Of a DNA stretch of 64,000 bases, positions 1 to 64,000 are shown in pieces. The stretch spans positions 47,985 through 111,984 of the forward strand of contig NZ_MTKN01000005.1 of the NCBI RefSeq assembly GCF_001975825.1, in the 5' to 3' direction. The notes below the pieces were generated by a model. It worked only from the letters and a program-made list of their open reading frames with translations, was not told where the DNA came from and ran no database searches. Both the position numbers and the translations under genes were made by a program. Numbering within the stretch: the first letter of the stretch is position 1; the number at the start of each line of letters is the position of its first letter. This DNA is from [Flexibacter] sp. ATCC 35208 (lineage in GTDB: Bacteria; Bacteroidota; Bacteroidia; Chitinophagales; Chitinophagaceae).

Positions 1-80
1 TTGTTCGATGCTTGTTCGACACTTCTTCGATGCTTGTTCGATGCTTCTTCGATGCTTGTTCGTCACTTCTTCGTCACTAA
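1..80. repeat. Short direct repeats at window edge
   Basis: About seven head-to-tail copies of a 10-11 base unit (TTCGATGCTTG, with variants TTCTTCGATGC and TTCGACACTTC) run up to the hairpin that follows. The array probably starts before the window. It resembles the stop-codon-proximal tandem repeats seen elsewhere in this window, so it may mark the 3' end of an upstream gene. I see no coding potential in it. Confidence 0.75.
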
Positions 81-127
81 AAGGGCACCTCAATATCCCC
101 TGGATAATGAAGTGCCCTTTTAGTGAC
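73..127. terminator. Long inverted repeat, likely terminator of upstream gene
   Basis: A 16-bp perfect inverted repeat (GTCACTAAAAGGGCAC at 73-88 and its complement at 112-127) is extended inwards by three further pairs and encloses a 15-base loop. There is no long U-run on either side, so it could be a structured 3' end rather than a classical intrinsic terminator. It lies upstream of the first gene and probably belongs to a gene outside the window. Confidence 0.55.
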
Positions 128-247
128 CTTTTGGTATCGAAGTAACACTGAAGCTATACCGAAGAGCCACCGACCGCTTATCAAGAAGATTTTTGATTTT
201 TTAAATAATGTTCCTACCTTTTCCTTCCACGCTTTATGGAAAGAAAT

Positions 248-1105
248 ATGAAAAACTCCCCTATCTGGCTCGTATGCCTTTTTTTATTCACTTGTTTGCA
301 ATCGAATGCACAAACCCGGTTGCCCACATTAGGTGTTACTACCACTTATAGAAATGACTCCATTTTACACGCCGCCGGATTTGATTATATTGAGGGCAGT
401 GTAGGCAAACTCCTTTCTCCCGACATCCCGGAAGACACCTTCCAGGTATTTCTCAGAGACAAGCAAAAAATGCACTGTCAATTCAATACCTGCAATGGTT
501 TTATTCCTGCCGAAATACCCATCGTAGGACCCAAAGCCGATGAACAAAAGATCCTGACTTATGTAGATAAAGTGATGCAACGGGCCAAAAAAGCAGGAGT
601 ATCTACCATCGTACTCGGTAGCGGCAATGCCCGCAAACTGCCCGAAGGCTGGACACCCGAAAAGGAAAGCCCACACTTCGTGCGCATCTGCAGGAAAATA
701 GCCGAAACAGCGGCTAAATACAATGTGGTCATTGCCATCGAAAACCTGAACAGTACCGAAACGAATTATATTAATACACTGGCGGAAGCGAATGCCATCG
801 TGATCGCTGTGAACCATCCGAATTTTAAACTCACGGCAGACATTTACCACATGCTGAAGGAAAATGAGCCTGCTGTGAACATCGAAAAAGCGAAAAAGAA
901 CCTGGTCCATTGTCACATTGCTGAGAGAGAAAAACGGACTGCACCTGGTGTAGCCGGTGATGAAGTGAGACCTTATATTGCAGCATTGGCAAACATCCGT
1001 TTCCAGGGTGGCATTTCCGTCGAAAGCCGCTGGGATCCTATGGATGTACAAGCTGCACCAGCACACAAATATTTACATCAACTCATCCTTGAACTGTATC
1101 ATTAA
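248..1105 (+). CDS. Secreted sugar phosphate isomerase/epimerase (TIM barrel)
   Basis: Probable xylose-isomerase-like TIM-barrel protein of 285 residues, of the hydroxypyruvate isomerase/inosose dehydratase/AP endonuclease 2 superfamily, acting on an unknown sugar. A signal peptide (hydrophobic WLVCLFLFTCLQS, cleavage after NAQ) sends it to the periplasm. Likely divalent-metal ligands of the family are visible: Glu165 (AIENLN), Asp198 (TADIYHM), His223 (HCHIAE) and Glu259 (SVESRW). An ATG four codons earlier at 236 is possible, but 248 gives the better signal peptide. It is followed 13 bases later by a Tat-exported Gfo/Idh/MocA oxidoreductase, a common Bacteroidota pairing for periplasmic sugar conversion. 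A near-consensus -7 box (TACCTTTT) lies just upstream. The substrate cannot be told from sequence. Confidence 0.85.
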   Translation: MKNSPIWLVCLFLFTCLQSNAQTRLPTLGVTTTYRNDSILHAAGFDYIEGSVGKLLSPDIPEDTFQVFLRDKQKMHCQFNTCNGFIPAEIPIVGPKADEQKILTYVDKVMQRAKKAGVSTIVLGSGNARKLPEGWTPEKESPHFVRICRKIAETAAKYNVVIAIENLNSTETNYINTLAEANAIVIAVNHPNFKLTADIYHMLKENEPAVNIEKAKKNLVHCHIAEREKRTAPGVAGDEVRPYIAALANIRFQGGISVESRWDPMDVQAAPAHKYLHQLILELYH

Positions 1106-1118
1106 AAATTAAATTCCA

Positions 1119-2474
1119 ATGAAATCACGTCGTGAATTCCTGAAACAATCCCTGCTGGCCGGTGCAGGTGTTTCTATTACCGCTATGGGCATGCCAGCCA
1201 GTAGTTATGCCCGCATCATGGGGGCCAATGACAGGGTAAATATAGGATTGGTCGGATTTTCCGATCGTGCACGCCAGACACTCCTGCCCTGCTTCTTCAA
1301 TAACAACAAGGAACTGAATTTTGATATTATCGCCGTATCAGACATCTGGAAACGGCGCAGAGAAGAAGGTCAGGCCTTTATCTCCAAAAAAGCAGGTCAT
1401 GATATACAGGCATGTGTCAACAATGATGAGCTATACAAGATCAAAGATCTGGATGCGGTGATCATTGCTACGGCCGACTTCCAGCACGCTTACCACACTA
1501 TCGAAGCAGTAGGTCAGCGGAAAGATGTGTACTGCGAAAAACCATTTGCAGAAACGATGGACGATGCCCGCAAAGCACTGAAAGCAGTGAAAGACTCCGG
1601 CAAAATTTTCCAGGTAGGTACACAGCGTCGTAGCGGGGATAGTTATCACGCAGCAAACCACTTTATCCAGGAAGGTAAATTCGGCCCCATTACCATGGTT
1701 GAAATGACCTGGAATGTGAACCAGCCAGGTCGCTGGCGCCGCCCTGAATTAGTAAAGGAAATCAGGGAACAGGATACTGACTGGACCCGTTTCCTGGCAG
1801 GCCGTCCGAAAGATAGCTGGGATCCAAGGAAATACCTCGAATATCGCCTGTTCTGGCCTTATTCTTCCGGTATCTTTGGTCAGTGGATGACTCACCAGAT
1901 CGATACGGTGCATTGGTTTACAAATCTCAAACATCCACGTAGCGCAGTAGCAAATGGTGGTATTTATATGTGGAAAGATGGTCGTAAAAATGCAGATACG
2001 ATCACGGCTGTTTTTGAATACGGACCAGACAATGATCCAACCTCCGGTTTCCAGGTACAATATAGCTCCCGCTTCTCCAACTCTGCTGGTGGTGTAAAGG
2101 AAATGTACTACTCTAATGGCGGTACTATCGATATCGATAAGAACAGGATCTCACCAACCGGAGGTTTGACTGAACATGAAGCAAAGGAAATGGGATTGCA
2201 TGCGAACCTGCTGCCTGAAATGACATTGAGCAGTAGCGGTAGTGGCGTAGCTACATCTGCTGATATGGGTGGCGATCCACTAACGAATGCACACGTACGT
2301 AACTGGATGGAAAGTGTAAGAAAGAGACAGCAGGGAAATGCACCGATCGAAGCTGCTTATTCACATTCTATTGCGCTGATTATGGCAAATGCAGCGTATA
2401 GGACCGGGTTGAAGGCTACTTTTGATGAGAAAAAACAAGAAGTAATAGTAGGTGGCAAGCCTTTTATTATATAA
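1119..2474 (+). CDS. Tat-exported Gfo/Idh/MocA family oxidoreductase
   Basis: NAD(P)-dependent sugar oxidoreductase-like protein, 451 residues. The N-terminus carries a twin-arginine signal (SRREFLKQSLLAGAG), so the protein is exported folded, presumably with its cofactor. A Rossmann fold follows (NIGLVGFSDRARQ). The family EKP signature is present (VYCEKPFAETMDDA), as is the C-terminal alpha/beta substrate domain (GIFGQWMTHQIDTVHW). It is co-directional with the TIM-barrel gene 13 bases upstream, so the two are probably one operon. It ends in a strong hairpin. Substrate unknown. It is a distant paralogue of the protein at 62539-63876. Confidence 0.9.
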   Translation: MKSRREFLKQSLLAGAGVSITAMGMPASSYARIMGANDRVNIGLVGFSDRARQTLLPCFFNNNKELNFDIIAVSDIWKRRREEGQAFISKKAGHDIQACVNNDELYKIKDLDAVIIATADFQHAYHTIEAVGQRKDVYCEKPFAETMDDARKALKAVKDSGKIFQVGTQRRSGDSYHAANHFIQEGKFGPITMVEMTWNVNQPGRWRRPELVKEIREQDTDWTRFLAGRPKDSWDPRKYLEYRLFWPYSSGIFGQWMTHQIDTVHWFTNLKHPRSAVANGGIYMWKDGRKNADTITAVFEYGPDNDPTSGFQVQYSSRFSNSAGGVKEMYYSNGGTIDIDKNRISPTGGLTEHEAKEMGLHANLLPEMTLSSSGSGVATSADMGGDPLTNAHVRNWMESVRKRQQGNAPIEAAYSHSIALIMANAAYRTGLKATFDEKKQEVIVGGKPFII

Positions 2475-2487
2475 TCATGCGAATAAT

Positions 2488-2539
2488 CCGCAAAAAAAGA
2501 GGGTGTATCTGAAATTAGATACACCCTCTTTTTTTGCGG
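2488..2539 (+). terminator. Terminator hairpin with 22-bp perfect stem
   Basis: Arms 2488-2509 and 2518-2539 are perfectly complementary around the loop TGAAATTA. The A-run on one side and T-run on the other let it act in both directions between the convergent oxidoreductase and mrp genes. It is also the 5' hairpin of the dispersed three-arm element. Confidence 0.85.
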
Positions 2540-2614
2540 ATACCTGATGGAGCCAGATTCCACTGTATGCATTTCTCAGGAGTTTCATTTATTAATGATA
2601 CACCTTCTTTTTTT
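2488..2614 (+). repeat. Dispersed three-arm intergenic element, copy 1
   Basis: The element has arm A (core GAGGGTGTATC), its complement A' directly after a small loop, a conserved core of about 60 bases (starting GCGGATACCTGATGGAGCC), then a second complement A'' (GATACACCTTC plus T-run) at 2597-2614. A can pair with A' perfectly or with A'' through one G-U pair. The core holds a possible CCTGA/TCAGG stem. A GC-rich tail (GCCTGTGGCCAGCCTTAAT) follows at 2620-2638 and is shared with other copies. Related copies are at 25065-25180, 40040-40163 and 60222-60348. Confidence 0.8.
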
Positions 2615-2657
2615 CAGCGCCTGTGGCCAGCCTTAATGCCAGGCCGTTATGATTTCT

Positions 2658-3755
2658 TTATACAAATACTTCTACAATTCTGGTAGGCGCTACATTCGCA
2701 TTCCTCATCGCAATGCTTCTTGCCGCCATACTTGCAAAGCCCATAAACGCCAGCTTGGTCGCATCCTCTCCACCCAGCATAGCCGGTACTCCTTCATCTC
2801 CACCTTCACGAATACTCTGAACGATCGGGATCTGACCCAGGAATGGAATTTCCAGGTCTTCCGCCAAACGCTTACCGCCATCTTTACCAAATATGTAATA
2901 TTTGTTATCAGGCAGCTCAGCAGGTGTGAAATAAGACATGTTCTCCACCAGACCAATGATCGGTACATTGATTTGTGGACCATTGAACATAGCAATACCT
3001 TTCTTCGCATCAGCCAGTGCCACATCCTGCGGAGTGGTTACTATCACAGCGCCTGTAACGGGTACGGTCTGTACCAGGGTCAGGTGAATATCGCCAGTGC
3101 CCGGAGGCATGTCAATTACCAGGTAATCCAGCTCATCCCAGTATACGTCGGTAATGAACTGCTTGAGGGCGCTGCTGGCCATTGGACCACGCCATACTAC
3201 TGCCTGTTTCTCATCGATCAGTAAACCGATGGACATCAGTTTGATACCATGCTTCTCCAAAGGAACGATCATGCCTTTTCCATCCACATTCACCATCATA
3301 GGACGGTGACCACGAACCCCAAACATAATAGGTACTGAAGGTCCGTAAATATCTGCATCCATCAACCCTACTTTGGCACCGCCTTCAGACAGGGCGAGGG
3401 CCAGGTTGGCCGCTACAGTAGACTTACCTACGCCTCCCTTGCCGGAAGCTACTACGATGATGTTTTTCACACCAGGCAGCAGGCTCTTTCCATCCTTACG
3501 GTTGGAGTTTACGTTGGCAGTCATATTTACATGCACTTCAGCATCTTTGCTTACCAGGTGATGGACAGCATTGATACAGGCATTTCTGATCAGATCTTTC
3601 AATGGACAGGCAGGGGTAGTAAGCACAACAGTGAACGTCACTTTATTCCCATCTATCTCAATGTCTTTCACCATGTTAAGCGTTACCAGGTCCTTCCCCA
3701 GATCAGGCTCTTCCACATTGCTCAAAGCCTTTAAAATCTGTTCCGTAGTGATCAT
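2658..3755 (-). CDS. mrp: Mrp/NBP35-family P-loop ATPase (Fe-S cluster carrier type)
   Basis: Iron-sulfur cluster carrier or assembly ATPase of the Mrp/ApbC family, cytoplasmic, 365 residues. Residues 1-75 form a MIP18/DUF59 domain (EEPDLGKDLVTLNMV). A deviant Walker A (SGKGGVGKST, residues 104-113) follows, then the switch region (MDADIYGPSVP) and a Walker B-like segment (LDYLVIDMPPGTGD). The CxxC pair usual after the MSYF motif in other Mrp proteins is absent here (MSYFTPAELPDNKYYIFG), so cluster binding may differ; I believe this is common in the phylum but cannot check. Single gene, convergent with the oxidoreductase at 1119-2474. Confidence 0.93.
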   Translation of the reverse strand: MITTEQILKALSNVEEPDLGKDLVTLNMVKDIEIDGNKVTFTVVLTTPACPLKDLIRNACINAVHHLVSKDAEVHVNMTANVNSNRKDGKSLLPGVKNIIVVASGKGGVGKSTVAANLALALSEGGAKVGLMDADIYGPSVPIMFGVRGHRPMMVNVDGKGMIVPLEKHGIKLMSIGLLIDEKQAVVWRGPMASSALKQFITDVYWDELDYLVIDMPPGTGDIHLTLVQTVPVTGAVIVTTPQDVALADAKKGIAMFNGPQINVPIIGLVENMSYFTPAELPDNKYYIFGKDGGKRLAEDLEIPFLGQIPIVQSIREGGDEGVPAMLGGEDATKLAFMGFASMAARSIAMRNANVAPTRIVEVFV

Positions 3756-3922
3756 AAATAGTTGTTAATTTTAATTCGAGGCTGTAAAGTTAACCTAATT
3801 GCTAGTTACTTTGTCAGCGCTGTCATAGTTTTTGTCAATTGGTTCCGTTCATCCATCTATATGTACAGGAAAAACATTCCTATGGCTTATGTTTAATTCA
3901 AATCATTTATCTTAGAGGCGGC

Positions 3923-4588
3923 ATGCATAAGAAGATTTCCTACATACTGTTTTCGCTTTTGTTTCTACCTTTTCTGCTGAAAGCACAGTTAACGCAGTTC
4001 AAAGATAGTATCATACAGATTTCCGGCATTACAATGACGGCAGATAGTTTAAGAGCCGTTCCAGCAGTGAGTATTCTCATAAAAGGACAAAACAGGGGTA
4101 CCATCTCCAATCCGCAGGGGGTGTTTTCCATCGTGGCTTTTAAAGGTGATACGCTTATCTTTTCTGCAATTGGTTACAAGAGAAAAGAATTTAGAATTCC
4201 TACCACGCTGCCAGGTAATGCATATTCCCTGTTGCAGCTCATGGTAGATGATACGACTTACCTGCCGGTAACGATCATTAAACCTTATCCTTCGAGGGAA
4301 GAGTTTGAGAAGGCGTTTGTAAGTATGGATGTGCCGGATGACCAGTACGAACTGGCCAGGAAGAATACGGAAGAGGCGAAGATGAGGGCTATTTCAAGGT
4401 ATGTGCCACCAGATGCGGCCGAGGCGACGAATATGTACTTTAACAGGCAGGCACAGAACCTCTATTATGCAGGACAGTTACCGCCACAGAATATTATGAA
4501 CCCACTGGCATGGGCACAGTTTATACAGGCGTGGAAGCGAGGGGATTTCAAAAGTGGGAGTAATAAACAATACGGGTACGGATATTAG
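3923..4588 (+). CDS. Secreted protein with carboxypeptidase-like regulatory domain
   Basis: 221-residue exported protein. A signal peptide (ISYILFSLLFLPFLLKAQ) is followed by one CarboxypepD_reg-like beta-sandwich domain (AVPAVSILIKGQNRGTISNPQ, then GDTLIFSAIGYKRKEF). This domain is common at the N-terminus of TonB-dependent receptors but also stands alone in Bacteroidota. The C-terminal half is Asn/Gln/Tyr-rich and unrecognised. The start at 3923 was chosen because it begins the signal peptide; the frame stays open upstream to 3839 without a signal-like sequence. It sits alone between mrp (divergent) and a dehydrogenase, and is followed by a strong terminator. Confidence 0.8.
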   Translation: MHKKISYILFSLLFLPFLLKAQLTQFKDSIIQISGITMTADSLRAVPAVSILIKGQNRGTISNPQGVFSIVAFKGDTLIFSAIGYKRKEFRIPTTLPGNAYSLLQLMVDDTTYLPVTIIKPYPSREEFEKAFVSMDVPDDQYELARKNTEEAKMRAISRYVPPDAAEATNMYFNRQAQNLYYAGQLPPQNIMNPLAWAQFIQAWKRGDFKSGSNKQYGYGY

Positions 4589-4605
4589 TATTTAAAAATA
4601 TTGAC

Positions 4606-4642
4606 AAAACCGGATCAATCGCAAAGTGGTTGATCCGGTTTT
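4606..4642 (+). terminator. Terminator of secreted-protein gene
   Basis: A 13-bp perfect stem (AAAACCGGATCAA at 4606-4618, complement at 4630-4642) with an 11-base loop lies 18 bases after the stop codon. Its 3' arm overlaps the start of a 55-bp tandem repeat. Confidence 0.8.
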
Positions 4643-4812
4643 GTATTTGGGGGATGGGAGAACGGATGGGGATTGCTGATAGATGAATAGGTTTTGTATT
4701 TGGGGGATGGGAGAACGATTGGGGATTGCTGTGATAGATGAATAGGTTTTGTATTTGGGGAATGGGAGAACGATTGGGGATTGCTGTGATAGATGAATAG
4801 GTTTTGTATTTG
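4638..4812 (+). repeat. 55-bp tandem repeat, about 3.2 copies
   Basis: Units at 4638-4690 (53 bp), 4691-4745 and 4746-4800 (55 bp each) are nearly identical and are followed by a partial fourth at 4801-4812. Each starts GTTTTGTATTTGGGGGATGG. The GTTTTGTATTTG start includes the 3' arm end of the preceding terminator, so the array seems to have grown from the terminator tail. It fills most of the gap between the genes at 3923 and 4947. The remainder, 4813-4946, holds nothing I recognise apart from AT-rich promoter-like sequence. Confidence 0.9.
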
Positions 4813-4946
4813 CGTTTTGGACCCTGCGGCGCCGGAAGAAAACGATTTTGAGTTACTTTAGTTAGCCTTCGAAGTTGAAAGCAATTGAATTTTGAAATTT
4901 GAAGTTTCAATTTCATATTCACTTAAATTTGATGAAATTCAATTCC

Positions 4947-5843
4947 ATGTTTTCATCAAAAAATATTGCCGTGATCGGCGCCGGCACCATGGGTAATGGC
5001 ATCGCACACGTTTTCGCCCAAAACAATTTTACAGTTACCCTGATCGACGTATCCGCACCCGCATTAGAACGCGCCTTGCAAACCATCGAAAAAAACCTTG
5101 ACAGACAGGTAGCAAAAGCAACTATTACAAATGAAATAAAGTCCGGTACTTTAGGCAATATTACCACCACTACAGACCTCGCCACCGGTGTACAAAACGC
5201 CGATCTGGTCGTGGAAGCCGCCACTGAAAACACTACATTGAAACTGAAAATATTTCAGGACCTGGATCAATATGCAAACCCCAATGCTATCCTCGCTACC
5301 AACACCTCTTCTATTTCCATCACGAAGATCGCTGCGGCTACCAAACGCCCCGGTAAGGTAATCGGCATGCACTTTATGAACCCCGTTCCTGTCATGAAAC
5401 TGGTGGAAATTATCAATGGCTATGCGACAGAAAAAAATGTGACAGACACCATCGTTGCTCTCTCTTCTCAGTTAGGCAAAGTACCGTGTGTAGTCAATGA
5501 CTATCCGGGTTTTATTGCCAATCGCATCTTAATGCCCATGATCAATGAAGCCATCAGTTCATTATACGAAGGGGTAGCAGGTGTTGCAGAAATTGATACC
5601 GTGATGAAACTGGGAATGGCACATCCGATGGGGCCATTGCAGTTAGCTGATTTTATCGGACTGGATGTATGTCTTTCTATTTTACGCGTATTGCAGGATG
5701 GATTTGGGAATCCAAAATATGCCCCTTGTCCGCTGCTGGTAAATATGGTGACGGCGGGTTATCTGGGGGTGAAAAGTGGAGAAGGATTTTATAAATATGA
5801 GAAAGGGAGTAAAGACCTGGTCGTGAGTGATCGCTTTAAATAA
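4947..5843 (+). CDS. hbd: 3-hydroxyacyl-CoA (3-hydroxybutyryl-CoA) dehydrogenase
   Basis: NAD(P)-dependent oxidation of 3-hydroxyacyl-CoA to 3-ketoacyl-CoA in fatty acid or butanoate metabolism; cytoplasmic, about 298 residues, normal for the single-domain family. The N-terminal dinucleotide fold is seen at VIGAGTMGNGIAHVFAQ. The family signature around the catalytic His is GKVIGMHFMNPVPVMKLVE, followed by the C-terminal helical domain (GFIANRILMPMINEA, then LADFIGLDVCLSIL). In-frame ATGs at 4932 and 4899 would add residues without conserved sequence, so 4947 is preferred. It stands alone; physiological chain length and direction are not visible. Confidence 0.92.
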   Translation: MFSSKNIAVIGAGTMGNGIAHVFAQNNFTVTLIDVSAPALERALQTIEKNLDRQVAKATITNEIKSGTLGNITTTTDLATGVQNADLVVEAATENTTLKLKIFQDLDQYANPNAILATNTSSISITKIAAATKRPGKVIGMHFMNPVPVMKLVEIINGYATEKNVTDTIVALSSQLGKVPCVVNDYPGFIANRILMPMINEAISSLYEGVAGVAEIDTVMKLGMAHPMGPLQLADFIGLDVCLSILRVLQDGFGNPKYAPCPLLVNMVTAGYLGVKSGEGFYKYEKGSKDLVVSDRFK

Positions 5844-6055
5844 ATTGGTTCAGGCATCAGTGGCTTTTAGTGTGCCGGCACCGGGAGCGTTTTTTATAAA
5901 TCATTGTATGTTTCAAATAATCTCCCTACGTTTTAAATAAATCGCTTTATGTTTTAGATAAATTGTAAGTTCAAATGATAAGCGCAACAAATTAATAAAA
6001 TCACGGGTTGCACTTATTGCTTGAATACAGTAATCACTTTATGTTTTAGATAAAT
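5832..6055 (+). repeat. Imperfect repeats of the gene's stop region
   Basis: The last codons and stop of the dehydrogenase (CGCTTTAAATAAAT) recur downstream as CGTTTTAAATAAAT and ATCGCTTTATGTTTTAGATAAAT near 5930-5962, and as ATCACTTTATGTTTTAGATAAAT near 6033-6055. Copies are degenerate and unevenly spaced. Apart from these and the yigZ terminator, I see nothing in 5844-6065. Confidence 0.55.
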
Positions 6056-6082
6056 AAAGAAGGCGCTAAGCCTTCTTTATTT
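6052..6082 (-). terminator. yigZ terminator spanning its stop codon
   Basis: A 13-bp perfect stem (6052-6064 with 6070-6082) has the yigZ stop codon in its 5-base loop region. The last codons of yigZ therefore form the 5' arm of its own terminator. Read on the minus strand, the 3' arm ends in CTTTATTT. Confidence 0.75.
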
Positions 6083-6662
6083 CTAACCCATGAATATCTT
6101 TTAGCTTCAACATCGCCAACTCCTGCACGGCTTTCGGGATCCCGATATCCATACTGCAAAACAGCTGTAACTCCTGTCCATATACGGTACAGTTCTGTTG
6201 CTTCACCACCATCATAATATCGTTCAGAATAGTGTAGTCAAAACTGAGATGATACTTTACCTCTACATTTTTCTGCACCGCAGGAATCACCTGCAGTACC
6301 ATTGAAGCAGACATCTTATAAGCATTGATCAGACCCGGTGCACCTAATAATGTACCGCCAAAGTAGCGGACCACCACCACCAGTGTATCAGTCAATCCCT
6401 TGCTGTCTATCTGCCCCAGAATAGGCTTTCCGGCTGTACCAGAAGGTTCACCGTCATCACTGGCGCGAAACTGTAATCCATCTGTACCCAGCCTGTAAGC
6501 AAAACAATGATGCGTCGCTTTGGGGTGTTCTTTTTTCACTTCCTGCAGGCATTCTTTCACCTGCTCCACCGACTTCACCGGCCATGCATAGGCCAGGAAC
6601 TTACTGCCCCTGTCCTTAAATTCAGCCGTTGCTGATTTTTCTATAGTAAAATAAACTTCCAT
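6066..6662 (-). CDS. yigZ: YigZ/IMPACT family protein
   Basis: 198-residue cytoplasmic protein of the YigZ/UPF0029 family, related to eukaryotic IMPACT; the molecular role is poorly defined and ribosome or translation links have been proposed. The signature DGEPSGTAGKPIL lies near residue 70, preceded by ATHHCFAYRLG and followed by VVVRYFGGTLLGAPGLINAY. The C-terminal ferredoxin-like UPF0029 half (residues 130-198) is present. It starts 9 bases after the stop of the secreted protein at 6672-7943, so it is the last gene of a probable ribD-secreted protein-yigZ operon. Confidence 0.9.
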   Translation of the reverse strand: MEVYFTIEKSATAEFKDRGSKFLAYAWPVKSVEQVKECLQEVKKEHPKATHHCFAYRLGTDGLQFRASDDGEPSGTAGKPILGQIDSKGLTDTLVVVVRYFGGTLLGAPGLINAYKMSASMVLQVIPAVQKNVEVKYHLSFDYTILNDIMMVVKQQNCTVYGQELQLFCSMDIGIPKAVQELAMLKLKDIHGLEIKKA

Positions 6663-6671
6663 GCTTAGTTG

Positions 6672-7943
6672 TTAAGGGGTATAATTGATCACCAGCAGGT
6701 TGTTCTGCTTCAGATCCGTTTTTATGCGCACGTATTTCCTGATCTTACCTGCGGTGATCTTCATCACAGCTGTATTGGGAGGAATACTCCCCAAATTGTC
6801 TGCCAGTAATATCATCCGGTTCTCGCCGGGTTTGAGTGTAACTGATAATTTTTGTCTGCGTTTTAATACGGGGAACCCACTGACTATAAATTTATCATTC
6901 AGGCGAATGGAAATGCTGTCACCATCTTCGGCGGCATCATCCCACAATTCCAGTTCTACATCACCGGTGTTCACAGTGATCTGGTCCAGCAGGTTGTTAC
7001 GCCTTTCCGTCACCCTGTTATCTACTGTGGGTAAGGGTTGCTGCGGCTTAGGTTTCCTGTATACCTGTGCTACCAGGAAGGTAGAATAGTAATTGGATTT
7101 GTCATGAAAATCATAAATAGCATCCACACTATCCGTCTTGATCCTGAAGGAACCTGTGTTTGGGGGGAGTCTGCCGAAATTGTCTGCAAAGAATCCCAAT
7201 ATGTTCATACCTGTATCAAGCTTTACCTGGAAGAGGGAGCCCCCGGGACTTACATACTGCTGGTTCAGCAATGTTTTACCATTGTGTGTAAAGGTCACGG
7301 TATCTTTGTCATCTACATCTTCGTCCCTGATAAAGACGGGGATGATGGAATCGTACACGGTCACTTTATCATATACGCCGAAATAAATGGTATCGCCTTC
7401 GGGATGAATCATGCGGTTGGTATCCGGACTTTTCCAGGGGATGTTATCTTTCTTTTTTAATAAGATTGGTTTCTTCGATAGCAGTTCCCGCAGGTAATCC
7501 TTCATCATGCCATAGATTTCATCGTCATGATAAAACCCCTGCATATACAACTCGAAAGAGTTGATCCACATGCGTTCAATAGAAATGCCATTGGGTTTAA
7601 AATCCAGTGTACCATTGAGGTACAGCATCCAGGCGCCGATTTTGAATGGCGTTTCAGAGAGGGGGTATTTATTTCTGCCAATGCCGAGTTCGTGGTCGTT
7701 CTTTTTACATAACAACACTTCGTAGGAACCGGAAAAGGAGCCGTAATCAATCTTGAGGAGGGCCGGATACAGCATTTTGTTGGAAGGTTCGCTGATCTGC
7801 CATTCCATGCTGATGGTTTTGGAGCTGCCAGTGGGGGTGTAATCCATATGCCAGGTACCGGTCCATTTATCACCCTGGCCTACTGCCTGAAGTGAGTAAA
7901 GAATGAATATCCATATGCATATAGGTGCCCTGAATTTGTACAT
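6672..7943 (-). CDS. Secreted protein with two repeated beta domains
   Basis: 423-residue exported protein of unknown function. A signal peptide (ICIWIFILYSLQAVGQ) leads to an N-terminal lipocalin-like beta-rich region (WTGTWHMDY, then SMEWQISEPSNKMLYPALLK). Two related modules follow, at about 200-300 and 310-415. Each has an acidic loop (RDEDVDDKDTV; WDDAAEDGDSI), a strand with N-G-K or N-D-K, and a closing motif (ADNFGRLPPNT; ADNLGSIPPNT). Modules of this type recur in secreted Bacteroidota proteins; the acidic loops may bind calcium (inference). It begins one base after the ribD stop, so it is co-transcribed with ribD. Confidence 0.8.
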   Translation of the reverse strand: MYKFRAPICIWIFILYSLQAVGQGDKWTGTWHMDYTPTGSSKTISMEWQISEPSNKMLYPALLKIDYGSFSGSYEVLLCKKNDHELGIGRNKYPLSETPFKIGAWMLYLNGTLDFKPNGISIERMWINSFELYMQGFYHDDEIYGMMKDYLRELLSKKPILLKKKDNIPWKSPDTNRMIHPEGDTIYFGVYDKVTVYDSIIPVFIRDEDVDDKDTVTFTHNGKTLLNQQYVSPGGSLFQVKLDTGMNILGFFADNFGRLPPNTGSFRIKTDSVDAIYDFHDKSNYYSTFLVAQVYRKPKPQQPLPTVDNRVTERRNNLLDQITVNTGDVELELWDDAAEDGDSISIRLNDKFIVSGFPVLKRRQKLSVTLKPGENRMILLADNLGSIPPNTAVMKITAGKIRKYVRIKTDLKQNNLLVINYTP

Positions 7944-7944
7944 G

Positions 7945-9012
7945 TTATTGTTCCCTGTGGTAAATAAAAATATGATCGCCCAGTAGCGGGGTTTCAGAAG
8001 TTAGCTTTGCATGCTTTAACAGCGGTGCCGGAAGTCCTGCTGGCAATGTGATGGATCCTCTGATTATCCTTGCCTCATCCCACAATCCGGCTTCGATAAA
8101 GCTATTCAGAGTGGCGGCGCCGCCTTCTACCAGAACACTGAGCACCCGGCGCTCGTGCAGTTCGTGCATCAGCTGTGGGAGGCTGTCGCCGCTGAAGGCG
8201 ACGGTCTCCTGACTACCATCGTTCAATTGATCAGCTTCAGGTAACCTGTGGTTTTGACTGTCTCCGCTGAAAAAGAAAGTCTCCTGACTACCATCGTACA
8301 GATGATGAGTATTAGGTACCCTGTGGTGGGGGTCTATCACAATGCGCAAAGGATCATTGCCTGTCCAGAGACGGTTATTGAGCCGGGGATTATCCATTAC
8401 GGCAGTACGGCTGCCGACCAGAATACCTGCCTCCTCACTCCGCCAGCGGTGTACCAGTCTGTCGGAGTAGTGATTGGAGATACGAACAGGATGTCCGTCT
8501 TCAGTACCCATATACCCTGCCTGGCACTGGGCCCATTTTAATATTATATAGGGGCGTTGTTGCTCATGAAATGTAAAAAAGCGGCTGTTCAGTGCCCTGC
8601 ATTCGGCTTCCAGGATACCTGTCCGCACGGTGACACCTGCATTTTGGAGGATGCTGATCCCTTTTCCGGCTACGGCGCTGAAGGTATCAATACAGCCAAT
8701 GACCACTTCCCGGATCTTTTCTGTGACGATCAGGTTGGCACAGGGAGGTGTTTTGCCATAGTGAGCACAGGGTTCCAGGCTCACGTACATGGTGGCTGCA
8801 GGAATCAGGTGCCGGTTCCCATCTTTTACAGAATTGACACAATTCACCTCGGCATGCGCCTGCCCGTATATCCTGTGGTATCCCTCTCCTATTATCCTGC
8901 CTTCGTGCACCAACACCGCTCCCACCATAGGGTTCGGTGCTACATGCCCTGCTCCAAGGGTAGCCAGCTGAATGCAACGGGACATGAAAAATTCATCTGT
9001 AAGGCGGTTCAT
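7945..9012 (-). CDS. ribD: RibD, riboflavin deaminase/reductase
   Basis: Bifunctional enzyme for the second and third steps of riboflavin synthesis: pyrimidine deaminase, then ribosyl reductase with NADPH. 355 residues. The zinc deaminase site is clear: His53 and Glu55 (HAEVNC), Cys82 and Cys91 (PCAHYGKTPPC). The reductase domain starts near residue 153 (PYIILKWAQ) and ends with the VEGGAATLNSFI motif. Unusually, residues 240-245 and 265-270 both read DGSQET, part of a 25-residue tandem duplication (75-bp period at about 8204 and 8279) in a surface loop of the reductase domain. It heads a likely operon with the secreted protein and yigZ. Its upstream region is a triplicated promoter-like repeat. 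Confidence 0.95.
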   Translation of the reverse strand: MNRLTDEFFMSRCIQLATLGAGHVAPNPMVGAVLVHEGRIIGEGYHRIYGQAHAEVNCVNSVKDGNRHLIPAATMYVSLEPCAHYGKTPPCANLIVTEKIREVVIGCIDTFSAVAGKGISILQNAGVTVRTGILEAECRALNSRFFTFHEQQRPYIILKWAQCQAGYMGTEDGHPVRISNHYSDRLVHRWRSEEAGILVGSRTAVMDNPRLNNRLWTGNDPLRIVIDPHHRVPNTHHLYDGSQETFFFSGDSQNHRLPEADQLNDGSQETVAFSGDSLPQLMHELHERRVLSVLVEGGAATLNSFIEAGLWDEARIIRGSITLPAGLPAPLLKHAKLTSETPLLGDHIFIYHREQ

Positions 9013-9014
9013 GA

Positions 9015-9182
9015 CAGTATTTGTATCTTTACTTTACCTGCAAAGGTATCTCCCTGGATTTCAGGAATTATATCCTTGTCAGTGTTTGTATCTTTACTTT
9101 TACCTGCAAAAATATCACCCTGCATTTCAGGAATTACATCCTTGTCAGTGTTTGTATCTTTACTTTTGCCTGCAAAAATATC
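9015..9182. repeat. 65-66 bp tandem repeat covering ribD/prmC intergenic promoter
   Basis: Two full units (anchors TTTGTATCTTTAC at 9020 and 9085) and one partial unit (9151) fill the gap between the divergent ribD and prmC starts. On the minus strand each unit contains an exact TAnnTTTG box: TACCTTTG in the first, TATTTTTG in the second and third. The ribD -7 element is therefore present three times. On the plus strand each unit has TATCTTTA. No good -33 TTTG is seen at proper spacing. Confidence 0.85.
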
Positions 9183-9220
9183 GTTTACGCAGGGAATTTC
9201 CCTTTTTTATACCAGAGCTT

Positions 9221-10078
9221 ATGACCATTCAGGCCGCATTTGTACAGATCATCTCCGCGCTAACCCCCATCCATGGCGATCGGGAAGCTGCCAGTATCGC
9301 TCATATTTTAATGGAGCATATTACCGGTCTTGGCAGAATGGATAGGATCGTCTATAAAGATAAAGAACTTACTGAGGATCAGGAGGTTCAATTACCTATT
9401 GCACTGGAAGCCATGTTGAGAAATGAACCGGTGCAGTATGTGACGGGAACAGCTTGGTTTTATGGGATGGAATTGAAGGTAACACCGGATGTGTTGATAC
9501 CAAGACCGGAAACGGAGGAATTGGCAGAGTGGATTATTGAGGATGTGCGAAAGGCGGGCACGCAACCAGGAATATTGGATATTGGTACGGGGAGTGGGGC
9601 GATACCGCTGGCGATTAAAAAAAATCTGCCTTTGGCTACTGTTAGCGCTATTGATATAAGTTCGGGGGCATTGAAGATCGCGATAGAAAATGCGAATAAA
9701 CTATCACTGGCAATTAATTTTTCACTGGTGGACGTATTAGATGCCAATGCAACTGCGGCTTTGCCTTCTTATGATATTATTGTAAGTAATCCTCCTTATA
9801 TCTGTGAACATGAGAGCGCAGGTATGCAGGAGCAGGTGGTGAGCTATGAGCCGAATATTGCACTGTTTGTACCTGATAATGATCCTCTTCGTTTTTATCG
9901 CAGAATAGGTCAGTTGGGGCAGGAGAAGTTATCTGCAGGTGGTGGGTTGTATTTTGAGATTAATGAGGCGTATGGGAAGGAAACGGTGAGTTTGCTGGAG
10001 GAGCAGGGGTATGTCAATGTGGTATTGAAACAGGATCTTTATGGAAAGGATAGGATGGTGAAGGCAACTAAATTTTAA
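9221..10078 (+). CDS. prmC: PrmC, release factor glutamine methyltransferase
   Basis: N5-methylates the GGQ glutamine of peptide release factors RF1/RF2 with S-adenosylmethionine; cytoplasmic, 285 residues. An N-terminal helical domain is followed by the linker PVQYVTGTAWFYG, the SAM motif ILDIGTGSGAIPLAI and the catalytic NPPY (VSNPPYICEHE). The frame stays open upstream to 8972, but that stretch is the tandem repeat plus antisense ribD; ATG at 9221 gives the family length and N-terminus. Its last codons and stop are duplicated 46 bases downstream. Confidence 0.95.
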   Translation: MTIQAAFVQIISALTPIHGDREAASIAHILMEHITGLGRMDRIVYKDKELTEDQEVQLPIALEAMLRNEPVQYVTGTAWFYGMELKVTPDVLIPRPETEELAEWIIEDVRKAGTQPGILDIGTGSGAIPLAIKKNLPLATVSAIDISSGALKIAIENANKLSLAINFSLVDVLDANATAALPSYDIIVSNPPYICEHESAGMQEQVVSYEPNIALFVPDNDPLRFYRRIGQLGQEKLSAGGGLYFEINEAYGKETVSLLEEQGYVNVVLKQDLYGKDRMVKATKF

Positions 10079-10131
10079 CATTACAGGGTAATAAACACTG
10101 GTATGCCAGGTTACTAAATTTTAACATTACA
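10067..10131 (+). repeat. Direct repeat of prmC stop region
   Basis: The 19-mer ACTAAATTTTAACATTACA at 10067-10085 contains the last two codons and stop of prmC. It is repeated exactly at 10113-10131, a 46-base period. Confidence 0.85.
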
Positions 10132-10230
10132 AATATTAAACCTGGGTAGCAATGTCGGGTCTTTATAGCAGCAGTCTATAACCTGCATGCGAGCTAACTT
10201 CTTTATTATTACTTCTCAATTGGCAAAAAG

Positions 10231-10264
10231 AACGGCTCCGGAACTTAAGTGGTCCGGAGCCGTT
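10231..10264. terminator. Bidirectional terminator between prmC and exbD
   Basis: Arms AACGGCTCCGGA (10231-10242) and its complement (10253-10264) enclose a 10-base loop containing CTTAAG; A-rich and T-rich flanks lie on either side. It separates the convergent prmC and exbD. The gap 10079-10422 contains this hairpin, the prmC tail repeat and the exbD tail repeats; I see no gene in it. Confidence 0.8.
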
Positions 10265-10274
10265 TGAATTTCGT

Positions 10275-10430
10275 ATTGGTATAGTCGTTAGCACTATCTG
10301 GTAGAGTTGACCTTTGGACTTACAGTCATCAGATCTGGTTGTAAAAGTCGATCGTAAGACTTGCTTTAGTCGTTAGAGCTATCTGGTATTGATGATCATA
10401 AGAATTGCCATAGCCGTCAACCCTATTTAG
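10275..10430 (-). repeat. Diverged repeats of the exbD stop region
   Basis: Three related segments of about 28 bases occur at 10275-10302, 10360-10387 and 10403-10430. Read on the plus strand they share TAGTCGTTAGnnCTATCTGGT, the third being more diverged and containing the exbD stop codon. They are copies of the exbD 3' end placed beyond its stop. Confidence 0.6.
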
Positions 10431-10839
10431 TTTCAGGCGGTTTAGTAGTTGCCAATACAACCTTGGCACCTATTTCGCGCGCAATCTCCATAATAGACAC
10501 CACATCCTCTACCGGAACTGACTTTTCTGCATTCACCACGATGGTAGGATCTACTTCCTTGGAATCACGGGCAATAGATGCGGCAAGCATCTGCTTCAGA
10601 CTTCCAAAAGCTACCTTGTTGGTACCTACAAAGAATTCTCTTTTATCGTTGATGCTGACAACCACAGTCTGTTTAGACTTGGTATTGCTCTTTGCCTTTG
10701 GCAAAGTCAGCTTGATTACATTCGGATTGGCCAGCGTGGATACGATCAGGAAGAAGAGCAGCAGAATGAACAAGATGTCATTCAGCGCCCCGCTGTGCAT
10801 CTCCACGTGATTTTTATTTCTTCTGTTGCGTAAGTTCAT
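10423..10839 (-). CDS. exbD: ExbD/TolR family biopolymer transport protein
   Basis: 138-residue inner-membrane protein with one N-terminal transmembrane helix (ALNDILFILLLFFLIVSTLA) and a periplasmic ExbD/TolR domain. The helix includes the conserved Asp at LNDILF, needed in the family for proton-motive coupling. It follows exbB by 8 bases, so the two form one operon of an ExbBD-type motor that energises TonB or Tol partners. No TonB gene is adjacent; candidates with TonB C-terminal domains lie at 48.6-50.7 kb. Confidence 0.92.
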   Translation of the reverse strand: MNLRNRRNKNHVEMHSGALNDILFILLLFFLIVSTLANPNVIKLTLPKAKSNTKSKQTVVVSINDKREFFVGTNKVAFGSLKQMLAASIARDSKEVDPTIVVNAEKSVPVEDVVSIMEIAREIGAKVVLATTKPPETK

Positions 10840-10847
10840 AAGCTTGA

Positions 10848-11564
10848 TTATCTGGTTGGCTCCTGTAAAATATCGATAAACTCAGCAGAAGCAGCTTCCA
10901 TCTTATTGATAGTCTTGTCTATCTGTGCGTTCAGGAAACTGTAGCCGATATAAGCCACCAGACCGATAATCAGACCAGATGCAGAAGTGATCATCTTCAC
11001 ATAGATACCACCGGCAATGGTGCCCAGTGTGATATCGGAAGTGATAGAGATATTGAAGAAGGTCTGAATCATACCAGCGATGGTACCCAGGAATCCGAAC
11101 ATAGGTGCGATACCGGAAATAATGGAGAGAATCACGAGGTTCTTTTCCATTTTATAAATTTCCAGTTTACCTACATTCTCCATGGATTTCTCGATGCTCT
11201 CAATAGGCTTACCTATGCGCTGTATGCCTTTGTCGATCATACGGGCAATAGGACTGTTGGTGTTCTTTGACAAAGAACGGGCAGCCTGGATGTTGCCATT
11301 GGAGATATGATCACGGATCATTGGCATGAAGTTATCTTCCAGTTTACCTGCTTTGGAGATGGTGAGATACCTTTCTACAAAGGAGAAAACAGCGATAACA
11401 GAGAGGATCCCGAGAGGGATCATGAGAATACCACCCTTTGCCAGCAGGTCTAATAAGCTGATATGCTGATCGGCAGCGGCGACGGTACTTGCGCCGGCAG
11501 CCACTGTATCGGGCTTAGGCGATAATAAGGAATCCTGGAGTAATGTTACTAATCCTAAGAGCAT
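10848..11564 (-). CDS. exbB: ExbB/MotA/TolQ family proton channel
   Basis: 238-residue polytopic inner-membrane protein with transmembrane segments near residues 43-62 (GGILMIPLGILSVIAVFSFV), 150-170 (LSIISGIAPMFGFLGTIAGM) and 190-215. The conserved family signature GTIAGMIQTFF is present. It forms the ExbB pentamer around ExbD. It heads the exbB-exbD operon, with a TACTTTTG -7 box 20 bases upstream of the start. Confidence 0.93.
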   Translation of the reverse strand: MLLGLVTLLQDSLLSPKPDTVAAGASTVAAADQHISLLDLLAKGGILMIPLGILSVIAVFSFVERYLTISKAGKLEDNFMPMIRDHISNGNIQAARSLSKNTNSPIARMIDKGIQRIGKPIESIEKSMENVGKLEIYKMEKNLVILSIISGIAPMFGFLGTIAGMIQTFFNISITSDITLGTIAGGIYVKMITSASGLIIGLVAYIGYSFLNAQIDKTINKMEAASAEFIDILQEPTR

Positions 11565-11583
11565 GAATAAAAATTTAACCTTG

Positions 11584-11591
11584 CAAAAGTA
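11584..11591 (-). promoter_or_regulatory. -7 promoter box of exbB
   Basis: TACTTTTG on the minus strand matches TAnnTTTG exactly and ends 20 bases before the exbB start codon. A -33 TTG candidate upstream is not at ideal spacing. Confidence 0.6.
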
Positions 11592-11717
11592 TTACATCAA
11601 ATGCAACAAGCAGGGAAAGATACCAATATTATGTAAACATTTAACGTATATGTCCCTAAAATATTATCCCCATGCATCATAAGTGGATGATGCACTTCCT
11701 CTTGCAGCCATTTCTAT

Positions 11718-11839
11718 GCCAGATGTGAATCAGGTGCTTTTTCGTGCACCAGATGTGGTCAGGTGTTTTACTATAGCTGAATTGAGACACCCCTCTTTTC
11801 TCCCACACCTGCATCAGCTCTTCTCCTCCCAAACCTGCG
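11718..11839. repeat. Two repeat pairs downstream of pepT
   Basis: The end of pepT (11820-11839, plus strand CTTCTCCTCCCAAACCTGCG) is copied with changes at 11795-11812 (CTTTTCTCCCACACCTGC), beyond its stop. A second pair of about 29 bases (CCAGATGTGAATCAGGTG at 11719 and CCAGATGTGGTCAGGTG at 11749) lies further downstream. The rest of 11592-11813 holds no gene I can see. Confidence 0.6.
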
Positions 11840-13058
11840 CCAAATGCACGATCGTCTGCACCGCCTTTTGCATATCCTGTATGCTCACATATTCATACTT
11901 ACTGTGCAGCGCCATCTCACCTGTAAAGATATTAGGACATGGCAACCCCATAAAAGAAAGACGGGAACCATCTGTACCCCCACGGATAATCATTTTCAAT
12001 GGCTCCACTCCTGCCCTGCGAATCGCTTCTTCCGCATAATCAGTGACCTGCGGATGCAGGTTCAGCACCTCTTTCATATTGCGATACTGCTCTGTAACAG
12101 TGAGTTTCGCACTGGCAGTCGGATATTTTGGCATCACGGCATCCAGTATATTCTGCAGGAAAGCCGCATGGTCTTTTAGTTTAGCAGTGACGAAGTCACG
12201 AAGAATGAAATCAATTTCTGCATGTTCTACGATACCACTCACTCTCACTGGGTGAATAAACCCCTGACGATCTTCGGTGGTTTCAGGAGAAAGGCTGTCT
12301 TTGGGCAGTGCGTCTACGATTTCCGAAGCTATCTTGATGGCGCTCACCAATTTATCCTTTGCTGTGCCCGGGTGTACACTCACCCCTTCGATCACAATTT
12401 TGGCCGCATCGGCACTGAAGCTCTCGTCTTCCAGTGAACCCAGTTCGCCGCCATCGAGGGTGTAACCAAAGCTGGCGCCGAGCTTAGACATATCCAGTTT
12501 TTCTACGCCACGACCTACTTCTTCATCTGGTGTGAAGAGGATGCGGATGGTGCCATGTTTGATTTCAGGGTGCGCCATCAGGTAATGAGCGGCATCCATG
12601 ATTTCGGCTATACCAGCTTTGTCGTCGGCACCCAACAGGGTATTGCCGGCGGCGGTGATGATGTCGTCGCCTATTTTGGAGGCGAGGTATGGATGAAGGG
12701 CGGTTTTGATGATGGTATTATCTTCAGGCAGTTCAATGTCGTTGCCATCGTAATGCATGTGGATGATGGGTTTTACACCTGTACCACTACAGTCACTGCT
12801 GGTGTCCATGTGGGAGCAGAAGCAGATCACAGGCACCTCTTTGGTAGTGTTAGAAGGAATGGTGGCGAATACATAACCATGTTCATCCATCTCAGCATCG
12901 GTGATGCCTATTTCGTGCAGTTCCTGGATGAGCAGGCGACCAAGGTCTTTTTGTTTTTCTGTGGAAGGAAAACTTTTGCTCAGTGGATCGGACTGTGTGT
13001 CTATCTGGACATAGCGCAGGAAGCGCTCAGTAACGGTGTATTTGTAATTAGTGAACAT
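11814..13058 (-). CDS. pepT: Peptidase T (tripeptide aminopeptidase)
   Basis: Zinc aminopeptidase of family M20B that removes the N-terminal residue of tripeptides; cytoplasmic, 414 residues, normal for PepT. Visible metal-site motifs are CFCSHMDTSSD (His and Asp), LLGADDKAGIAEI (bridging Asp), TPDEEVGRG (catalytic Glu and metal Glu), and the C-terminal IRGGTDGSRLSFMGLPCPNI and ALHSKYEYV. It is monocistronic and divergent from metE. Its final codons (QVWEEKS) are duplicated with changes just past the stop. Confidence 0.95.
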   Translation of the reverse strand: MFTNYKYTVTERFLRYVQIDTQSDPLSKSFPSTEKQKDLGRLLIQELHEIGITDAEMDEHGYVFATIPSNTTKEVPVICFCSHMDTSSDCSGTGVKPIIHMHYDGNDIELPEDNTIIKTALHPYLASKIGDDIITAAGNTLLGADDKAGIAEIMDAAHYLMAHPEIKHGTIRILFTPDEEVGRGVEKLDMSKLGASFGYTLDGGELGSLEDESFSADAAKIVIEGVSVHPGTAKDKLVSAIKIASEIVDALPKDSLSPETTEDRQGFIHPVRVSGIVEHAEIDFILRDFVTAKLKDHAAFLQNILDAVMPKYPTASAKLTVTEQYRNMKEVLNLHPQVTDYAEEAIRRAGVEPLKMIIRGGTDGSRLSFMGLPCPNIFTGEMALHSKYEYVSIQDMQKAVQTIVHLAQVWEEKS

Positions 13059-13197
13059 AGTGCAAACGTAAGAAATACTAGTAAAAGTAAAATTTACTAT
13101 TTATTACTGACAATTATTATAAAAACAGCACATATGAATAGTTTTATTTCATTAAACAGAACAATACACCAAATATTACAACTTAAATAGTTCATTT

Positions 13198-13205
13198 TAT
13201 CTTTC
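13198..13205 (+). promoter_or_regulatory. Candidate -7 box for metE leader
   Basis: TATCTTTC, one base off TAnnTTTG, lies just before the cobalamin riboswitch and would start the transcript near 13212. Confidence 0.4.
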
Positions 13206-13209
13206 TTCA

Positions 13210-13325
13210 TAGGTTTGTGTAGAAATTTGTGCTGCGGTATGGAACCGTGTGCAAATCACGGGCTGACGCGCAACTGTAAATGACGTATGCTGTCATGAAG
13301 CCAGATACTTGTCGCAGGCAGATAT
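13210..13325 (+). ncRNA. Cobalamin (B12) riboswitch upstream of metE
   Basis: The leader contains the conserved core of the cobalamin aptamer in order: GGAACCGTGTGCAAATCACG (13241-13260), GGGCTGACGCGCAACTGT with the B12-box core GCAACTGTAAA (13270-13280), a variable stem (TGACGTATGCTGTCA), then GAAGCCAGATAC (13297-13308). CTGCG near 13233 can pair with CGCAG near 13313 to close it. A T-run (GATATTTTTTC) follows 25 bases before the metE start, so control may be by early termination or by blocking translation. Expected effect from the family: B12 switches off the B12-independent methionine synthase. Confidence 0.92.
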
Positions 13326-13352
13326 TTTTTCACCTTATTAAATAATGTAAGT

Positions 13353-15752
13353 ATGCAAACGAATGTTCCCGGCTATCCGCGAATTGGTAGCAACAGAGAA
13401 TTGAAGAAAGCAAACGAAGCGTATTGGGCAGGCAGGATCTCTTTGGAGAAGTTGCAGATGACTGCCAGACAGCTTCGCCGTCAGAATTGGGAAACCCTGC
13501 GTGATGCCGGGATTGATCTGATTCCTTCGAATGACTTTTCTTATTATGACCAGGTGCTGGATATGTGTTTGATGACGAATACGATTCCTGCCAGGTTCCT
13601 GGCATTGCAGGCTACACAGGTGTCGGCGAGTAGTCCTGAGTTGTATTTTGGTATGGCGCGTGGGTACCAGAAAAATGGGTTTGACCTGACGGCGTTGGAA
13701 ATGACGAAGTGGTTTGATACGAACTATCATTATCTCGTACCTGAGTTTGATGGTACACAACAATTTGCTTTAACTTATAATAAAGCGCTGGAAGAATTTG
13801 AAGAAGCAAAGGCATTGGGGATACATACCAAACCTGTGCTCATTGGGCCTGTGAGCTTTTTGCTGTTGGGTAAGATCAAAGATGAAAAATTGCAGGTAGC
13901 TGATTTACTGGATAAATTATTGCCTGTATATATATCCCTGTTACAGTCTTTGGAAAATGCAGGAGCTACCTGGATCCAGATAGATGAACCTACGCTGGTG
14001 CTGGATCTGACACCACAGGAGCAATCAATGTTTTCATATGCTTATAGTAAGATTGCAGCCGTCCTTTCATCCGTTAAATTGTTGTTGACTACATATTTTG
14101 GTAGCCTGCAGGATAATACTGCGTTGACTTTGAAACTACCGGTAAATGCATTGCATATTGATCTGGTGCGTGCACCGGAACAATTAGAAGTTATTTTGGA
14201 GCATGCGCCCAAACACCTGCAACTGTCATTGGGTGTAGTGAATGGAAGGAATATCTGGAAGAATAATTATGAGAATAGTCTGGCATTAATTAAGAGAGCG
14301 ATTGCCGTATTGGGTGAAGAGAGAGTAATGATTGGTAGTTCCTGTTCATTGCTGCATTCGCCATATGATCTGGATCTGGAAGAGCTGACACCACAATTGA
14401 AAAACTGGATGGCGTTTGCAAAGCAGAAGGTGTATGAGTTGGTGGATATCAGGAAAATTCTGGATGGGGAGGATGCGATTAAGGATGGAGATAAAGGGAT
14501 TCGGACTGGTGAGCATGTGACTCTGGATGGCATTCATGCGATTCGAAATAGTGATCATACGACCCTGGATGGTATTCATGCGATTCTCGCAGCCAATAAA
14601 GCTGCTATGGAGGAAAGAGCCACGGCAGACATCATTCACAAACCAGCTGTAAAAGCCCGTCTGGCAGCATTGACAGTTAACGACGCCAATCGTAAAAGTG
14701 AGTTTACCATTCGTCAGCAGGCACAGGAAGCAGTGCTGAAATTGCCTTTATTCCCTACTACTACCATCGGTTCATTTCCACAGACAGAAGATATCCGTAA
14801 GCTGCGTGCAGATGTAAAGAAAGGAGCGATCACACAGGATGATTATGATATAGCAATTCGTAAAGCGATTGGTGAATCCGTGCATTTACAGGAACGTTTG
14901 CAATTGGATGTATTGGTGCATGGTGAGTTTGAGCGGAATGACATGGTGGAATATTTTGGTGAACAACTGGAAGGATTTGTATTTACAAAGAATGGTTGGG
15001 TGCAAAGTTATGGTTCACGATGTGTAAAGCCACCTATCATTTATGGTGATGTATCCCGTCCTGTACCAATGACAGTCGCATGGAGCAGTTATGCACAATC
15101 GCTGACAAGACAACCAATGAAAGGTATGCTGACAGGGCCTGTGACAATATTGCAATGGTCATTTGTGAGAGATGATCAACCTCGTGCAGATACCACTTTA
15201 CAAATTGCACTTGCCATCAGAGATGAGGTAAATGACCTGGAAAAAGCGGGTATCCGGGTGATACAGGTAGATGAACCTGCTATCAGGGAAGGATTACCAC
15301 TGCGTCGTGCAGATTGGGGAGCGTATTTGGACTGGGCCGTAAAAGCCTTTAGGGTAGCGGTTTCTGGCGTGGAAGATGCGACGCAGATCCATACGCATAT
15401 GTGCTATTCTGAGTTCAATGATATCATTGATAGTATTGCAGCAATGGATGCAGATGTGATTACGATTGAAACAAGTCGTTCACAAATGGAATTGTTAGAA
15501 GTATTTTCCACATTCAGGTATCCTTATGAAATAGGCCCTGGTGTATATGATATTCATTCACCAAGAGTACCCACTATAGCGGAAATGACGGCATTACTTG
15601 AAAAAGCAGCGCAGCTGCTGCCCGCAAGAAATATATGGGTGAATCCTGATTGCGGATTGAAAACAAGGAAGTGGCCGGAGACGGAACAAGCTTTGAGGAA
15701 TATGGTGAGTGCTGCGCAGCAGATGAGGGTCGCTATTAAACAGCCGATTTGA
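13353..15752 (+). CDS. metE: MetE, B12-independent methionine synthase
   Basis: Transfers a methyl group from methyltetrahydropteroyl-triglutamate to homocysteine; cytoplasmic, 799 residues. The N-terminal barrel begins GYPRIGSNRELKKANEAYW and the catalytic C-terminal barrel near residue 465 (FPTTTIGSFPQT). Zinc ligands are His682 and Cys684 (HTHMCYSEFND) and Cys767 (NPDCGLKTR). All three are 41 residues later than the E. coli ligands (641, 643, 726), so the extra length lies before them. It falls largely in the inter-barrel linker, where LDGxxAI occurs three times (370, 391, 405), the last two in a 42-bp tandem duplication. It is controlled by the riboswitch just upstream. A 17-bp tandem repeat covers its stop codon. 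Confidence 0.97.
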   Translation: MQTNVPGYPRIGSNRELKKANEAYWAGRISLEKLQMTARQLRRQNWETLRDAGIDLIPSNDFSYYDQVLDMCLMTNTIPARFLALQATQVSASSPELYFGMARGYQKNGFDLTALEMTKWFDTNYHYLVPEFDGTQQFALTYNKALEEFEEAKALGIHTKPVLIGPVSFLLLGKIKDEKLQVADLLDKLLPVYISLLQSLENAGATWIQIDEPTLVLDLTPQEQSMFSYAYSKIAAVLSSVKLLLTTYFGSLQDNTALTLKLPVNALHIDLVRAPEQLEVILEHAPKHLQLSLGVVNGRNIWKNNYENSLALIKRAIAVLGEERVMIGSSCSLLHSPYDLDLEELTPQLKNWMAFAKQKVYELVDIRKILDGEDAIKDGDKGIRTGEHVTLDGIHAIRNSDHTTLDGIHAILAANKAAMEERATADIIHKPAVKARLAALTVNDANRKSEFTIRQQAQEAVLKLPLFPTTTIGSFPQTEDIRKLRADVKKGAITQDDYDIAIRKAIGESVHLQERLQLDVLVHGEFERNDMVEYFGEQLEGFVFTKNGWVQSYGSRCVKPPIIYGDVSRPVPMTVAWSSYAQSLTRQPMKGMLTGPVTILQWSFVRDDQPRADTTLQIALAIRDEVNDLEKAGIRVIQVDEPAIREGLPLRRADWGAYLDWAVKAFRVAVSGVEDATQIHTHMCYSEFNDIIDSIAAMDADVITIETSRSQMELLEVFSTFRYPYEIGPGVYDIHSPRVPTIAEMTALLEKAAQLLPARNIWVNPDCGLKTRKWPETEQALRNMVSAAQQMRVAIKQPI

Positions 15753-15780
15753 TTGAGTTACTTATTTGATCGGGTTACTT
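15747..15780 (+). repeat. 17-bp tandem repeat over metE stop codon
   Basis: ATTTGATTGAGTTACTT (15747-15763, last codon plus stop) is immediately repeated as ATTTGATCGGGTTACTT (15764-15780), 15 of 17 identical. Confidence 0.85.
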
Positions 15781-15786
15781 CACTGA

Positions 15787-15825
15787 GCAGCATTACGGAA
15801 CAGCGAAGCTGTTTCGTAATGCTGC
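15787..15825 (+). terminator. First of two hairpins after metE
   Basis: A stem of 18 pairs with one G-U (AGCAGCATTACGGAACAGC with its complement ending at 15825) encloses a three-base loop. Confidence 0.7.
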
Positions 15826-15828
15826 TAT

Positions 15829-15873
15829 GCGTTTGTCTGGAATGCTTGCTGATCAAGCATTCCAGACAAACGC
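15829..15873 (+). terminator. Second hairpin after metE, 20-bp perfect stem
   Basis: GCGTTTGTCTGGAATGCTTG at 15829-15848 pairs perfectly with 15854-15873 around a 5-base loop, followed by TATATTTTTC. This is the likely metE terminator; the tandem arrangement with the preceding hairpin is unusual. Confidence 0.8.
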
Positions 15874-15896
15874 TATATTTTTCGTACCTTTAAGCT

Positions 15897-16112
15897 ATGG
15901 CAGAACATGAAACCGTCAGCTGTCCACGCTGTAACAAAACATTCGAATGCCGGGTCGGCTCTATTCTTCGCTGCCAATGCCAGGAGGTTACGCTTAATGA
16001 AGAAGAACGAATCTTCATCGCTACCCAATATTCAGGTTGCCTTTGCGCCGCTTGCATGGAAGAGATGAAAACGAAATACAAAGAGGAACAATTAAAAAGG
16101 AACAATTTTTAA
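15897..16112 (+). CDS. Small cysteine-rich CWC-type zinc protein
   Basis: 71-residue protein resembling the cysteine-rich CWC family. Two CxxC-like knuckles are present: CPRCNKTFEC and CQCQ in the first half, then CLCAACMEEMK, giving eight cysteines that probably bind zinc. Function unknown. It lies 17 bases upstream of the acyl-CoA thioesterase, so the two may be co-transcribed. It is short but clearly coding: no competing frame, a conserved cysteine pattern and its own ATG just after the metE terminator. Confidence 0.8.
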   Translation: MAEHETVSCPRCNKTFECRVGSILRCQCQEVTLNEEERIFIATQYSGCLCAACMEEMKTKYKEEQLKRNNF

Positions 16113-16129
16113 AGCGATAAATCAACATT

Positions 16130-16534
16130 ATGGCCTACGAAGCGCAAATAGCCAATTCCGTCACCCGCATTTTCAAAGCGGTGTTTCCAAACACAGTGAA
16201 CCACTACGATACGTTATTCGGCGGCACCGCCATGCAACTCATGGACGAAGTCGCCTTCATTACCGCCACCCGCTTCAGCAGAATGCGCATGGTAACCGTT
16301 TCCAGTGACAAAATTGATTTTAAAAAAGCCATCCCACATGGCACCATTATAGAACTCGTCGGTGAAGTCGTTCATGTAGGCAAAACAAGCCTGAAAGTGG
16401 AGGTGAATATTTACGTGGAACAGATGTACACTACACACAGAGAAAAGGCCATATCCGGCTCCTTTACCTTTGTAGCCATCGACGACGAGAAGCGACCTAT
16501 ACAAATCGAAATAATGGAAGAAGAAAACGTATAA
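16130..16534 (+). CDS. Hotdog-fold acyl-CoA thioesterase
   Basis: 134-residue thioesterase of the YciA/BACH type, hydrolysing acyl-CoA to free acid and CoA; cytoplasmic. The N-terminal FPNTVNHYDTLFGGTAMQLMDE matches the conserved family start, with the Asn and the central-helix Asp used in catalysis, and VTVSSDKIDFKKAIPHG and GEVVHVGKTSLKVEV follow. Chain-length preference is not visible. It is probably in an operon with the CWC gene and ends at a bidirectional hairpin shared with the convergent FKBP gene. Confidence 0.9.
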   Translation: MAYEAQIANSVTRIFKAVFPNTVNHYDTLFGGTAMQLMDEVAFITATRFSRMRMVTVSSDKIDFKKAIPHGTIIELVGEVVHVGKTSLKVEVNIYVEQMYTTHREKAISGSFTFVAIDDEKRPIQIEIMEEENV

Positions 16535-16539
16535 AAAGA

Positions 16540-16573
16540 AAAAGGGTGTTTGCCATAAAGCAAACACCCTTTT
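16540..16573. terminator. Bidirectional terminator
   Basis: A 14-bp perfect stem (AAAAGGGTGTTTGC with its complement) around a 6-base loop lies between the convergent thioesterase and FKBP genes, with A- and T-runs at the outer ends. Confidence 0.88.
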
Positions 16574-16588
16574 GTCTTATATCCTTGA

Positions 16589-17017
16589 TTATACGATCTC
16601 TACAAGTTCAATATCAAAGACCAATGGCTCACCAGCCAGCGGATGATTCGCATCCAAAGTGATAAATTCGCTGCTGATAGCAGTTACCTTCACAGGAAAC
16701 ACCTGACCCTGTGGATTGCTCATCTGCAGTTCCATACCTACCTGAGGATTCAGATCTTCCGGAATATTCTGCTTAGGGAAATCCATGATCAATTCGTCGT
16801 TTTTAGGGCCATAAGCCTCTTCAACGGGAATATTTAGGGTTTTCTTATCACCTGGTATCATATCCACCACACCACTGTCGAAGCCTTTAATAACCATACC
16901 GGCGCCAACCTGAAATTCCAGCGGGTCTCTGCCTTCGGAGGAATCAAATGTAGTTCCGTCGGTCAGACGGCCATGATAATGCACACGCACCGTATCTCCG
17001 TTTTTAACTGCTTGCAT
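16589..17017 (-). CDS. SlyD-like FKBP peptidyl-prolyl isomerase
   Basis: 142-residue FKBP-type cis-trans prolyl isomerase and chaperone with the SlyD arrangement. The FKBP domain (VRVHYHGRLTDGTTFDSS, then GAGMVIKGFDSGVVDMIPG) is interrupted by an inserted flap domain (NIPEDLNPQVGMELQM to DANHPLAGEPLVF), and the FKBP fold closes with FDIELVEIV. There is no His-rich metal tail as in E. coli SlyD. It is cytoplasmic, with no signal sequence. The frame stays open upstream to 17287 across the divergent namZ start; ATG at 17017 matches the family N-terminus. Confidence 0.92.
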   Translation of the reverse strand: MQAVKNGDTVRVHYHGRLTDGTTFDSSEGRDPLEFQVGAGMVIKGFDSGVVDMIPGDKKTLNIPVEEAYGPKNDELIMDFPKQNIPEDLNPQVGMELQMSNPQGQVFPVKVTAISSEFITLDANHPLAGEPLVFDIELVEIV

Positions 17018-17150
17018 AAAATAAATTGTTATGTGTTTAGGAATTTTATTACCTGCAAGGTAAGAAAAATGATTAAAGTGCCAAGTGGTTAGGTGCATTC
17101 TGTCTGCATTATAGGAAATTAAGCCTGTAAATTTTACTATTTTTGATCCT

Positions 17151-18314
17151 ATGTATAAATTCCTCCTCTCCTTCATTATTTCGGCCTCTTTCCTGCTGCC
17201 GGCAAAGGCACAGGTCATTACCGGGGCAGACCGGACAGCAGAGTATCTTCCGCTGCTCAAAGGCAAAAGAGTCGCTCTCCTGGTCAATCAGACAGCCACG
17301 ATTGGCAATACGCACCTCGTAGATTCATTGTTAAAACTAAAGGTGAATATCATAAAGATCTTCAGCCCCGAACATGGCTTCCGAGGCAAGGCTGACGCCG
17401 GCGAAAAAGTAGGCAACAGCAAAGACGCCGCCACCGGTCTCACCATTGTATCGCTCTATGGCAAACATAGAAAAGCTGATGCCAATGATCTGAAAGATGT
17501 AGACATCCTCATCTTTGATATTCAGGATGTAGGCACCCGCTTCTATACTTACATCTCTTCTTTACAGGAACTGATGGAATCTGCTGGTGAAAATAATAAA
17601 CCACTCATTGTTCTGGACCGGCCAAATCCAAATGGTCATTATGTAGATGGCCCTGTTCTGGATACGGCGCTTCGTTCTTTTGTTGGTATGCAACCCATTC
17701 CTATCGTACATGGCCTCACTGTGGGTGAATATGCGAAACTACTGAATGGTGAGAAATGGCTGAAGAACGGCGTGCAATGTAAACTCACTGTGATCACCTG
17801 CAAAAAGTATGATCACCATACCTACTACGAACTGCCCGTGAAACCCTCTCCCAATCTGCCTAATATGGCAGCTATCTATCTCTATCCAAGTATGTGCCTC
17901 TTTGAAGGTACTGCTCTGAGTCTGGGCAGAGGTACGGACCTGCCTTTCCAGGTGTTTGGTAGTCCTGAGTTTCCTAAGAACCTGTACTCATTTACGCCAC
18001 ATAGCACTGAAGGGGCGAAAGAACCTCCGCTGAAGGATGTAACTTGCTATGGTTACAACCTGACGGGTACATCAGCAGAAAGTAGAGCGAAGATGAACAA
18101 CCAGGTACAACTGAAATGGCTCATTCAGGCTTATCAATTGTTCCCAAATAAGGATAAATTTTTTATCAGTAGTTTCAACAGGTTAGCAGGGAATACTACC
18201 TTGCAGCAGCAAATCAAACAAGGATTGAGCGAGGCTGCTATTCGTCAGAGCTGGGAACCGGCTTTGAGTCATTTTAAAACTATCAGGAAGAAATATTTAC
18301 TATATGCAGAGTGA
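17151..18314 (+). CDS. namZ: NamZ-type exo-beta-N-acetylmuramidase (DUF1343)
   Basis: 387-residue exported DUF1343 protein. The family was shown to contain exo-N-acetylmuramidases that release MurNAc from peptidoglycan fragments, so a cell-wall recycling role is likely. A signal peptide (FLLSFIISASFLLPAKAQ) is followed by the conserved motifs RVALLVNQTATIG, IFSPEHGFRGKADAGEKV, IFDIQDVGTRFYTYISSL and LDRPNPNGHYVDGPVLD. The conserved Glu in SPEHGF is a catalytic candidate. It overlaps the fmt start by 11 bases, so the two are translationally coupled despite unrelated roles. Confidence 0.93.
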   Translation: MYKFLLSFIISASFLLPAKAQVITGADRTAEYLPLLKGKRVALLVNQTATIGNTHLVDSLLKLKVNIIKIFSPEHGFRGKADAGEKVGNSKDAATGLTIVSLYGKHRKADANDLKDVDILIFDIQDVGTRFYTYISSLQELMESAGENNKPLIVLDRPNPNGHYVDGPVLDTALRSFVGMQPIPIVHGLTVGEYAKLLNGEKWLKNGVQCKLTVITCKKYDHHTYYELPVKPSPNLPNMAAIYLYPSMCLFEGTALSLGRGTDLPFQVFGSPEFPKNLYSFTPHSTEGAKEPPLKDVTCYGYNLTGTSAESRAKMNNQVQLKWLIQAYQLFPNKDKFFISSFNRLAGNTTLQQQIKQGLSEAAIRQSWEPALSHFKTIRKKYLLYAE

Positions 18315-19236
18315 TTCTCTTAGGATCGTATTTATGGGTACACCAGATTTTGCAGTGGCGTCTCTGGATATACTGGTACAGAACGGATTTAATGTGGTGG
18401 GAGTGATTACGGCACCGGATAAGCCGGCGGGCCGTGGATTACAGCTGCAGGAGAGTGCGGTGAAGAAGTATGCGGTGAGTAAAGGATTGCATGTAATGCA
18501 GCCGGAGAAGTTGAAGAATCCGGAATTTCTGGAAGAGTTGAGGGGGTTGAAAGCAGACCTGCAGGTGGTGGTAGCGTTTCGGATGCTGCCGGTAGTAGTG
18601 TGGGATATGCCGAAATTAGGGACGATCAATGTGCATGGGTCTTTGTTGCCGAATTATAGAGGGGCGGCGCCGATTAACTGGGCGATTATTAATGGGGAGA
18701 AGGAGTCGGGCGTGACGACGTTTAAGTTGCAGCATGAGATTGATACGGGAGATGTGATGTTTAGTCAGGCGGTGGCAATAAGAGAGGATGAAACAGCAGG
18801 GGAATTGCATGATGCGTTGATGGCGACAGGGGCTGAGTTGTTGCTGAAAACGGTGACGGCTATTGCGAAAGGGGATGTGCATGAGGTGCCGCAGGCCGAT
18901 ATTAAGGCGGAAGATATTAAGCATGCGCCGAAGATATTTAAGGAGGATTGTCAGGTTAAGTGGGAGGCTTCTATTGATCATATTTATAACCTTGTTAGAG
19001 GATTGAGTCCTTATCCTACTGCATGGGCGACTTTGCAGGGGAAGAGTGTGAAGATTTTTAAAGCGACGAAAGAGAAGGCGGTTCCTTCAGTAGCTCCCGG
19101 TGAGTTTGTGACGGATGGGAAGAGCTATTTAAAAATAGCAGCGAGTGATGGGTATTTGAATCTGGTGGAGATACAACTGGAGGGGAAAAAGCGGATGGAT
19201 ATAGAGGCGTTCTTACGTGGGTTCAGAGCGAATTGA
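18304..19236 (+). CDS. fmt: Methionyl-tRNA formyltransferase
   Basis: Formylates initiator Met-tRNA using 10-formyltetrahydrofolate; cytoplasmic, 310 residues. N-terminal IVFMGTPDFAVASLDIL is typical. The formyl-transfer site is INVHGSLLPNYRGAAPIN (Asn, His) with the Asp in LQHEIDTGDVM; the C-terminal OB-like tRNA-binding domain begins near residue 210 (DHIYNLVRGLSPYPTAW). It overlaps the 3' end of namZ by 11 bases. A 12-base unit repeats after the stop, followed by a terminator. Confidence 0.96.
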   Translation: MQSDSLRIVFMGTPDFAVASLDILVQNGFNVVGVITAPDKPAGRGLQLQESAVKKYAVSKGLHVMQPEKLKNPEFLEELRGLKADLQVVVAFRMLPVVVWDMPKLGTINVHGSLLPNYRGAAPINWAIINGEKESGVTTFKLQHEIDTGDVMFSQAVAIREDETAGELHDALMATGAELLLKTVTAIAKGDVHEVPQADIKAEDIKHAPKIFKEDCQVKWEASIDHIYNLVRGLSPYPTAWATLQGKSVKIFKATKEKAVPSVAPGEFVTDGKSYLKIAASDGYLNLVEIQLEGKKRMDIEAFLRGFRAN

Positions 19237-19242
19237 TAAGTG

Positions 19243-19267
19243 AATTAATAGGCAAATTAATAGGCAA
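19243..19267 (+). repeat. 12-bp tandem repeat after fmt stop
   Basis: AATTAATAGGCA is repeated twice directly after the fmt stop region, and the stop region itself (GCGAATTGATAAG) is a diverged third copy. Confidence 0.65.
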
Positions 19268-19302
19268 AAAAAGGCCTTCATCTTCGATGAAGGCCTTTTT
19301 TT
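19266..19302 (+). terminator. fmt terminator
   Basis: A 17-bp perfect stem (A7 plus GGCCTTCATC with its complement and T7) closes a three-base TTC loop 29 bases after fmt. Confidence 0.92.
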
Positions 19303-19308
19303 GTGAGT

Positions 19309-19350
19309 CGAAAGGTTTTGCTTTTGCTGTCGCAAAAGCAAAACCTTTCG
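19309..19350. terminator. Second hairpin after fmt
   Basis: 18-bp perfect arms (CGAAAGGTTTTGCTTTTG with its complement) enclose a 6-base loop just after the fmt terminator. It may serve the convergent LysM gene. Without an adjacent U-run its role is uncertain. Confidence 0.6.
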
Positions 19351-19377
19351 GTATAAGTTTGCGGTTCTTTGTGCTTT

Positions 19378-19472
19378 GTTCTTAGTTACTAACAATTAGT
19401 TCTTAGTAACTAATTCTTGGTTTCTAGTTCTTGGTTTTTAATTCTTGGTTTCTAGTTCTTGGTTTTTAATTC
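19378..19472 (-). repeat. 16/32-bp tandem repeats from LysM gene stop
   Basis: Read on the minus strand, the final codon and stop (GAGAATTAAAAACC) begin an array of alternating units AAGAACTAGAAACC and AAGAATTAAAAACC, about five in all, decaying into AAGAATTAGTTACT. Confidence 0.8.
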
Positions 19473-20449
19473 TCGTAGCTCAATTCACAGTAGAACTTCG
19501 GATCATTTGTACCCAATGCTTCCAGCGCTGAATCACTCAATTTAATTATCAAACCAGCATTCTGCTTGATCTGCGGAATCGTCTCCAACACTTTTGCATA
19601 AATATACTTACCATTCAGCGGGTTCGTTACTTTAATGATCGTACCGCGCTGCGCTGTATTGTGCAATGCATAATATTTACCTGCAGCTGCATTACTCTTG
19701 AACCATCCACCAGGCCCTTTTTCTGTGGTAGCATTTTTACCATTGCCCGTCTGCTGTACATACAATGATTCAAATGTAGAACCTGCGGTAGTAACTGGTT
19801 TGGTTGTTTCTGCAGGTGCAGGAGCCGGTGCTGGCGTAGATGGTGCCGGATTAGACTCTACTGGCGGAGCAGGGTTATTATTACTAACCGGAGCTGTTGG
19901 TGTAGGTGCCGGTGTGTTATTTACCGGAGCAGGCGTTGGCGCCGGCGTAGATGGTGTCGGAACTGGTGCTGGTGTAGGGTTGTGTGCAACCGCTCCACCA
20001 CCGCCACCTTTCAGGTAACCGATAATCACATAGGTATCCTTCTTCAACCCATCGCCAGACATGTTGTTCCAACGACGAATATTATCCAACGGCACCTTGT
20101 TATGATTGAGACTCAGGCGATACAATGTCTCACTGGCTTCTACTTTATGATACAATGGCGCACCACCACTTGCAGCATCCGCCTTTTGCGAGAAGTTTGT
20201 ACCATTCAGCGGGATCTTGACATTCTGTCCCAGCTGCAGACCTTTATCGGCAGAAATGTTATTCTCCGCAGCTATATCCTTGATAGGCAGACTGAATGTC
20301 CTGCCCAGGCTATATAAAGTTTCACCTTTTTTCACTGTGTGCAGTACGTACAGGTCAGGAGTAGTTCCCTGCACCTGGATGATATCCTGTGCATACGCGC
20401 CTGCTACTGATAATACAAGTACCGCTAATGTCATGAACGATTTTACCAT
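19466..20449 (-). CDS. Secreted LysM protein with RlpA-like C-terminal domain
   Basis: 327-residue exported protein, probably peptidoglycan-associated. A signal peptide (MTLAVLVLSVAGAYAQ) leads into two LysM domains (HTVKKGETLYSLGRTFSLPI near 30-75; KVEASETLYRLSLNHNKVPL near 95-140). A low-complexity Pro/Ala/Thr/Asn linker covers about 160-215. The C-terminal domain resembles the double-psi beta barrel of RlpA (KYYALHNTAQRGTIIKVTNP, then LIIKLSDSALEALG). RlpA-like domains can be lytic transglycosylases, but catalytic residues cannot be confirmed here. Start 20449 was chosen over 20476 because it places the signal peptide at the N-terminus. The gene's tandem-repeat tail starts at its stop codon. 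Confidence 0.85.
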   Translation of the reverse strand: MVKSFMTLAVLVLSVAGAYAQDIIQVQGTTPDLYVLHTVKKGETLYSLGRTFSLPIKDIAAENNISADKGLQLGQNVKIPLNGTNFSQKADAASGGAPLYHKVEASETLYRLSLNHNKVPLDNIRRWNNMSGDGLKKDTYVIIGYLKGGGGGAVAHNPTPAPVPTPSTPAPTPAPVNNTPAPTPTAPVSNNNPAPPVESNPAPSTPAPAPAPAETTKPVTTAGSTFESLYVQQTGNGKNATTEKGPGGWFKSNAAAGKYYALHNTAQRGTIIKVTNPLNGKYIYAKVLETIPQIKQNAGLIIKLSDSALEALGTNDPKFYCELSYEN

Positions 20450-20518
20450 ACTTCGCTGTTTATACCTTTCGGGCAACTAAATTATAAATATTTTATGGTT
20501 TGAAACCTATACAGGATT

Positions 20519-21901
20519 TCAAGCCTGAATTTCTTTCAGAATACGGAGTTCCTTAGGATAATAATTATTGATACGGTTTGGCAATACCTTGGCCCAGCCC
20601 AGCGACATTCCTCCATATTGCATTAATGCCCATCCTTTTATAACTACAGCAATGGCAGGATCCTCTTTTCTCAGGTACTTCAATGCCTGTTCACGGGTCA
20701 ATGCTACTTTTTGCACATCTCCTGCCACCAAAGGACTCATGGACAACTGGTGATCTGGTATCAGTTCCTTTGCGGCCAACTGACCTGCTTTCACGCCAGC
20801 CTTTCGCAAATATAAGTGCTGCTGCAATACGGCGACAGCTGGTTGCATCATTTCAGGGAATAATAGTACCTCGCCCTGATGCGCCATCATAAAGATGCCG
20901 TCACTGTCCTGTAACCACGGGGTTACCTTATCCCTGTCTTTTTTATCGACTGCTGTGAGTGTATGCCGTTGTTTCGTAGCGCTATATTCCTCTCCTGATT
21001 TTCTGCGGAAGCAGGTGATGAAGAACCCCTCTCCCTTTACTCTATCAGGATAAAAACGATATCCTTCTGCTGCGGTTTTTACTATGTGCCAGTCAGGTTG
21101 TAAAGGCACCGGAATATTTTCCAGCTCAAAATTAGCCTGTAACCAGTCCATGATCTCCTCATCTTCTTCCCTGCTGTAAGAGCAAGTGGCGTAGATCAGG
21201 ATCCCTCCTTCTTTCAGCGCCGGCATGGCATCGGCCAGGATCCTTTGCTGTCGCTGACTACACAACATCACATTTTCTTCTGACCACTCATTGATCGCCT
21301 CCGGTTCCCTGCGAAACAACCCTGAACCAGAACAAGGCGCATCGACCACCATCACATCGAAGAAACCCGGCAACCGACCAAAATCACGGGGATCATTGTT
21401 TGTAACCACCACATTGGCAGCTCCCCACCTGGAAAGATTGTCTCCCAGCAGTGCCGCCCGGGTTTTGATCACCTCATTGGATACCAACAGGCTCTCCGGA
21501 CTGATCAAAGACTGCAACAATGTAGACTTACCTCCCGGTGATGCACAAAGGTCCAGCACTTTGAGAGGAGCAGTCAGGTCACATGCCTGACGTAATACCT
21601 GTTCCAGGAACATGGAAGAAGCCTCCTGTACGTAGTAGGCCCCTGCGTGAAAATATGGATCAAATGTAAAAGATGGCCTTTCAGCCAGATAGTACCCGTC
21701 AGTCGTCCATGGGACCCGGCTGTACCCATTGGTAGCCAATTCTCCCAGTATTTTTTCTGTCGTGTCCCTATCCTTTATCTTGTTCGGATTAATACGCAGC
21801 GAAGTTACCTTTTCTTCCGCCGCATGTACACGCAAAAAAGCTGCCAAATCCATTTCAGGCAGCGAAATCAGACTATCAGTAAATTTTTTTGGAAGATCCA
21901 A
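20519..21901 (-). CDS. RsmF/NSUN-type RNA cytosine-C5 methyltransferase
   Basis: 460-residue SAM-dependent enzyme that makes m5C in rRNA or tRNA, most like RsmF. The SAM motif is VLDLCASPGGKSTLL near residue 120. Motif IV with its proline-cysteine is VVDAPCSGSGLFRREPEA, and motif VI with the catalytic cysteine is LIYATCSYSREEDEEIM. A C-terminal RsmF-type RNA-binding region (GWALMQYGGMSLGWAKVLPN) completes the length. Which nucleotide is modified cannot be told. It is monocistronic, between the LysM gene and the transhydrogenase cluster, all on the minus strand. Confidence 0.92.
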   Translation of the reverse strand: MDLPKKFTDSLISLPEMDLAAFLRVHAAEEKVTSLRINPNKIKDRDTTEKILGELATNGYSRVPWTTDGYYLAERPSFTFDPYFHAGAYYVQEASSMFLEQVLRQACDLTAPLKVLDLCASPGGKSTLLQSLISPESLLVSNEVIKTRAALLGDNLSRWGAANVVVTNNDPRDFGRLPGFFDVMVVDAPCSGSGLFRREPEAINEWSEENVMLCSQRQQRILADAMPALKEGGILIYATCSYSREEDEEIMDWLQANFELENIPVPLQPDWHIVKTAAEGYRFYPDRVKGEGFFITCFRRKSGEEYSATKQRHTLTAVDKKDRDKVTPWLQDSDGIFMMAHQGEVLLFPEMMQPAVAVLQQHLYLRKAGVKAGQLAAKELIPDHQLSMSPLVAGDVQKVALTREQALKYLRKEDPAIAVVIKGWALMQYGGMSLGWAKVLPNRINNYYPKELRILKEIQA

Positions 21902-21995
21902 CCCGCTTTTTGCGGCAAAATACTGAAAATAAAGGTATGATCGGCTCAGATAAATTTAAACGGATCGAACAGGGAGATGCTGAAATCACAGAAGA

Positions 21996-22076
21996 TCATC
22001 GGCTCTGATAGTTAAACGGATCGAACGCACACGCAGCGAACAGACTGAATGCCAACAGTAATACCAATGTTTTCAA
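21996..22076 (-). CDS. Possible 26-residue lipoprotein (TTG start)
   Basis: A minus-strand frame starting with TTG encodes 26 residues with an ideal lipoprotein signal: Lys2, a hydrophobic run (LVLLLAFSLF) and lipobox LFAAC with Cys16, then AFDPFNYQSR and stop. Tiny entericidin-like lipoproteins exist in bacteria, so this may be real, but the start is non-ATG and I see no clear promoter or ribosome site. The 3' end (TTCGATCCGTTTAA) is repeated about 70 bases downstream with changes, ending again in GAGCCGATCAT. It could equally be chance or a relic. Confidence 0.35.
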   Translation of the reverse strand: MKTLVLLLAFSLFAACAFDPFNYQSR

Positions 22077-22120
22077 GGGCTAATTAAATATAGTTCAGGC
22101 CGTAAGTTATATTTTTTTTG

Positions 22121-22214
22121 CCTGTGCTATCTCCGCTATTTACACCTGTACTATCCCCGCTATCTACACCTGCACTATCTCCATTATCTACACCTGCGCT
22201 ATCTCCGCTATCAA
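22121..22214 (-). repeat. 24-bp tandem repeat of pntB C-terminal codons plus stop
   Basis: Four 24-bp units cover the last seven codons and stop of pntB and three further copies beyond it. On the minus strand successive units would read IAEIAQV-stop, IMEIVQV-stop, IAGIVQV-stop and IAEIAQA. The period is exactly eight codons including the stop. Confidence 0.92.
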
Positions 22215-23564
22215 TTGCTGCATCACGGCTTTCGCATCTCCAAACAGCATCGCTGTCTTTGGCCTGAAAAACAATTCATTCTCTATGCCTGCGTAACCGG
22301 GCTTCATACTTCTTTTATTTACAATCACTGTTTTTGCACTTTCCACTTCTAATATCGGCATGCCGTAAATTGGCGAGGCAGGATCACTTTTGGCAGCCGG
22401 ATTCACTACATCATTGGCGCCTAATACCAGCACCACATCTGTTGTATTGAACCGTGGATTTGCCTGTTCCATTTCCAGTAATTTCTCATAAGGTACATCT
22501 GCCTCTGCCAGCAACACATTCATATGTCCCGGCATTCGTCCTGCTACAGGATGAATGGCATATCTTACCTCTACACCTTTTTCTTCCAGCATTACTTCTA
22601 ATTCATGACAGGCATGCTGCGCCTGTGCTACCGCCAATCCATAGCCAGGTACGATCATTACCTTATGAGCATAAGCTAATACCACAGCGGCATCTGACAA
22701 ACTAATCTCCCTGTATGCACCCTGTTCTTTATGACTGCTTGTAGTAGTACCTCCACCAAAACTGCCGATCAATACATTCTTCAGGGAACGGTTCATTGCT
22801 TTACACATCAGTATCGTCAAAATAGTTCCCGCAGAACCTACTAATATACCGCCAGTCAACATCACCGGATTATCATACAAAAAACCGCCACAAGCCGCTG
22901 CCACACCAGTAAATGAATTCAACAATGAAATCACCACAGGCATATCCGCACCTCCTATCGGCAACACAAAAAACACGCCATATAACAGCGATAATAGTAG
23001 CACGACCAACATACACCACAACATTGTAACCGGCTGCACTCCTATTACGAATGCAGCTACGGCTACAATTACCACAAGCAATAATAGGTTGAAAATATGC
23101 TGGCCTTTGAAGGCAATGTCTTTGATCTTTCCATTTAGTTTTCCCCATGCAATCACTGATCCCGCAAATGATACGCTTCCGATAATTAATCCAGCAAATA
23201 TGATCAGTAAATGCAGGCTTTCTGTTGCTGCATTTACATGCTCAAATTCTACTACTGATATCAATGCCGCACACGCACCACCCATACCATTGAATATACT
23301 TACCATCTCTGGCATTGCCGTCATCTTCACCTTCTTTGCAGACACCAATCCTATTACCCCTCCTATCAATAATCCGCCAGCGATCCACCAGAAATTATGC
23401 AGGTGTTCCCCATTACGCGTATATAAAAATATCGTACCCAATATTGCGATCGTCATCCCTCCCGCGGCTATGAGATTGCCTTTGCGGGCAGTAGCGGGAT
23501 GACTTAACATTTTCAGGCCAACAATAAATGTAACAGAGCCAATCAGGTATATCAATGATAACAT
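22188..23564 (-). CDS. pntB: NAD(P) transhydrogenase subunit beta
   Basis: Membrane subunit of the proton-translocating transhydrogenase that makes NADPH from NADH using the proton gradient. 458 residues: about nine transmembrane helices (residues 1-260, beginning LIYLIGSVTFIVGLKML), then the soluble NADP(H)-binding domain III (VMIVPGYGLAVAQAQHACHE; VVLVLGANDVVNPAA; VIVNKRSMKPGYAGIENELF). It is the last gene of pntA-pntA2-pntB, with 3 bases to the gene upstream. Its C-terminal codons with stop are tandemly repeated downstream. Confidence 0.96.
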   Translation of the reverse strand: MLSLIYLIGSVTFIVGLKMLSHPATARKGNLIAAGGMTIAILGTIFLYTRNGEHLHNFWWIAGGLLIGGVIGLVSAKKVKMTAMPEMVSIFNGMGGACAALISVVEFEHVNAATESLHLLIIFAGLIIGSVSFAGSVIAWGKLNGKIKDIAFKGQHIFNLLLLVVIVAVAAFVIGVQPVTMLWCMLVVLLLSLLYGVFFVLPIGGADMPVVISLLNSFTGVAAACGGFLYDNPVMLTGGILVGSAGTILTILMCKAMNRSLKNVLIGSFGGGTTTSSHKEQGAYREISLSDAAVVLAYAHKVMIVPGYGLAVAQAQHACHELEVMLEEKGVEVRYAIHPVAGRMPGHMNVLLAEADVPYEKLLEMEQANPRFNTTDVVLVLGANDVVNPAAKSDPASPIYGMPILEVESAKTVIVNKRSMKPGYAGIENELFFRPKTAMLFGDAKAVMQQLIAEIAQV

Positions 23565-23567
23565 GAA

Positions 23568-23879
23568 CTATTTATTTTTCTTTGACTTGAACATTTCCAG
23601 CATACGGTCCGTCACCACAAAACCACCGACTACATTCAGCGTGCCTAAGATGACAGCGAGAAAACCTAAGATCAGTGCGAGGTAATTATCTTTCTCCGCC
23701 TCTCCCATCACGATGATAGCCCCAATGATCACGACCCCATGAATGGCATTGGCACCACTCATCAGGGGTGTATGTAATACCGACGGTACACGGGAAATAA
23801 CTTCTATACCCAGAAAAACGGAGAGTATCACCACATAGGTCATCTCCATATGTTGTTCGAAAAACGAAAAAAGGTCCAT
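23568..23879 (-). CDS. NAD(P) transhydrogenase alpha subunit, membrane part
   Basis: 103-residue protein with about three transmembrane helices (VVILSVFLGIEVISRVPSVL; GVVIIGAIIVM; ALILGFLAVILGTLNVVGGF). It corresponds to the C-terminal membrane segment of E. coli PntA, encoded here as a separate gene, the usual three-subunit layout in many bacteria. The motif HTPLMSGANAIHGVVI is characteristic. It lies between pntA and pntB with gaps of 7 and 3 bases, so all three are in one operon. Confidence 0.93.
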   Translation of the reverse strand: MDLFSFFEQHMEMTYVVILSVFLGIEVISRVPSVLHTPLMSGANAIHGVVIIGAIIVMGEAEKDNYLALILGFLAVILGTLNVVGGFVVTDRMLEMFKSKKNK

Positions 23880-23886
23880 TGTGCTA

Positions 23887-25002
23887 TTATTTTAATACGG
23901 CCTGTAGTCTTTCACTGGTCACTGCACCTTCGTGGGTGATACAGGCACCTTTTACGATATCGTCTTGTGGGTTATTGACTAACTGACCGTCTTTGATCAG
24001 TAGTTGCAGGAAGTTGAATACGTTCTTAGCATACAGTTTACTGGCATCAGCAGGCATGCTGGCTGCGAGGTTGGAGTCCCCAATTATTGTAATACCATTG
24101 TGCCGGATGGTGGCCTGGTCCCTGGTCAGGGCGGTGTTGCCACCTGTACCTGCGGCAAGGTCTACGATCACACTACCGGCACGCATGCTGTTAATCATAT
24201 CTTCTGATACCAATATCGGTGCGCGTTTTCCGGGTATCTGTGCGGTAGTGATCACGATGTCTGCTTTGGCGATACTGGCAGCGATCAGGGCTTCCTGTTG
24301 TTGTTTGTAATCTGCTGTTTGTTCTACTGCGTAACCACCGGCATGCGAGGCATCGGCAGCGCCTTCTACGGAGATGAATTTGGCGCCGAGACTCATCACT
24401 TCTTCTCTTACTACCGGTCGGGTATCAAATACTTCGACCACGCCTCCCAGTCTGCGTGCAGTGGCAATGGCCTGTAACCCTGCCACGCCGGCGCCCAGTA
24501 TCAATACTTTGGCAGGTGCAATAGTTCCTGCTGCCGTCATGAACATGGGGAAATAACGGCCATACGAGACGGCTGCTACCAATACCGCTTTGTAACCGGC
24601 AATGTTCGCCTGTGAGCTCAGTATATCCATCGATTGTGCACGCGTAGTTCGGGGTATGTTGTCCAGACTGTAAGTAGTGAGAGAATGCGCAGCCCATTGC
24701 TGCATTAATTCGTGGTGATGTAATGGTTGATAAACACCGGCTAAGATAGTGCCAGCCCGGAGTAACTGCCAATCTTCCGGCATCTGTATGCTGCATACCA
24801 AATCTGATTGTTGCAGGATCTCCTTCCTGGGCCTGACAGCGGCCCCGGCCTGTATATAGGTATCATCGGCATAAAAAGCGGCTGCGCCCGCATCTGGTTC
24901 TACCCAAACAGTTACGCCCTGTTTTCCCAGCTGCTTTACTATGTCCGGTACTAAAGAAACCCTTTTTTCTGGTAGCTGTTCTTTTAGAACCCCTATGATC
25001 AT
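23887..25002 (-). CDS. pntA: NAD(P) transhydrogenase alpha subunit, soluble NAD domain
   Basis: 371-residue soluble NAD(H)-binding subunit of the proton-translocating transhydrogenase, related to alanine dehydrogenase. The N-terminal MIIGVLKEQLPEKRVSLVP is diagnostic. The dinucleotide fold is at AKVLILGAGVAGLQAIATAR with the acidic ribose-binding end VFDTRP, and PGKRAPILVSEDMINSM follows. It is the first gene of the operon; upstream lie copy 2 of the three-arm element and then hemG. Confidence 0.96.
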   Translation of the reverse strand: MIIGVLKEQLPEKRVSLVPDIVKQLGKQGVTVWVEPDAGAAAFYADDTYIQAGAAVRPRKEILQQSDLVCSIQMPEDWQLLRAGTILAGVYQPLHHHELMQQWAAHSLTTYSLDNIPRTTRAQSMDILSSQANIAGYKAVLVAAVSYGRYFPMFMTAAGTIAPAKVLILGAGVAGLQAIATARRLGGVVEVFDTRPVVREEVMSLGAKFISVEGAADASHAGGYAVEQTADYKQQQEALIAASIAKADIVITTAQIPGKRAPILVSEDMINSMRAGSVIVDLAAGTGGNTALTRDQATIRHNGITIIGDSNLAASMPADASKLYAKNVFNFLQLLIKDGQLVNNPQDDIVKGACITHEGAVTSERLQAVLK

Positions 25003-25064
25003 TCAGTGGAATTTATGTACTGAATGTACGGTTCTTTTTTGCCATAAACAAAAACGCATTTTAT

Positions 25065-25180
25065 AAAAAAAGAGGGTGTATCTGAAATTAGAACACCCTC
25101 TTTTAATTCGGATACCTGATGAAGCCAGATTCCATTTTATGCGTTTCTCAGGAGTTTCATTTATTTATGATACCCCCCTC
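25065..25180 (+). repeat. Dispersed three-arm intergenic element, copy 2 (diverged)
   Basis: Arm A (GAGGGTGTATC, 25072-25082) is followed by A' (GAACACCCTC), a core starting GGATACCTGATGAAGCC and ending GGAGTTTCATTTAT, then A'' (GATACCCCCCTC) near 25169-25180. This is the least intact copy: A/A' lacks one pair and A'' has an indel. The GC-rich tail GCCTGCGGCCGGCTT follows at 25190-25204, touching the hemG stop. It lies between hemG and pntA, both on the minus strand. Confidence 0.75.
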
Positions 25181-25203
25181 GAAAGGATAGCCTGCGGCCG
25201 GCT

Positions 25204-26547
25204 TTAAAAAATCCGCGCTACAATAGCTTTCGCCCCTGTTATGATTCCGGGGATAGATACTCCCGTCACATAATTTCCTGCTATTATTATTCCCGGGTAT
25301 TTTTCTTCAAATGATTTGATCTGTTGTCTGGTAGCTGCAAAGCCTACATTCAATTGCGGAATGGCTTTGTGCCACTCACTGAATTTTTGTAATTCAGGAG
25401 GCGTGGTCAATCCCAGCAATGCCATGAATTCTTTTACCACAGTTTGTTGCAATTGTACAGTTCCCATCTGCTCAAACAGAGATTCCTGCTGTGCACCACC
25501 TATGAATACTGTAAACAATACCTTTCCCTCCGGTGCCCTTGATGGGAATACCGCTGAATTACAAATAGCTCCCAGGAAATGTTTCTGCTCCGCATGTGGT
25601 ACCAGGAAACCAAAGCCTTCAGGAATTTTGTCCTTTGCTTCCTGTCCAAAACCAAGGTGCAGTACACCCATATGTGGATAATGGAGATCTTTTAATGTAG
25701 CAGACAAGCCTGCATCGAAACCTGCAATCGCACCCGCTGTGGCATAAGATGGCGTGGTAAAGATCACATGCCCCGCATTCAGCATCTGTGTTTGTCCATT
25801 TTCCTCATACTGCACGATGTAATCAGTCGCTCCTTTGGTAATACCGGTTACCCTGCACGCCAGTTTTACTTCTGTTTGTAACAGTGATACCAGTCGCTCA
25901 GGCAATACCTGGTTACCTCCTTTGAAAGCAATGATCTTACGCCCCCCCATTTCGCCTTTGCTCTTCATCATACCTTTGGTCACACTACCATAGGTTTTTT
26001 CCCACTTTGGCAAAATGGGCAGCACTTCCTGTATAGATAATTTATCAGGATTACCTGCATAAATACCAGACAAAACCGGTTCAAATACATACTCCATGAT
26101 CTCCGTACCAAAACGACGGGTCACAAAAGAAGTAACCGATTCTTCGGTTGTCGTTTTATCTGCTTTGCGGAAACTCTCCGTGAACAATCGCCACTTAGCG
26201 CCACCGCTTACATATTTCGAACTGATAATCTTCGCCGGGTTGGGCGAAATACCATGTAACTGTCCGTTCCTTACAAGAAAACGATTCTTACTGGCAGCCG
26301 TCGCTTCCATCACTACATCTTTCAATCCGATCTCTTCAAGAAACGACAATGTATCAGGTGTAGCACCAATAGAATTAGGTCCTGCATCCAGCTCATAGCC
26401 ATCGATATGCAAAGAGCGGATCACGCCTCCGGCCTTATCTCCTGCCTCCAGTATCTGATAAGGGATTCCTTTTTTCTGTAACTCGTAGGCGATGCTTAGC
26501 CCGGCTATACCGGCGCCTACAATGATAACAGGTTGTTGTGTATCCAT
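25204..26547 (-). CDS. hemG: Protoporphyrinogen oxidase, HemY-type
   Basis: FAD-dependent, oxygen-using oxidation of protoporphyrinogen IX to protoporphyrin IX, the penultimate haem step. 447 residues with an N-terminal FAD motif VIIVGAGIAGLSIAYELQKK. The C-terminal FAD segment is GIIIAGNYVTGVSIPGII. It is of the HemY/PPOX flavoprotein type, although the symbol hemG is often used in this phylum. It ends the hemH-hemG operon (2-base gap) and is divergent from the large hem operon. Distinguishing it from coproporphyrinogen oxidase of the Gram-positive pathway rests on the presence of hemF in the cluster. Confidence 0.93.
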   Translation of the reverse strand: MDTQQPVIIVGAGIAGLSIAYELQKKGIPYQILEAGDKAGGVIRSLHIDGYELDAGPNSIGATPDTLSFLEEIGLKDVVMEATAASKNRFLVRNGQLHGISPNPAKIISSKYVSGGAKWRLFTESFRKADKTTTEESVTSFVTRRFGTEIMEYVFEPVLSGIYAGNPDKLSIQEVLPILPKWEKTYGSVTKGMMKSKGEMGGRKIIAFKGGNQVLPERLVSLLQTEVKLACRVTGITKGATDYIVQYEENGQTQMLNAGHVIFTTPSYATAGAIAGFDAGLSATLKDLHYPHMGVLHLGFGQEAKDKIPEGFGFLVPHAEQKHFLGAICNSAVFPSRAPEGKVLFTVFIGGAQQESLFEQMGTVQLQQTVVKEFMALLGLTTPPELQKFSEWHKAIPQLNVGFAATRQQIKSFEEKYPGIIIAGNYVTGVSIPGIITGAKAIVARIF

Positions 26548-26549
26548 GA

Positions 26550-27587
26550 TTAATTATTGGCTTGCAACGCCCCCATCCACTTCACGATTGCCTGCACCCA
26601 CAGTGGGTGTATGTTCAAACAGGGGATCATAGTGAAACTATCTCCACCGCTACTGATAAAAGAATGCTTTCCTTCCACCGCTATTTCTTCCAGCGTTTCA
26701 AGGCAATCGGATACGAAAGCCGGACAGGCTACCAGCAGGCGTTTTACACCTTGCTTTGGCAACTCTTCCAGTTTTACAGCCGTGTATGGCTTGAGCCATT
26801 CTTCCCTTCCCAGTCTGGACTGGAAGGATACACTCCATTTCTCCCGTGGAATTTTCAGTTTTTCTGCTACCAGTTCTGCAGTAATATGTACCTGATGACG
26901 ATAACAATAATCATGCGCCGGTGAATCTACATGACAACAATCCGCTACCTGCAGGCAATGTTTACCTGTGATATCGCCTTTGTGTATATGCCTTTCCGGT
27001 ACGCCATGATAACTGAACAGCAGGTGGTCAAAGTCCTTCGTTACGTAAGGACGCATGCTCTCTGCCAGTGCATTGATGTAATCAGGTTCTTTATAATAAG
27101 GAGGTACGACCGTGAGTTTGAACGGGTACTTCTTCTTTTTATGTACGCTCTTCGCATGCTCTACCGCCGTTTCATAAGATGACATGGCATAGTGCGGGTA
27201 CAGCGGCAGTAATACCACTTCTTTCAGGTTGGGATTCTGCTTCAACAGATTTTCGTAGGCCGCTTCCTGAGAGGGATTACCATAACGCATCGCTATCTCT
27301 ACGGGCATATCCAGGTCGTGGCGTACAGCATTCTGCAATTGCTTTGTCAACACGATCAGGGGAGAGCCTTCCGGCCACCAGATAGACTGATATGCCTCAG
27401 CGGACTTCGGCGCGCGCCGGGGTACTATGATACCTTTGATCAGCAATAAACGGAACAGGTAAGGGTAATCGATCACCCTTTTGTCCATCAGAAATTCATT
27501 TAAATATCGCTTCACATCAGGTACTGCGGTAGAATCCGGTGACCCCAGGTTCATCAGAATAATTCCTATATCAGATTTAGCTTCCAT
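26550..27587 (-). CDS. hemH: Ferrochelatase
   Basis: Inserts Fe2+ into protoporphyrin IX, the last haem step. 345 residues. Visible motifs are GIILMNLGSPDS at the N-terminus, the catalytic histidine region LLFSYHGVPERHI, a cysteine-rich stretch (VADCCHVDSPAHDYCYRHQ), SFQSRLGREEWLKPYT and the C-terminal FVSDCLETLEEIA with its conserved Glu. No membrane anchor is seen. It heads hemH-hemG and is divergent from hemA; an exact -7 box lies 20 bases upstream. Confidence 0.96.
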   Translation of the reverse strand: MEAKSDIGIILMNLGSPDSTAVPDVKRYLNEFLMDKRVIDYPYLFRLLLIKGIIVPRRAPKSAEAYQSIWWPEGSPLIVLTKQLQNAVRHDLDMPVEIAMRYGNPSQEAAYENLLKQNPNLKEVVLLPLYPHYAMSSYETAVEHAKSVHKKKKYPFKLTVVPPYYKEPDYINALAESMRPYVTKDFDHLLFSYHGVPERHIHKGDITGKHCLQVADCCHVDSPAHDYCYRHQVHITAELVAEKLKIPREKWSVSFQSRLGREEWLKPYTAVKLEELPKQGVKRLLVACPAFVSDCLETLEEIAVEGKHSFISSGGDSFTMIPCLNIHPLWVQAIVKWMGALQANN

Positions 27588-27607
27588 AGACTCTTTAAAA
27601 ATTGATG

Positions 27608-27615
27608 CAAATGTA
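27608..27615 (-). promoter_or_regulatory. -7 promoter box of hemH
   Basis: TACATTTG on the minus strand matches TAnnTTTG exactly and ends 20 bases before the hemH start codon. No convincing -33 TTTG lies at standard spacing. Confidence 0.6.
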
Positions 27616-27789
27616 ATAGGTTTGGTGCCCTGAAAATGTCATACAATTGTTGAAATAACTGATTAAGGCTCATCTGACCAGAATTAACACACAAACTGAT
27701 AAAAATCATTTTTCTGCTAAACCTGATCACCATCAGTGGAAATGACTAACTAATGACAGCCTGATGCCTGATGTTGCATCGTATGAATG

Positions 27790-27797
27790 TATTTTTG
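27790..27797 (+). promoter_or_regulatory. -7 promoter box of the hemA operon
   Basis: TATTTTTG, an exact TAnnTTTG, ends 22 bases before the hemA ATG, giving a leader of only about 15 bases. The 232-base hemH-hemA gap has no other feature I recognise. Confidence 0.6.
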
Positions 27798-27819
27798 CAC
27801 CGGAAGCTTATAATAAACA

Positions 27820-29073
27820 ATGCAGGGTAGTCAATCAAAGGATATAGCCCATTATCATATAGTTGGTATCAACTATAAAAAGACAGATGCAGCTATAAGG
27901 GGGTCGTTCGCAATTAATCAGGCACAATACGGGCAATTGCTCGAGCAGGCAAAAACTGCGTACCTCGATGATGTGTTCGTACTCTCCACTTGTAACAGAA
28001 CAGAGATCTATGGCTTTGCTGAAGATCCACAACAACTGGTAGAAATGGTGTGTCGTCAGACTGATGGCGATTGCAACCTTTTCAGCCAGCTCTCCTATGT
28101 TAAATCAGGCGAAGAAGCCATCAAGCACCTGTACCAGGTAGGTACCGGTCTCGATTCTCAGATCCTGGGTGACTATGAAATCATCGGTCAGATCCGTAAC
28201 GCTACAAGATTTGCAAAAACCAACGGATGCCTTGGCGGTTTCCAGGAGCGACTTGTAAATAGTGTACTGCAGGTATCAAAACTGATTAAGAATGAAACCG
28301 CCCTCAGTGCCGGTACCGTATCTGTCGCTTTTGCCGCTGTACGTATGCTGGAATATAAGGTGCCGGACATTCTCAATAAAAAGATTTTACTGGTAGGTGT
28401 AGGAAAGATAGGGCGTAATACCATTAAGAATATGATGGATTACCTCGGGGTAACCGATGTGACACTGGTGAACAGAACACTCGCTACTGCCGAAGAATTC
28501 GCCAGACAACACGGGCTACGCCACGCTCCCTACGAGCACCTGGCAGAAGAGCTGAACAGAGCCGATATTATTCTGGTAGCCTCCAATGCACCGGAACCCA
28601 ATATCCTCAAACAACACTTTGAAAGTGCAGGTCCTAAATTAATTATCGACCTCTCTATTCCTTTCAATGTGGCACCGGATGTCAGTGAACTCCCACATAT
28701 TTCTCTGGTAAACGTAGATGAATTGTCTAAGATACAGGACGAAACATTGCAGATGCGCCAGCAGGAAGTGCCAAAAGCACTCTCTATTATAGAAGAGCAT
28801 ATGAACGAGTTCCTCTACTGGTACAAAATGCGTAAGCATGCAGTCGTACTCAAAGCCGTAAAAGATAAGCTACAGGAAATCCATACCAAAGAGATCCGGG
28901 AGCAAAAAAACGGCGCACAATATAAACTGGAAGATATGGAAGCTGTCTCGTCGCGTATCATCCAGAAAATGATCAACCTGATGGCTGGAAAGGTGCGCCG
29001 GGAAACAGATAAAAGTGATCAGTACATCGCGATGATCAACGATATATTTGAGGCAGGAGTTAAGCAGGATTAA
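27820..29073 (+). CDS. hemA: Glutamyl-tRNA reductase
   Basis: First step of the C5 pathway: reduces Glu-tRNA to glutamate-1-semialdehyde with NADPH. 417 residues. The nucleophilic cysteine is in FVLSTCNRTEIYG. The NADPH-binding domain is KKILLVGVGKIGRNTIKNMM and the C-terminal helical dimerisation domain is present. It is the first of seven co-directional haem genes, with 5 bases to hemC, and works with HemL (33643-34929), which converts its product to 5-aminolevulinate. Confidence 0.96.
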   Translation: MQGSQSKDIAHYHIVGINYKKTDAAIRGSFAINQAQYGQLLEQAKTAYLDDVFVLSTCNRTEIYGFAEDPQQLVEMVCRQTDGDCNLFSQLSYVKSGEEAIKHLYQVGTGLDSQILGDYEIIGQIRNATRFAKTNGCLGGFQERLVNSVLQVSKLIKNETALSAGTVSVAFAAVRMLEYKVPDILNKKILLVGVGKIGRNTIKNMMDYLGVTDVTLVNRTLATAEEFARQHGLRHAPYEHLAEELNRADIILVASNAPEPNILKQHFESAGPKLIIDLSIPFNVAPDVSELPHISLVNVDELSKIQDETLQMRQQEVPKALSIIEEHMNEFLYWYKMRKHAVVLKAVKDKLQEIHTKEIREQKNGAQYKLEDMEAVSSRIIQKMINLMAGKVRRETDKSDQYIAMINDIFEAGVKQD

Positions 29074-29078
29074 TCATA

Positions 29079-29999
29079 ATGAGTAAAGAAATTAAGATCG
29101 GCACAAGGGAAAGCCAGCTCGCACTGTGGCAGGCTAATAAAGTTAAAGACCTTCTGGAAGCACAGGGATACTCCACTGTGCTGGTGCCTATAAAAAGCGA
29201 AGGCGATATAGACCTCGTCACTCCACTGTATGAGATAGGCGTACAAGGCATATTCACCAAAAGCCTTGATATCGCATTGCTGAACGGACGAATTGATATC
29301 GCCGTACATTCTCTCAAAGACGTTCCCACTCAACTGCCTACAGGTATTATACAGGCCGCTGTTCTTGAAAGAGGCCCTGTAAAGGACCTGCTGGTATATA
29401 AAACAGATACCGCTTTCCTGGATCAACCGGAATATGTTGCGAATATCGCTACCAGTAGCGTACGTCGTAAAGCACAATGGTTGCGTAAATATCCACAGCA
29501 TCAGCTCCATAACCTGCGAGGTAATGTGAATACACGCCTGCAGAAACTGGCTGCTGAACACTGGGATGGCGCCATCTTTGCTACTGCTGGCCTGGAAAGA
29601 ATTGGTGTACGCCCCTCTACTTCTGTAGAGATAGACTGGATGCTGCCGGCACCTGCACAGGGTGCAGTGGTGTCTGTGTGCCGTGAGAATGATGATTACT
29701 GCCGCCAGGCACTGGAAGCACTGAATGATCTGTCGACTGCATTGTGCACACGTATTGAACGCGACTTCTTACGTACGCTGATGGGTGGTTGTACCACTCC
29801 GATCAGTGCATATGCATCTATTAAAGATGGAGTGGTGGAATTCAATGGTGAGCTGTGTAGTCTGAATGGGGACACGTTGCTGAGTATTGCTGATCGTGCG
29901 CCTTTGGAAGAGGCGGCGGTTATTGGGAAGCGTGCTGCTGAAAAAATTCTCACACAAGGTGGGGATAAAATTGTAGCGCAGATAAAAAATGGCAAATAA
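29079..29999 (+). CDS. hemC: Porphobilinogen deaminase (hydroxymethylbilane synthase)
   Basis: Polymerises four porphobilinogens to hydroxymethylbilane on a dipyrromethane cofactor. 306 residues. N-terminal KIGTRESQLALWQANKV, catalytic-site segment DIAVHSLKDVPTQLP, and the cofactor-attachment cysteine in RTLMGGCTTPISAYA. It overlaps hemD by 11 bases. Confidence 0.96.
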   Translation: MSKEIKIGTRESQLALWQANKVKDLLEAQGYSTVLVPIKSEGDIDLVTPLYEIGVQGIFTKSLDIALLNGRIDIAVHSLKDVPTQLPTGIIQAAVLERGPVKDLLVYKTDTAFLDQPEYVANIATSSVRRKAQWLRKYPQHQLHNLRGNVNTRLQKLAAEHWDGAIFATAGLERIGVRPSTSVEIDWMLPAPAQGAVVSVCRENDDYCRQALEALNDLSTALCTRIERDFLRTLMGGCTTPISAYASIKDGVVEFNGELCSLNGDTLLSIADRAPLEEAAVIGKRAAEKILTQGGDKIVAQIKNGK

Positions 30000-30690
30000 G
30001 TACAACATATTAAGTACAAAAACGCTACCGGCTATTCTTCATGAATTAGCTGAGGAAAATGATGCCCAGCTTCGCATACATGGTTTTGTAGAGATAGCAC
30101 CCATTTTCATTTCTCCTGAATTTCGGGAAGAAATCAATCAGCTGATACAAACATGCAATGTCACCGTTTTTACCAGCGCAAATGCTGTGTTAAGTATTAA
30201 AGGTGTTACTGCTCCCACACAAGTCTGTTGCCTGTCAGGCAACACGCTCGAAACTGTTCAAAAAATATTTCCAAAGGCTACCATCGTTGCCACCGCCGAT
30301 CATGCAGCGGAACTGGCCCATCAAATGATCGCCACCCGCAATATCCATTCTGCTGTTTTTTTCTGCGGCAACAAACGTCGTGATACACTGCCGGATCTGC
30401 TTCAACAACATCAGATCGATCTGAAGGAAGTCGTAGTCTATGAAACGATTCCTGTCCCGGTTCCCATTGAGGGACATATTGATGGGGTGCTTTTTTTCAG
30501 CCCCAGTGGCGTAGAATCCTATTTTCATTATAATCAACTGGCACCAGATACGGTTTGCTTCGCTATCGGGCAGACTACCGGCGATGCGCTGAAAGCATAT
30601 ACCAGTCAGGTAGTCGTGATGAATGAAGAAAAACCATCGGCAAAGAACCTGCTACAACTTGCAATAACTTATTTTAAAAATCATAACTGA
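29989..30690 (+). CDS. hemD: Uroporphyrinogen-III synthase
   Basis: Closes and isomerises hydroxymethylbilane to uroporphyrinogen III. 233 residues, a fast-evolving family. Support comes from [13 protein letters not shown] near the N-terminus, [10 protein letters not shown], the segment [14 protein letters not shown], the closing [14 protein letters not shown], and its position between hemC (11-base overlap) and hemE (5-base gap). The two-lobed length fits. Confidence 0.88.
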
Positions 30691-30695
30691 GACTA

Positions 30696-31721
30696 ATGAG
30701 TGCATTAAAGAATGACCTTTTACTGAGAGCTTTACGCGGAGAAAAAACGGAACGTACACCTGTATGGATGATGCGCCAGGCCGGCCGTTATCTCCCTGAT
30801 TATATCAAGCTGCGGGAAAAATATTCCTTCTTTGAACGCTGTATGAAACCTGAACTGGCTACAGAAATCACTGTGATGCCTGTACACCAGGTAGGCGTTG
30901 ATGCTGCCATTATCTTCTCCGACATTCTCGTGGTACCTCAGGCTATGGGCCTCGAAGTACAACTGATCGAAAAAACCGGCCCGGTTTTACCAGATCCGAT
31001 CAGAACCGTGGAAGACATGAAAAGGATCTGCGTTCCCGATGTAAATGATAAACTCGGTTATGTATTCGATGCCCTGCGCATGACCAAACAGGCACTGGAT
31101 GGTGCTGTTCCTTTGATCGGTTTTGCAGGTGCACCATGGACCCTGCTCTGCTATATGGTACAAGGCCGTGGTTCCAAAACATTTGATGGTGCAAAGCAAT
31201 TCTGCTATCAGCAACCAGCAGTGGCACATCAGCTGCTGCAAATGATCACAGATACTACCATCATCTATCTGAAAGAACAGGTGAAAGCCGGTGCTGACCT
31301 CGTACAGATCTTTGATTCATGGGGTGGTATGCTGAGCCCTGAAGACTTCGAAATTTTCTCTCTTCAATATATGCGCCAGATCGTAGCTGCGCTGAAAGAT
31401 GTTTGTCCTACCATTCTCTTTGCAAAAGGAGCCTGGTTCGCACTGGAAGAAATGGCTGCAACCGGTGCCCATGGCCTCGGTATTGACTGGTGCATCAAAC
31501 CTGAACTGGCAAGACAGTTTGCAGGTCCGAACGTAACTTTGCAGGGCAATTTCGATCCTGCCAAATTACTGGCACCTATTCCGGAAATCGAAAAAGCAGT
31601 GAAGAACATGCTGAAAAGCTTTGGTGGCCACAGACATATCGCCAACCTGGGACACGGCATTCTGCCAAACGTTCCGGTAGACCATGCAAAAGCATTTGTT
31701 GAGACTGTAAAAGCGTACTAA
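30696..31721 (+). CDS. hemE: Uroporphyrinogen decarboxylase
   Basis: Decarboxylates four acetates of uroporphyrinogen III to coproporphyrinogen III. 341 residues. The signature [15 protein letters not shown] at the N-terminus supplies the arginine contacts; the catalytic Asp is in [17 protein letters not shown]; the second signature [16 protein letters not shown] and C-terminal [15 protein letters not shown] are present. Its stop codon overlaps the hemF start by one base (TAATG). Confidence 0.97.
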
Positions 31722-32629
31722 TGAGCGTTAAAGAAAAGTTCATTTCCTTTATACATCAGCTGCAGGATGATATCTGTGCAGCATTGGAAAAGATTGATGG
31801 GAAAGCGACCTTCCGCGAAGATCGCTGGGAACGCCCTGGTGGCGGTGGTGGTAAAACCCGCGTGATCGTAGATGGTAATGTGTTTGAGAAAGGTGGTGTA
31901 AACACTTCGGTCGTAGAAGGAGAATTGCCGGAAGTAATGGCGAAACAGTTTGGTGTAACCGGCGGTCAGTTTATGGCCTGTGGTATCTCGCTGGTAATCC
32001 ATCCGCTCAATCCTTATGTACCTACTGTACATGCCAACTGGCGCTACTTTGAGCTGTACGATGCACAGGGTAATATAAAAGATAGCTGGTTTGGTGGTGG
32101 GGCGGATCTCACGCCTTATTATATGGATGAAGAAGATGGCAAACACTTCCATCGCACATTCAAAAATGCCTGCGATCCTTTTGGCGCAGCATTGTATCCG
32201 CTCTATAAAAAACAATGCGATGAATACTTTGTAAACAAACATCGCAATAATGAAACACGCGGCATAGGCGGTATCTTCTACGATTACCTCCGCCCTGATG
32301 CCGGCAGAACTGCGGAAGACTTATATCGTTTTTCCAAAGCTACCGGAGAAGCTTTTATTCCCGCTTACCTGCCCATCGTGGAAAAGACAAAAGATTTACC
32401 TTACACCACTGCCAATAAAGACTGGCAGGAATACAGGAGAGGTCGTTATGTAGAGTTCAACCTGATCCATGACAGAGGTACTTTATTTGGTCTTAAAACC
32501 AATGGCAGAATTGAATCTATCTTAATGAGCTTACCACCCAGGGCCCGCTGGGAGTACGATTATCACCCGGAACCAGGTAGTGCTGAAGCCAGGATGGTGG
32601 AATACCTGCAACCCCGTGAATGGGCATAA
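31721..32629 (+). CDS. hemF: Oxygen-dependent coproporphyrinogen III oxidase
   Basis: Uses O2 to decarboxylate coproporphyrinogen III to protoporphyrinogen IX. 302 residues. Key motifs are ERPGGGGGKTRVI, NPYVPTVHANWRYFE, WFGGGADLTPYY, RGIGGIFYDYL and the C-terminal LPPRARWEYDY. This oxygen-dependent form indicates aerobic haem synthesis; an oxygen-independent HemN could be elsewhere. It is coupled to hemE by a one-base overlap. Confidence 0.97.
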   Translation: MSVKEKFISFIHQLQDDICAALEKIDGKATFREDRWERPGGGGGKTRVIVDGNVFEKGGVNTSVVEGELPEVMAKQFGVTGGQFMACGISLVIHPLNPYVPTVHANWRYFELYDAQGNIKDSWFGGGADLTPYYMDEEDGKHFHRTFKNACDPFGAALYPLYKKQCDEYFVNKHRNNETRGIGGIFYDYLRPDAGRTAEDLYRFSKATGEAFIPAYLPIVEKTKDLPYTTANKDWQEYRRGRYVEFNLIHDRGTLFGLKTNGRIESILMSLPPRARWEYDYHPEPGSAEARMVEYLQPREWA

Positions 32630-32656
32630 ATTGCTAACTACAAAAACAGAGATAAT

Positions 32657-33625
32657 ATGATTCGCCGTAACAGAATTTTGAGAGCTACTCCCGCCATACG
32701 TGCTATGGTTGCGGAAACGATTTTAAGGCCGAGCGATTTCATTGCCCCCTTATTCATTGTAGAGGGGAAAAATGTGAAGGAAGAGATCATTTCCATGCCG
32801 GGTTATTTCCGGTATTCATTGGATCTGATCGTAGAAGAGGTAAAAGAATTGTGGAGCCTGGGTATTAAGAGTGTGTTGCTGTTCGTAATGGTTCCTGATA
32901 ACCTGAAAGATAATAAAGGTACAGAAGCAGTAAATCCGGATGGATTGATGCAGCGTAGCATCAAAGCCATCAAGGAAGCAGTTCCTGGAATCGTTGTGAT
33001 GACGGATGTGGCATTGGATCCTTATTCCATCTATGGTCATGATGGTATCGTAGAGAATGAGCAGATCGTAAACGATGCGACTGTGGAAGTACTGACCCGC
33101 ATGAGCCTCAGCCATGCACAGGCAGGTGCTGACTTCGTAGCCCCAAGTGATATGATGGACGGCCGTATTCTGGCTATCCGCAACATCCTGGAAGAAAATA
33201 ATTTTACCAAGGTAGGTATCATGGCATATAGTGCAAAATACGCTTCCTGTTTCTATGGTCCGTTCCGCGATGCACTGGATTCTGCACCAGGTTTTGGTGA
33301 CAAGAAAACTTACCAGATGGATTATGCAAACTCCACAGAAGCAATCCTGGAAACACTGCAGGATATAGAACAAGGCGCGGATATTGTAATGGTAAAACCA
33401 GCATTGGCTTACCTGGATATTATCCGTATTTTGAAAGATAATGTACATGTACCGATCAGCGCTTACCATGTAAGTGGAGAGTACGCCATGATCAAGGCTG
33501 CTGCACAAAAAGGATGGCTGGATGAGAACAAGACCATACTGGAAACACTGACCAGCATCAAGCGTGCAGGAGCCAGCCTGATTGCTACTTATTTTGCGAA
33601 AGACGCAGCTAAATTATTACAATAA
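32657..33625 (+). CDS. hemB: Delta-aminolevulinate dehydratase, non-zinc-cysteine type
   Basis: Condenses two 5-aminolevulinates to porphobilinogen. 322 residues. Schiff-base lysines are in [19 protein letters not shown] and [12 protein letters not shown]. The catalytic metal site that in zinc enzymes carries three cysteines reads [13 protein letters not shown] here, without cysteines, which predicts a Mg2+-type or metal-independent active site. The allosteric-site region and C-terminus are normal. It lies within the hem operon, 27 bases after hemF. Confidence 0.96.
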
Positions 33626-33642
33626 ACAGCTTAACTACTACC

Positions 33643-34929
33643 ATGTACGAGCAAAGCAAGAAATTTTTCGAACACGCTAAAAATGTCATTCCCGGTGGTG
33701 TAAACTCCCCGGTACGCGCATTCAAAAGTGTAGGCGGTACGCCTATCTTTATGAAGAGTGCTAAGGGAGCTTACCTCTACGATGTAGATGGCAACCGCTA
33801 TATTGATTATATCAATTCATGGGGACCAATGATCCTGGGTCATGCGTATGAACCAGTGATAAAAGCCATCCAGGAATATGCGGGCTATTCCACTTCTTTC
33901 GGTGCGCCGACAGAACTGGAGACTAAGATTGCGGAGCTGATCGTGCGCATGGTACCGAATATTGAAATGGTACGTATGGTGAACTCAGGTACAGAAGCCT
34001 GTATGTCAGCCATGCGTGTAGCCAGGGGTTATACAGGCCGCAATAAGTTCATCAAATTCACCGGTAACTACCATGGCCATGCCGATGCATTTCTTGTAAA
34101 TGCAGGCAGTGGAGTGGCTACTTTAGGTATACAATCTGTGCCTGGAGTTACGCAATCTGTTGCAGAAGATACGTTGACCGTTCCTTACAATAATTTACCG
34201 GCTGTGGAAAATTTAGTGAAGGAATATCCTGACCAGATAGCAGCTATTATCGTAGAACCAGTAGCGGGAAACATGGGCTGTATCCTTCCCCAGCAAGGTT
34301 TTTTGGATGGCCTTCGTTACATCTGCGACGAGCACAATATACTGCTCATCTTCGACGAGGTAATGACAGGTTTCCGTTTGGCCAGAGGAGGTGCGCAGGA
34401 ACTGTTCAATATTAAAGCAGATTTGGTTACCTTTGGCAAGATAATTGGCGCAGGGATGCCTGTAGGTGCTTTCGCCGGACGTAAGGAAATCATGGAAAAT
34501 GTTGCGCCAGCGGGTAAAGTCTATCAGGCTGGAACATTGAGCGGCAATCCTATAGCCATGATAGCTGGTTATACACTGTTGCAGACGTTAAACGACAATC
34601 CTGACATTTACCGGCAATTGGCAGAAAAAACAGCATACCTCTCAGGTGGTTTACAATCAGTATTAAATGCGGCTGGCATCGTTCATCAGGTAAATAGCAT
34701 TGGTTCAATGCTGAGTGTGCATTTCGCAGAATATCCTATTATTGATTTTGACGCAGCCTCTGGCGCAAACAACGAATTATTTAAGCGTTTCTTCCATACT
34801 ATGCTGGAAAAAGGTATTTACCTGCCTCCTTCCGCATTCGAAAGCTGGTTCGTAAGTAATGCTTTGACAATCGAAGATCTGGACGAAACAATTGCAGCCG
34901 CAAAAAGCGCAATTGCGTCCCTGAAATAG
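33643..34929 (+). CDS. hemL: Glutamate-1-semialdehyde 2,1-aminomutase
   Basis: PLP enzyme that moves the amino group of glutamate-1-semialdehyde to give 5-aminolevulinate. 428 residues. N-terminal [23 protein letters not shown]-contact segment [19 protein letters not shown], the Asp in [12 protein letters not shown], and the PLP lysine in [18 protein letters not shown]. It is the last gene of the operon, ending at a strong terminator. Confidence 0.97.
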
Positions 34930-34959
34930 TTAACAATTCAAATCCTGTGCAGAGTGGAA

Positions 34960-34986
34960 AAACGCCCCGGTCAAGTCGGGGCGTTT
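34960..34986 (+). terminator. Terminator of the hem operon
   Basis: Stem AAACGCCCCG with its complement around a 7-base loop, followed by ATTTTTTTATTT, 31 bases after hemL. Confidence 0.92.
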
Positions 34987-34987
34987 A

Positions 34988-35089
34988 TTTTTTTATTTAC
35001 ACTTGTGTCAGCGTTTTTTATTTACGCTTGTGAGTGCGTTTCTTTATTTTCACTGGTAAGAGCGCTTTTTATTTACGCTTGTGTGAGAG
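34988..35089 (-). repeat. 25-bp tandem repeats from esterase stop codon
   Basis: Four units of 25-26 bases (plus strand TTTTTTATTTACGCTTGTG and variants) run from inside the last codons of the esterase to the hem terminator. On the minus strand the closing residues HKR, Lys and stop are repeated as CACAAGCGTAAATAA and CACAAGTGTAAATAA. This is another array beginning at a stop codon. Confidence 0.85.
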
Positions 35090-35842
35090 TAACCACGGTA
35101 TTAAATCCGGTTCGGCAAAAGCATTGTCCCAGCTATTGTGACCTACACCCGGGTATTCTGAATATTTTACTTCAGCTTTCAATCCTTTCAGTGCTGCATA
35201 ATAATCCCTTGAACCTTTCACAGGTACGGCAGGATCTGCATCTCCATGGAATATCCAGACAGGCACCGTTTTGAATTTCTTTGCATTTTCCACATTACCT
35301 GCACCGCAGATGGGGAAGCCAGCCGCCCACTTTTGCGGGTAGCGTGCCAGCAGGTCGAATGTACCCATGCCTCCCAGCGATAATCCGCCGATATAGACTT
35401 TCTTAGTATCGATCTTGCCTGTTTTATTTAAACTGTCTACCAACTCTCCTACTAATCTGCCAGATGCGGTAGGGGGTGCATCAGCGGGGAACATACGGCC
35501 ATTACCTGAGCGTTCGAACGGCCCCCAGGTAGAATCGTTGGGAAGTTGCGGGAAGATGACGAAGGCAGGGTATTTATCACGAATGGAGTCTTTTAAAAAA
35601 AGTGCACCCCCATGTGTGAGTTGGGCCGCATTGTCACGGCCACGTTCACCTGATCCATGCAGGAATACGATGAGGGGGTATTTTTTGTGGATATCGTAGT
35701 GTAAAGGTGTGAGCATACGGTAGCGAAGGGTATCACCATTGTGAATGTATTCTTCGTAACTGTATGCGCTGTAATCGGGTGTCTGTGCTTTGGCGAAAGA
35801 TACTATTATGCATAGCAGCAGGGTACAAATTGTTTTCATCAT
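35069..35842 (-). CDS. Secreted alpha/beta-hydrolase esterase (dienelactone/PHB-depolymerase-like)
   Basis: 257-residue exported serine hydrolase. A signal peptide (MMKTICTLLLCIIVSFAKAQ) is followed by an alpha/beta-hydrolase fold with oxyanion segment LIVFLHGSGERG, nucleophile elbow GGLSLGGMGTFDLL (Ser), Asp in WIFHGDADPAVPV and His in PGVGHNSWDN. It resembles prolyl-oligopeptidase-type esterases and phospholipase/carboxylesterases; the substrate is unknown. ATG at 35842 was chosen over 35860 as it starts the signal peptide. It is the only gene of its unit; the next genes upstream have their own terminator. Confidence 0.88.
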   Translation of the reverse strand: MMKTICTLLLCIIVSFAKAQTPDYSAYSYEEYIHNGDTLRYRMLTPLHYDIHKKYPLIVFLHGSGERGRDNAAQLTHGGALFLKDSIRDKYPAFVIFPQLPNDSTWGPFERSGNGRMFPADAPPTASGRLVGELVDSLNKTGKIDTKKVYIGGLSLGGMGTFDLLARYPQKWAAGFPICGAGNVENAKKFKTVPVWIFHGDADPAVPVKGSRDYYAALKGLKAEVKYSEYPGVGHNSWDNAFAEPDLIPWLLSHKRK

Positions 35843-35871
35843 GGAATAAACGTTATGCACCTAAAGTAATA

Positions 35872-35899
35872 AAAAAGGGGATCGATTGATCCCCTTTTT
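35872..35899 (-). terminator. Terminator of glycosyltransferase-methyltransferase operon
   Basis: A 12-bp perfect stem (AAAAAGGGGATC with its complement) around a 4-base loop begins one base past the methyltransferase stop and is followed by a T-run on the minus strand. Confidence 0.92.
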
Positions 35900-35900
35900 C

Positions 35901-36695
35901 TTAATATTTCAATACAAAGTGTTGTTTTATCTTCATATCCGGCAGGAAAAACACCAAACCGATAAAGAACAAATCGATCGTAAAGGTTACCCGTGGATGA
36001 TCCTGGATCGTTTTCCATGCTTTCTCCATATCCTCCGTCCAGTGAATATCATCGAAGATAAAAATGGAATGATCATGTGCTTTGGCGAGACACTGTTCAA
36101 AGTATTCCAGTGTAGGTACAGAGCGATGGTTCCCATCAATGAATACATAGTCTACCTGTGGCAACTCATCCAGCACACCTGCCAGTACATGGTCAAAATT
36201 TCCTACCCGCTGGGTGATATTCTGTAATCCCAGTGACTGAAAATTTTTCCCTGCCTTTGCCGCAATATTCGGACAACCTTCTATCGTATAGACTTTCGCA
36301 TCCGGTGCGGCTGCCTTTGCCATATAAGAAGTAGACAACCCCATAGAAGTACCCAGTTCCAGTAAATACTTTGGCTGGTAATATTGAATGAGTCTGTAAA
36401 ATAACTGTCCGAACCTAGGCGGCTTGGCCGCATGCTTTGTAATATCTCTCACTGCCCGCTCATTGCCGGCATTCATAAGCGACCCTGCACCCAGATCGGT
36501 GACCTGCAGGGTTTCATTACTCTTTAACAGCTCTTTCCGCAGTTGTTCAACTACTTTAAAATCCGCAGGTTGGCTTTTATCCCTCAGTACATCTTCTATC
36601 ATAGCGTACACAAACGGAGAGTGCACATCATGCCGGTTACCGGCTGTGAAGTAGTAATTCAGGTATTTTTTAGCAAGTTGCCACTGTACATTCAT
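35901..36695 (-). CDS. Class I SAM-dependent methyltransferase
   Basis: 264-residue methyltransferase, probably acting on oxygen of a small molecule or glycan. The fold is seen at KYLLELGTSMGLSTSYMAKA (SAM motif I), VYTIEGCPNIAAKA (motif II acidic residue) and VDYVFIDGNHRSVPTLEYF (metal-binding DGNH as in class I O-methyltransferases). The C-terminal FIFDDIHWTEDMEKAW also fits. It follows the glycosyltransferase by 4 bases in one operon, so it may modify the same lipid or glycan; the substrate is unknown. Confidence 0.88.
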   Translation of the reverse strand: MNVQWQLAKKYLNYYFTAGNRHDVHSPFVYAMIEDVLRDKSQPADFKVVEQLRKELLKSNETLQVTDLGAGSLMNAGNERAVRDITKHAAKPPRFGQLFYRLIQYYQPKYLLELGTSMGLSTSYMAKAAAPDAKVYTIEGCPNIAAKAGKNFQSLGLQNITQRVGNFDHVLAGVLDELPQVDYVFIDGNHRSVPTLEYFEQCLAKAHDHSIFIFDDIHWTEDMEKAWKTIQDHPRVTFTIDLFFIGLVFFLPDMKIKQHFVLKY

Positions 36696-36699
36696 CTGA

Positions 36700-37437
36700 T
36701 TAATAAATTTTCGCCCGGATCAGCCCCATTTTATGGAAGCGGTGTTGCAATGATACGCGCAATACCCCTAATCCGTATATACTGCTTCTTTTAAAGTTGA
36801 TACTGGATGCCTCATCAAAGTACTTGGTAGGGCAGGTTACCTCCCCTATTTCGTATCCTTTCATAAAGATCTGGGACAACATCTCATTATCAAAAATAAA
36901 ATCGTCATTGTCAGCCATATAGTTGATATCCCTGAGTACGGTCGCTGAAAATGCACGGTAACCGGTGTGGTATTCACTCAGTTTTTCGTTCATGAGCAGG
37001 TTCTGAAACAGGGTCAGGAACCGGTTAAAGAAGTACTTATAACCTGGCATTCCACCTTTTAAGGCCCCTTTTCCAAGGATCCTGGAGCCGAGCACTACCG
37101 GGTAAACATCATTGGCAATGATCGAGCTCATGGCAATAATCAGCTTGGGAGTGTACTGGTAATCAGGATGTAACATGATTACAATATCCGCGCCTAATTC
37201 CAGGGCTTTGTTGTAACAGGATTTCTGGTTTCCGCCATATCCTTTATTATTATCATGGCGGATGATATGTTGGATACCTAATTTTTTTCCAACGGCGACG
37301 GTATCATCCTTACTGGCGTCGTCAACCAGTACTACCTCATCAACTATATCAAAAGGTATTTCCTGGTAAGTTTTTTCCAGTGTTAATGCAGCGTTGTAGG
37401 CAGGTAATACCACCACTATCTTTTTATTATTCAGCAT
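36700..37437 (-). CDS. Family 2 glycosyltransferase (polyprenyl-phosphate type)
   Basis: 245-residue GT-A enzyme of the dolichol-phosphate mannosyltransferase-like group, without membrane helices. N-terminal VVVLPAYNAALTLEKTY and VVLVDDASKDDTV bind the nucleotide sugar; the metal motif region reads VIMLHPDYQYTP; the acceptor-side motif YHTGYRAFSATVL and NDDFIFDNEML follow. It probably transfers a sugar to a polyprenyl phosphate or glycan. It is the first gene of the operon with the methyltransferase; its promoter is well matched. Confidence 0.9.
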   Translation of the reverse strand: MLNNKKIVVVLPAYNAALTLEKTYQEIPFDIVDEVVLVDDASKDDTVAVGKKLGIQHIIRHDNNKGYGGNQKSCYNKALELGADIVIMLHPDYQYTPKLIIAMSSIIANDVYPVVLGSRILGKGALKGGMPGYKYFFNRFLTLFQNLLMNEKLSEYHTGYRAFSATVLRDINYMADNDDFIFDNEMLSQIFMKGYEIGEVTCPTKYFDEASSINFKRSSIYGLGVLRVSLQHRFHKMGLIRAKIY

Positions 37438-37457
37438 GAAAGTGGATAATTTGGTCG

Positions 37458-37489
37458 CAAAGGTAATAAAGTAGTTGAAAGACTGACAA
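37458..37489 (-). promoter_or_regulatory. Promoter of the glycosyltransferase operon
   Basis: On the minus strand a TTG (37487-37489) is followed after 21 bases by an exact -7 box TACCTTTG (37458-37465), 20 bases before the start codon. Spacing fits the Bacteroidota promoter. Confidence 0.7.
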
Positions 37490-37510
37490 TTTCAACTTAG
37501 TATAAATTGT

Positions 37511-37518
37511 TATCTTTG
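37511..37518 (+). promoter_or_regulatory. -7 box driving a long leader
   Basis: TATCTTTG is an exact match to TAnnTTTG. Transcription starting near 37525 would give a leader of about 185 bases before the secreted coiled-coil gene. A hairpin GTGCCAAAA/TTTTGGCAC (37518-37539) lies at its beginning and a second small one (GCTActaaTAGC) near 37578. Confidence 0.6.
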
Positions 37519-37711
37519 TGCCAAAATGTATTTTGGCACCATATTTTCTTAACGTTTAGGTTGATATAGTTCCAAAATGCTACTAATAGCATGCTAATTC
37601 ACTTACAGGTCTCAACTGCCGGTTATTGATTTTATAACCTTAGGAGGAGATTGTACCTGACAGTGAACAATTTGCAAATCAAATCAGGCCAATATCATGC
37701 ATTTTAATTCT

Positions 37712-38962
37712 ATGAGATATCTGACACTACTATTGATCTGTCTTGCCGGCACTCAAATTGCCATGGCTCAGGAACCTAAGCCTCAACAACCAACGGATCC
37801 TAACGCTGAGTTAAAAAATGTGGTGATGCCACAAGTTAGGAGCCAGGACACTACCATTCGCAGAATAATGGAAGAATTGCAAAAGATCCAGGCAAGCGAT
37901 CAATCAAATTCAAGCGCTATACAGGGATTACTGCAGGGCCGGGAAATTGACAACATTACCAAGTACCAGCTGATCAGGAACAACATTGTTTACGCCAGCG
38001 AAACCTACTACCTGTTAAACAAAAAAATCATTGACCTTAAGTCACGTACCACTACCAACAATCTCGATGTATTCATCACATCGCTGAACAACCCTGAAAG
38101 TAAAGAACTGGGTTTCTCGCTGAGTGATCGTATCGTAGAACTGGTAGAAAAAGTGGTGCTGAAAGGTAAGAAGGACAAAAACGATGACAAGAGCAACAAG
38201 ATCGTAGAATCGACTAAGTCTATCATCGCTTCTCCTATTTTCCAGAGCTTTACTTCATTGACGCCTCCTTTGGCGATTGCTAACTCTGTGATGAACTTTC
38301 TGCACAGTGTGAGTGTCAATAATAAGGAAATCAATCAGCAGACACTGAAAGAGTTTGAAAAAGAACTGAACAAATATGTAGTGTATTATACAGCGTTGAA
38401 CGATGCGAACAATAAGTTTGAATATGGTCTGAACTTCAACAAAGACCAGCTCAACCTGTTGCACGATAACCTGTATGATCACATCATGTTCACCGCCAGT
38501 GCTCTGAAATTTAACCTGCCACAGCGTGGTAACAAGTCTCTGGGTGAAACACTGAACGACTTCTTCTTTGACTTCAAGAAAGAGAAAGTAGTATTGTTCT
38601 TTGATGACCTGGAGAATAAGTATACCAAAGGCAAGAAGGTAGATTACGAAGCGCTGCTGCGTGAAAATCCAAATCTGAAAGAGGTGAATAACCAGCTGGA
38701 AGACCTGGTATTGCAGACCAAACGCTTTGAGAACCTATACAATGAATACTTTACACTGTTGGATTCTTACTATGGTAAAGTAGCGAATGCGCTGAAGATT
38801 GCACAGGATAATGGTCTGGCTGATAAAGCGACTATTGATGCAAAGCAATCTGAGTTCCGTAACCTGAAGGATGAAGCAGTGAAAGAAATTCAGGCTTCCA
38901 TCAATATCAAGGAACTGTACAACAATACAGATAAGATCAAGTATCGTTACAGGATATTCTAA
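37712..38962 (+). CDS. Secreted helical protein of unknown function
   Basis: 416-residue exported protein that I do not recognise. A signal peptide (YLTLLLICLAGTQIAMAQ) is followed by a Pro/Gln-rich stretch (EPKPQQPTDPN) and then almost entirely helical, charged sequence with coiled-coil character, for example RRIMEELQKIQASDQ near residue 60 and the last 120 residues (NQLEDLVLQTKRFENLYN). There are no cysteines of note and no catalytic motif. An ATG at 37697 would add five residues. It is preceded by a long structured leader and followed by a terminator, so it is a single-gene unit. Confidence 0.85.
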   Translation: MRYLTLLLICLAGTQIAMAQEPKPQQPTDPNAELKNVVMPQVRSQDTTIRRIMEELQKIQASDQSNSSAIQGLLQGREIDNITKYQLIRNNIVYASETYYLLNKKIIDLKSRTTTNNLDVFITSLNNPESKELGFSLSDRIVELVEKVVLKGKKDKNDDKSNKIVESTKSIIASPIFQSFTSLTPPLAIANSVMNFLHSVSVNNKEINQQTLKEFEKELNKYVVYYTALNDANNKFEYGLNFNKDQLNLLHDNLYDHIMFTASALKFNLPQRGNKSLGETLNDFFFDFKKEKVVLFFDDLENKYTKGKKVDYEALLRENPNLKEVNNQLEDLVLQTKRFENLYNEYFTLLDSYYGKVANALKIAQDNGLADKATIDAKQSEFRNLKDEAVKEIQASINIKELYNNTDKIKYRYRIF

Positions 38963-38988
38963 CATTCGCATATTATGATGCTGACACG

Positions 38989-39023
38989 CTCCCCGGGAAT
39001 TATTACCAATAATTTTCGGGGAG
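38989..39023 (+). terminator. Terminator of secreted helical protein gene
   Basis: A 16-bp stem with two G-U pairs (CTCCCCGGGAATTATT against AATAATTTTCGGGGAG) encloses an ACC loop, followed by TTTTTATT. Confidence 0.88.
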
Positions 39024-39035
39024 TTTTTATTACGT

Positions 39036-39043
39036 TACTTTTG
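39036..39043 (+). promoter_or_regulatory. -7 box of oxyR, implying a leaderless or near-leaderless mRNA
   Basis: TACTTTTG is an exact -7 box that ends three bases before the oxyR ATG at 39047. The transcription start would fall at or near the start codon. Confidence 0.55.
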
Positions 39044-39046
39044 TGT

Positions 39047-39988
39047 ATGACTACAGTTCAACTAGAATATATCGTCGCCGTGGACACCTACCGCAGTTTT
39101 GTCGTCGCCGCCGAGAAATGCTTTGTTACGCAACCTACGTTGAGTATGCAGATTCAGAAGCTGGAAGATGAGTTGGGGGTGAAAATATTCGACAGGAGTA
39201 AGCTACCGGTAGTACCTACCGAAATAGGAGTGGAAATAGTCGAGCAATCGCGCATCATACTGAAAGAAAACAGCCGGATCAAAGAGATTGTATCCGGGCA
39301 TAAAAAAGAAGTACAGGGCAATCTGCGCGTAGGTATTATTCCTACATTGGCGCCTTACCTCCTACCCCGTATCCTCACAGGTTTCATGAAGAAATATCCC
39401 AAGGTAAAATTAGAGATATGGGAGTATCCGACAGAACAGATTGTACAGCAATTAAAGCTGGAGCAACTGGATTGTGGGTTACTGGCGACGCCGCTGGAGA
39501 ATCCGAACCTGGAAGAGCAACCGTTGTTTTATGAATCTTTCGTGGTATATGCGGCGAAGACGAATCCTTTGTTTGAGAAGAAGATTGTGCGGCCGGAGGA
39601 TATTGATGTGAGGGAGGTGTGGTTGTTGAATGAAGGGCATTGTATGCGGAACCAGGTGTTGAATATATGCAGGGATAAGTTTACGATGGGGGAATATAAG
39701 AATCTGGAATATAATACGGGTAGTGTAGAGACATTGAAGAGGATGGTGGATCTGAATGCAGGGTATACGATTTTGCCGGAGCTGTCATTGCAGGATCTGT
39801 CTGCAAGGCAGATGAATATGGTGAGGTTTTTTAAGTCGCCGGAGCCGGTGAGAGAGATAAGTTTGGTAATGCATCGGTTCTTTGTAAAACAGGCGTTGAT
39901 TGCTGCGTTTAAGAAGGAGATACTGGCACATGTGCCGGAGAAGATGAAGGCGCAGAAGAATAAGAAGGTGATGGATATAAATGCATAA
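39047..39988 (+). CDS. oxyR: OxyR-like LysR-family peroxide regulator
   Basis: 313-residue LysR-type activator, best matched to OxyR, which senses H2O2 and switches on catalase and peroxidase genes. The N-terminal winged helix reads YRSFVVAAEKCFVTQPTLSM, then IQKLEDELGVKIFDRSKLPV. The effector domain follows from residue 90. The redox pair expected for OxyR is present: a Cys in NEGHCMRNQVL followed eight residues later by a Cys in LNICRDKF. The start at 39047 was chosen because the longer frame from 38975 runs through the preceding terminator. Monocistronic; followed by two hairpin structures. Confidence 0.9.
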   Translation: MTTVQLEYIVAVDTYRSFVVAAEKCFVTQPTLSMQIQKLEDELGVKIFDRSKLPVVPTEIGVEIVEQSRIILKENSRIKEIVSGHKKEVQGNLRVGIIPTLAPYLLPRILTGFMKKYPKVKLEIWEYPTEQIVQQLKLEQLDCGLLATPLENPNLEEQPLFYESFVVYAAKTNPLFEKKIVRPEDIDVREVWLLNEGHCMRNQVLNICRDKFTMGEYKNLEYNTGSVETLKRMVDLNAGYTILPELSLQDLSARQMNMVRFFKSPEPVREISLVMHRFFVKQALIAAFKKEILAHVPEKMKAQKNKKVMDINA

Positions 39989-39993
39989 AAAAT

Positions 39994-40032
39994 CAATTTC
40001 TGAGGACTGCTTTCAGCAGTCCTCAGAAATTG
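39994..40032 (+). terminator. oxyR terminator
   Basis: A 17-bp perfect stem (CAATTTCTGAGGACTGC with its complement) with loop TTTCA lies 5 bases after the oxyR stop. Confidence 0.88.
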
Positions 40033-40039
40033 AAAAAAC

Positions 40040-40163
40040 AAAAAATGAGGCTGACCAAAAAGTAATGGTCAGCCTCATTTTATTCGGGTACCTGATGGAG
40101 CCCTGTCATCGTTTAAGCAATTGTCAGGACCTTCATTTTGCTTTTTGGTCAGCCTCATTTTTT
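40040..40163 (+). repeat. Dispersed three-arm intergenic element, copy 3 (different arm sequence)
   Basis: Arm A (ATGAGGCTGACC, within 40040-40062) is followed by A' at 40067-40081 (15-bp perfect hairpin), a core with the shared GGGTACCTGATGGAGCC and GTCAGGACCTTCATTTTG, and A'' at 40141-40163. Here A plus flanking bases pairs with A'' over 23 perfect base pairs, longer than the A/A' hairpin. The arms share no sequence with copies 1, 2 and 4, yet the layout is the same. It lies between the convergent oxyR and M48 genes. Confidence 0.8.
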
Positions 40164-40170
40164 GGGTCCA

Positions 40171-40207
40171 GCCCAAACGCTTTTGCCTCCGGCAAAAGCG
40201 TTTGGGC
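40171..40207 (-). terminator. Terminator of M48 peptidase gene
   Basis: A 17-bp perfect stem (GCCCAAACGCTTTTGCC with its complement) encloses a three-base loop just beyond the peptidase stop. Confidence 0.8.
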
Positions 40208-40220
40208 TTATCTTATTTAA

Positions 40221-41027
40221 TTACTTAACTGGTTTGTAGTACTTCATCGCCTCTGGCATCAGACTTTGCAACTGTGCAATCCTTCGCTCATCACTCGGGT
40301 GTGTACTCATCAACTCCATTGGCTTGCTACCACTCGCACTAGCACTCGCCATCCGCTGCCAAAAAGGAATCGCCTCCTGCGGATTATACCCCGCCATGGC
40401 CATAAATATCACCCCTAAATGATCTGCTTCCAGCTCATTCTGTCTTGAAAACGCCAGCAACCCTAAATTACCACCTACACCAAAAGACTGTAAGAAGATA
40501 TTCTGTGCCTGTGGATTCTTATTCAAAGCCACAGAACCTGCGATCTCAATACCCTGAGAAACTAATTGCTGGCTCATACGCTCATTACCATGCCTTGCAA
40601 TCGCATGCGCAATTTCGTGGCCCATTACACACGCCAGTGAAGTTTCGTTCTGTGTAACCGGCAGCAGGCCAGTATACACCACTACCTTTCCACCTGGCAT
40701 ACACCATGCATTCACCTCTTTATTATCCACCAGGTTGAATTCCCATTTATAACCAGCTACTTCATTCCCCATATTATTCTGGGTCATGTACTGGGTTACA
40801 GCTGCACTGATACGTGCACCTACCCGTTTAACCATGTCAGCATCTTTGTTGCCGGCAGTGGTGACAGTTTTGTTTTCTGTCAGAAATGTCTGATACTCTG
40901 TCAGCGCCATGGACTGCATGGTGCTTTCAGGAATGAGGTTCAATTGCTTGCGACCAGTGATAGGCACTTTCGCACAGCTCATCATCATTGCTACACTTAC
41001 TCCAATAAACAGGAATTTTTTTTGCAT
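40221..41027 (-). CDS. M48 family zinc metallopeptidase lipoprotein
   Basis: 268-residue lipoprotein protease of the M48C (BepA/LoiP-like) type, probably acting in outer-membrane protein quality control. The signal has lipobox MMSC, then AKVPITGRKQLNLIP, a family hallmark. The zinc site is HEIAHAIARH (HExxH) with the third ligand Glu in ELEADHLGVIFMA. The C-terminus contains the STHPSDERRIAQL motif. There are no TPR repeats, unlike BepA. Start 41027 is preferred over 41036 because it directly begins the lipoprotein signal. Monocistronic. Confidence 0.93.
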   Translation of the reverse strand: MQKKFLFIGVSVAMMMSCAKVPITGRKQLNLIPESTMQSMALTEYQTFLTENKTVTTAGNKDADMVKRVGARISAAVTQYMTQNNMGNEVAGYKWEFNLVDNKEVNAWCMPGGKVVVYTGLLPVTQNETSLACVMGHEIAHAIARHGNERMSQQLVSQGIEIAGSVALNKNPQAQNIFLQSFGVGGNLGLLAFSRQNELEADHLGVIFMAMAGYNPQEAIPFWQRMASASASGSKPMELMSTHPSDERRIAQLQSLMPEAMKYYKPVK

Positions 41028-41087
41028 CTGATACAAATTTGAATTTTAAAGGGGGCGTCCCTCGAATGCTACAGTATAAAAACAGAA

Positions 41088-41130
41088 TTTGATCATGACT
41101 ATTACGAAGGTCGTAATAACCATGATCAAA
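41088..41130. terminator. Palindromic hairpin between plsY and M48 gene
   Basis: Outer arms TTTGATCATG/CATGATCAAA and inner arms ATTACGA/TCGTAAT are separated by a 3x3 internal loop, with a three-base apical loop AGG. It probably terminates plsY (minus strand, T-rich downstream). The near-perfect symmetry would also allow it to be a protein-binding operator for the M48 gene. Confidence 0.6.
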
Positions 41131-41181
41131 GATTATAATAATTTGTGAAAGTGTGCAAGAGATATGCCAGAATGAACAGGA

Positions 41182-41820
41182 TTATTTCCTGTCTCTGTGC
41201 CTGAACAAAGGCACTTTGCTTTCGTTACCATTCAGTAAGCGGAAGATGTTCTTCTGATGGGTGAGCACCACCATCAGTGCGACAGCAATTGCAAATATGC
41301 GATAGAATGTCTCAGGCTCATTAAAGATGAAAAGTATGAGTATCGGGAATGCAATACTTGCGATGATTGAGCTAAGGGATACATATCTTGTCAGGAACAG
41401 GATCAGCAGGAATACCGCTACGCAGCAGATAGCTACCAGTGGCTGAATGGCCAGTACTAATCCAAACAGGGTAGCAATACCTTTACCCCCACGGAAACTT
41501 GCCCAGATAGGGAAGATATGTCCTACTACAGCTGCCAGCCCCAGACCTATCTGTAAGTTGACCAACTGAGTCAGGTGCTCAGGATTCTGATAGTAACCTA
41601 CTAATAATGCCAGACGTACTGCCAATACTCCTTTTACCATATCCACGAGCATCACAAATGAACCGGCTTTTGGACCCAGGACACGGAAGGTATTTGTAGC
41701 ACCGGCATTGCCGCTACCATATTCCCGGATGTCCATACCAAATACGCCTTTACTCACCCATACTGCGGTAGGTATGGACCCGATCAGATAAGCACAAAAA
41801 AGCAACAATAATTCTGTCAT
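41182..41820 (-). CDS. plsY: Glycerol-3-phosphate acyltransferase PlsY
   Basis: Integral membrane enzyme using acyl-phosphate to acylate glycerol-3-phosphate, the first phospholipid step. 212 residues with about five transmembrane helices. The three PlsY motifs are visible: YLIGSIPTAVWVSK (motif 1), GSGNAGATNTFRVLG, and RGGKGIATLFG (motif 2), followed by the hydrophobic C-terminal helices. It lies alone on the minus strand between prmA and the M48 gene. Confidence 0.95.
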   Translation of the reverse strand: MTELLLLFCAYLIGSIPTAVWVSKGVFGMDIREYGSGNAGATNTFRVLGPKAGSFVMLVDMVKGVLAVRLALLVGYYQNPEHLTQLVNLQIGLGLAAVVGHIFPIWASFRGGKGIATLFGLVLAIQPLVAICCVAVFLLILFLTRYVSLSSIIASIAFPILILFIFNEPETFYRIFAIAVALMVVLTHQKNIFRLLNGNESKVPLFRHRDRK

Positions 41821-41955
41821 ACAATAAGTTAGGTTTTGCTAAGATAGTATTTTTCGCTGTTAAAGTCTGTTAAAGTTAAGAAAATATTAAAATTTACATT
41901 AACACGAACATTGGATTATCAGCGCTTATTATATAACCATGTTATAACATATAAC

Positions 41956-42777
41956 TTATTTCCTGGCTAATAATTTCATTGCCAGCCAATTATCCTTATC
42001 TAGTACAGTTTCCAGGACTAAACCATTTTTCCTGGCGGCTTCTAAAATGGCCGTTTCATCCTCTTTCAGAATACCACTCAGCAATAAAATACCGTTTCTT
42101 TCCAGTAAAGAGCGCATATCGGCCATAAATTCCAGTAAAATATTGCGGTTGATGTTCGCCAACACTATATGATAAGTATTCCTGATATTCTTCAGGGTAT
42201 CTGATTGCCATACCTTGACTGCGAGCGCATTGTTGTTATCAATGTTCTCTTTCGTGTTTTCTACGGACCATGTATCGATATCGATCGCATCAATTACGGC
42301 AGCGCCCATTTTGGCAGCAAGGATAGCAAGAATACCGGTACCGGTACCAAAGTCAAATACCTTTTTGCCACGGAAGTCAATGCCCTGCATCAACTTTATC
42401 ATAGAAGCTGTGGTTGCATGGTGACCTGTGCCAAAAGACATCTTGGGGGTGATAACGATTTCGTGCAGCGGAGCAGGATCAAATGGCTCGTGGAAAGATG
42501 CCCGGATACCACAGAAACTGTCAACCTGTACAGGTTGGAAATTACTTTCCCATACGGCGTTCCAGTTTTCCTGTCCTACCCTTTCGCTCGTATACGTTAC
42601 GCCGTACGTCGTCGTGAGAGCTTTTACTGCTCCTTCATCAAAATTGTTTTCTGGTATATATGCTACCAGTGTAGCACCTTGTTCTTCAAACCCGTCGAAC
42701 CCTTTTTCAGATAACTCAGCTATAAGAATATCTTTTATTTCATTGGTACAGGTAATGGTAATAGCTGTATGTGTCAT
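41956..42777 (-). CDS. prmA: Ribosomal protein L11 methyltransferase
   Basis: SAM-dependent trimethylation of ribosomal protein L11; cytoplasmic, 273 residues. An N-terminal L11-recognition domain (residues 1-80) is followed by MSFGTGHHATTASMIKLM, SAM motif KVFDFGTGTGILAILAAKMG, and the NIN motif VLANINRNILLEFM. An exact -7 box ends only four bases before the ATG, so the transcript may be leaderless. A 12-bp perfect palindrome (ATGTTATAACAT) lies just past its stop. Confidence 0.95.
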   Translation of the reverse strand: MTHTAITITCTNEIKDILIAELSEKGFDGFEEQGATLVAYIPENNFDEGAVKALTTTYGVTYTSERVGQENWNAVWESNFQPVQVDSFCGIRASFHEPFDPAPLHEIVITPKMSFGTGHHATTASMIKLMQGIDFRGKKVFDFGTGTGILAILAAKMGAAVIDAIDIDTWSVENTKENIDNNNALAVKVWQSDTLKNIRNTYHIVLANINRNILLEFMADMRSLLERNGILLLSGILKEDETAILEAARKNGLVLETVLDKDNWLAMKLLARK

Positions 42778-42781
42778 GTAG

Positions 42782-42789
42782 CAAATATA
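42782..42789 (-). promoter_or_regulatory. -7 box of prmA, implying a leaderless mRNA
   Basis: TATATTTG on the minus strand is an exact -7 box with only four bases between it and the prmA ATG. Confidence 0.55.
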
Positions 42790-42908
42790 TTAAAATCAGC
42801 AAATCCTGTATATGATGGTAACACCTTAAAGCCTCATTTTCATGTTATTGTAATGTTAATGGTAAAATATCCCTGTTTACAGCTATATAACACATAATAT
42901 GTTAATTT

Positions 42909-42916
42909 TATATTTG
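42909..42916 (+). promoter_or_regulatory. -7 box of secreted protein gene
   Basis: TATATTTG, exact TAnnTTTG, ends 29 bases before the ATG at 42946. A second similar site (AAAATTTGC) lies directly before the gene. Confidence 0.6.
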
Positions 42917-42945
42917 CATTATAGTTAATATAAAATTTGCATCCT

Positions 42946-43518
42946 ATGAAGACCTGTTTACTTGCTATCGCTGCCCTCTTTCTTTCCCTCATGACCCAGG
43001 CACAAGACGTTGTGAAGTTGTTCCATGATGATACCATGGTGGATTCAATTACTTATACAAACAAAACCACCACAATTGTGATCAACAAAGTGGACCTGGT
43101 GAACTATTTTAAGACACTGGACACCATGCTGTTCAACAACTGTTACGATCCGAAGAGTTTCCGTAACATCCAGTTCGCGCACCTGACCAACCTTGATGTA
43201 GAAAACCATTTCAAAGCAGCCAAGGCATGGCTGGACGATTCCACCCATACTGAGTACAATTTTAATACTGATAAATTCACATTGTTCTGGACACAGGGCG
43301 AAGGCATTCTGTTACCATATATCGAAGATATGATGTCGCAGTTGCTCGTGGATGGCCGTCTGGCTGTAGTGGAGAATGCTACGAAAGTACGTGTACCTCA
43401 GTACTCGATTTTCTACGAATATATTGGTGGAGGAGAGTACAAGATCTATAAATTACCGAATGGCAAGATCATCTTCAGGGAAAGTAATTTCTACCTGGAG
43501 CAGCTGTCAAAAAGCTAA
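42946..43518 (+). CDS. Secreted protein of unknown function
   Basis: 190-residue exported protein, not recognised. A signal peptide (CLLAIAALFLSLMTQAQ) is followed by mixed alpha/beta sequence with a central HTEYNFNTDKFTLFWTQG and a C-terminal region of strands (GGGEYKIYKLPNGKIIFRES). Only one cysteine is left in the mature part. No motif suggests enzymatic activity. The start at 42946 was chosen over 42937 because it begins the signal peptide. It stands alone with its own promoter and terminator. Confidence 0.8.
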   Translation: MKTCLLAIAALFLSLMTQAQDVVKLFHDDTMVDSITYTNKTTTIVINKVDLVNYFKTLDTMLFNNCYDPKSFRNIQFAHLTNLDVENHFKAAKAWLDDSTHTEYNFNTDKFTLFWTQGEGILLPYIEDMMSQLLVDGRLAVVENATKVRVPQYSIFYEYIGGGEYKIYKLPNGKIIFRESNFYLEQLSKS

Positions 43519-43554
43519 CTAATCCGTATCTGATAAATATTTCATGCTTATTGT

Positions 43555-43582
43555 AAAATGGCGCCTTACCGGGTGCCATTTT
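43555..43582. terminator. Bidirectional terminator
   Basis: AAAATGGC and its complement GCCATTTT flank an inner GC-rich loop between the convergent secreted-protein gene and the NIPSNAP gene; the right arm reaches the NIPSNAP stop codon. Confidence 0.75.
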
Positions 43583-44397
43583 TAGTATTCTGAATAAGGA
43601 GTGGCATGACACAAAATAATATCCTGGTGAGATACATTATGGGCATAATAAGTATCCCCTATTAACTTCTTCCATTCTGCATCGGCACCAAATGCTTTCC
43701 AATGCGCCTCTCTTTCTGCCCTGCTTTCAAAACTCGTCATATACATCAGGTTCGGCATTTTGCTACCACTCAGTACACTGGCATAAAACACTGCATTAAA
43801 GCCTAAGCGCTTAAATATGCCCACTTCGTTCCCTTTATTGAACATCTCTACCTTGTTCTGGTATAAGCGCTCTGTAGACCCCTCATAACTGCGTAATTCA
43901 TAGATCCTGGCAGTGTCAGGTCCCTTCAATTCAGGAGCAGATAGCTGAGGCATTTCCGGGAAAGCCTCTAACACGATCGTTTCCATTCTGCTATAAACAG
44001 GCTGATCCCAGGCCGTTTCTACATAGTCCTTTCCGTTTTGCAGGTATGCAGCATCTTTCAAGGCATTTTCAGGCCATTTCAGCAGCTTTTCCAGATTTGT
44101 TGAAGGTATGAGTATATAAAGAGTAGTATCGTTCGTTACAGGCTTAAATACCCCTATCTTACCAAATCCCTGTTTATGTAAAAATGGGATCAGTGCCTGT
44201 TGGCAATAGGTGTCCAGTCTGGCCTCCTGCCCTTTATCTTTCAGATGATATACCAGCAAACTATAAAATTCCTTTTTTGGTGGTACAGGATGTGCCTGTG
44301 TCATCCAGGGCAGGAGAAAAAAGAACAGGCAAAGCACATTAAAATTGTTTCCGTTTAAGAAATAGCGGGTGTTTCTCAATGCTTGTGGAATCTTCAT
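43582..44397 (-). CDS. Secreted NIPSNAP family protein
   Basis: 271-residue exported protein with two NIPSNAP (ferredoxin-like, dimeric alpha/beta barrel) domains. The signal has a long polar N-region and hydrophobic core (VLCLFFFLLPWMTQA). The first domain begins EFYSLLVYHLKDKGQ. The second begins ARIYELRSYEGSTERLYQNK, a typical NIPSNAP start, and includes MTSFESRAEREAHWKAF. The biochemical role of bacterial NIPSNAP proteins is unclear. ATG at 44409 would add four residues. Monocistronic. Confidence 0.88.
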   Translation of the reverse strand: MKIPQALRNTRYFLNGNNFNVLCLFFFLLPWMTQAHPVPPKKEFYSLLVYHLKDKGQEARLDTYCQQALIPFLHKQGFGKIGVFKPVTNDTTLYILIPSTNLEKLLKWPENALKDAAYLQNGKDYVETAWDQPVYSRMETIVLEAFPEMPQLSAPELKGPDTARIYELRSYEGSTERLYQNKVEMFNKGNEVGIFKRLGFNAVFYASVLSGSKMPNLMYMTSFESRAEREAHWKAFGADAEWKKLIGDTYYAHNVSHQDIILCHATPYSEY

Positions 44398-44489
44398 AAT
44401 AAAATTCAATCTGTTATGAAATTATAATAGAATATCTGATAATGGGATATAAATGTTAGGAGCGGTCAATGGGGAGGGATAAGCAAAAA

Positions 44490-44521
44490 AACAGGTGTAC
44501 CAGTTTCCTGATACACCTGTT
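44490..44521 (-). terminator. pnp terminator
   Basis: AACAGGTGTA and complement with an inner CAG/CTG stem, followed on the minus strand by a run of seven T residues. Confidence 0.88.
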
Positions 44522-44547
44522 GATTTATTTGAAAAATATAGACTAAA

Positions 44548-46935
44548 CTATTCGTCAAACATTGGTTCCATTGGCTCATCGGCCTGGGAAGAGATTGGAG
44601 GGTCCTGTTGTGGACGCTGACCACGATCACCGCCATCGCGGTCACCACGGAAACCACCACGGTCGCCGCCTCTGCTTCCACCGCGGTCACCACCACGATC
44701 ATTGCGGAAACCACCACGGTCGCCACCTCTGCCACCACGATCACCGCCATCACGACGATCGCCACGGTCACCTCTATCACCACGCTCCGGACGGTCACCT
44801 TCAGGTCTTTCTACATAACCCTCTGGTTTTGGCATCAGGATACGACGGCTCAGTTTGAATTTGCCGGTCTTAGGATCAGTACCTACCAGTTTCACTTTCA
44901 CTTTCTCACCTTCGGTCAGCACGCCTTCCATATTTTCCAGGCGTTTCCAGGAAACTTCAGAAATATGCAGCAAGCCTTGTTTACCAGGCAGGAATTCAAC
45001 GAAAGCACCGTAAGGCATTACTGATTTTACAGTAGACTCATACACTTCACCGATCTCTGGCACCGCAACGATACCTTTAATCCATGTGAGTGCTTTTTCC
45101 AGGCCTTCTTTCTGTGCAGAGAAGATGCTCACTTCGCCGGTTTCACCAACTTCTTCGATGTTGATGGTGGTACCGGTTTCACGCTGGATCTCCTGAATCA
45201 CCTTACCACCTGGTCCTATCACAGCACCAATGAATTCGCGGTCGATGATCAGTTTCTCCATACGAGGAGCGTGTGGTTTTGGTTCAGGACGGGCACCTTC
45301 GAGGCAACCGTACATTGCATCGATGATGTGCAGACGACCTTTACGAGCCTGTTCCAATGCTTTACGCATTACGTCCATGCTCAGACCGTCTACCTTGATA
45401 TCCATCTGGATACCACAGATACCGTCGCGGGTACCAGTTACTTTAAAGTCCATATCACCCAGGTGATCTTCATCTCCGAGGATGTCTGTCAGTACAGCCC
45501 ATTTGCCATCAGAAGCACGGGAGATCAGACCCATTGCCACACCAGATACGTGTTTAGGCAAAGGTACACCCGCATCCATCAGCGCCAGGGAACCAGCACA
45601 AACAGTCGCCATTGAAGAAGAACCGTTTGATTCCAGGATATCGGATACTACACGTACTGTGTAAGCATACTCACTACCTGGCATCATCTGCCTCAGGGAA
45701 CGCATAGCCAGGTTACCATGACCTACTTCACGACGGCCAGGACCACGCATTGGCTTTACTTCACCTGTAGAGAACGGAGGGAAGTTATAATGGAGGATAA
45801 ATTTAGAATACTTGGAAGTGGCAGCGCTTTCGATCAGCAGCTCATCATCCGGAGTACCGAGGGTAACAGTAGTCAGAGACTGTGTTTCACCACGTGTAAA
45901 CAGGGCAGAACCGTGAGGAGAAGGCAGAATATCAACTTCCATGTTCAGCGGACGAACCTGATCGAGGCTACGGCCATCGAGACGAACGCTTTCGTCCAGG
46001 ATCATGTTACGGATTACCTCTTTTTCGAGGTCATGGAAATATCTGCCTACCAGTGCTGCATCTTCATCAGGCAGTTCGCCGAGAGATTCTTTCAGTTCTT
46101 CACTGATCTTCTCAAAAGCATCACCACGCTCATGTTTGCCAGAACCGGACTTAGCTACTGCCAGGATAGGGTCTTTAGCAAATGCAATGATCTTCGCTTT
46201 CAGTTCCTCATTTTCATAAGGCAGTACGTAATCACGTTTAGCAGTTACGCCAGCCAGGTCACGCAGTTGTTCCTGCGCTTTCACCTGAACACGGATCGCG
46301 TCATGAGCGAATTCAATTGCTTTAATAATATCTTCCTCACTACATTCCTTGCTCTCACCTTCCACCATCATGATGTTCTTTTCAGTAGCACCGATGATAA
46401 AGTCCATGTCAGCTTTTTCCAGCTGGGAACGGTTTGGATTTATAACTAATTGCCCTTCAATGCGGGCAACTCTTACTTCAGAAATGATTTCCTGTACAGG
46501 TACATCAGATACTGCGAGTGCAGCAGATGCAGCCAGACATGCCAGCGCATCAGGAACTACCTCAGTATCGGAAGATACCAGGGTAACCAATACCTGTACA
46601 TCGCAAAAATAATTATCCGGGAACAAAGGGCGCAGTGCGCGGTCGATCAAACGTGATATTAAAACTTCGTAGTCAGATAATTTCCCTTCTCTCTTGAAGA
46701 AAGAACCTGGGATACGACCAGCAGAAGCAAATTTTTCCTGATAATCAACTGTTAGGGGAAAGAATGACTGTCCGGCTTTGGGTGTTTTGTTGGCTACAAC
46801 AGTAGCTAAGAGGATACAATTTCCCAGACGAACCGTAACAGCACCATCAGCCTGGCGGGCTAACTTACCAGTCTCAAGAGTGACTATGCGGCCATCTCCT
46901 ATATCGAAATTAACTGATTTAGGTGTCAGATTCAT
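44548..46935 (-). CDS. pnp: Polynucleotide phosphorylase with RG-rich tail
   Basis: 3'-5' phosphorolytic exoribonuclease and RNA polymerase of the mRNA decay machinery, 795 residues. Two RNase PH domains (core 1 with GKLARQADGAVTVRLG; core 2 with GRSLDQVRPL and FPPFSTGEVKPMRGPGRR) are joined by the helical domain. A KH domain (FIGAVIGPGGKVIQEIQ) and an S1 domain (VMPYGAFVEFLPGKQGLLHI) follow. After residue 700 comes an extra tail of about 75 residues rich in Arg-Gly and Asp-Arg-Gly repeats, absent from E. coli PNPase and likely to bind RNA. rpsO lies upstream with a terminator between them. Confidence 0.96.
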   Translation of the reverse strand: MNLTPKSVNFDIGDGRIVTLETGKLARQADGAVTVRLGNCILLATVVANKTPKAGQSFFPLTVDYQEKFASAGRIPGSFFKREGKLSDYEVLISRLIDRALRPLFPDNYFCDVQVLVTLVSSDTEVVPDALACLAASAALAVSDVPVQEIISEVRVARIEGQLVINPNRSQLEKADMDFIIGATEKNIMMVEGESKECSEEDIIKAIEFAHDAIRVQVKAQEQLRDLAGVTAKRDYVLPYENEELKAKIIAFAKDPILAVAKSGSGKHERGDAFEKISEELKESLGELPDEDAALVGRYFHDLEKEVIRNMILDESVRLDGRSLDQVRPLNMEVDILPSPHGSALFTRGETQSLTTVTLGTPDDELLIESAATSKYSKFILHYNFPPFSTGEVKPMRGPGRREVGHGNLAMRSLRQMMPGSEYAYTVRVVSDILESNGSSSMATVCAGSLALMDAGVPLPKHVSGVAMGLISRASDGKWAVLTDILGDEDHLGDMDFKVTGTRDGICGIQMDIKVDGLSMDVMRKALEQARKGRLHIIDAMYGCLEGARPEPKPHAPRMEKLIIDREFIGAVIGPGGKVIQEIQRETGTTINIEEVGETGEVSIFSAQKEGLEKALTWIKGIVAVPEIGEVYESTVKSVMPYGAFVEFLPGKQGLLHISEVSWKRLENMEGVLTEGEKVKVKLVGTDPKTGKFKLSRRILMPKPEGYVERPEGDRPERGDRGDRGDRRDGGDRGGRGGDRGGFRNDRGGDRGGSRGGDRGGFRGDRDGGDRGQRPQQDPPISSQADEPMEPMFDE

Positions 46936-46972
46936 AATAAAGTGAAGATTAAAATGGTATACCTAAAAAAAA

Positions 46973-47003
46973 GCTATTCCCAACCTTATAAGTTGGGAAT
47001 AGC
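46973..47003 (-). terminator. Terminator/attenuator between rpsO and pnp
   Basis: A 12-bp perfect stem (GCTATTCCCAAC with its complement) around a 7-base loop is followed on the minus strand by eight T residues. It lies 20 bases after rpsO and only 38 bases before the pnp start. Pnp would then depend on read-through or on a promoter squeezed into those 38 bases. Confidence 0.88.
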
Positions 47004-47023
47004 GTTATAAAAAAGTTTCAGTT

Positions 47024-47296
47024 TTATTTTCTGAGACCTAACTTCTCAATCAGTGCGCGGTACCCTGTGAGGTTTGTTTTAGACAGGTAAGAGAGCAAAC
47101 GCTTTCTCTGACCTACCATTTTCATTAAACCGCGGTGTGTAGAAAAGTCCTTTTTGTTTTCTTTCAGGTGACTGGAAATGCTGTTGATACGCTCCGTCAG
47201 CAGTGCAACTTGTGCTTCTACGGAGCCTGTATTTTTCTCGCTTCCACCAAATTCTTTAAAAATATTGGCTTTCTTTTCAACAGTTAAGTAAGACAT
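47024..47296 (-). CDS. rpsO: 30S ribosomal protein S15
   Basis: 90-residue primary 16S rRNA-binding protein of the small subunit. The family pattern is complete: GSVEAQVALLTERINSIS, HLKENKKDFSTHRGL and the C-terminal VGQRKRLLSYLSKTN. The order rpsO-pnp is conserved in many bacteria. An exact -7 box (TACCTTTG) lies about 50 bases upstream. Confidence 0.97.
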   Translation of the reverse strand: MSYLTVEKKANIFKEFGGSEKNTGSVEAQVALLTERINSISSHLKENKKDFSTHRGLMKMVGQRKRLLSYLSKTNLTGYRALIEKLGLRK

Positions 47297-47348
47297 CTTG
47301 TAATAAATAATAAAATGATAAAGGTTATTAGTCGCTATTTTTCCGGGG

Positions 47349-47356
47349 CAAAGGTA
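47349..47356 (-). promoter_or_regulatory. -7 box of rpsO
   Basis: TACCTTTG on the minus strand, exact TAnnTTTG, gives a leader of about 45 bases before rpsO. Confidence 0.55.
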
Positions 47357-47461
47357 GAATAAAATTATTAATTAACCATCATAAGTAAAAATATTCCCTC
47401 CGGAGTAGAGGCTGTCGCCCCCCGGCTAGGAATTTTACACCCGGATTATAAGCTGTTTCTT

Positions 47462-48157
47462 TTATACAAAGTTGACGGTGGCATGGTCAGACACACGTCC
47501 GTTCTCCGTTCTCAGCACTCTTGACGGAAATTTCTGTAATAATATATAGTCATGCGTAGCCATCACCACTGCTGCCCCCTCTTCCCGGCTGATACGGAAT
47601 AATAACTGCATAATACCGTCGGAAGTTTCTGGATCCAGATTGCCCGTAGGCTCATCTGCCAGGATCAGCTTAGGCGAGTTCAGCATAGCACGGGCTATAT
47701 CCACACGCTGCTGCTCTCCCCCACTCAGTTCGTAGGGCATTTTGAAGCCTTTGGTGGTCAGACCCACCTTTTCCAGCACGTCGTCAATCTTTTCTTCCAT
47801 CCTCTTTTTGTCTTCCCAGCCAATGGCACGCAGCACAAATTTCAGGTTGTCATGCACATTTCTGTCCGTCAGCAGCTGGAAGTCCTGGAATACCACTCCC
47901 AGGTTACGGCGCAGGTAAGGTACCTTTTTCCAGTCCATCTTTTTCAGGTCAAATCCTACTACCTGACCGGAACCCTCTTTCAGGGCCAGGTCGCCGTACA
48001 GGGTTTTCAGCAGACTGGACTTGCCTGTTCCCGTCTTTCCTATCAGGTATACAAATTCACCCTTGTTCACCGTAATATTTACATCTGACAAGATCAGGGA
48101 ACTACCCTGATATATATTGACGTTTGATAACTGTATAATCGGTTGTTCTGCGCTCAT
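47462..48157 (-). CDS. ftsE: FtsE-like ABC transporter ATP-binding protein
   Basis: 231-residue ATPase, most like FtsE of the FtsEX complex that activates cell-wall hydrolases at division. Walker A is LIGKTGTGKSSLLKTLYG, the Q-loop lies in GVVFQDFQLLTDRNVHDN, the signature is YELSGGEQQRVDIARAML, Walker B is LILADEPTGNLD and the H-loop is MATHDY. No ftsX lies beside it here, so the assignment to FtsE rather than another MacB/LolD-type ATPase rests on sequence only. Monocistronic, with a TATTTTTG box upstream. Confidence 0.88.
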   Translation of the reverse strand: MSAEQPIIQLSNVNIYQGSSLILSDVNITVNKGEFVYLIGKTGTGKSSLLKTLYGDLALKEGSGQVVGFDLKKMDWKKVPYLRRNLGVVFQDFQLLTDRNVHDNLKFVLRAIGWEDKKRMEEKIDDVLEKVGLTTKGFKMPYELSGGEQQRVDIARAMLNSPKLILADEPTGNLDPETSDGIMQLLFRISREEGAAVVMATHDYILLQKFPSRVLRTENGRVSDHATVNFV

Positions 48158-48184
48158 GTACTTTTGAAAATGGGTTTAGTATAA

Positions 48185-48192
48185 CAAAAATA
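48185..48192 (-). promoter_or_regulatory. -7 box of ftsE
   Basis: TATTTTTG on the minus strand matches TAnnTTTG and ends 27 bases before the start codon. Confidence 0.55.
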
Positions 48193-48219
48193 GCTAAATC
48201 CATGCTAGATTGTTAGAAC

Positions 48220-48246
48220 TAATTTATTAGTTTACATTATAAATTA
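48220..48246 (+). promoter_or_regulatory. Candidate BlaI-type operator
   Basis: TAATTTAT (48220-48227) and its inverted copy ATAAATTA (48239-48246) flank an 11-base spacer containing TTTACA, ending 6 bases before the BlaI-family start codon. Autoregulation through such a dyad is usual in the family; AT-rich content makes a chance match possible. Confidence 0.35.
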
Positions 48247-48252
48247 AGCGAC

Positions 48253-48627
48253 ATGTCGGGGATAAAAACATTGACCAAAGCAGAAGAACAGATTATGCAG
48301 GCCTTGTGGCAGATAGGACCTGCCTTTGTAAAAGACATTATTGAAACCCTTCCTGAGCCAAAACCGCATTATAATACGATCAGTACGCTGGTGAAGATCC
48401 TGATTGATAAAGGATTTGTGGATTTTAAGGCGTATGGGAAGTCACATCAGTATTTTCCATTGATTACCAAAGAAGCGTATAGTCAGAATACGCTGCAGCA
48501 GATGGCAAAGGGGTACTTTGCAGGTTCTTTTAAAAATATGGTGTCTTTTTTTGTGAAAAAAAACGATCTCAGCATCTTAGAATTAGAATCTCTGCTGGAA
48601 CAAATCAAAAAAGCTGAAAAGAAATGA
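48253..48627 (+). CDS. BlaI/MecI/CopY family transcriptional repressor
   Basis: 124-residue winged-helix repressor. The DNA-binding domain reads KTLTKAEEQIMQALWQIGPA and PKPHYNTISTLVKILIDKGFV; the C-terminal dimerisation helices carry the protease-sensitive region (SQNTLQQMAKGYFAGSF). In the family a paired M56 membrane sensor cleaves the repressor. Here the M56 gene overlaps its stop by four bases (ATGA). The inducing signal is unknown; no beta-lactamase gene is present nearby. Confidence 0.93.
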   Translation: MSGIKTLTKAEEQIMQALWQIGPAFVKDIIETLPEPKPHYNTISTLVKILIDKGFVDFKAYGKSHQYFPLITKEAYSQNTLQQMAKGYFAGSFKNMVSFFVKKNDLSILELESLLEQIKKAEKK

Positions 48628-49799
48628 TGCTTCCGTATATCATTAAGGTATTGATCTGCTCAGGGGTGTTGTACTGTTATTATGCAATAGCATTGAAGAA
48701 TAGTACCCTGCATACATGGAATAGAGTCTTTTTGCTGGTGGCGCCGGTAATTGCATTAGTGCTGCCACTGATACAGTTTCCTTTTGTGCAGCAGGGGATG
48801 ATGATGAAGATGCTGGCGGTGAGGGCGTATGCTTCCGGCCCTGTTTCAGCATCAGGCGATTCTTTTAATGTAGAGACCTTATTATATACCTTATATATAC
48901 TGGTAGGCATTTTTTTGGGGGGCCGTATAGTGCTGAACTGGAGGAAACTACGGCAACTGGCTTTGCAGGGAGAAGTAAAAGAGGATTCGGGGTACAGGAT
49001 TATCCGGCATGCTGCTGTGGAGTCACCCTTTTCTTTCTTTAACCAGATCTTTTTGAATGATCGTTTGGAGGAACCTGTATTGCGACACGAACTGGCGCAT
49101 GTGCAGGGATATCATACCATAGATAAATTGTGGATGGAGGTGGTTTGTGCAGTGTGCTGGTGCAATCCTTTCTTTTATTTAATGAAGAGAGAGCTTGCGA
49201 TGGTCCATGAGTTCATAGCAGATAAGGCAGCTGCTTCGGATATGCAGGCCGACTATGCAAAGCTGCTGTTGCAAACAGCCTTGCACACATCTTCCCTCGC
49301 AGGGGTGAGTACATTTGGACAATCGCCGGTGAAGAGAAGGATCACGATGTTGCTTGCAGATAAGACGAATTACATATTTATAAAGAAGACTTTTATTATC
49401 CCTATAGCTATTGTTTTATTGCTGATTATGGGTAGTCAGCGACCCACCATGGCAGTAACCAGCCCTGCTGCCATGGATGAGGTGTTTACTTTTGTAGAGC
49501 ATCCGCCGGCGTATATGGGTGGTGAGGAGGAGCTGGTGAAGTACCTGTCGCAGCATATTCATTATCCGAAGGAGGCGCAGAAAGCAGGTGTGAAGGGAAC
49601 GGTGTTTGTGCAGTTTGTAGTGGGAGCGGATGGGGTGATACATGATGTAAAGACGGTGGGTAAACAGCATGGGTATGGGTTGGAGGAGGAAAGTATCAGG
49701 GTGGTGAAGGCGATGCCGAAGTGGGAACCGGGGTCACAGGAGGGGAAGAAGGTGAGTGTGATGTTTAATTTGCCGATCAGGTATGAAGTAGAAATATGA
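48624..49799 (+). CDS. M56 (BlaR1-type) membrane metallopeptidase with TonB C-terminal domain
   Basis: 391-residue membrane protein. About four transmembrane helices (LLVAPVIALVLPLIQFPFV; LLYTLYILVGIFLG; FIIPIAIVLLLIMG near 260) surround an M56 zinc-protease domain with RHELAHVQGYH (HExxH) and the further Glu in AMVHEFIADKAAA. Instead of a beta-lactam sensor domain the periplasmic C-terminus (about 300-391) is a TonB_C domain (YPKEAQKAGVKGTVFVQFVV; VVKAMPKWEPGSQEGKKVSV). The partner BlaI-type repressor overlaps upstream. The fusion suggests a sensor that touches TonB-dependent receptors. Confidence 0.92.
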   Translation: MMLPYIIKVLICSGVLYCYYAIALKNSTLHTWNRVFLLVAPVIALVLPLIQFPFVQQGMMMKMLAVRAYASGPVSASGDSFNVETLLYTLYILVGIFLGGRIVLNWRKLRQLALQGEVKEDSGYRIIRHAAVESPFSFFNQIFLNDRLEEPVLRHELAHVQGYHTIDKLWMEVVCAVCWCNPFFYLMKRELAMVHEFIADKAAASDMQADYAKLLLQTALHTSSLAGVSTFGQSPVKRRITMLLADKTNYIFIKKTFIIPIAIVLLLIMGSQRPTMAVTSPAAMDEVFTFVEHPPAYMGGEEELVKYLSQHIHYPKEAQKAGVKGTVFVQFVVGADGVIHDVKTVGKQHGYGLEEESIRVVKAMPKWEPGSQEGKKVSVMFNLPIRYEVEI

Positions 49800-49851
49800 T
49801 TCGTACTTCCTAAGCGTAAAAAATAAATATTTTCTTTAGTTTGCCGCCACT

Positions 49852-50700
49852 ATGCGACACATCATACCTGTATTATTTCTGTACCTGAGCACAATTTCTC
49901 TCAACACCTTTGCACAATCCCCCGTCACAGATCCGACCGGAACGATCTATTACAAAACAGACGTCCCACCGGAATTTCCAGGTGGCGAAACGGCATTGGC
50001 CGATTTCTTAACCCATAATATTCATTACCCCCGCTCTGCACAGAAAAACAATGTACAGGGTACGGTATTTATCCAATTTGTTGTAGATGAAAATGGTAAC
50101 ATCATCCATCCAATCAGTAAAAGTCCGAATACGGATACCTCATTACAGAGAGAAAGCTTAAGAGTAGTCAGTATCATGCCCCAATGGAAACCGGGTCTGG
50201 TAGATGGTAAACAGGTAGCTGTACAGTTCAATCTTCCTATCAGATACCGCCTGGAAGGATCAGGATCCTATTCCAACTTTTCTTATCTTGGGCCTGTTGT
50301 TCCTAAAACAGTAACGCCAAAAGATTCTGCACTCAATAAGATCTATTATACTAACCCGGCTAATAAACCTGAATTTCCAGGTGGCGATAATGGGTTAGTG
50401 AAGTACCTGAAAAAGAACTTCCAATACCCACAGGAAGCACTGGAATCTGGTATAGAAGGCACTGTCACAGTTCTATTTACTATCAATGGCGAAGGAGGGA
50501 TTGAAAATGTAAGTACGATAAGTCCTAAGCTGGGTGGACATTTGGAAATGGAGGCTATCAGGCTGGTCAGGTCTATGCCTAAGTGGAAACCTGCGATGGA
50601 AAATGGGAAAGGTGTTCCGGCGCAATGTAATATTCCAATTGAATTCAGCCTGAAGGAATACTACTCTAAGAAGAAGAAGAAAGTATACCCGATGTTTTAA
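49852..50700 (+). CDS. Exported protein with two TonB C-terminal domains
   Basis: 282-residue protein with a cleavable signal (VLFLYLSTISLNTFAQ) and two TonB_C domains in tandem: residues 37-130 (EFPGGETALADFLTHNIHYP to VRSMPQWKPG-like RVVSIMPQWKPG) and 166-270 (EFPGGDNGLVKYLKKNFQYP to RLVRSMPKWKPA). It has neither the membrane anchor nor the Pro-rich spacer of a true TonB, so it is probably freely periplasmic. It lies 52 bases after the M56-TonB gene and ends at its own terminator; it may be part of the same regulatory unit. Confidence 0.9.
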   Translation: MRHIIPVLFLYLSTISLNTFAQSPVTDPTGTIYYKTDVPPEFPGGETALADFLTHNIHYPRSAQKNNVQGTVFIQFVVDENGNIIHPISKSPNTDTSLQRESLRVVSIMPQWKPGLVDGKQVAVQFNLPIRYRLEGSGSYSNFSYLGPVVPKTVTPKDSALNKIYYTNPANKPEFPGGDNGLVKYLKKNFQYPQEALESGIEGTVTVLFTINGEGGIENVSTISPKLGGHLEMEAIRLVRSMPKWKPAMENGKGVPAQCNIPIEFSLKEYYSKKKKKVYPMF

Positions 50701-50705
50701 ATAGA

Positions 50706-50732
50706 AATAGGCTGATCAGTGATCAGCCTATT
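50706..50732 (+). terminator. Terminator after the TonB-domain gene
   Basis: A 12-bp perfect stem (AATAGGCTGATC with its complement) with a three-base loop is followed by TTT, 6 bases after the stop. Confidence 0.9.
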
Positions 50733-50815
50733 TTTCTGAAAATAGTTTTCATTCCCTGTTGGTGAATTCCCTCTTTCATGAAGGTTTTTATTTAAAAGGA
50801 AAAATCTCTTTCATT

Positions 50816-51994
50816 TTAGTGATAAATAAACTCACCCTTTTCACTCCTCACCGTCACCTGTTTCTTCTCTGCCGCCTCTACCCTTCCTACTATCTTCGCT
50901 TCTATATTAAAGCCCTCACTAATTTTAATAATATCCGCTGCTATCGCCTCAGGTACATACAATTCCATTCTATGACCCATATTAAACACCTGATACATCT
51001 CCTTCCATCCTGTACCGGATTGCTCCTGTATCAGACTAAATAACGGTGGAATCGGGAACAGGTTATCCTTAATCACATGCACGTTGTCAACAAAGTGCAA
51101 CACCTTTGTTTGCGCACCACCACTACAATGTACCAAACCATGAATCTGTGCACGATATCCTTCCAGCACTTTCTTAATCACCGGAGCATATGTACGGGTT
51201 GGAGACAATACCAGTTTACCCGCATCAATACTACCAAAACCCGGTACCTCTACCTTATCTGTCAATGCTTTTTTACCACTGAAGATCAGGTCATAAGGAA
51301 TACCCGGATCATAGCTCTCCGGATATTTCTCCGCTATCGTTTTATTAAATACATCATGACGGGCAGAAGTCAGACCATTGCTGCCCATACCGCCATTGTA
51401 AGCTGTTTCGTAAGAAGCCTGACCATAAGAAGCCAGTCCCACAATCACATCACCCGCCTGAATGGTATGATTGGAAATCACGTCTGCTCTCTTCATTCTG
51501 CAGGTCACGGTAGAATCCACGATGATAGTACGTACCAGATCTCCTACATCCGCAGTTTCACCACCCGTAGAGAAAATGGAGATACCATACCCTCTCAGTT
51601 CTTCCAGGATCTCTTCCGTACCATTGATAATGGCAGCAATCACCTCACCAGGTATCAGTCCTTTATTACGTCCAATGGTAGAAGACAGGAGGATGTTTTC
51701 AGTTGCACCTACGCACAGCAGGTCATCAATATTCATGATGATAGCATCCTGTGCAATACCTCTCCATACAGAAAGATCACCAGTTTCTTTCCAGTAAGTA
51801 TAAGCCAGAGAAGATTTGGTACCAGCACCATCGGCATGCATGATATTGCAGTAATCTGCCTGTCCACCGAGAATATCGGGTACAATTTTGCAGAACGCTT
51901 TTGGAAACAGGCCCTTGTCAATGTTCTTTATCGCATTGTGCACGTCTTCTTTTCCAGCTGAAACACCGCGCTGGGCGTAGATATTCTGATCCAC
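50816..51994 (-). CDS. purM: Phosphoribosylformylglycinamidine cyclo-ligase
   Basis: Purine biosynthesis: ATP-dependent closure of FGAM to aminoimidazole ribonucleotide. 392 residues, longer than the ~345 of E. coli PurM but of the form common in Bacteroidota. ATP-site segments are DYCNIMHADGAGTKSSLAY and QDAIIMNIDDLLCVGA, then STGGETADVGDLVR, GLASYGQASYETAYNGG and the C-terminal GLVHCSGGAQTKVL and MGHRMELYVPEAIA. Monocistronic, with a good promoter directly upstream. Confidence 0.93.
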   Translation of the reverse strand: MDQNIYAQRGVSAGKEDVHNAIKNIDKGLFPKAFCKIVPDILGGQADYCNIMHADGAGTKSSLAYTYWKETGDLSVWRGIAQDAIIMNIDDLLCVGATENILLSSTIGRNKGLIPGEVIAAIINGTEEILEELRGYGISIFSTGGETADVGDLVRTIIVDSTVTCRMKRADVISNHTIQAGDVIVGLASYGQASYETAYNGGMGSNGLTSARHDVFNKTIAEKYPESYDPGIPYDLIFSGKKALTDKVEVPGFGSIDAGKLVLSPTRTYAPVIKKVLEGYRAQIHGLVHCSGGAQTKVLHFVDNVHVIKDNLFPIPPLFSLIQEQSGTGWKEMYQVFNMGHRMELYVPEAIAADIIKISEGFNIEAKIVGRVEAAEKKQVTVRSEKGEFIYH

Positions 51995-52024
51995 CAGTTA
52001 ATTTTAATGTGATTAATCAAAGTG

Positions 52025-52056
52025 CAAAAGTAACGGATTCCCCCTTCCCGCGCAAA
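52025..52056 (-). promoter_or_regulatory. purM promoter
   Basis: On the minus strand TTTG (52053-52056) and an exact -7 box TACTTTTG (52025-52032) are separated by 20 bases, the best full match to the Bacteroidota -33/-7 promoter in this window. The leader is about 25 bases. Confidence 0.75.
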
Positions 52057-52196
52057 CCCTTCACTTTCAAATAGGCCGCAGGAGCAGGAGGAATAATCAA
52101 AACAGACGAGAGGAATAATCAAAATGCACCGTCCCCTTTCAATCATTTATATCGAAATGTTGTAATTTGCATAGATATTTATATCGAAGGCGTATT

Positions 52197-53129
52197 ATGC
52201 TCATACACAGGGACCTTACCCAATTGCCAGCTTTTAAGCGGGCAGTTATTACCATCGGAACATTTGACGGCGTTCATACCGGACACCGCCACATCATCCG
52301 ACAATTACAACAGGCTGCCACTGCCTGCGATGGTGAGACAGTGATCGTCACCTTCGATCCTCACCCAAGGGAAGTACTGCAACCGGGGAGTAATCTTGTC
52401 CGACTCCTGACCACTTTAGATGAAAAGATTGCTTTACTGTCGGCACAGGGAATTGATCACCTGGTGATTGTTCCTTTTACACGCGAGTTTTCTGAGCTCT
52501 CGGCCCAGGCTTACCTGGAGGATTTTCTGATAGAAAGATTCAAACCTCATACGATTATCATTGGTTACGACCACCGATTCGGGCATAACCGCGAAGGTGG
52601 ACTGGAATTGCTGGAAGCGGAGCAGACGCAGTATGGATTTAGTTTGATCGAGATTCCGCAGCAGATTGTGCATGATCTGACAGTAAGTTCTACCAAAATC
52701 AGGAAGAGTTTGCAGGAAGGGAATGTGCATCTGGCAAATGAATTGCTTGGTTATCAGTATTTTCTGGAAGGAACGGTGGTGCATGGAGATAAGATGGGGA
52801 GAAAATTAGGATATCCGACGGCAAATATTCAATTGCCAGATCAGCGGAAATTGATACCTGCACAGGGGATTTATGCGATCCGGGTACATGTGAAGGAGCA
52901 GGAGCAACCATTGAATGGGGTGATGAGTATTGGAACAAGGCCTACTTTTAATGGAAATGATTTGCGCCTGGAGGCACATATATTTGATTTTAAAGGGGAT
53001 TTATATGAGCAGGTGATTAAGGTGGAGATGGTGAGCTATATCAGGGCGAATCAGAAGTTTGACAATGTGGACGCGCTGATAGCGCAGATGGATAAAGATA
53101 GTACAGAGGCGAAAACCTTGTTAGGATAA
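52197..53129 (+). CDS. ribF: Bifunctional riboflavin kinase/FAD synthetase
   Basis: Phosphorylates riboflavin to FMN and adenylates FMN to FAD; cytoplasmic, 310 residues. The N-terminal nucleotidyltransferase domain has AVITIGTFDGVHTGHRHII (HxGH), VTFDPHPREVL and IIIGYDHRFGHNREGG. The C-terminal flavokinase domain begins near residue 180 with GDKMGRKLGYPTANIQL and GIYAIRVHV. ATG at 52197 starts the family N-terminus; the frame extends to 52167 without support. It is divergent from purM. Confidence 0.95.
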   Translation: MLIHRDLTQLPAFKRAVITIGTFDGVHTGHRHIIRQLQQAATACDGETVIVTFDPHPREVLQPGSNLVRLLTTLDEKIALLSAQGIDHLVIVPFTREFSELSAQAYLEDFLIERFKPHTIIIGYDHRFGHNREGGLELLEAEQTQYGFSLIEIPQQIVHDLTVSSTKIRKSLQEGNVHLANELLGYQYFLEGTVVHGDKMGRKLGYPTANIQLPDQRKLIPAQGIYAIRVHVKEQEQPLNGVMSIGTRPTFNGNDLRLEAHIFDFKGDLYEQVIKVEMVSYIRANQKFDNVDALIAQMDKDSTEAKTLLG

Positions 53130-53135
53130 AAATTA

Positions 53136-53180
53136 CAAAATCAAAAAGCTTTTACCTTCGGTAAAGGCTTTTTGATTTTG
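53136..53180 (+). terminator. ribF terminator
   Basis: A stem of 21 pairs with one mismatch (CAAAATCAAAAAGC and TTTACC arms) with loop TTC. It is directly followed at 53186-53201 by the GC-rich motif GGCCTGCGGCTGGCTT that also trails the three-arm elements. Confidence 0.9.
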
Positions 53181-53217
53181 GGCCGGGCCTGCGGCTGGCT
53201 TAATGCATAAATGCGTC

Positions 53218-54213
53218 TTAGTTCATTATTTTATACGCCAGTTCTTTCATTAATTCTCCATCCTCTACCCCACTGTCGTTGATACCGATGCTCCTTAAAT
53301 TATAATGATGTAAAAGCAATATCGCCTTCTCCGTTCCCTCTACCCCATATTGCCTTGCCGCCGCCATATAATCCTTTACAAAAAACGGATGCACCCCCAA
53401 CGCCGCTGCAATCTCCTTCTCCCCTCCTTTCACACCAAAGAGCTGACTCATCTTACTAAAGAAATTATACAATGCCGGCAATACCATTTGTATAGGCCCT
53501 GCCTTCGGATTAGCGGCAAAATATTGGATAATACGTATCACCTTACCCATATCCTTCTGGCCAATAGCATTCTGTAATTCAAATACATTGTATTCCTTAC
53601 TGATCCCTACATACTTCTCAATATCATTCTCATCAATCTTCTTTTCAGGCGCCAGGTTCACCAGCAGTTTTTCAATCTCATTCGCCATACGGGACAGGTC
53701 ATTGCCGATATGATCAACCAGCAAAATACCTGCTTTCTGAGAGATGGCCCTGCCCAATCCATTCACATATGCATCTACCCAGGCCGGCAACTGATTATCA
53801 TACATCTTCTTGGTACTGAGTAGTACCCCTCTGTCTTTTATCAGTTTTGCTATCTTACTGCGCCCATCGATCTTACCCTGTTTATGTGCCACCACAAAAA
53901 TGGTGGAATCCAGTGGTTTATCGATATACGTCTCCAGTTTCAGAATATCCTTCATAGCCTGGGCCTCTTTCAACACCACTACCTGCCTTTCGGCAAACAT
54001 AGGGTATCGTCTACAGGCATTAACCACCGCACTCCAGGAGGTCTCCTTACCATATAATATAGTAAGGTTGAATCCCTTCTCTGATTCATCCAGCAGGTGA
54101 TGCTCCGCATAGTTGGTCACCTGATCGATAAAGAAGTCTTCATCTCCTTCCAGCCAGTATAACGACTTGAACTTCTTTTGTTTCCAGTCTTTTATTATAT
54201 CCTGATAATCCAT
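53218..54213 (-). CDS. holA: DNA polymerase III subunit delta
   Basis: Clamp-loader subunit that opens the sliding clamp; 331 residues. The N-terminal SLYWLEGDEDFFIDQVTNY and VVLKEAQAMKDI fit the AAA+-like domain I without a working P-loop; LLVDHIGNDLSRMANEIEKL, then the C-terminal collar domain (VLPALYNFFSKMSQLF; AAALGVHPFFVKDYMAAARQ) are diagnostic. It lies 8 bases after the exonuclease gene, so the two are one operon. Confidence 0.93.
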   Translation of the reverse strand: MDYQDIIKDWKQKKFKSLYWLEGDEDFFIDQVTNYAEHHLLDESEKGFNLTILYGKETSWSAVVNACRRYPMFAERQVVVLKEAQAMKDILKLETYIDKPLDSTIFVVAHKQGKIDGRSKIAKLIKDRGVLLSTKKMYDNQLPAWVDAYVNGLGRAISQKAGILLVDHIGNDLSRMANEIEKLLVNLAPEKKIDENDIEKYVGISKEYNVFELQNAIGQKDMGKVIRIIQYFAANPKAGPIQMVLPALYNFFSKMSQLFGVKGGEKEIAAALGVHPFFVKDYMAAARQYGVEGTEKAILLLHHYNLRSIGINDSGVEDGELMKELAYKIMN

Positions 54214-54221
54214 TCCCTAAA

Positions 54222-54950
54222 TTATTTAATATATACGACATCCCCATCTTCCATCAGGGGCACTCCCTTGAACCGCATCAGGAGCTGGCCTACTGCTACC
54301 ACGTCTTTCTGACAATAGGTAACAATCCTTTCCAGTCCATTGGCTTCTTCATAATATACTTTTGCCACCATACTTCCATCGATATCATCTTTGGGCGTCG
54401 GTATACCAAGTATCGCTGTTAATAACTTCAGGGAAGTATAGTTTTTAAAGTCGCCAAACCGCCATAACTGCATCGTATCCAACATAGGTACTTCCCAGGG
54501 TTTTAGGTTATGCAGTTGTAAAGCAGGTGGCAAAGATAGCTGATGGATCACAGACCGCCTGCAAATAAAAGGAATATCAAATTCTTTGATGTTGTGACCT
54601 GCAAACTGGATTTTGGGATTTTTTATATAGAACTTATTTACCAATTCTAAAAAACTGCTTAATAAAACCTTTTCATCGTCATGATAAATTGATTTGATAC
54701 GCAATTGATAACGACCATTTTCTACGGTAAAAAATCCAACGGAAATACAAACGATTTTTCCAAATTCGGCATAGATCCCCGCCCGGTCAGCGTATAGGTC
54801 TTCCCCTTCGGCTGAATCTGGCGCAGTTTTTGCGATTTTGTCAAGCCAAAGCATTTGCATGTTTTCCGGAAGACAATCAAAAGCCTTAACAGCAGGTGTT
54901 GTCTCTATGTCAAGCAGCAGTAATTGATCTAATGCGATATTCGGTAACAC
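54222..54950 (-). CDS. DEDDy-type 3'-5' exonuclease (PolB-exonuclease-like)
   Basis: 242-residue predicted nuclease of the ribonuclease H-like fold, related to the proofreading domain of family B polymerases but standing alone. ExoI motif LLLLDIETTP supplies Asp and Glu; ExoII is FAGHNIKEFDIPFICRR; ExoIII is IVTYCQKDVVAVGQ with Tyr and Asp in DEDDy order. It is the first gene of an operon with holA, which suggests a link to replication or repair. The substrate is unproven. Confidence 0.9.
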   Translation of the reverse strand: MLPNIALDQLLLLDIETTPAVKAFDCLPENMQMLWLDKIAKTAPDSAEGEDLYADRAGIYAEFGKIVCISVGFFTVENGRYQLRIKSIYHDDEKVLLSSFLELVNKFYIKNPKIQFAGHNIKEFDIPFICRRSVIHQLSLPPALQLHNLKPWEVPMLDTMQLWRFGDFKNYTSLKLLTAILGIPTPKDDIDGSMVAKVYYEEANGLERIVTYCQKDVVAVGQLLMRFKGVPLMEDGDVVYIK

Positions 54951-54999
54951 AGTTGAAAAACAGTTTATAAATTTTTATAATTAAAGTATTTTTAACACT

Positions 55000-55007
55000 T
55001 ACATTTG
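55000..55007 (+). promoter_or_regulatory. -7 box of the frameshifted gene
   Basis: TACATTTG, exact TAnnTTTG, gives a leader of about 45 bases before 55060. Confidence 0.55.
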
Positions 55008-55059
55008 TATAATCAGTTTTAACCATATAACAATTAAAATTAAATAAATAATAACGACT

Positions 55060-56021
55060 ATGACTGAGAACACATTTAACAAACCTGCTTCGGGCTCTCC
55101 CGGATCTGAAAAACCAAGAAGCCGTAATGGACTGATATATGGTATTTTAATTGCAGCACTGGCCGGTACCTGGATCTACATGCTGTATGACAAAAATAAA
55201 TCCAGCGAAATTCAAACGCAACAAACTGCGCAGATTGATTCCATTTCTTCTTCACGGGACGCACTCCAGCAGGAATATAATGCAGCCAACGCACGTCTCG
55301 ATGACCTGATCTCCCAGAACACCCGCATGGATAGTCTGGTGAAAACAAAAGATAAGGAAATTGCAGACATGAAATCCAGAATCAATAGCATTTTGACCAA
55401 CAAAAATGCTACCCAGTCTCAGCTGGCTGAAGCTCGTCGTCTGATCGAAAACTGAAAGGCAACATCAGTTCATATCAGGAAACGATCGAAAAACTGGAAG
55501 GCGAAAAACTGGTACTCACCGACGAACGTAATACTGCACGTAAGGAAAGAGACTCAGTAGGTTCTATCAAAGATAGCCTGAACAAGAAAGTAAATCTTGG
55601 TTCCGTATTACACGCTTCCAACATTCATTTACAGCCGATTATGCTGAAAAAGAATGGTAAAGAAGTAGAAACAAGCAAGGCAAAACGCGCTGATATGATG
55701 CGTGTGACCTTTGACCTGGATGAGAACAGAATTGCTCCAACCGGTAACAAAGAACTGTATGTTGCTATCTCCGCTCCTGATGGTACACCACTGGCTGTTG
55801 AAGCCCTTGGTTCAGGCAGATTCACACTGGACGATGGTACAGAAAAACTGTATACTGCAAAGAAAACTGTAGCCTATACCTTAGGTCAGAAACAGACCGT
55901 GGTAATGGACTGGAAACAAAACTCCGATTTCAAACCTGGTGATTACAGTGTTGAAATCTACCATGATGGTTTCAAAATCGGTCAGGGTAAAGTAACACTG
56001 AAGAAAGGCGGATTGTTCTAG
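55060..56021 (+). pseudogene. Membrane-anchored coiled-coil protein, interrupted by a frameshift
   Basis: A gene of about 320 codons is split by a one-base shift near 55446-55456. Part 1 (55060-55455, 131 residues) has one transmembrane helix (GLIYGILIAALAGTWIYML) and a coiled coil. It stops at LIEN-TGA. In the -1 frame the coding continues without break (LKGNISSYQETIEKLEG) to 56021, through more coiled coil and a C-terminal beta domain (MRVTFDLDENRIAPTGNKEL to KIGQGKVTLKKGGLF). The break lies in GAAAACTGA; one more A would restore a single frame. The C-terminal part has intact codon usage, so this is a recent mutation, a sequencing error, or recoding. Function unknown. Confidence 0.82.
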
Positions 56022-56049
56022 TAGTTTTCTTCTATATATTATTAAATGG

Positions 56050-56075
56050 GTCCCGGTGTCTTATGATGCCGGGAC
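56050..56075 (+). terminator. Terminator after the frameshifted gene
   Basis: GTCCCGG and complement CCGGGAC with a 12-base loop, followed by TTTTTATTT. The gap 56022-56358 holds this terminator and AT-rich sequence with a near-consensus -7 box (CATCTTTG near 56187); I see no gene there. Confidence 0.85.
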
Positions 56076-56358
56076 TTTTTATTTAAGAAAAAGATAGCAC
56101 TCCTTTCAAAAGTTAACACAACAGTCATTTGTTAATGATTAGTTATTTGGAAAAAGACATATATAAAATTCTAATTAATTCCCCCATCTTTGCACTAATC
56201 TTTTATGGTATAGATGGAAACCCATGCCCAAAAGGTTGCAATTTCATGTGAAAACCGGGGAATGCATAACCTTGCATCACCATGTGTCCCCCCCTATCTT
56301 ATATTGTATGTTATTGGGATTGAGTTCAACAAACAGTGTTAAAATACAGGAACCGATT

Positions 56359-56757
56359 ATGCAGGAAAACACGAAGCAGGTGTACGTCGTAGACGATGAT
56401 GAGATCTTTCATTTCATCCTGAAAAAGATGTTGGAACAACAAGCCGACAATCTGGAAATCACCAGCTTCCTCTGCGCAGAAGATGCGCTGGCTCAGTTAC
56501 AAGACCAGCCGCAGTACATGCTGCCCTCCTTAATCATCCTGGACATGAACATGCAACGTATGAATGGATGGGACTTCATCGAAGCCTATAAAACGATTAA
56601 ACCAACCCTCAATCAACATATTCCCATCATCATGTGCTCTTCATCTATGGACATGCGGGATATGCAGAAAGTACAACGCACACCGGAACTAATGGCCTAC
56701 ATAACCAAGCCCTTAGACCCCATGAAGATGAAAGTGATCACCGATGTACTTGCCTGA
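56359..56757 (+). CDS. Stand-alone response regulator receiver domain
   Basis: 132-residue single-domain CheY-like protein without an output domain. The acidic pocket is VYVVDDDEIFH, the phospho-acceptor Asp is in LPSLIILDMNMQRMNG, the conserved Ser/Thr in IPIIMCSSS and the Lys in AYITKPLDP. The frame is open upstream to 56224, but that stretch has no receiver-like sequence, so ATG at 56359 is used. No histidine kinase is adjacent; it may act in a phosphorelay encoded elsewhere. Confidence 0.92.
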   Translation: MQENTKQVYVVDDDEIFHFILKKMLEQQADNLEITSFLCAEDALAQLQDQPQYMLPSLIILDMNMQRMNGWDFIEAYKTIKPTLNQHIPIIMCSSSMDMRDMQKVQRTPELMAYITKPLDPMKMKVITDVLA

Positions 56758-56796
56758 GGACCTGAATCAGATTATGGAATGGACAATACAATAAAA

Positions 56797-56821
56797 AAAC
56801 GCCGGCGTTCTGCCGGCGTTT
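56797..56821. terminator. Bidirectional terminator
   Basis: A 10-bp perfect GC-rich stem (AAACGCCGGC with its complement) around a 5-base loop lies between the convergent response regulator and ABC-F genes, with A-run and T-rich flanks. Confidence 0.92.
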
Positions 56822-56841
56822 CTCTTTATAATCTGTTGTGA

Positions 56842-58503
<1,662 letters not shown>

Positions 58504-58700
58504 TTAAGGCGCAAAGTTACGAAAAAATATACGGTTTCAATATTTTATCGCATTAATCAAAATTTAAGCCCGCAGCAGGTCAACACCCCAAAACAAAGGG
58601 CTTTTGACAAGCGCTCCCCCCCTTTACCCAGGTAATTTTTCTTCTCATGCTAATACCTTAATTTTAAACCCTGCATTGATCCACCTAATTCACTTTCGCC

Positions 58701-59354
58701 ATGACTAAATACGACGAGATCTTCGAGAACAACAGACGTTGGATAGCCTCCAAAACTGCTACCGACAAGGAATTTTTTGAAAAAATGGCCAACGAGCAGA
58801 AGCCAGAATACCTCTACATAGGCTGTAGCGATAGCAGGGTACCCACCAATGAGATCATGGGGTTGGATGCCGGTGAAGTCTTCGTTCACAGAAACGTAGC
58901 CAACCTGGTCAATAATGTTGACCTGAACGTAATGTCAGTCATCAACTACGCCGTTCGCCACCTGCAGGTAAAACACATCATCGTATGTGGCCACTACAAC
59001 TGCGGAGGTGTAAAAGCAGCCATGCAATCAGCCGACCTCGGTCTGCTCAATCCATGGCTCCGCAATATCCGCGACGTATACCGCCTGCACAAAGAGGAGC
59101 TGAACAACATTGAAGACGAGCATGCACGTTACAATCGCCTGGTAGAACTGAATGTACAGGAGCAATGTGTGAATGTTATCAAAACCGCCGCCGTACAGCA
59201 ATCCTACCTTCTGAACAAGTTCCCTACCGTACACGGCTGGGTGTATGACCTGAAAAACGGACAACTGATAGATCTGAAAATTGATTTCGAAAAAGTCCTC
59301 CACGAAATTCAGGAAATCTATGACCTGACTGGTACAGGATTGATGAAAAAATAA
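58701..59354 (+). CDS. can: Beta-class carbonic anhydrase
   Basis: Zinc enzyme interconverting CO2 and bicarbonate; cytoplasmic, 217 residues. Zinc ligands and catalytic dyad are visible: Cys in YIGCSDSRVPTNEIMG with Asp-Arg, and His and Cys in IIVCGHYNCGGVKAAMQ; VFVHRNVANLV is also conserved. It is followed by murI after 4 bases, so the two are probably co-transcribed. The 212 bases between it and the divergent ABC-F gene hold no recognisable feature. Confidence 0.96.
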   Translation: MTKYDEIFENNRRWIASKTATDKEFFEKMANEQKPEYLYIGCSDSRVPTNEIMGLDAGEVFVHRNVANLVNNVDLNVMSVINYAVRHLQVKHIIVCGHYNCGGVKAAMQSADLGLLNPWLRNIRDVYRLHKEELNNIEDEHARYNRLVELNVQEQCVNVIKTAAVQQSYLLNKFPTVHGWVYDLKNGQLIDLKIDFEKVLHEIQEIYDLTGTGLMKK

Positions 59355-59358
59355 AGAA

Positions 59359-60186
59359 ATGACAACTGGGCCAATTGGCGTATTCGACTCCGGCTATGGA
59401 GGACTCACGGTGCTCAAAGAGATCATCACCTCCCTGCCACAATACGATTATATCTACCTGGGCGACAACGCCCGTGCCCCCTATGGCAACAGAGGATTTG
59501 AAACCATTCATACCTACACACTGGAATGTGTACAGCACCTTTTTGACATGGGCTGTCCTTTGGTAGTGCTGGCCTGTAATACGGCCTCTGCCAAGGCACT
59601 CCGCACCATTCAGCAAAAAGACCTGCCGAACATAGCACCGGATCGCAGGGTCTTAGGGGTGATCAGGCCGACTACCGAAATGGTAGGCACACTCACCCAG
59701 ACCGGCGAAGTAGGAATATTGGCGACAAAAGGTACGGTGAGCTCGGAATCGTATCCTATTGAAATCAAAAAGTTCTTTCCACACGTGAAAGTACATCAGT
59801 TGGCTTGTCCGATGTGGGTGCCTTTGATTGAAAATGGGGAGGCAGATAGCGAAGGGGCTGATTATTTTGTGAAGAAATACCTGGATCAGATATTGACGGA
59901 TGCACCGGATATTGATACGCTGGTGTTGGCGTGTACTCATTATCCGATTTTGACCAGGAAGATAAGGCAGTTTTTGCCCGCGGGGATTACGCTTTTATCA
60001 CAGGGAAAGATTGTAGCCCATAGCCTGAAAGATTATCTGGTAAGACATCCTGAAATGGAAACGAGATTGAGTAAGAATGGTAGCAGGAGATTCTTTACAA
60101 CAGATGATCCGGTTATTTTTGAAAAGCTGACAAACATCTTCTTTGGAGAGACAGTTAAGACTGAATTCTTAGAACACAAGAAATAA
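59359..60186 (+). CDS. murI: Glutamate racemase
   Basis: Makes D-glutamate for peptidoglycan; cytoplasmic, 275 residues. The two catalytic cysteines are in VVLACNTASAKALR and TLVLACTHYPILTR; N-terminal GPIGVFDSGYGGLTVLKEI and YLGDNARAPYG are diagnostic. It lies 4 bases after the carbonic anhydrase. Downstream is copy 4 of the three-arm element. Confidence 0.96.
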   Translation: MTTGPIGVFDSGYGGLTVLKEIITSLPQYDYIYLGDNARAPYGNRGFETIHTYTLECVQHLFDMGCPLVVLACNTASAKALRTIQQKDLPNIAPDRRVLGVIRPTTEMVGTLTQTGEVGILATKGTVSSESYPIEIKKFFPHVKVHQLACPMWVPLIENGEADSEGADYFVKKYLDQILTDAPDIDTLVLACTHYPILTRKIRQFLPAGITLLSQGKIVAHSLKDYLVRHPEMETRLSKNGSRRFFTTDDPVIFEKLTNIFFGETVKTEFLEHKK

Positions 60187-60221
60187 AATGAATTAAGCCG
60201 GCCGCAGGCCATTGCGCGATT

Positions 60222-60348
60222 CCAATAAAAAAGAAGGTGTATCATTAATAATTGAAACTCCTGAGAAACGCATACAATGGAATCTGGCTCCATCAGGTAT
60301 CCGAATTAAAAGAGGGTGTATCTGAAATTACACCCTCTTTTTTATTGG
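60222..60348 (-). repeat. Dispersed three-arm intergenic element, copy 4
   Basis: On the minus strand, A (60348-60329) can pair with A' (60320-60308, 13-bp hairpin) or with A'' (60241-60222). The outer pairing spans 20 bp including a copy-specific CCAAT/ATTGG extension, with one G-U that exists only in the minus-strand transcript. The core matches copy 1 closely (GGATACCTGATGGAGCCAGA). The GC-rich tail GGCCTGCGGCCGGCTTAAT follows (60210-60192 on the minus strand). It lies between the convergent murI and oligopeptidase genes. Confidence 0.82.
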
Positions 60349-60371
60349 TAGGAATTTAAAATAGTTTAAAA

Positions 60372-62504
60372 TTATTTCCCTTCTAATCCTAACAGAAACG
60401 AATACTGCAATGCCACATCTTCCAAAGGCTTAAACCTTCCTGAAGCCCCGCCATGCCCCGCTTCCATATCTGTCTTGAACAACAATAAATGCTTATCCGT
60501 TTTCAACGCTCTCAACTTCGCCACCCACTTAGCCGGCTCCCAATACTGCACCTGTGAATCATGCAGCCCTGTCAACACCAGCATATTTGGATAATCCTGC
60601 GCTACCACATTATCATAAGGAGAATAAGATTTCATATAATCATAGTACTCCTTATTCTTTGGATTGCCCCACTCATCAAACTCTCCCGTGGTCAATGGAA
60701 TACTCTCATCCAGCATAGTCGTAACCACATCTACAAATGGCACCGCCGCTATCACACCATTCCATAACTTAGGCCGCATATTCACAACAGCACCCATCAG
60801 CAAACCACCAGCACTACCACCCATCGCATACAAATGCGTACTATCCGTATACTTTTGTGCCACTAAGAATTCTGCACAATCAATAAAGTCATAAAACGTA
60901 TTCTTCTTCTTAAACAACTTTCCATCTTCATACCACTGTCTGCCCATCTCTTCTCCTCCACGAATATGCGCTATTGCATATGCAAATCCTCTATCTAATA
61001 AACTCAGCCTGTTTGAACTAAAACCCGGATCAATGCTATGACCATAAGAACCATATCCATACAGTAACAAAGGTCGCTTGCCATCCTTTTCAAATCCCTT
61101 TTTATACACGATAGAGATCGGCACTTTCACACCATCTCTCGCTGTTGCATACACACGCTCGGTCACATAATTTTTCGGGTCATAACCACCCAATACTTCC
61201 TGTCTTTTCTTCAGCTCATTTGTCTTCGCATCCATGTCATAATCATAGGTGGAAGAAGGCGTCGTCATTGAAGTATATACATAGCGCAATGTCTTCGTAT
61301 CAAACTCAGGATTGATAGACACACTCGCTACATAAGCAGGTTCATCAAAGTGCAGGTAATGTTCCTGATGTGTATGTGTATTGATCACACGCAGTTGTGT
61401 GAGACCATTCTTACGCTCACTCAGTACCATATGCTCTTTGAACAACTCCTGACCTTCCAGCAAAACATCTGTACGATGTGGAATCACCTCTTTCCAATCC
61501 CTGATACCCGTCTTGTCCAGCGGGCATTCCATCAGTCTGAAATTCTTCGCCTGGTAGTTTGTTCTGATATAAAAATGCTGATCCTGATGGTCTACATCAT
61601 ACAGCAGATCATGCTGACGTGGATAAAATACTTTCGCATCGCCCATTGGTTTGGATGCATCCAGTATCCGGTATTCAGAAGACAATGTACTTTCACTTGC
61701 GATGAAGATGTACTGTCCTGATTTACTTCTGTAAGCAATGGTATTAAAGGTCTCATCTTTCTCATGGAACACCTCTTTATCCTTTGCAGCTTCAGTACCT
61801 ACCACATGTCTGCCGATCCTGTCTGCCCGCAAAGTAACAGGGTCTTTTCCTGTATAGAAAAAGGTCTTGTTATCGCTGGCCCACGCAGCACCGCCGGTGG
61901 TATTCAGAATAGCATCAGGAAGTATTTCACCTGTTTGCAGGTTTTTGATACGAATGGTATACTGACGGCGGCTCACGGTATCTACACCAAAAGCTAACCA
62001 TTGCCCGTCAGGACTTACCGCCATACCACCTACCTGGTAATAATCATGCCCTGCTGCCATTTCATTGACATTGAGGGTGATTTCTTCCTTGGCTTCCAGG
62101 CTACCTTTTTTACGGCAGTAGATAGGGTATTCTTTTCCTTCTACATAACGGGTGTAATAGTAATACCCTTCTTTCAGATAAGGCACACTGGCATCCGTTT
62201 CCATGATCCTGCCACGCATTTCTTCGTACAGCTTCTTACGCAGCTGTGTTGCAAAAGCCATCATGGTATCCAGGTAAGTATTCTCTGCATTCAGATAAGC
62301 GAGGACTTTAGGATCATTACGATCATTCATCCAGTAATAGCTATCTATACGGGTATCACCGTTTATAGTAAGCGCTGTATCTTTCTTTTCCGCTACCGGA
62401 GCGGCTATCGTTGTCGTTGATTCTGCTGACATAACTTTCTTTTTTTCCTTACAGGCAAACAGGGCCATAGCTAAGATCACGTAATAAGCAGCGGCTATCC
62501 TCAT
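60372..62504 (-). CDS. S9 family oligopeptidase lipoprotein (oligopeptidase B-like)
   Basis: 710-residue serine peptidase of the prolyl oligopeptidase family, subgroup S9A/oligopeptidase B, cleaving short peptides. The signal YVILAMALFAC gives a lipobox cysteine, so it is anchored in the periplasm or outer membrane. An N-terminal seven-bladed propeller (residues about 90-420) precedes the alpha/beta-hydrolase domain with YGSYGHSIDPGFSSNRLSLL, the nucleophile in YAMGGSAGGLLMGAVVN, Asp in LVLTGLHDSQVQYWEP and His in EAGHGGASGRF. Monocistronic and convergent with murI. Confidence 0.94.
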   Translation of the reverse strand: MRIAAAYYVILAMALFACKEKKKVMSAESTTTIAAPVAEKKDTALTINGDTRIDSYYWMNDRNDPKVLAYLNAENTYLDTMMAFATQLRKKLYEEMRGRIMETDASVPYLKEGYYYYTRYVEGKEYPIYCRKKGSLEAKEEITLNVNEMAAGHDYYQVGGMAVSPDGQWLAFGVDTVSRRQYTIRIKNLQTGEILPDAILNTTGGAAWASDNKTFFYTGKDPVTLRADRIGRHVVGTEAAKDKEVFHEKDETFNTIAYRSKSGQYIFIASESTLSSEYRILDASKPMGDAKVFYPRQHDLLYDVDHQDQHFYIRTNYQAKNFRLMECPLDKTGIRDWKEVIPHRTDVLLEGQELFKEHMVLSERKNGLTQLRVINTHTHQEHYLHFDEPAYVASVSINPEFDTKTLRYVYTSMTTPSSTYDYDMDAKTNELKKRQEVLGGYDPKNYVTERVYATARDGVKVPISIVYKKGFEKDGKRPLLLYGYGSYGHSIDPGFSSNRLSLLDRGFAYAIAHIRGGEEMGRQWYEDGKLFKKKNTFYDFIDCAEFLVAQKYTDSTHLYAMGGSAGGLLMGAVVNMRPKLWNGVIAAVPFVDVVTTMLDESIPLTTGEFDEWGNPKNKEYYDYMKSYSPYDNVVAQDYPNMLVLTGLHDSQVQYWEPAKWVAKLRALKTDKHLLLFKTDMEAGHGGASGRFKPLEDVALQYSFLLGLEGK

Positions 62505-62538
62505 AGGTGGTAATAATTGAGACTACTAAAGTACAAAA

Positions 62539-63876
62539 TTAACCCACCTCCACCATCTTCACGGGGTCCCACTTTATAGGTCGTTGCTGAAAATAACTTT
62601 CATTTGTCAGCAACGCAGGCCCTGCAGCCCTTAATCCAAAGGTAGCATCTTCTACTACTTTTTTGCCAGTACGAACAGATTCATAAAAATTAGCCAGGTG
62701 ATCAATGTGGGAATCATAACCGGGAGGTGCATTAAAAACACTTTCTCCTTCCTGTACAGGTTGCTGCCTTTGTGCAGGGGTATATTTTTCATTGTATTCT
62801 TTGACATAAGCCTCCTGTGTGGCTTTGGGCCATGTATTATATGTATCCCAGCCACCATACCCTGGTGCTGCCGCCAGTTTATGTTTTTTGATCTTAAAGC
62901 TATCCCAGCCCAGTTCCAGTACACCTTCAGTGCCTATTAGTTTTGTGGCTTCACCACCTCCCCCACCATCGGCAAAGTTCACCCTGAGGTTCACCTGGAA
63001 ACCTGGGTAATCAAAAAGGGCCATCACCACATCAGGTACATCGCGGCCATCATTCCATTGTTTCAGGTTGCCAGTGGCATATACCCGATGAGGACCTGCT
63101 ACCCCTGTCATGAAATGTAACCCTGAAATAAGGTGTACAAACAGGTCTCCGGGAATACCTGTGCCATAAGCTTTGTAATTGCGCCAGCGGAAAAAGCGAA
63201 CAGGATCGAAAGGAATTCTGGCAGTGTCTTTCAGCCAGGTATCAAAATCTACTGTAGCGGGCGAAGCATCGGGTGGAATTGAATACTGCCAGGCACCCAG
63301 CGCATCATGACGATCCATATGTGCCTCGACCATCACCAGTTCGCCGATATCGCCTGCCAGGTAGCGGTTTCTTGCTTCTGCAAGGCCTATGCTACTTACA
63401 CGCTGACTCCCCACCTGGAAGATGGCTTTTGTTTTTGCCTGTGTGGCAATAACGGCATGTCCTTCGGAGATCTGCTGTACCATGGGCTTTTCGCAATACA
63501 CCGCCTTACCTTTTTCCATAGCAGCAATAGAGATGGTGTCATGCCAGAAGTCAGGGGTCGCAACAATGATCGCATCGATGTCTTTTCTTTCCAGCAGTTC
63601 TCTGTAATCACGGGTGGTAAAGATATCTTTACCATATAGCTCTTTTACTTTTGTGAGATGGCCGGTATAGAGGTCGGCTACGCCAGCCAGCTCTATGCCG
63701 GGGAGCGTAAGTGAGTCCCGCACATCAGCAAAACCCATGATCCCCATACCGACACAGCCTATCCGTATCTTATCGTTAGGGGAGATGTTGGCTAAGGAGG
63801 AAAGAGGGCGTACGCTTAGGAGGGCAGTGGTGCCACCAAGATTGCGCAGGAATGTTCTTCGGGATTGATGAGTCAT
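62539..63876 (-). CDS. Tat-exported Gfo/Idh/MocA family oxidoreductase
   Basis: 445-residue NAD(P)-dependent oxidoreductase of sugar metabolism, exported by the twin-arginine route (QSRRTFLRNLGGTTALLS). Rossmann motif RIGCVGMGIMGFADVRDSL; family EKP motif AVYCEKPMVQQI; C-terminal substrate domain with GIPGDLFVHLISGLHFM. It is distantly related to the protein at 1119-2474. It lies 34 bases upstream of the oligopeptidase on the same strand, so co-transcription is possible. Substrate unknown. Nothing recognisable lies between its start and the hairpin at 63939. Confidence 0.9.
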   Translation of the reverse strand: MTHQSRRTFLRNLGGTTALLSVRPLSSLANISPNDKIRIGCVGMGIMGFADVRDSLTLPGIELAGVADLYTGHLTKVKELYGKDIFTTRDYRELLERKDIDAIIVATPDFWHDTISIAAMEKGKAVYCEKPMVQQISEGHAVIATQAKTKAIFQVGSQRVSSIGLAEARNRYLAGDIGELVMVEAHMDRHDALGAWQYSIPPDASPATVDFDTWLKDTARIPFDPVRFFRWRNYKAYGTGIPGDLFVHLISGLHFMTGVAGPHRVYATGNLKQWNDGRDVPDVVMALFDYPGFQVNLRVNFADGGGGGEATKLIGTEGVLELGWDSFKIKKHKLAAAPGYGGWDTYNTWPKATQEAYVKEYNEKYTPAQRQQPVQEGESVFNAPPGYDSHIDHLANFYESVRTGKKVVEDATFGLRAAGPALLTNESYFQQRPIKWDPVKMVEVG

Positions 63877-63938
63877 AACGGAATTTTTTTGGGAACTACA
63901 GGAAATTACGAATTATGACTGCAATAAATAAAAGAAAA

Positions 63939-63979
63939 TCGGGGTTGCACTTTTGGCGAAGGCAAAAGTGCAACCCCGA
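63939..63979. terminator. Hairpin at window end
   Basis: A 17-bp perfect stem (TCGGGGTTGCACTTTTG with its complement) around a 7-base loop lies upstream of the last gene and probably terminates a gene beyond the window. Confidence 0.6.
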
Positions 63980-64000
63980 AAGCAGTTTTTTGTTGCTGCT

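Follow-up and report, generated by a model that had tools for sequence, protein, structure and literature searches.

The intergenic element at positions 40,040 to 40,163 of the analysed stretch of DNA (the window, 64,000 nucleotides) raises the question of why one 5' arm, A, should be followed by two downstream arms, A' and A'', that are both complementary to it and that lie on either side of a conserved core. Such an arrangement could describe an RNA with two alternative folds, as the preliminary description of the locus proposed, or it could reflect the architecture of a piece of mobile DNA. Our analysis points to the latter, and we consider it very probable that the family is a mobile, non-coding MITE that moves by inverted-repeat-replacing transposition and brings its own hairpin with it.

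All four copies reported for the window can be seen in the sequence in the order A, A', core, A'' (Table 1), and exact matches to the core pattern GGNTACCTGATGNAGCC occur in the window only at these copies; allowing up to three mismatches gives 7 matches against 1.35 expected, a number reached in 0 of 100 shuffles. The A/A'' stem of copy 3 is indeed a perfect one of 23 bp (AAAAAATGAGGCTGACCAAAAAG / CTTTTTGGTCAGCCTCATTTTTT), and the outer stem of copy 4 does pass through copy-specific flanks (CCAATAAAAAAG / CTTTTTTATTGG). These outer flanks (CCAATAAAAAA / TTTTTTATTGG) fit the residue of a replaced hairpin, that is, the stem of a target whose original form is not in view. The arms of copy 3, described earlier as entirely different, do differ from those of the other copies but follow a plan in common with them (GAGG-TG-...AAAAG), and copy 2 has imperfect arms (A' = GAACACCCTC, A'' = GATACCCCCCTC). 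Copies 1, 3 and 4 are located between convergent open reading frames (ORFs), as reported, and copy 2 between ORFs of the same direction. A simple terminator scan found the hairpin of copy 3 to be terminator-like on the minus strand (40042–40081) and that of copy 4 on the plus strand, and called no terminator at copies 1 and 2.

Table 1 Copies of the element in the window, their parts, and the element-free states of further polymorphic loci.
Feature	Position	Strand	Remarks
Copy 1	2499–2607	+	109 bp; from sequence; in both strains (G000 and G059)
Copy 1, A	2499–2509	+
Copy 1, A'	2518–2528	+
Copy 1, core	2538–2554	+
Copy 1, A''	2597–2607	+
Copy 2	25072–25180	+	From sequence; imperfect arms; in both strains
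Copy 2, A	25072–25082	+
Copy 2, A'	25091–25100	+
Copy 2, core	25110–25126	+
Copy 2, A''	25169–25180	+
Left stem remnant, AAAAAAT	40040–40046	+	Putative left remnant of the replaced hairpin stem at copy 3; common to G059
Copy 3	40047–40156	+	110 bp; in G000, absent from G059; from sequence and strain comparison
Copy 3, A	40047–40062	+	Left terminal inverted repeat, GAGGCTGACCAAAAAG
Copy 3, A'	40067–40076	+	Foldback complement of A; hairpin 40047–40076
Copy 3, core	40086–40102	+	GGGTACCTGATGGAGCC; from core pattern and alignment
Copy 3, A''	40141–40156	+	Right terminal inverted repeat, CTTTTTGGTCAGCCTC
Right stem remnant, ATTTTTT	40157–40163	+	Putative right remnant of the replaced hairpin stem at copy 3; common to G059
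Copy 4	60233–60337	-	105 bp; from sequence; in both strains
Copy 4, A	from 60337	-
Copy 4, A'	60322–60312	-
Copy 4, core	60302–60286	-
Copy 4, A''	60243–60233	-
L007			Element-free in G059: hairpin AAAAAAAGCTTTTGTCGAAAGACAAAAGCTTTTTTT
L042			Element-free in G059: hairpin AAAAGCTCCTGCCTCTGGCAGGAGCTTTT
L049			Element-free in G059: 49-nt palindrome
L050			Element-free in G059: hairpin AAGGCTGACTTTATAAGTCAGCCTT
L046			Element-free in G059: hairpin AAAAGAGGACCAATGGTCCTCTTTT beside a ~1.4-kb insert
L127			Reverse direction: element in G059, hairpin AATATTTTCCGGCTGCTTCGCAGCCGGAAAATATT in G000

The window lies in contig C327 of an 8.63-Mb draft genome (G000), whose genus we take to be Chitinophaga. 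In this genome the core pattern is found with at most one mismatch at 46 places (21 exact and 25 with one mismatch), and a covariance model built from 33 aligned elements found members (E ≤ 0.01) in 78 of the 79 genus genomes, with at most 42 candidates scored per genome, so that counts of 42 are lower bounds; the suggestion of a genuine dispersed family is thereby borne out. BLAST with copy 3 produced matches in 29 of 35 relatives of the same genus and in none of 23 genomes from other genera of the order. The exact 21-base core pattern occurs in 89 stretches of the public genome collection, and the 80 of these that were listed come from Chitinophaga, Niastella, Terrimonas, Flavihumibacter, Paraflavisolibacter, Pseudoflavitalea, Pedobacter, Mucilaginibacter and several MAGs; at 27 non-Chitinophaga loci that we inspected, the anatomy was mostly the same and the arms varied. 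Family members are non-coding and ~105–110 bp long (104–119 bp among 148 unique elements, nearly all with a length listed). These 148 elements are unique by sequence including 10 flanking bases, and include both members of an orthologous pair when the two strains differ there, as well as many near-identical copies from one MAG. Placement at gene ends extends to the family: among 118 elements, 75 are in convergent, 42 in tandem and one in divergent context, against 46, 110 and 47 of 203 background spacers obtained with a similar caller (30 of the 148 elements were dropped because one side or the other had no 100-aa ORF within 350 bp). Compound copies also occur, either as head-to-head pairs with one hairpin in common (L006 and L037/L038) or in tandem (L008, L017).

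The window has a collinear counterpart in G059, the complete genome of another strain of the species, which of the four copies lacks only copy 3. Where G000 reads AAAAAAT-GAGGCTGACC...GGTCAGCCTC-ATTTTTT, G059 reads AAAAAAT-GAGGCGTGCTTTCAGCACGCCTC-ATTTTTT, which is a hairpin with no element. The cut at this site is placed between 7 and 12 bp into the former stem, the ambiguity arising because GAGGC is common to element and hairpin. We compared 17 element loci between the two genomes (the four window copies, ten joined flank pairs and three further loci), and found 7 to be polymorphic, 9 shared (copies 1, 2 and 4; L016, L020, L021 and L028, judged by flank spacing and model hits; L136 and L138) and one not comparable (L041, where only the left flank aligns with G059). 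At all seven polymorphic sites the element-free strain has a terminator-like hairpin, and at six of them the exchange is clean on both sides, the flanks being identical in both strains as far as the exchanged piece. The exception is L046, where the hairpin in G059 has an IS110-family element next to it: the insert there (L147/L148) contains an ORF over the IS110-family cut-off (NF033542, 145.3 bits against 140). The flush stems at the six clean sites measure 10, 16, 13, 24, 11 and 16 bp and were equalled by 10, 2, 19, 0, 21 and 17, respectively, of 200,000 random length-matched intervals of the G059 region.

We also looked for hairpin turnover without the element, and most of the difference clusters of at least 6 columns between the window and G059 looked like tandem-repeat or short-repeat changes; in addition to copy 3, there were a segment of ~54 nt and a loop change in copy 4. 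The ~54-nt segment (50733–50784, GAAAATAGTTTTCATTCCCTGTTGGTGAATTCCCTCTTTCATGAAGG) follows a hairpin in the window and is absent from G059; a very similar segment is found directly upstream of the core in L001, L002, L004, L010 and L029, and it may be another mobile repeat. At a terminator-like hairpin at 40170–40208, one arm shows a T to C change between the strains and the other a 5-nt deletion that compensates for it, with pairing kept, so paired changes do occur locally. Part of this hairpin (40175–40203, CGCTTTTGCCTCCGGCAAAAGCG) recurs at about ten other places in G059 among the BLAST matches listed, and may be a repeated terminator motif.

Across the 148 elements, the bases immediately outside both ends are inverse-complementary in a fraction of 0.716 at position 1 (0.455 with shuffled flanks), 0.777 at position 2 (0.668) and 0.615 at position 3 (0.521), values reached by 0 of 2000 shuffles at each position, and a weak excess continues from position 5 outward. 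Runs of at least four complementary positions are present in 44 of the 148 (0.297 against 0.142 shuffled), and some elements, such as L224 and L242, retain residual copy-specific stems of 8 to 12 bp. Direct repeats of 3, 4, 5 or 8 bp at the ends of these 148 elements show no excess; 2-bp direct repeats are found in 14 of 148 against 5.0 expected (0 of 500 shuffles as high), an excess that palindromic dinucleotides would give, though this is not proved.

An exact terminal-repeat pattern run over 40 genomes returned mostly pairs of element ends, and odd matches (L090, L095 and L102) led to insertion sequences (ISs). Complete ISs were found in genomes of the same genus. L121 in G027 carries its 514-aa ORF between the left end GGGGCTGTCTCAAAAGTAATTGGGACAGGCCC and a right end finishing in TTTTGAGACAGCCCC; three others, L177, L178 and L179 (G010, G082 and G099), have repeats GGGGCTGACCAAAAAG / CTTTTTGGTCAGCCCC enclosing stop-to-stop frames of 546–547 codons. 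The L121 and L177 proteins, which are 36% identical, score 443.2 and 380.7 bits against the NCBIfam IS1182-family transposase (cut-off 270). Each end of copy 3 is identical to the corresponding end of the L177 IS at 15 of 16 bases, and five identical 100-bp copies in G000 have ends that match it at 16/16 and 15/16 bases. The left ends of the ISs fold back on themselves, much like A with A'. Judged from these end sequences, A and A'' are the terminal inverted repeats of a mobile element, an origin in a transposon-derived MITE that the preliminary description had itself set against its RNA reading and that the IS-end matches now indicate for these two arms.

In the two strains, the distribution of this IS type is uneven. 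The L177-type transposase N-terminus is present in G000 at two contig ends only, with the rest of the gene unassembled, as would be expected where a repeated IS breaks the assembly; apart from these N-terminal stretches and fragments, no complete IS is assembled in G000, where the L095 transposase matched only two fragments. Two IS copies in G000 have their left junction exactly at the base of G059 hairpins of 12 and 18 bp (equalled by 30 and 6 of 20,000 random starts), the right junctions being unassembled. The same N-terminus is matched at E ≤ 1e-8 in 6 of the 79 genus genomes, and has no match at E ≤ 1 in the complete genome G059. No partner IS was found for the subfamily to which copies 1, 2 and 4 belong, IS-matching terminal repeats being established for other arms only. 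G059 does have the family, with six matches to the domain PF13751; it contains L319, one of 514 codons and four copies of a 508-codon IS. L319 is a 323-codon IS1182-family remnant (237.3 bits, under the cut-off) with a right end, TCATTTATTTATGGGACGCCCTC, resembling that of copies 1, 2 and 4 and their subfamily, and could be a lead, though only a lead, to the mobiliser of that subfamily. No IS1182-type match was obtained by tblastn (1e-8) in the sequence around L200–L309, the loci from the covariance-model and 21-base core searches, so the copies there stand without an adjacent transposase gene in the sequence examined. The 508-codon IS of G059 (L322–L325), a second IS1182-family IS of 1745 bp with repeats GAGGGCACTGAAAAAG, has in 4 of 4 copies entered a terminator-like hairpin at its loop and duplicated 9 bp of the target.

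These observations suggest a model in which a hairpin-forming terminator would be cut symmetrically, in the stem or at its base, and lost, with the element taking its place without a target duplication; the cutting would presumably be done by an IS1182-family transposase. A', as the complement of the left repeat, would fold the left end into a hairpin, like the IS ends. If the lost hairpins were working terminators and the A/A' hairpin acts as a replacement terminator, landing in a terminator would be tolerable, and this role could explain the lasting complementarity of A' to A. The arms would differ between subfamilies according to the repeats that their respective transposases recognise. Insertion polymorphism between the strains points to mobility, as far as a comparison of two genomes can indicate it, and the direction of exchange is suggested by the fact that G000 has both the IS and five identical copies of the element. 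A counter-point is that G059, in which the L177-type N-terminus is not matched, holds one copy (L127) absent from G000, meaning that a copy was gained by G059 too or lost by G000.

If the arms are those of a mobile element, it has to be asked how much of their joint change still calls for an RNA switch. In the 33-sequence alignment, covariation was 0.384 for A:A'' (0.192 shuffled; 84.8% of cells pair) and 0.371 for A:A' (0.196 shuffled; 76.1% of cells pair), both also above slid controls, with shuffles that ignore relatedness. The earlier observation that the arms change together between subfamilies therefore holds by pair counts uncorrected for relatedness. RNA folding of the isolated copies (z of -5.1 to -10.0) favours the A/A' hairpin in copies 1 and 2 and the A/A'' stem in copies 3 and 4, so both alternative pairings exist on paper. 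In a bistable regulatory RNA, pairing of A with A' would bring about termination, its pairing with A'' would close a stem around the core, and the three arms would be kept complementary by selection acting on the transcript; that both pairings are predicted and covary between subfamilies, that the core is conserved in sequence in the alignment and that A'' is partly complementary to A in 122 of 148 elements (≤ 3 mismatches) all agree with such a switch. However, the A/A'' pairing is explained by the terminal repeats of a mobile element with insertion polymorphism, and it is the sole consensus structure found by RNAalifold. The proposed CCTGA/TCAGG stem of the core did not withstand analysis, since its covariation score of 0.070 equals the shuffled mean (0.070), although it pairs in 74.5% of cells, above slid controls. 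Also, the local hairpin (A:A' with ≤ 3 mismatches of 11) is present in 104 of 148 elements and wholly missing in 44, and copy 2 in G059 carries changes relative to the window that are uncompensated, for example T to C in A. No Rfam family reached threshold for copy 3, around which there were only sub-threshold matches at E-value level and no convincing family; over the window the gathering score was reached only by a cobalamin riboswitch away from the copies (13195–13330, RF00174 at 38.4 bits, preceding a 799-aa ORF). On this evidence we hold a bistable RNA kept by selection to be extremely improbable.

The two downstream arms nevertheless differ in how they pair. In the 104 elements with the local hairpin, A:A' has a mean of 0.58 mismatches with 59 perfect, against 2.51 for A:A'' (equal registers; 2.68 in a fixed register) with 12 perfect, a contrast that is partly built in because the hairpin class was chosen on A'. 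The 44 elements without the local hairpin have a mean of 1.0 mismatches for A:A'', and over all 148 elements the means are near-equal (2.20 for A:A', 2.06 for A:A'') and well under the shuffled value of 5.55, so that A'' has not decayed to chance. A' is thus the tighter arm where it is present, and A'' is partly complementary throughout, as a terminal repeat should be; its complementarity to A is explained by terminal repeats as well as by a switch. A' goes beyond a plain terminal repeat, its foldback being carried by IS ends too, and this part of the puzzle stands. It may be kept with A because the hairpin is needed, as a terminator or at the IS end, or because templated repair corrects imperfect palindromes.

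Repair leads to another way of reading the exchanges, in which host processing of palindromes (hairpin cleavage, templated repair, recombination) would swap gene-end hairpins, the element being just one of the pieces and no transposase being needed. Exchanges centred on palindromes, together with the change in both arms of the hairpin at 40170–40208, are in keeping with this; but IS-matching terminal repeats delimit the inserted piece, the ISs themselves have the same left junctions, and the set of five identical copies suggests a burst in G000, the IS-bearing strain, all of which makes host processing very unlikely. Alternatively, an ordinary MITE of another transposase with a preference for terminator regions might insert conventionally, with the hairpin lost later, a course of events to which the missing IS for subfamily I and the entry of the second G059 IS into terminator loops with 9-bp duplications would lend themselves. 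Set against this, at six sites the exchanged piece has both its boundaries at the base of the hairpin, and direct repeats of at least 3 bp are not in excess, and we regard it as the least probable of the alternatives considered.

A MITE that replaces its target hairpin differs in some respects from familiar systems. Bacterial MITEs are short and non-coding, with terminal inverted repeats in common with an IS and many intergenic copies, and their target-site duplication is usual but not universal. The present family resembles them in being short, non-coding and dispersed between genes, in its IS-matching terminal repeats and in its insertion polymorphism; unlike MITEs generally, it would replace a target hairpin without conventional target duplication. 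REP/BIME palindromes, which are associated with RAYT transposases, are likewise dispersed extragenic hairpins at gene ends, whereas the element described here is longer, with paired terminal repeats, a non-palindromic core and a DDE-type IS that has the same ends. The 1745-bp IS of G059 belongs to the IS1182 family too and also lands in terminator-like hairpins, but there it goes into the loop, duplicating 9 bp, and the stem survives, while the element replaces the hairpin.

The closest likeness is to staphylococcal systems. IS1272, an IS1182-family member from Staphylococcus, replaces target inverted repeats without duplication (PMC5678879); the targets of TnSha1/IS1272 are hairpins, several of them confirmed terminators, with part of the stem bluntly deleted (PMC4923244); and inverted-repeat-replacing transposition is known for IS1272 and its composite transposons in staphylococci (PMC5678879, PMC4923244). 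The present family shares with IS1272/TnSha1 a hairpin target, often a terminator, that is lost wholly or partly with no target duplication, along with the lack of primary-sequence specificity, 16-bp terminal repeats and, putatively, an IS1182-family transposase (PMC5678879, PMC4923244). It differs in that the mover is a ~110-bp gene-less element with a conserved core, found in Bacteroidota and in 78 of 79 genomes of its genus. The portion of PMC5678879 considered makes no mention of a MITE using IS1272-type transposition, and the literature matches listed contained no report of a non-autonomous element with inverted-repeat-replacing transposition or of a Bacteroidota case, nor any paper describing the present element, including among miniature elements in Chitinophaga. 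We file the family as a new MITE family working like IS1272.

With two genomes of the same species, the states before and after exchange are visible at seven element sites, and on the left at two IS sites, which allows the cut positions to be read directly. The second IS1182-family IS, with its 9-bp duplications in terminator loops, permits a comparison of two modes inside a single family. More generally, the case warns that three-arm covariation in repeats can stem from transposon ends and not from a switching RNA. Across the genus, we consider it an evenly balanced possibility that the element removes intrinsic terminators of the host and brings its own in A/A', with selection for the replacement terminator, or hairpin-templated DNA correction, keeping A' complementary to A as the repeats drift. 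If this is true, these bacteria would be constantly trading terminators of their own for ones carried by a transposon, and the host would pay little for it.
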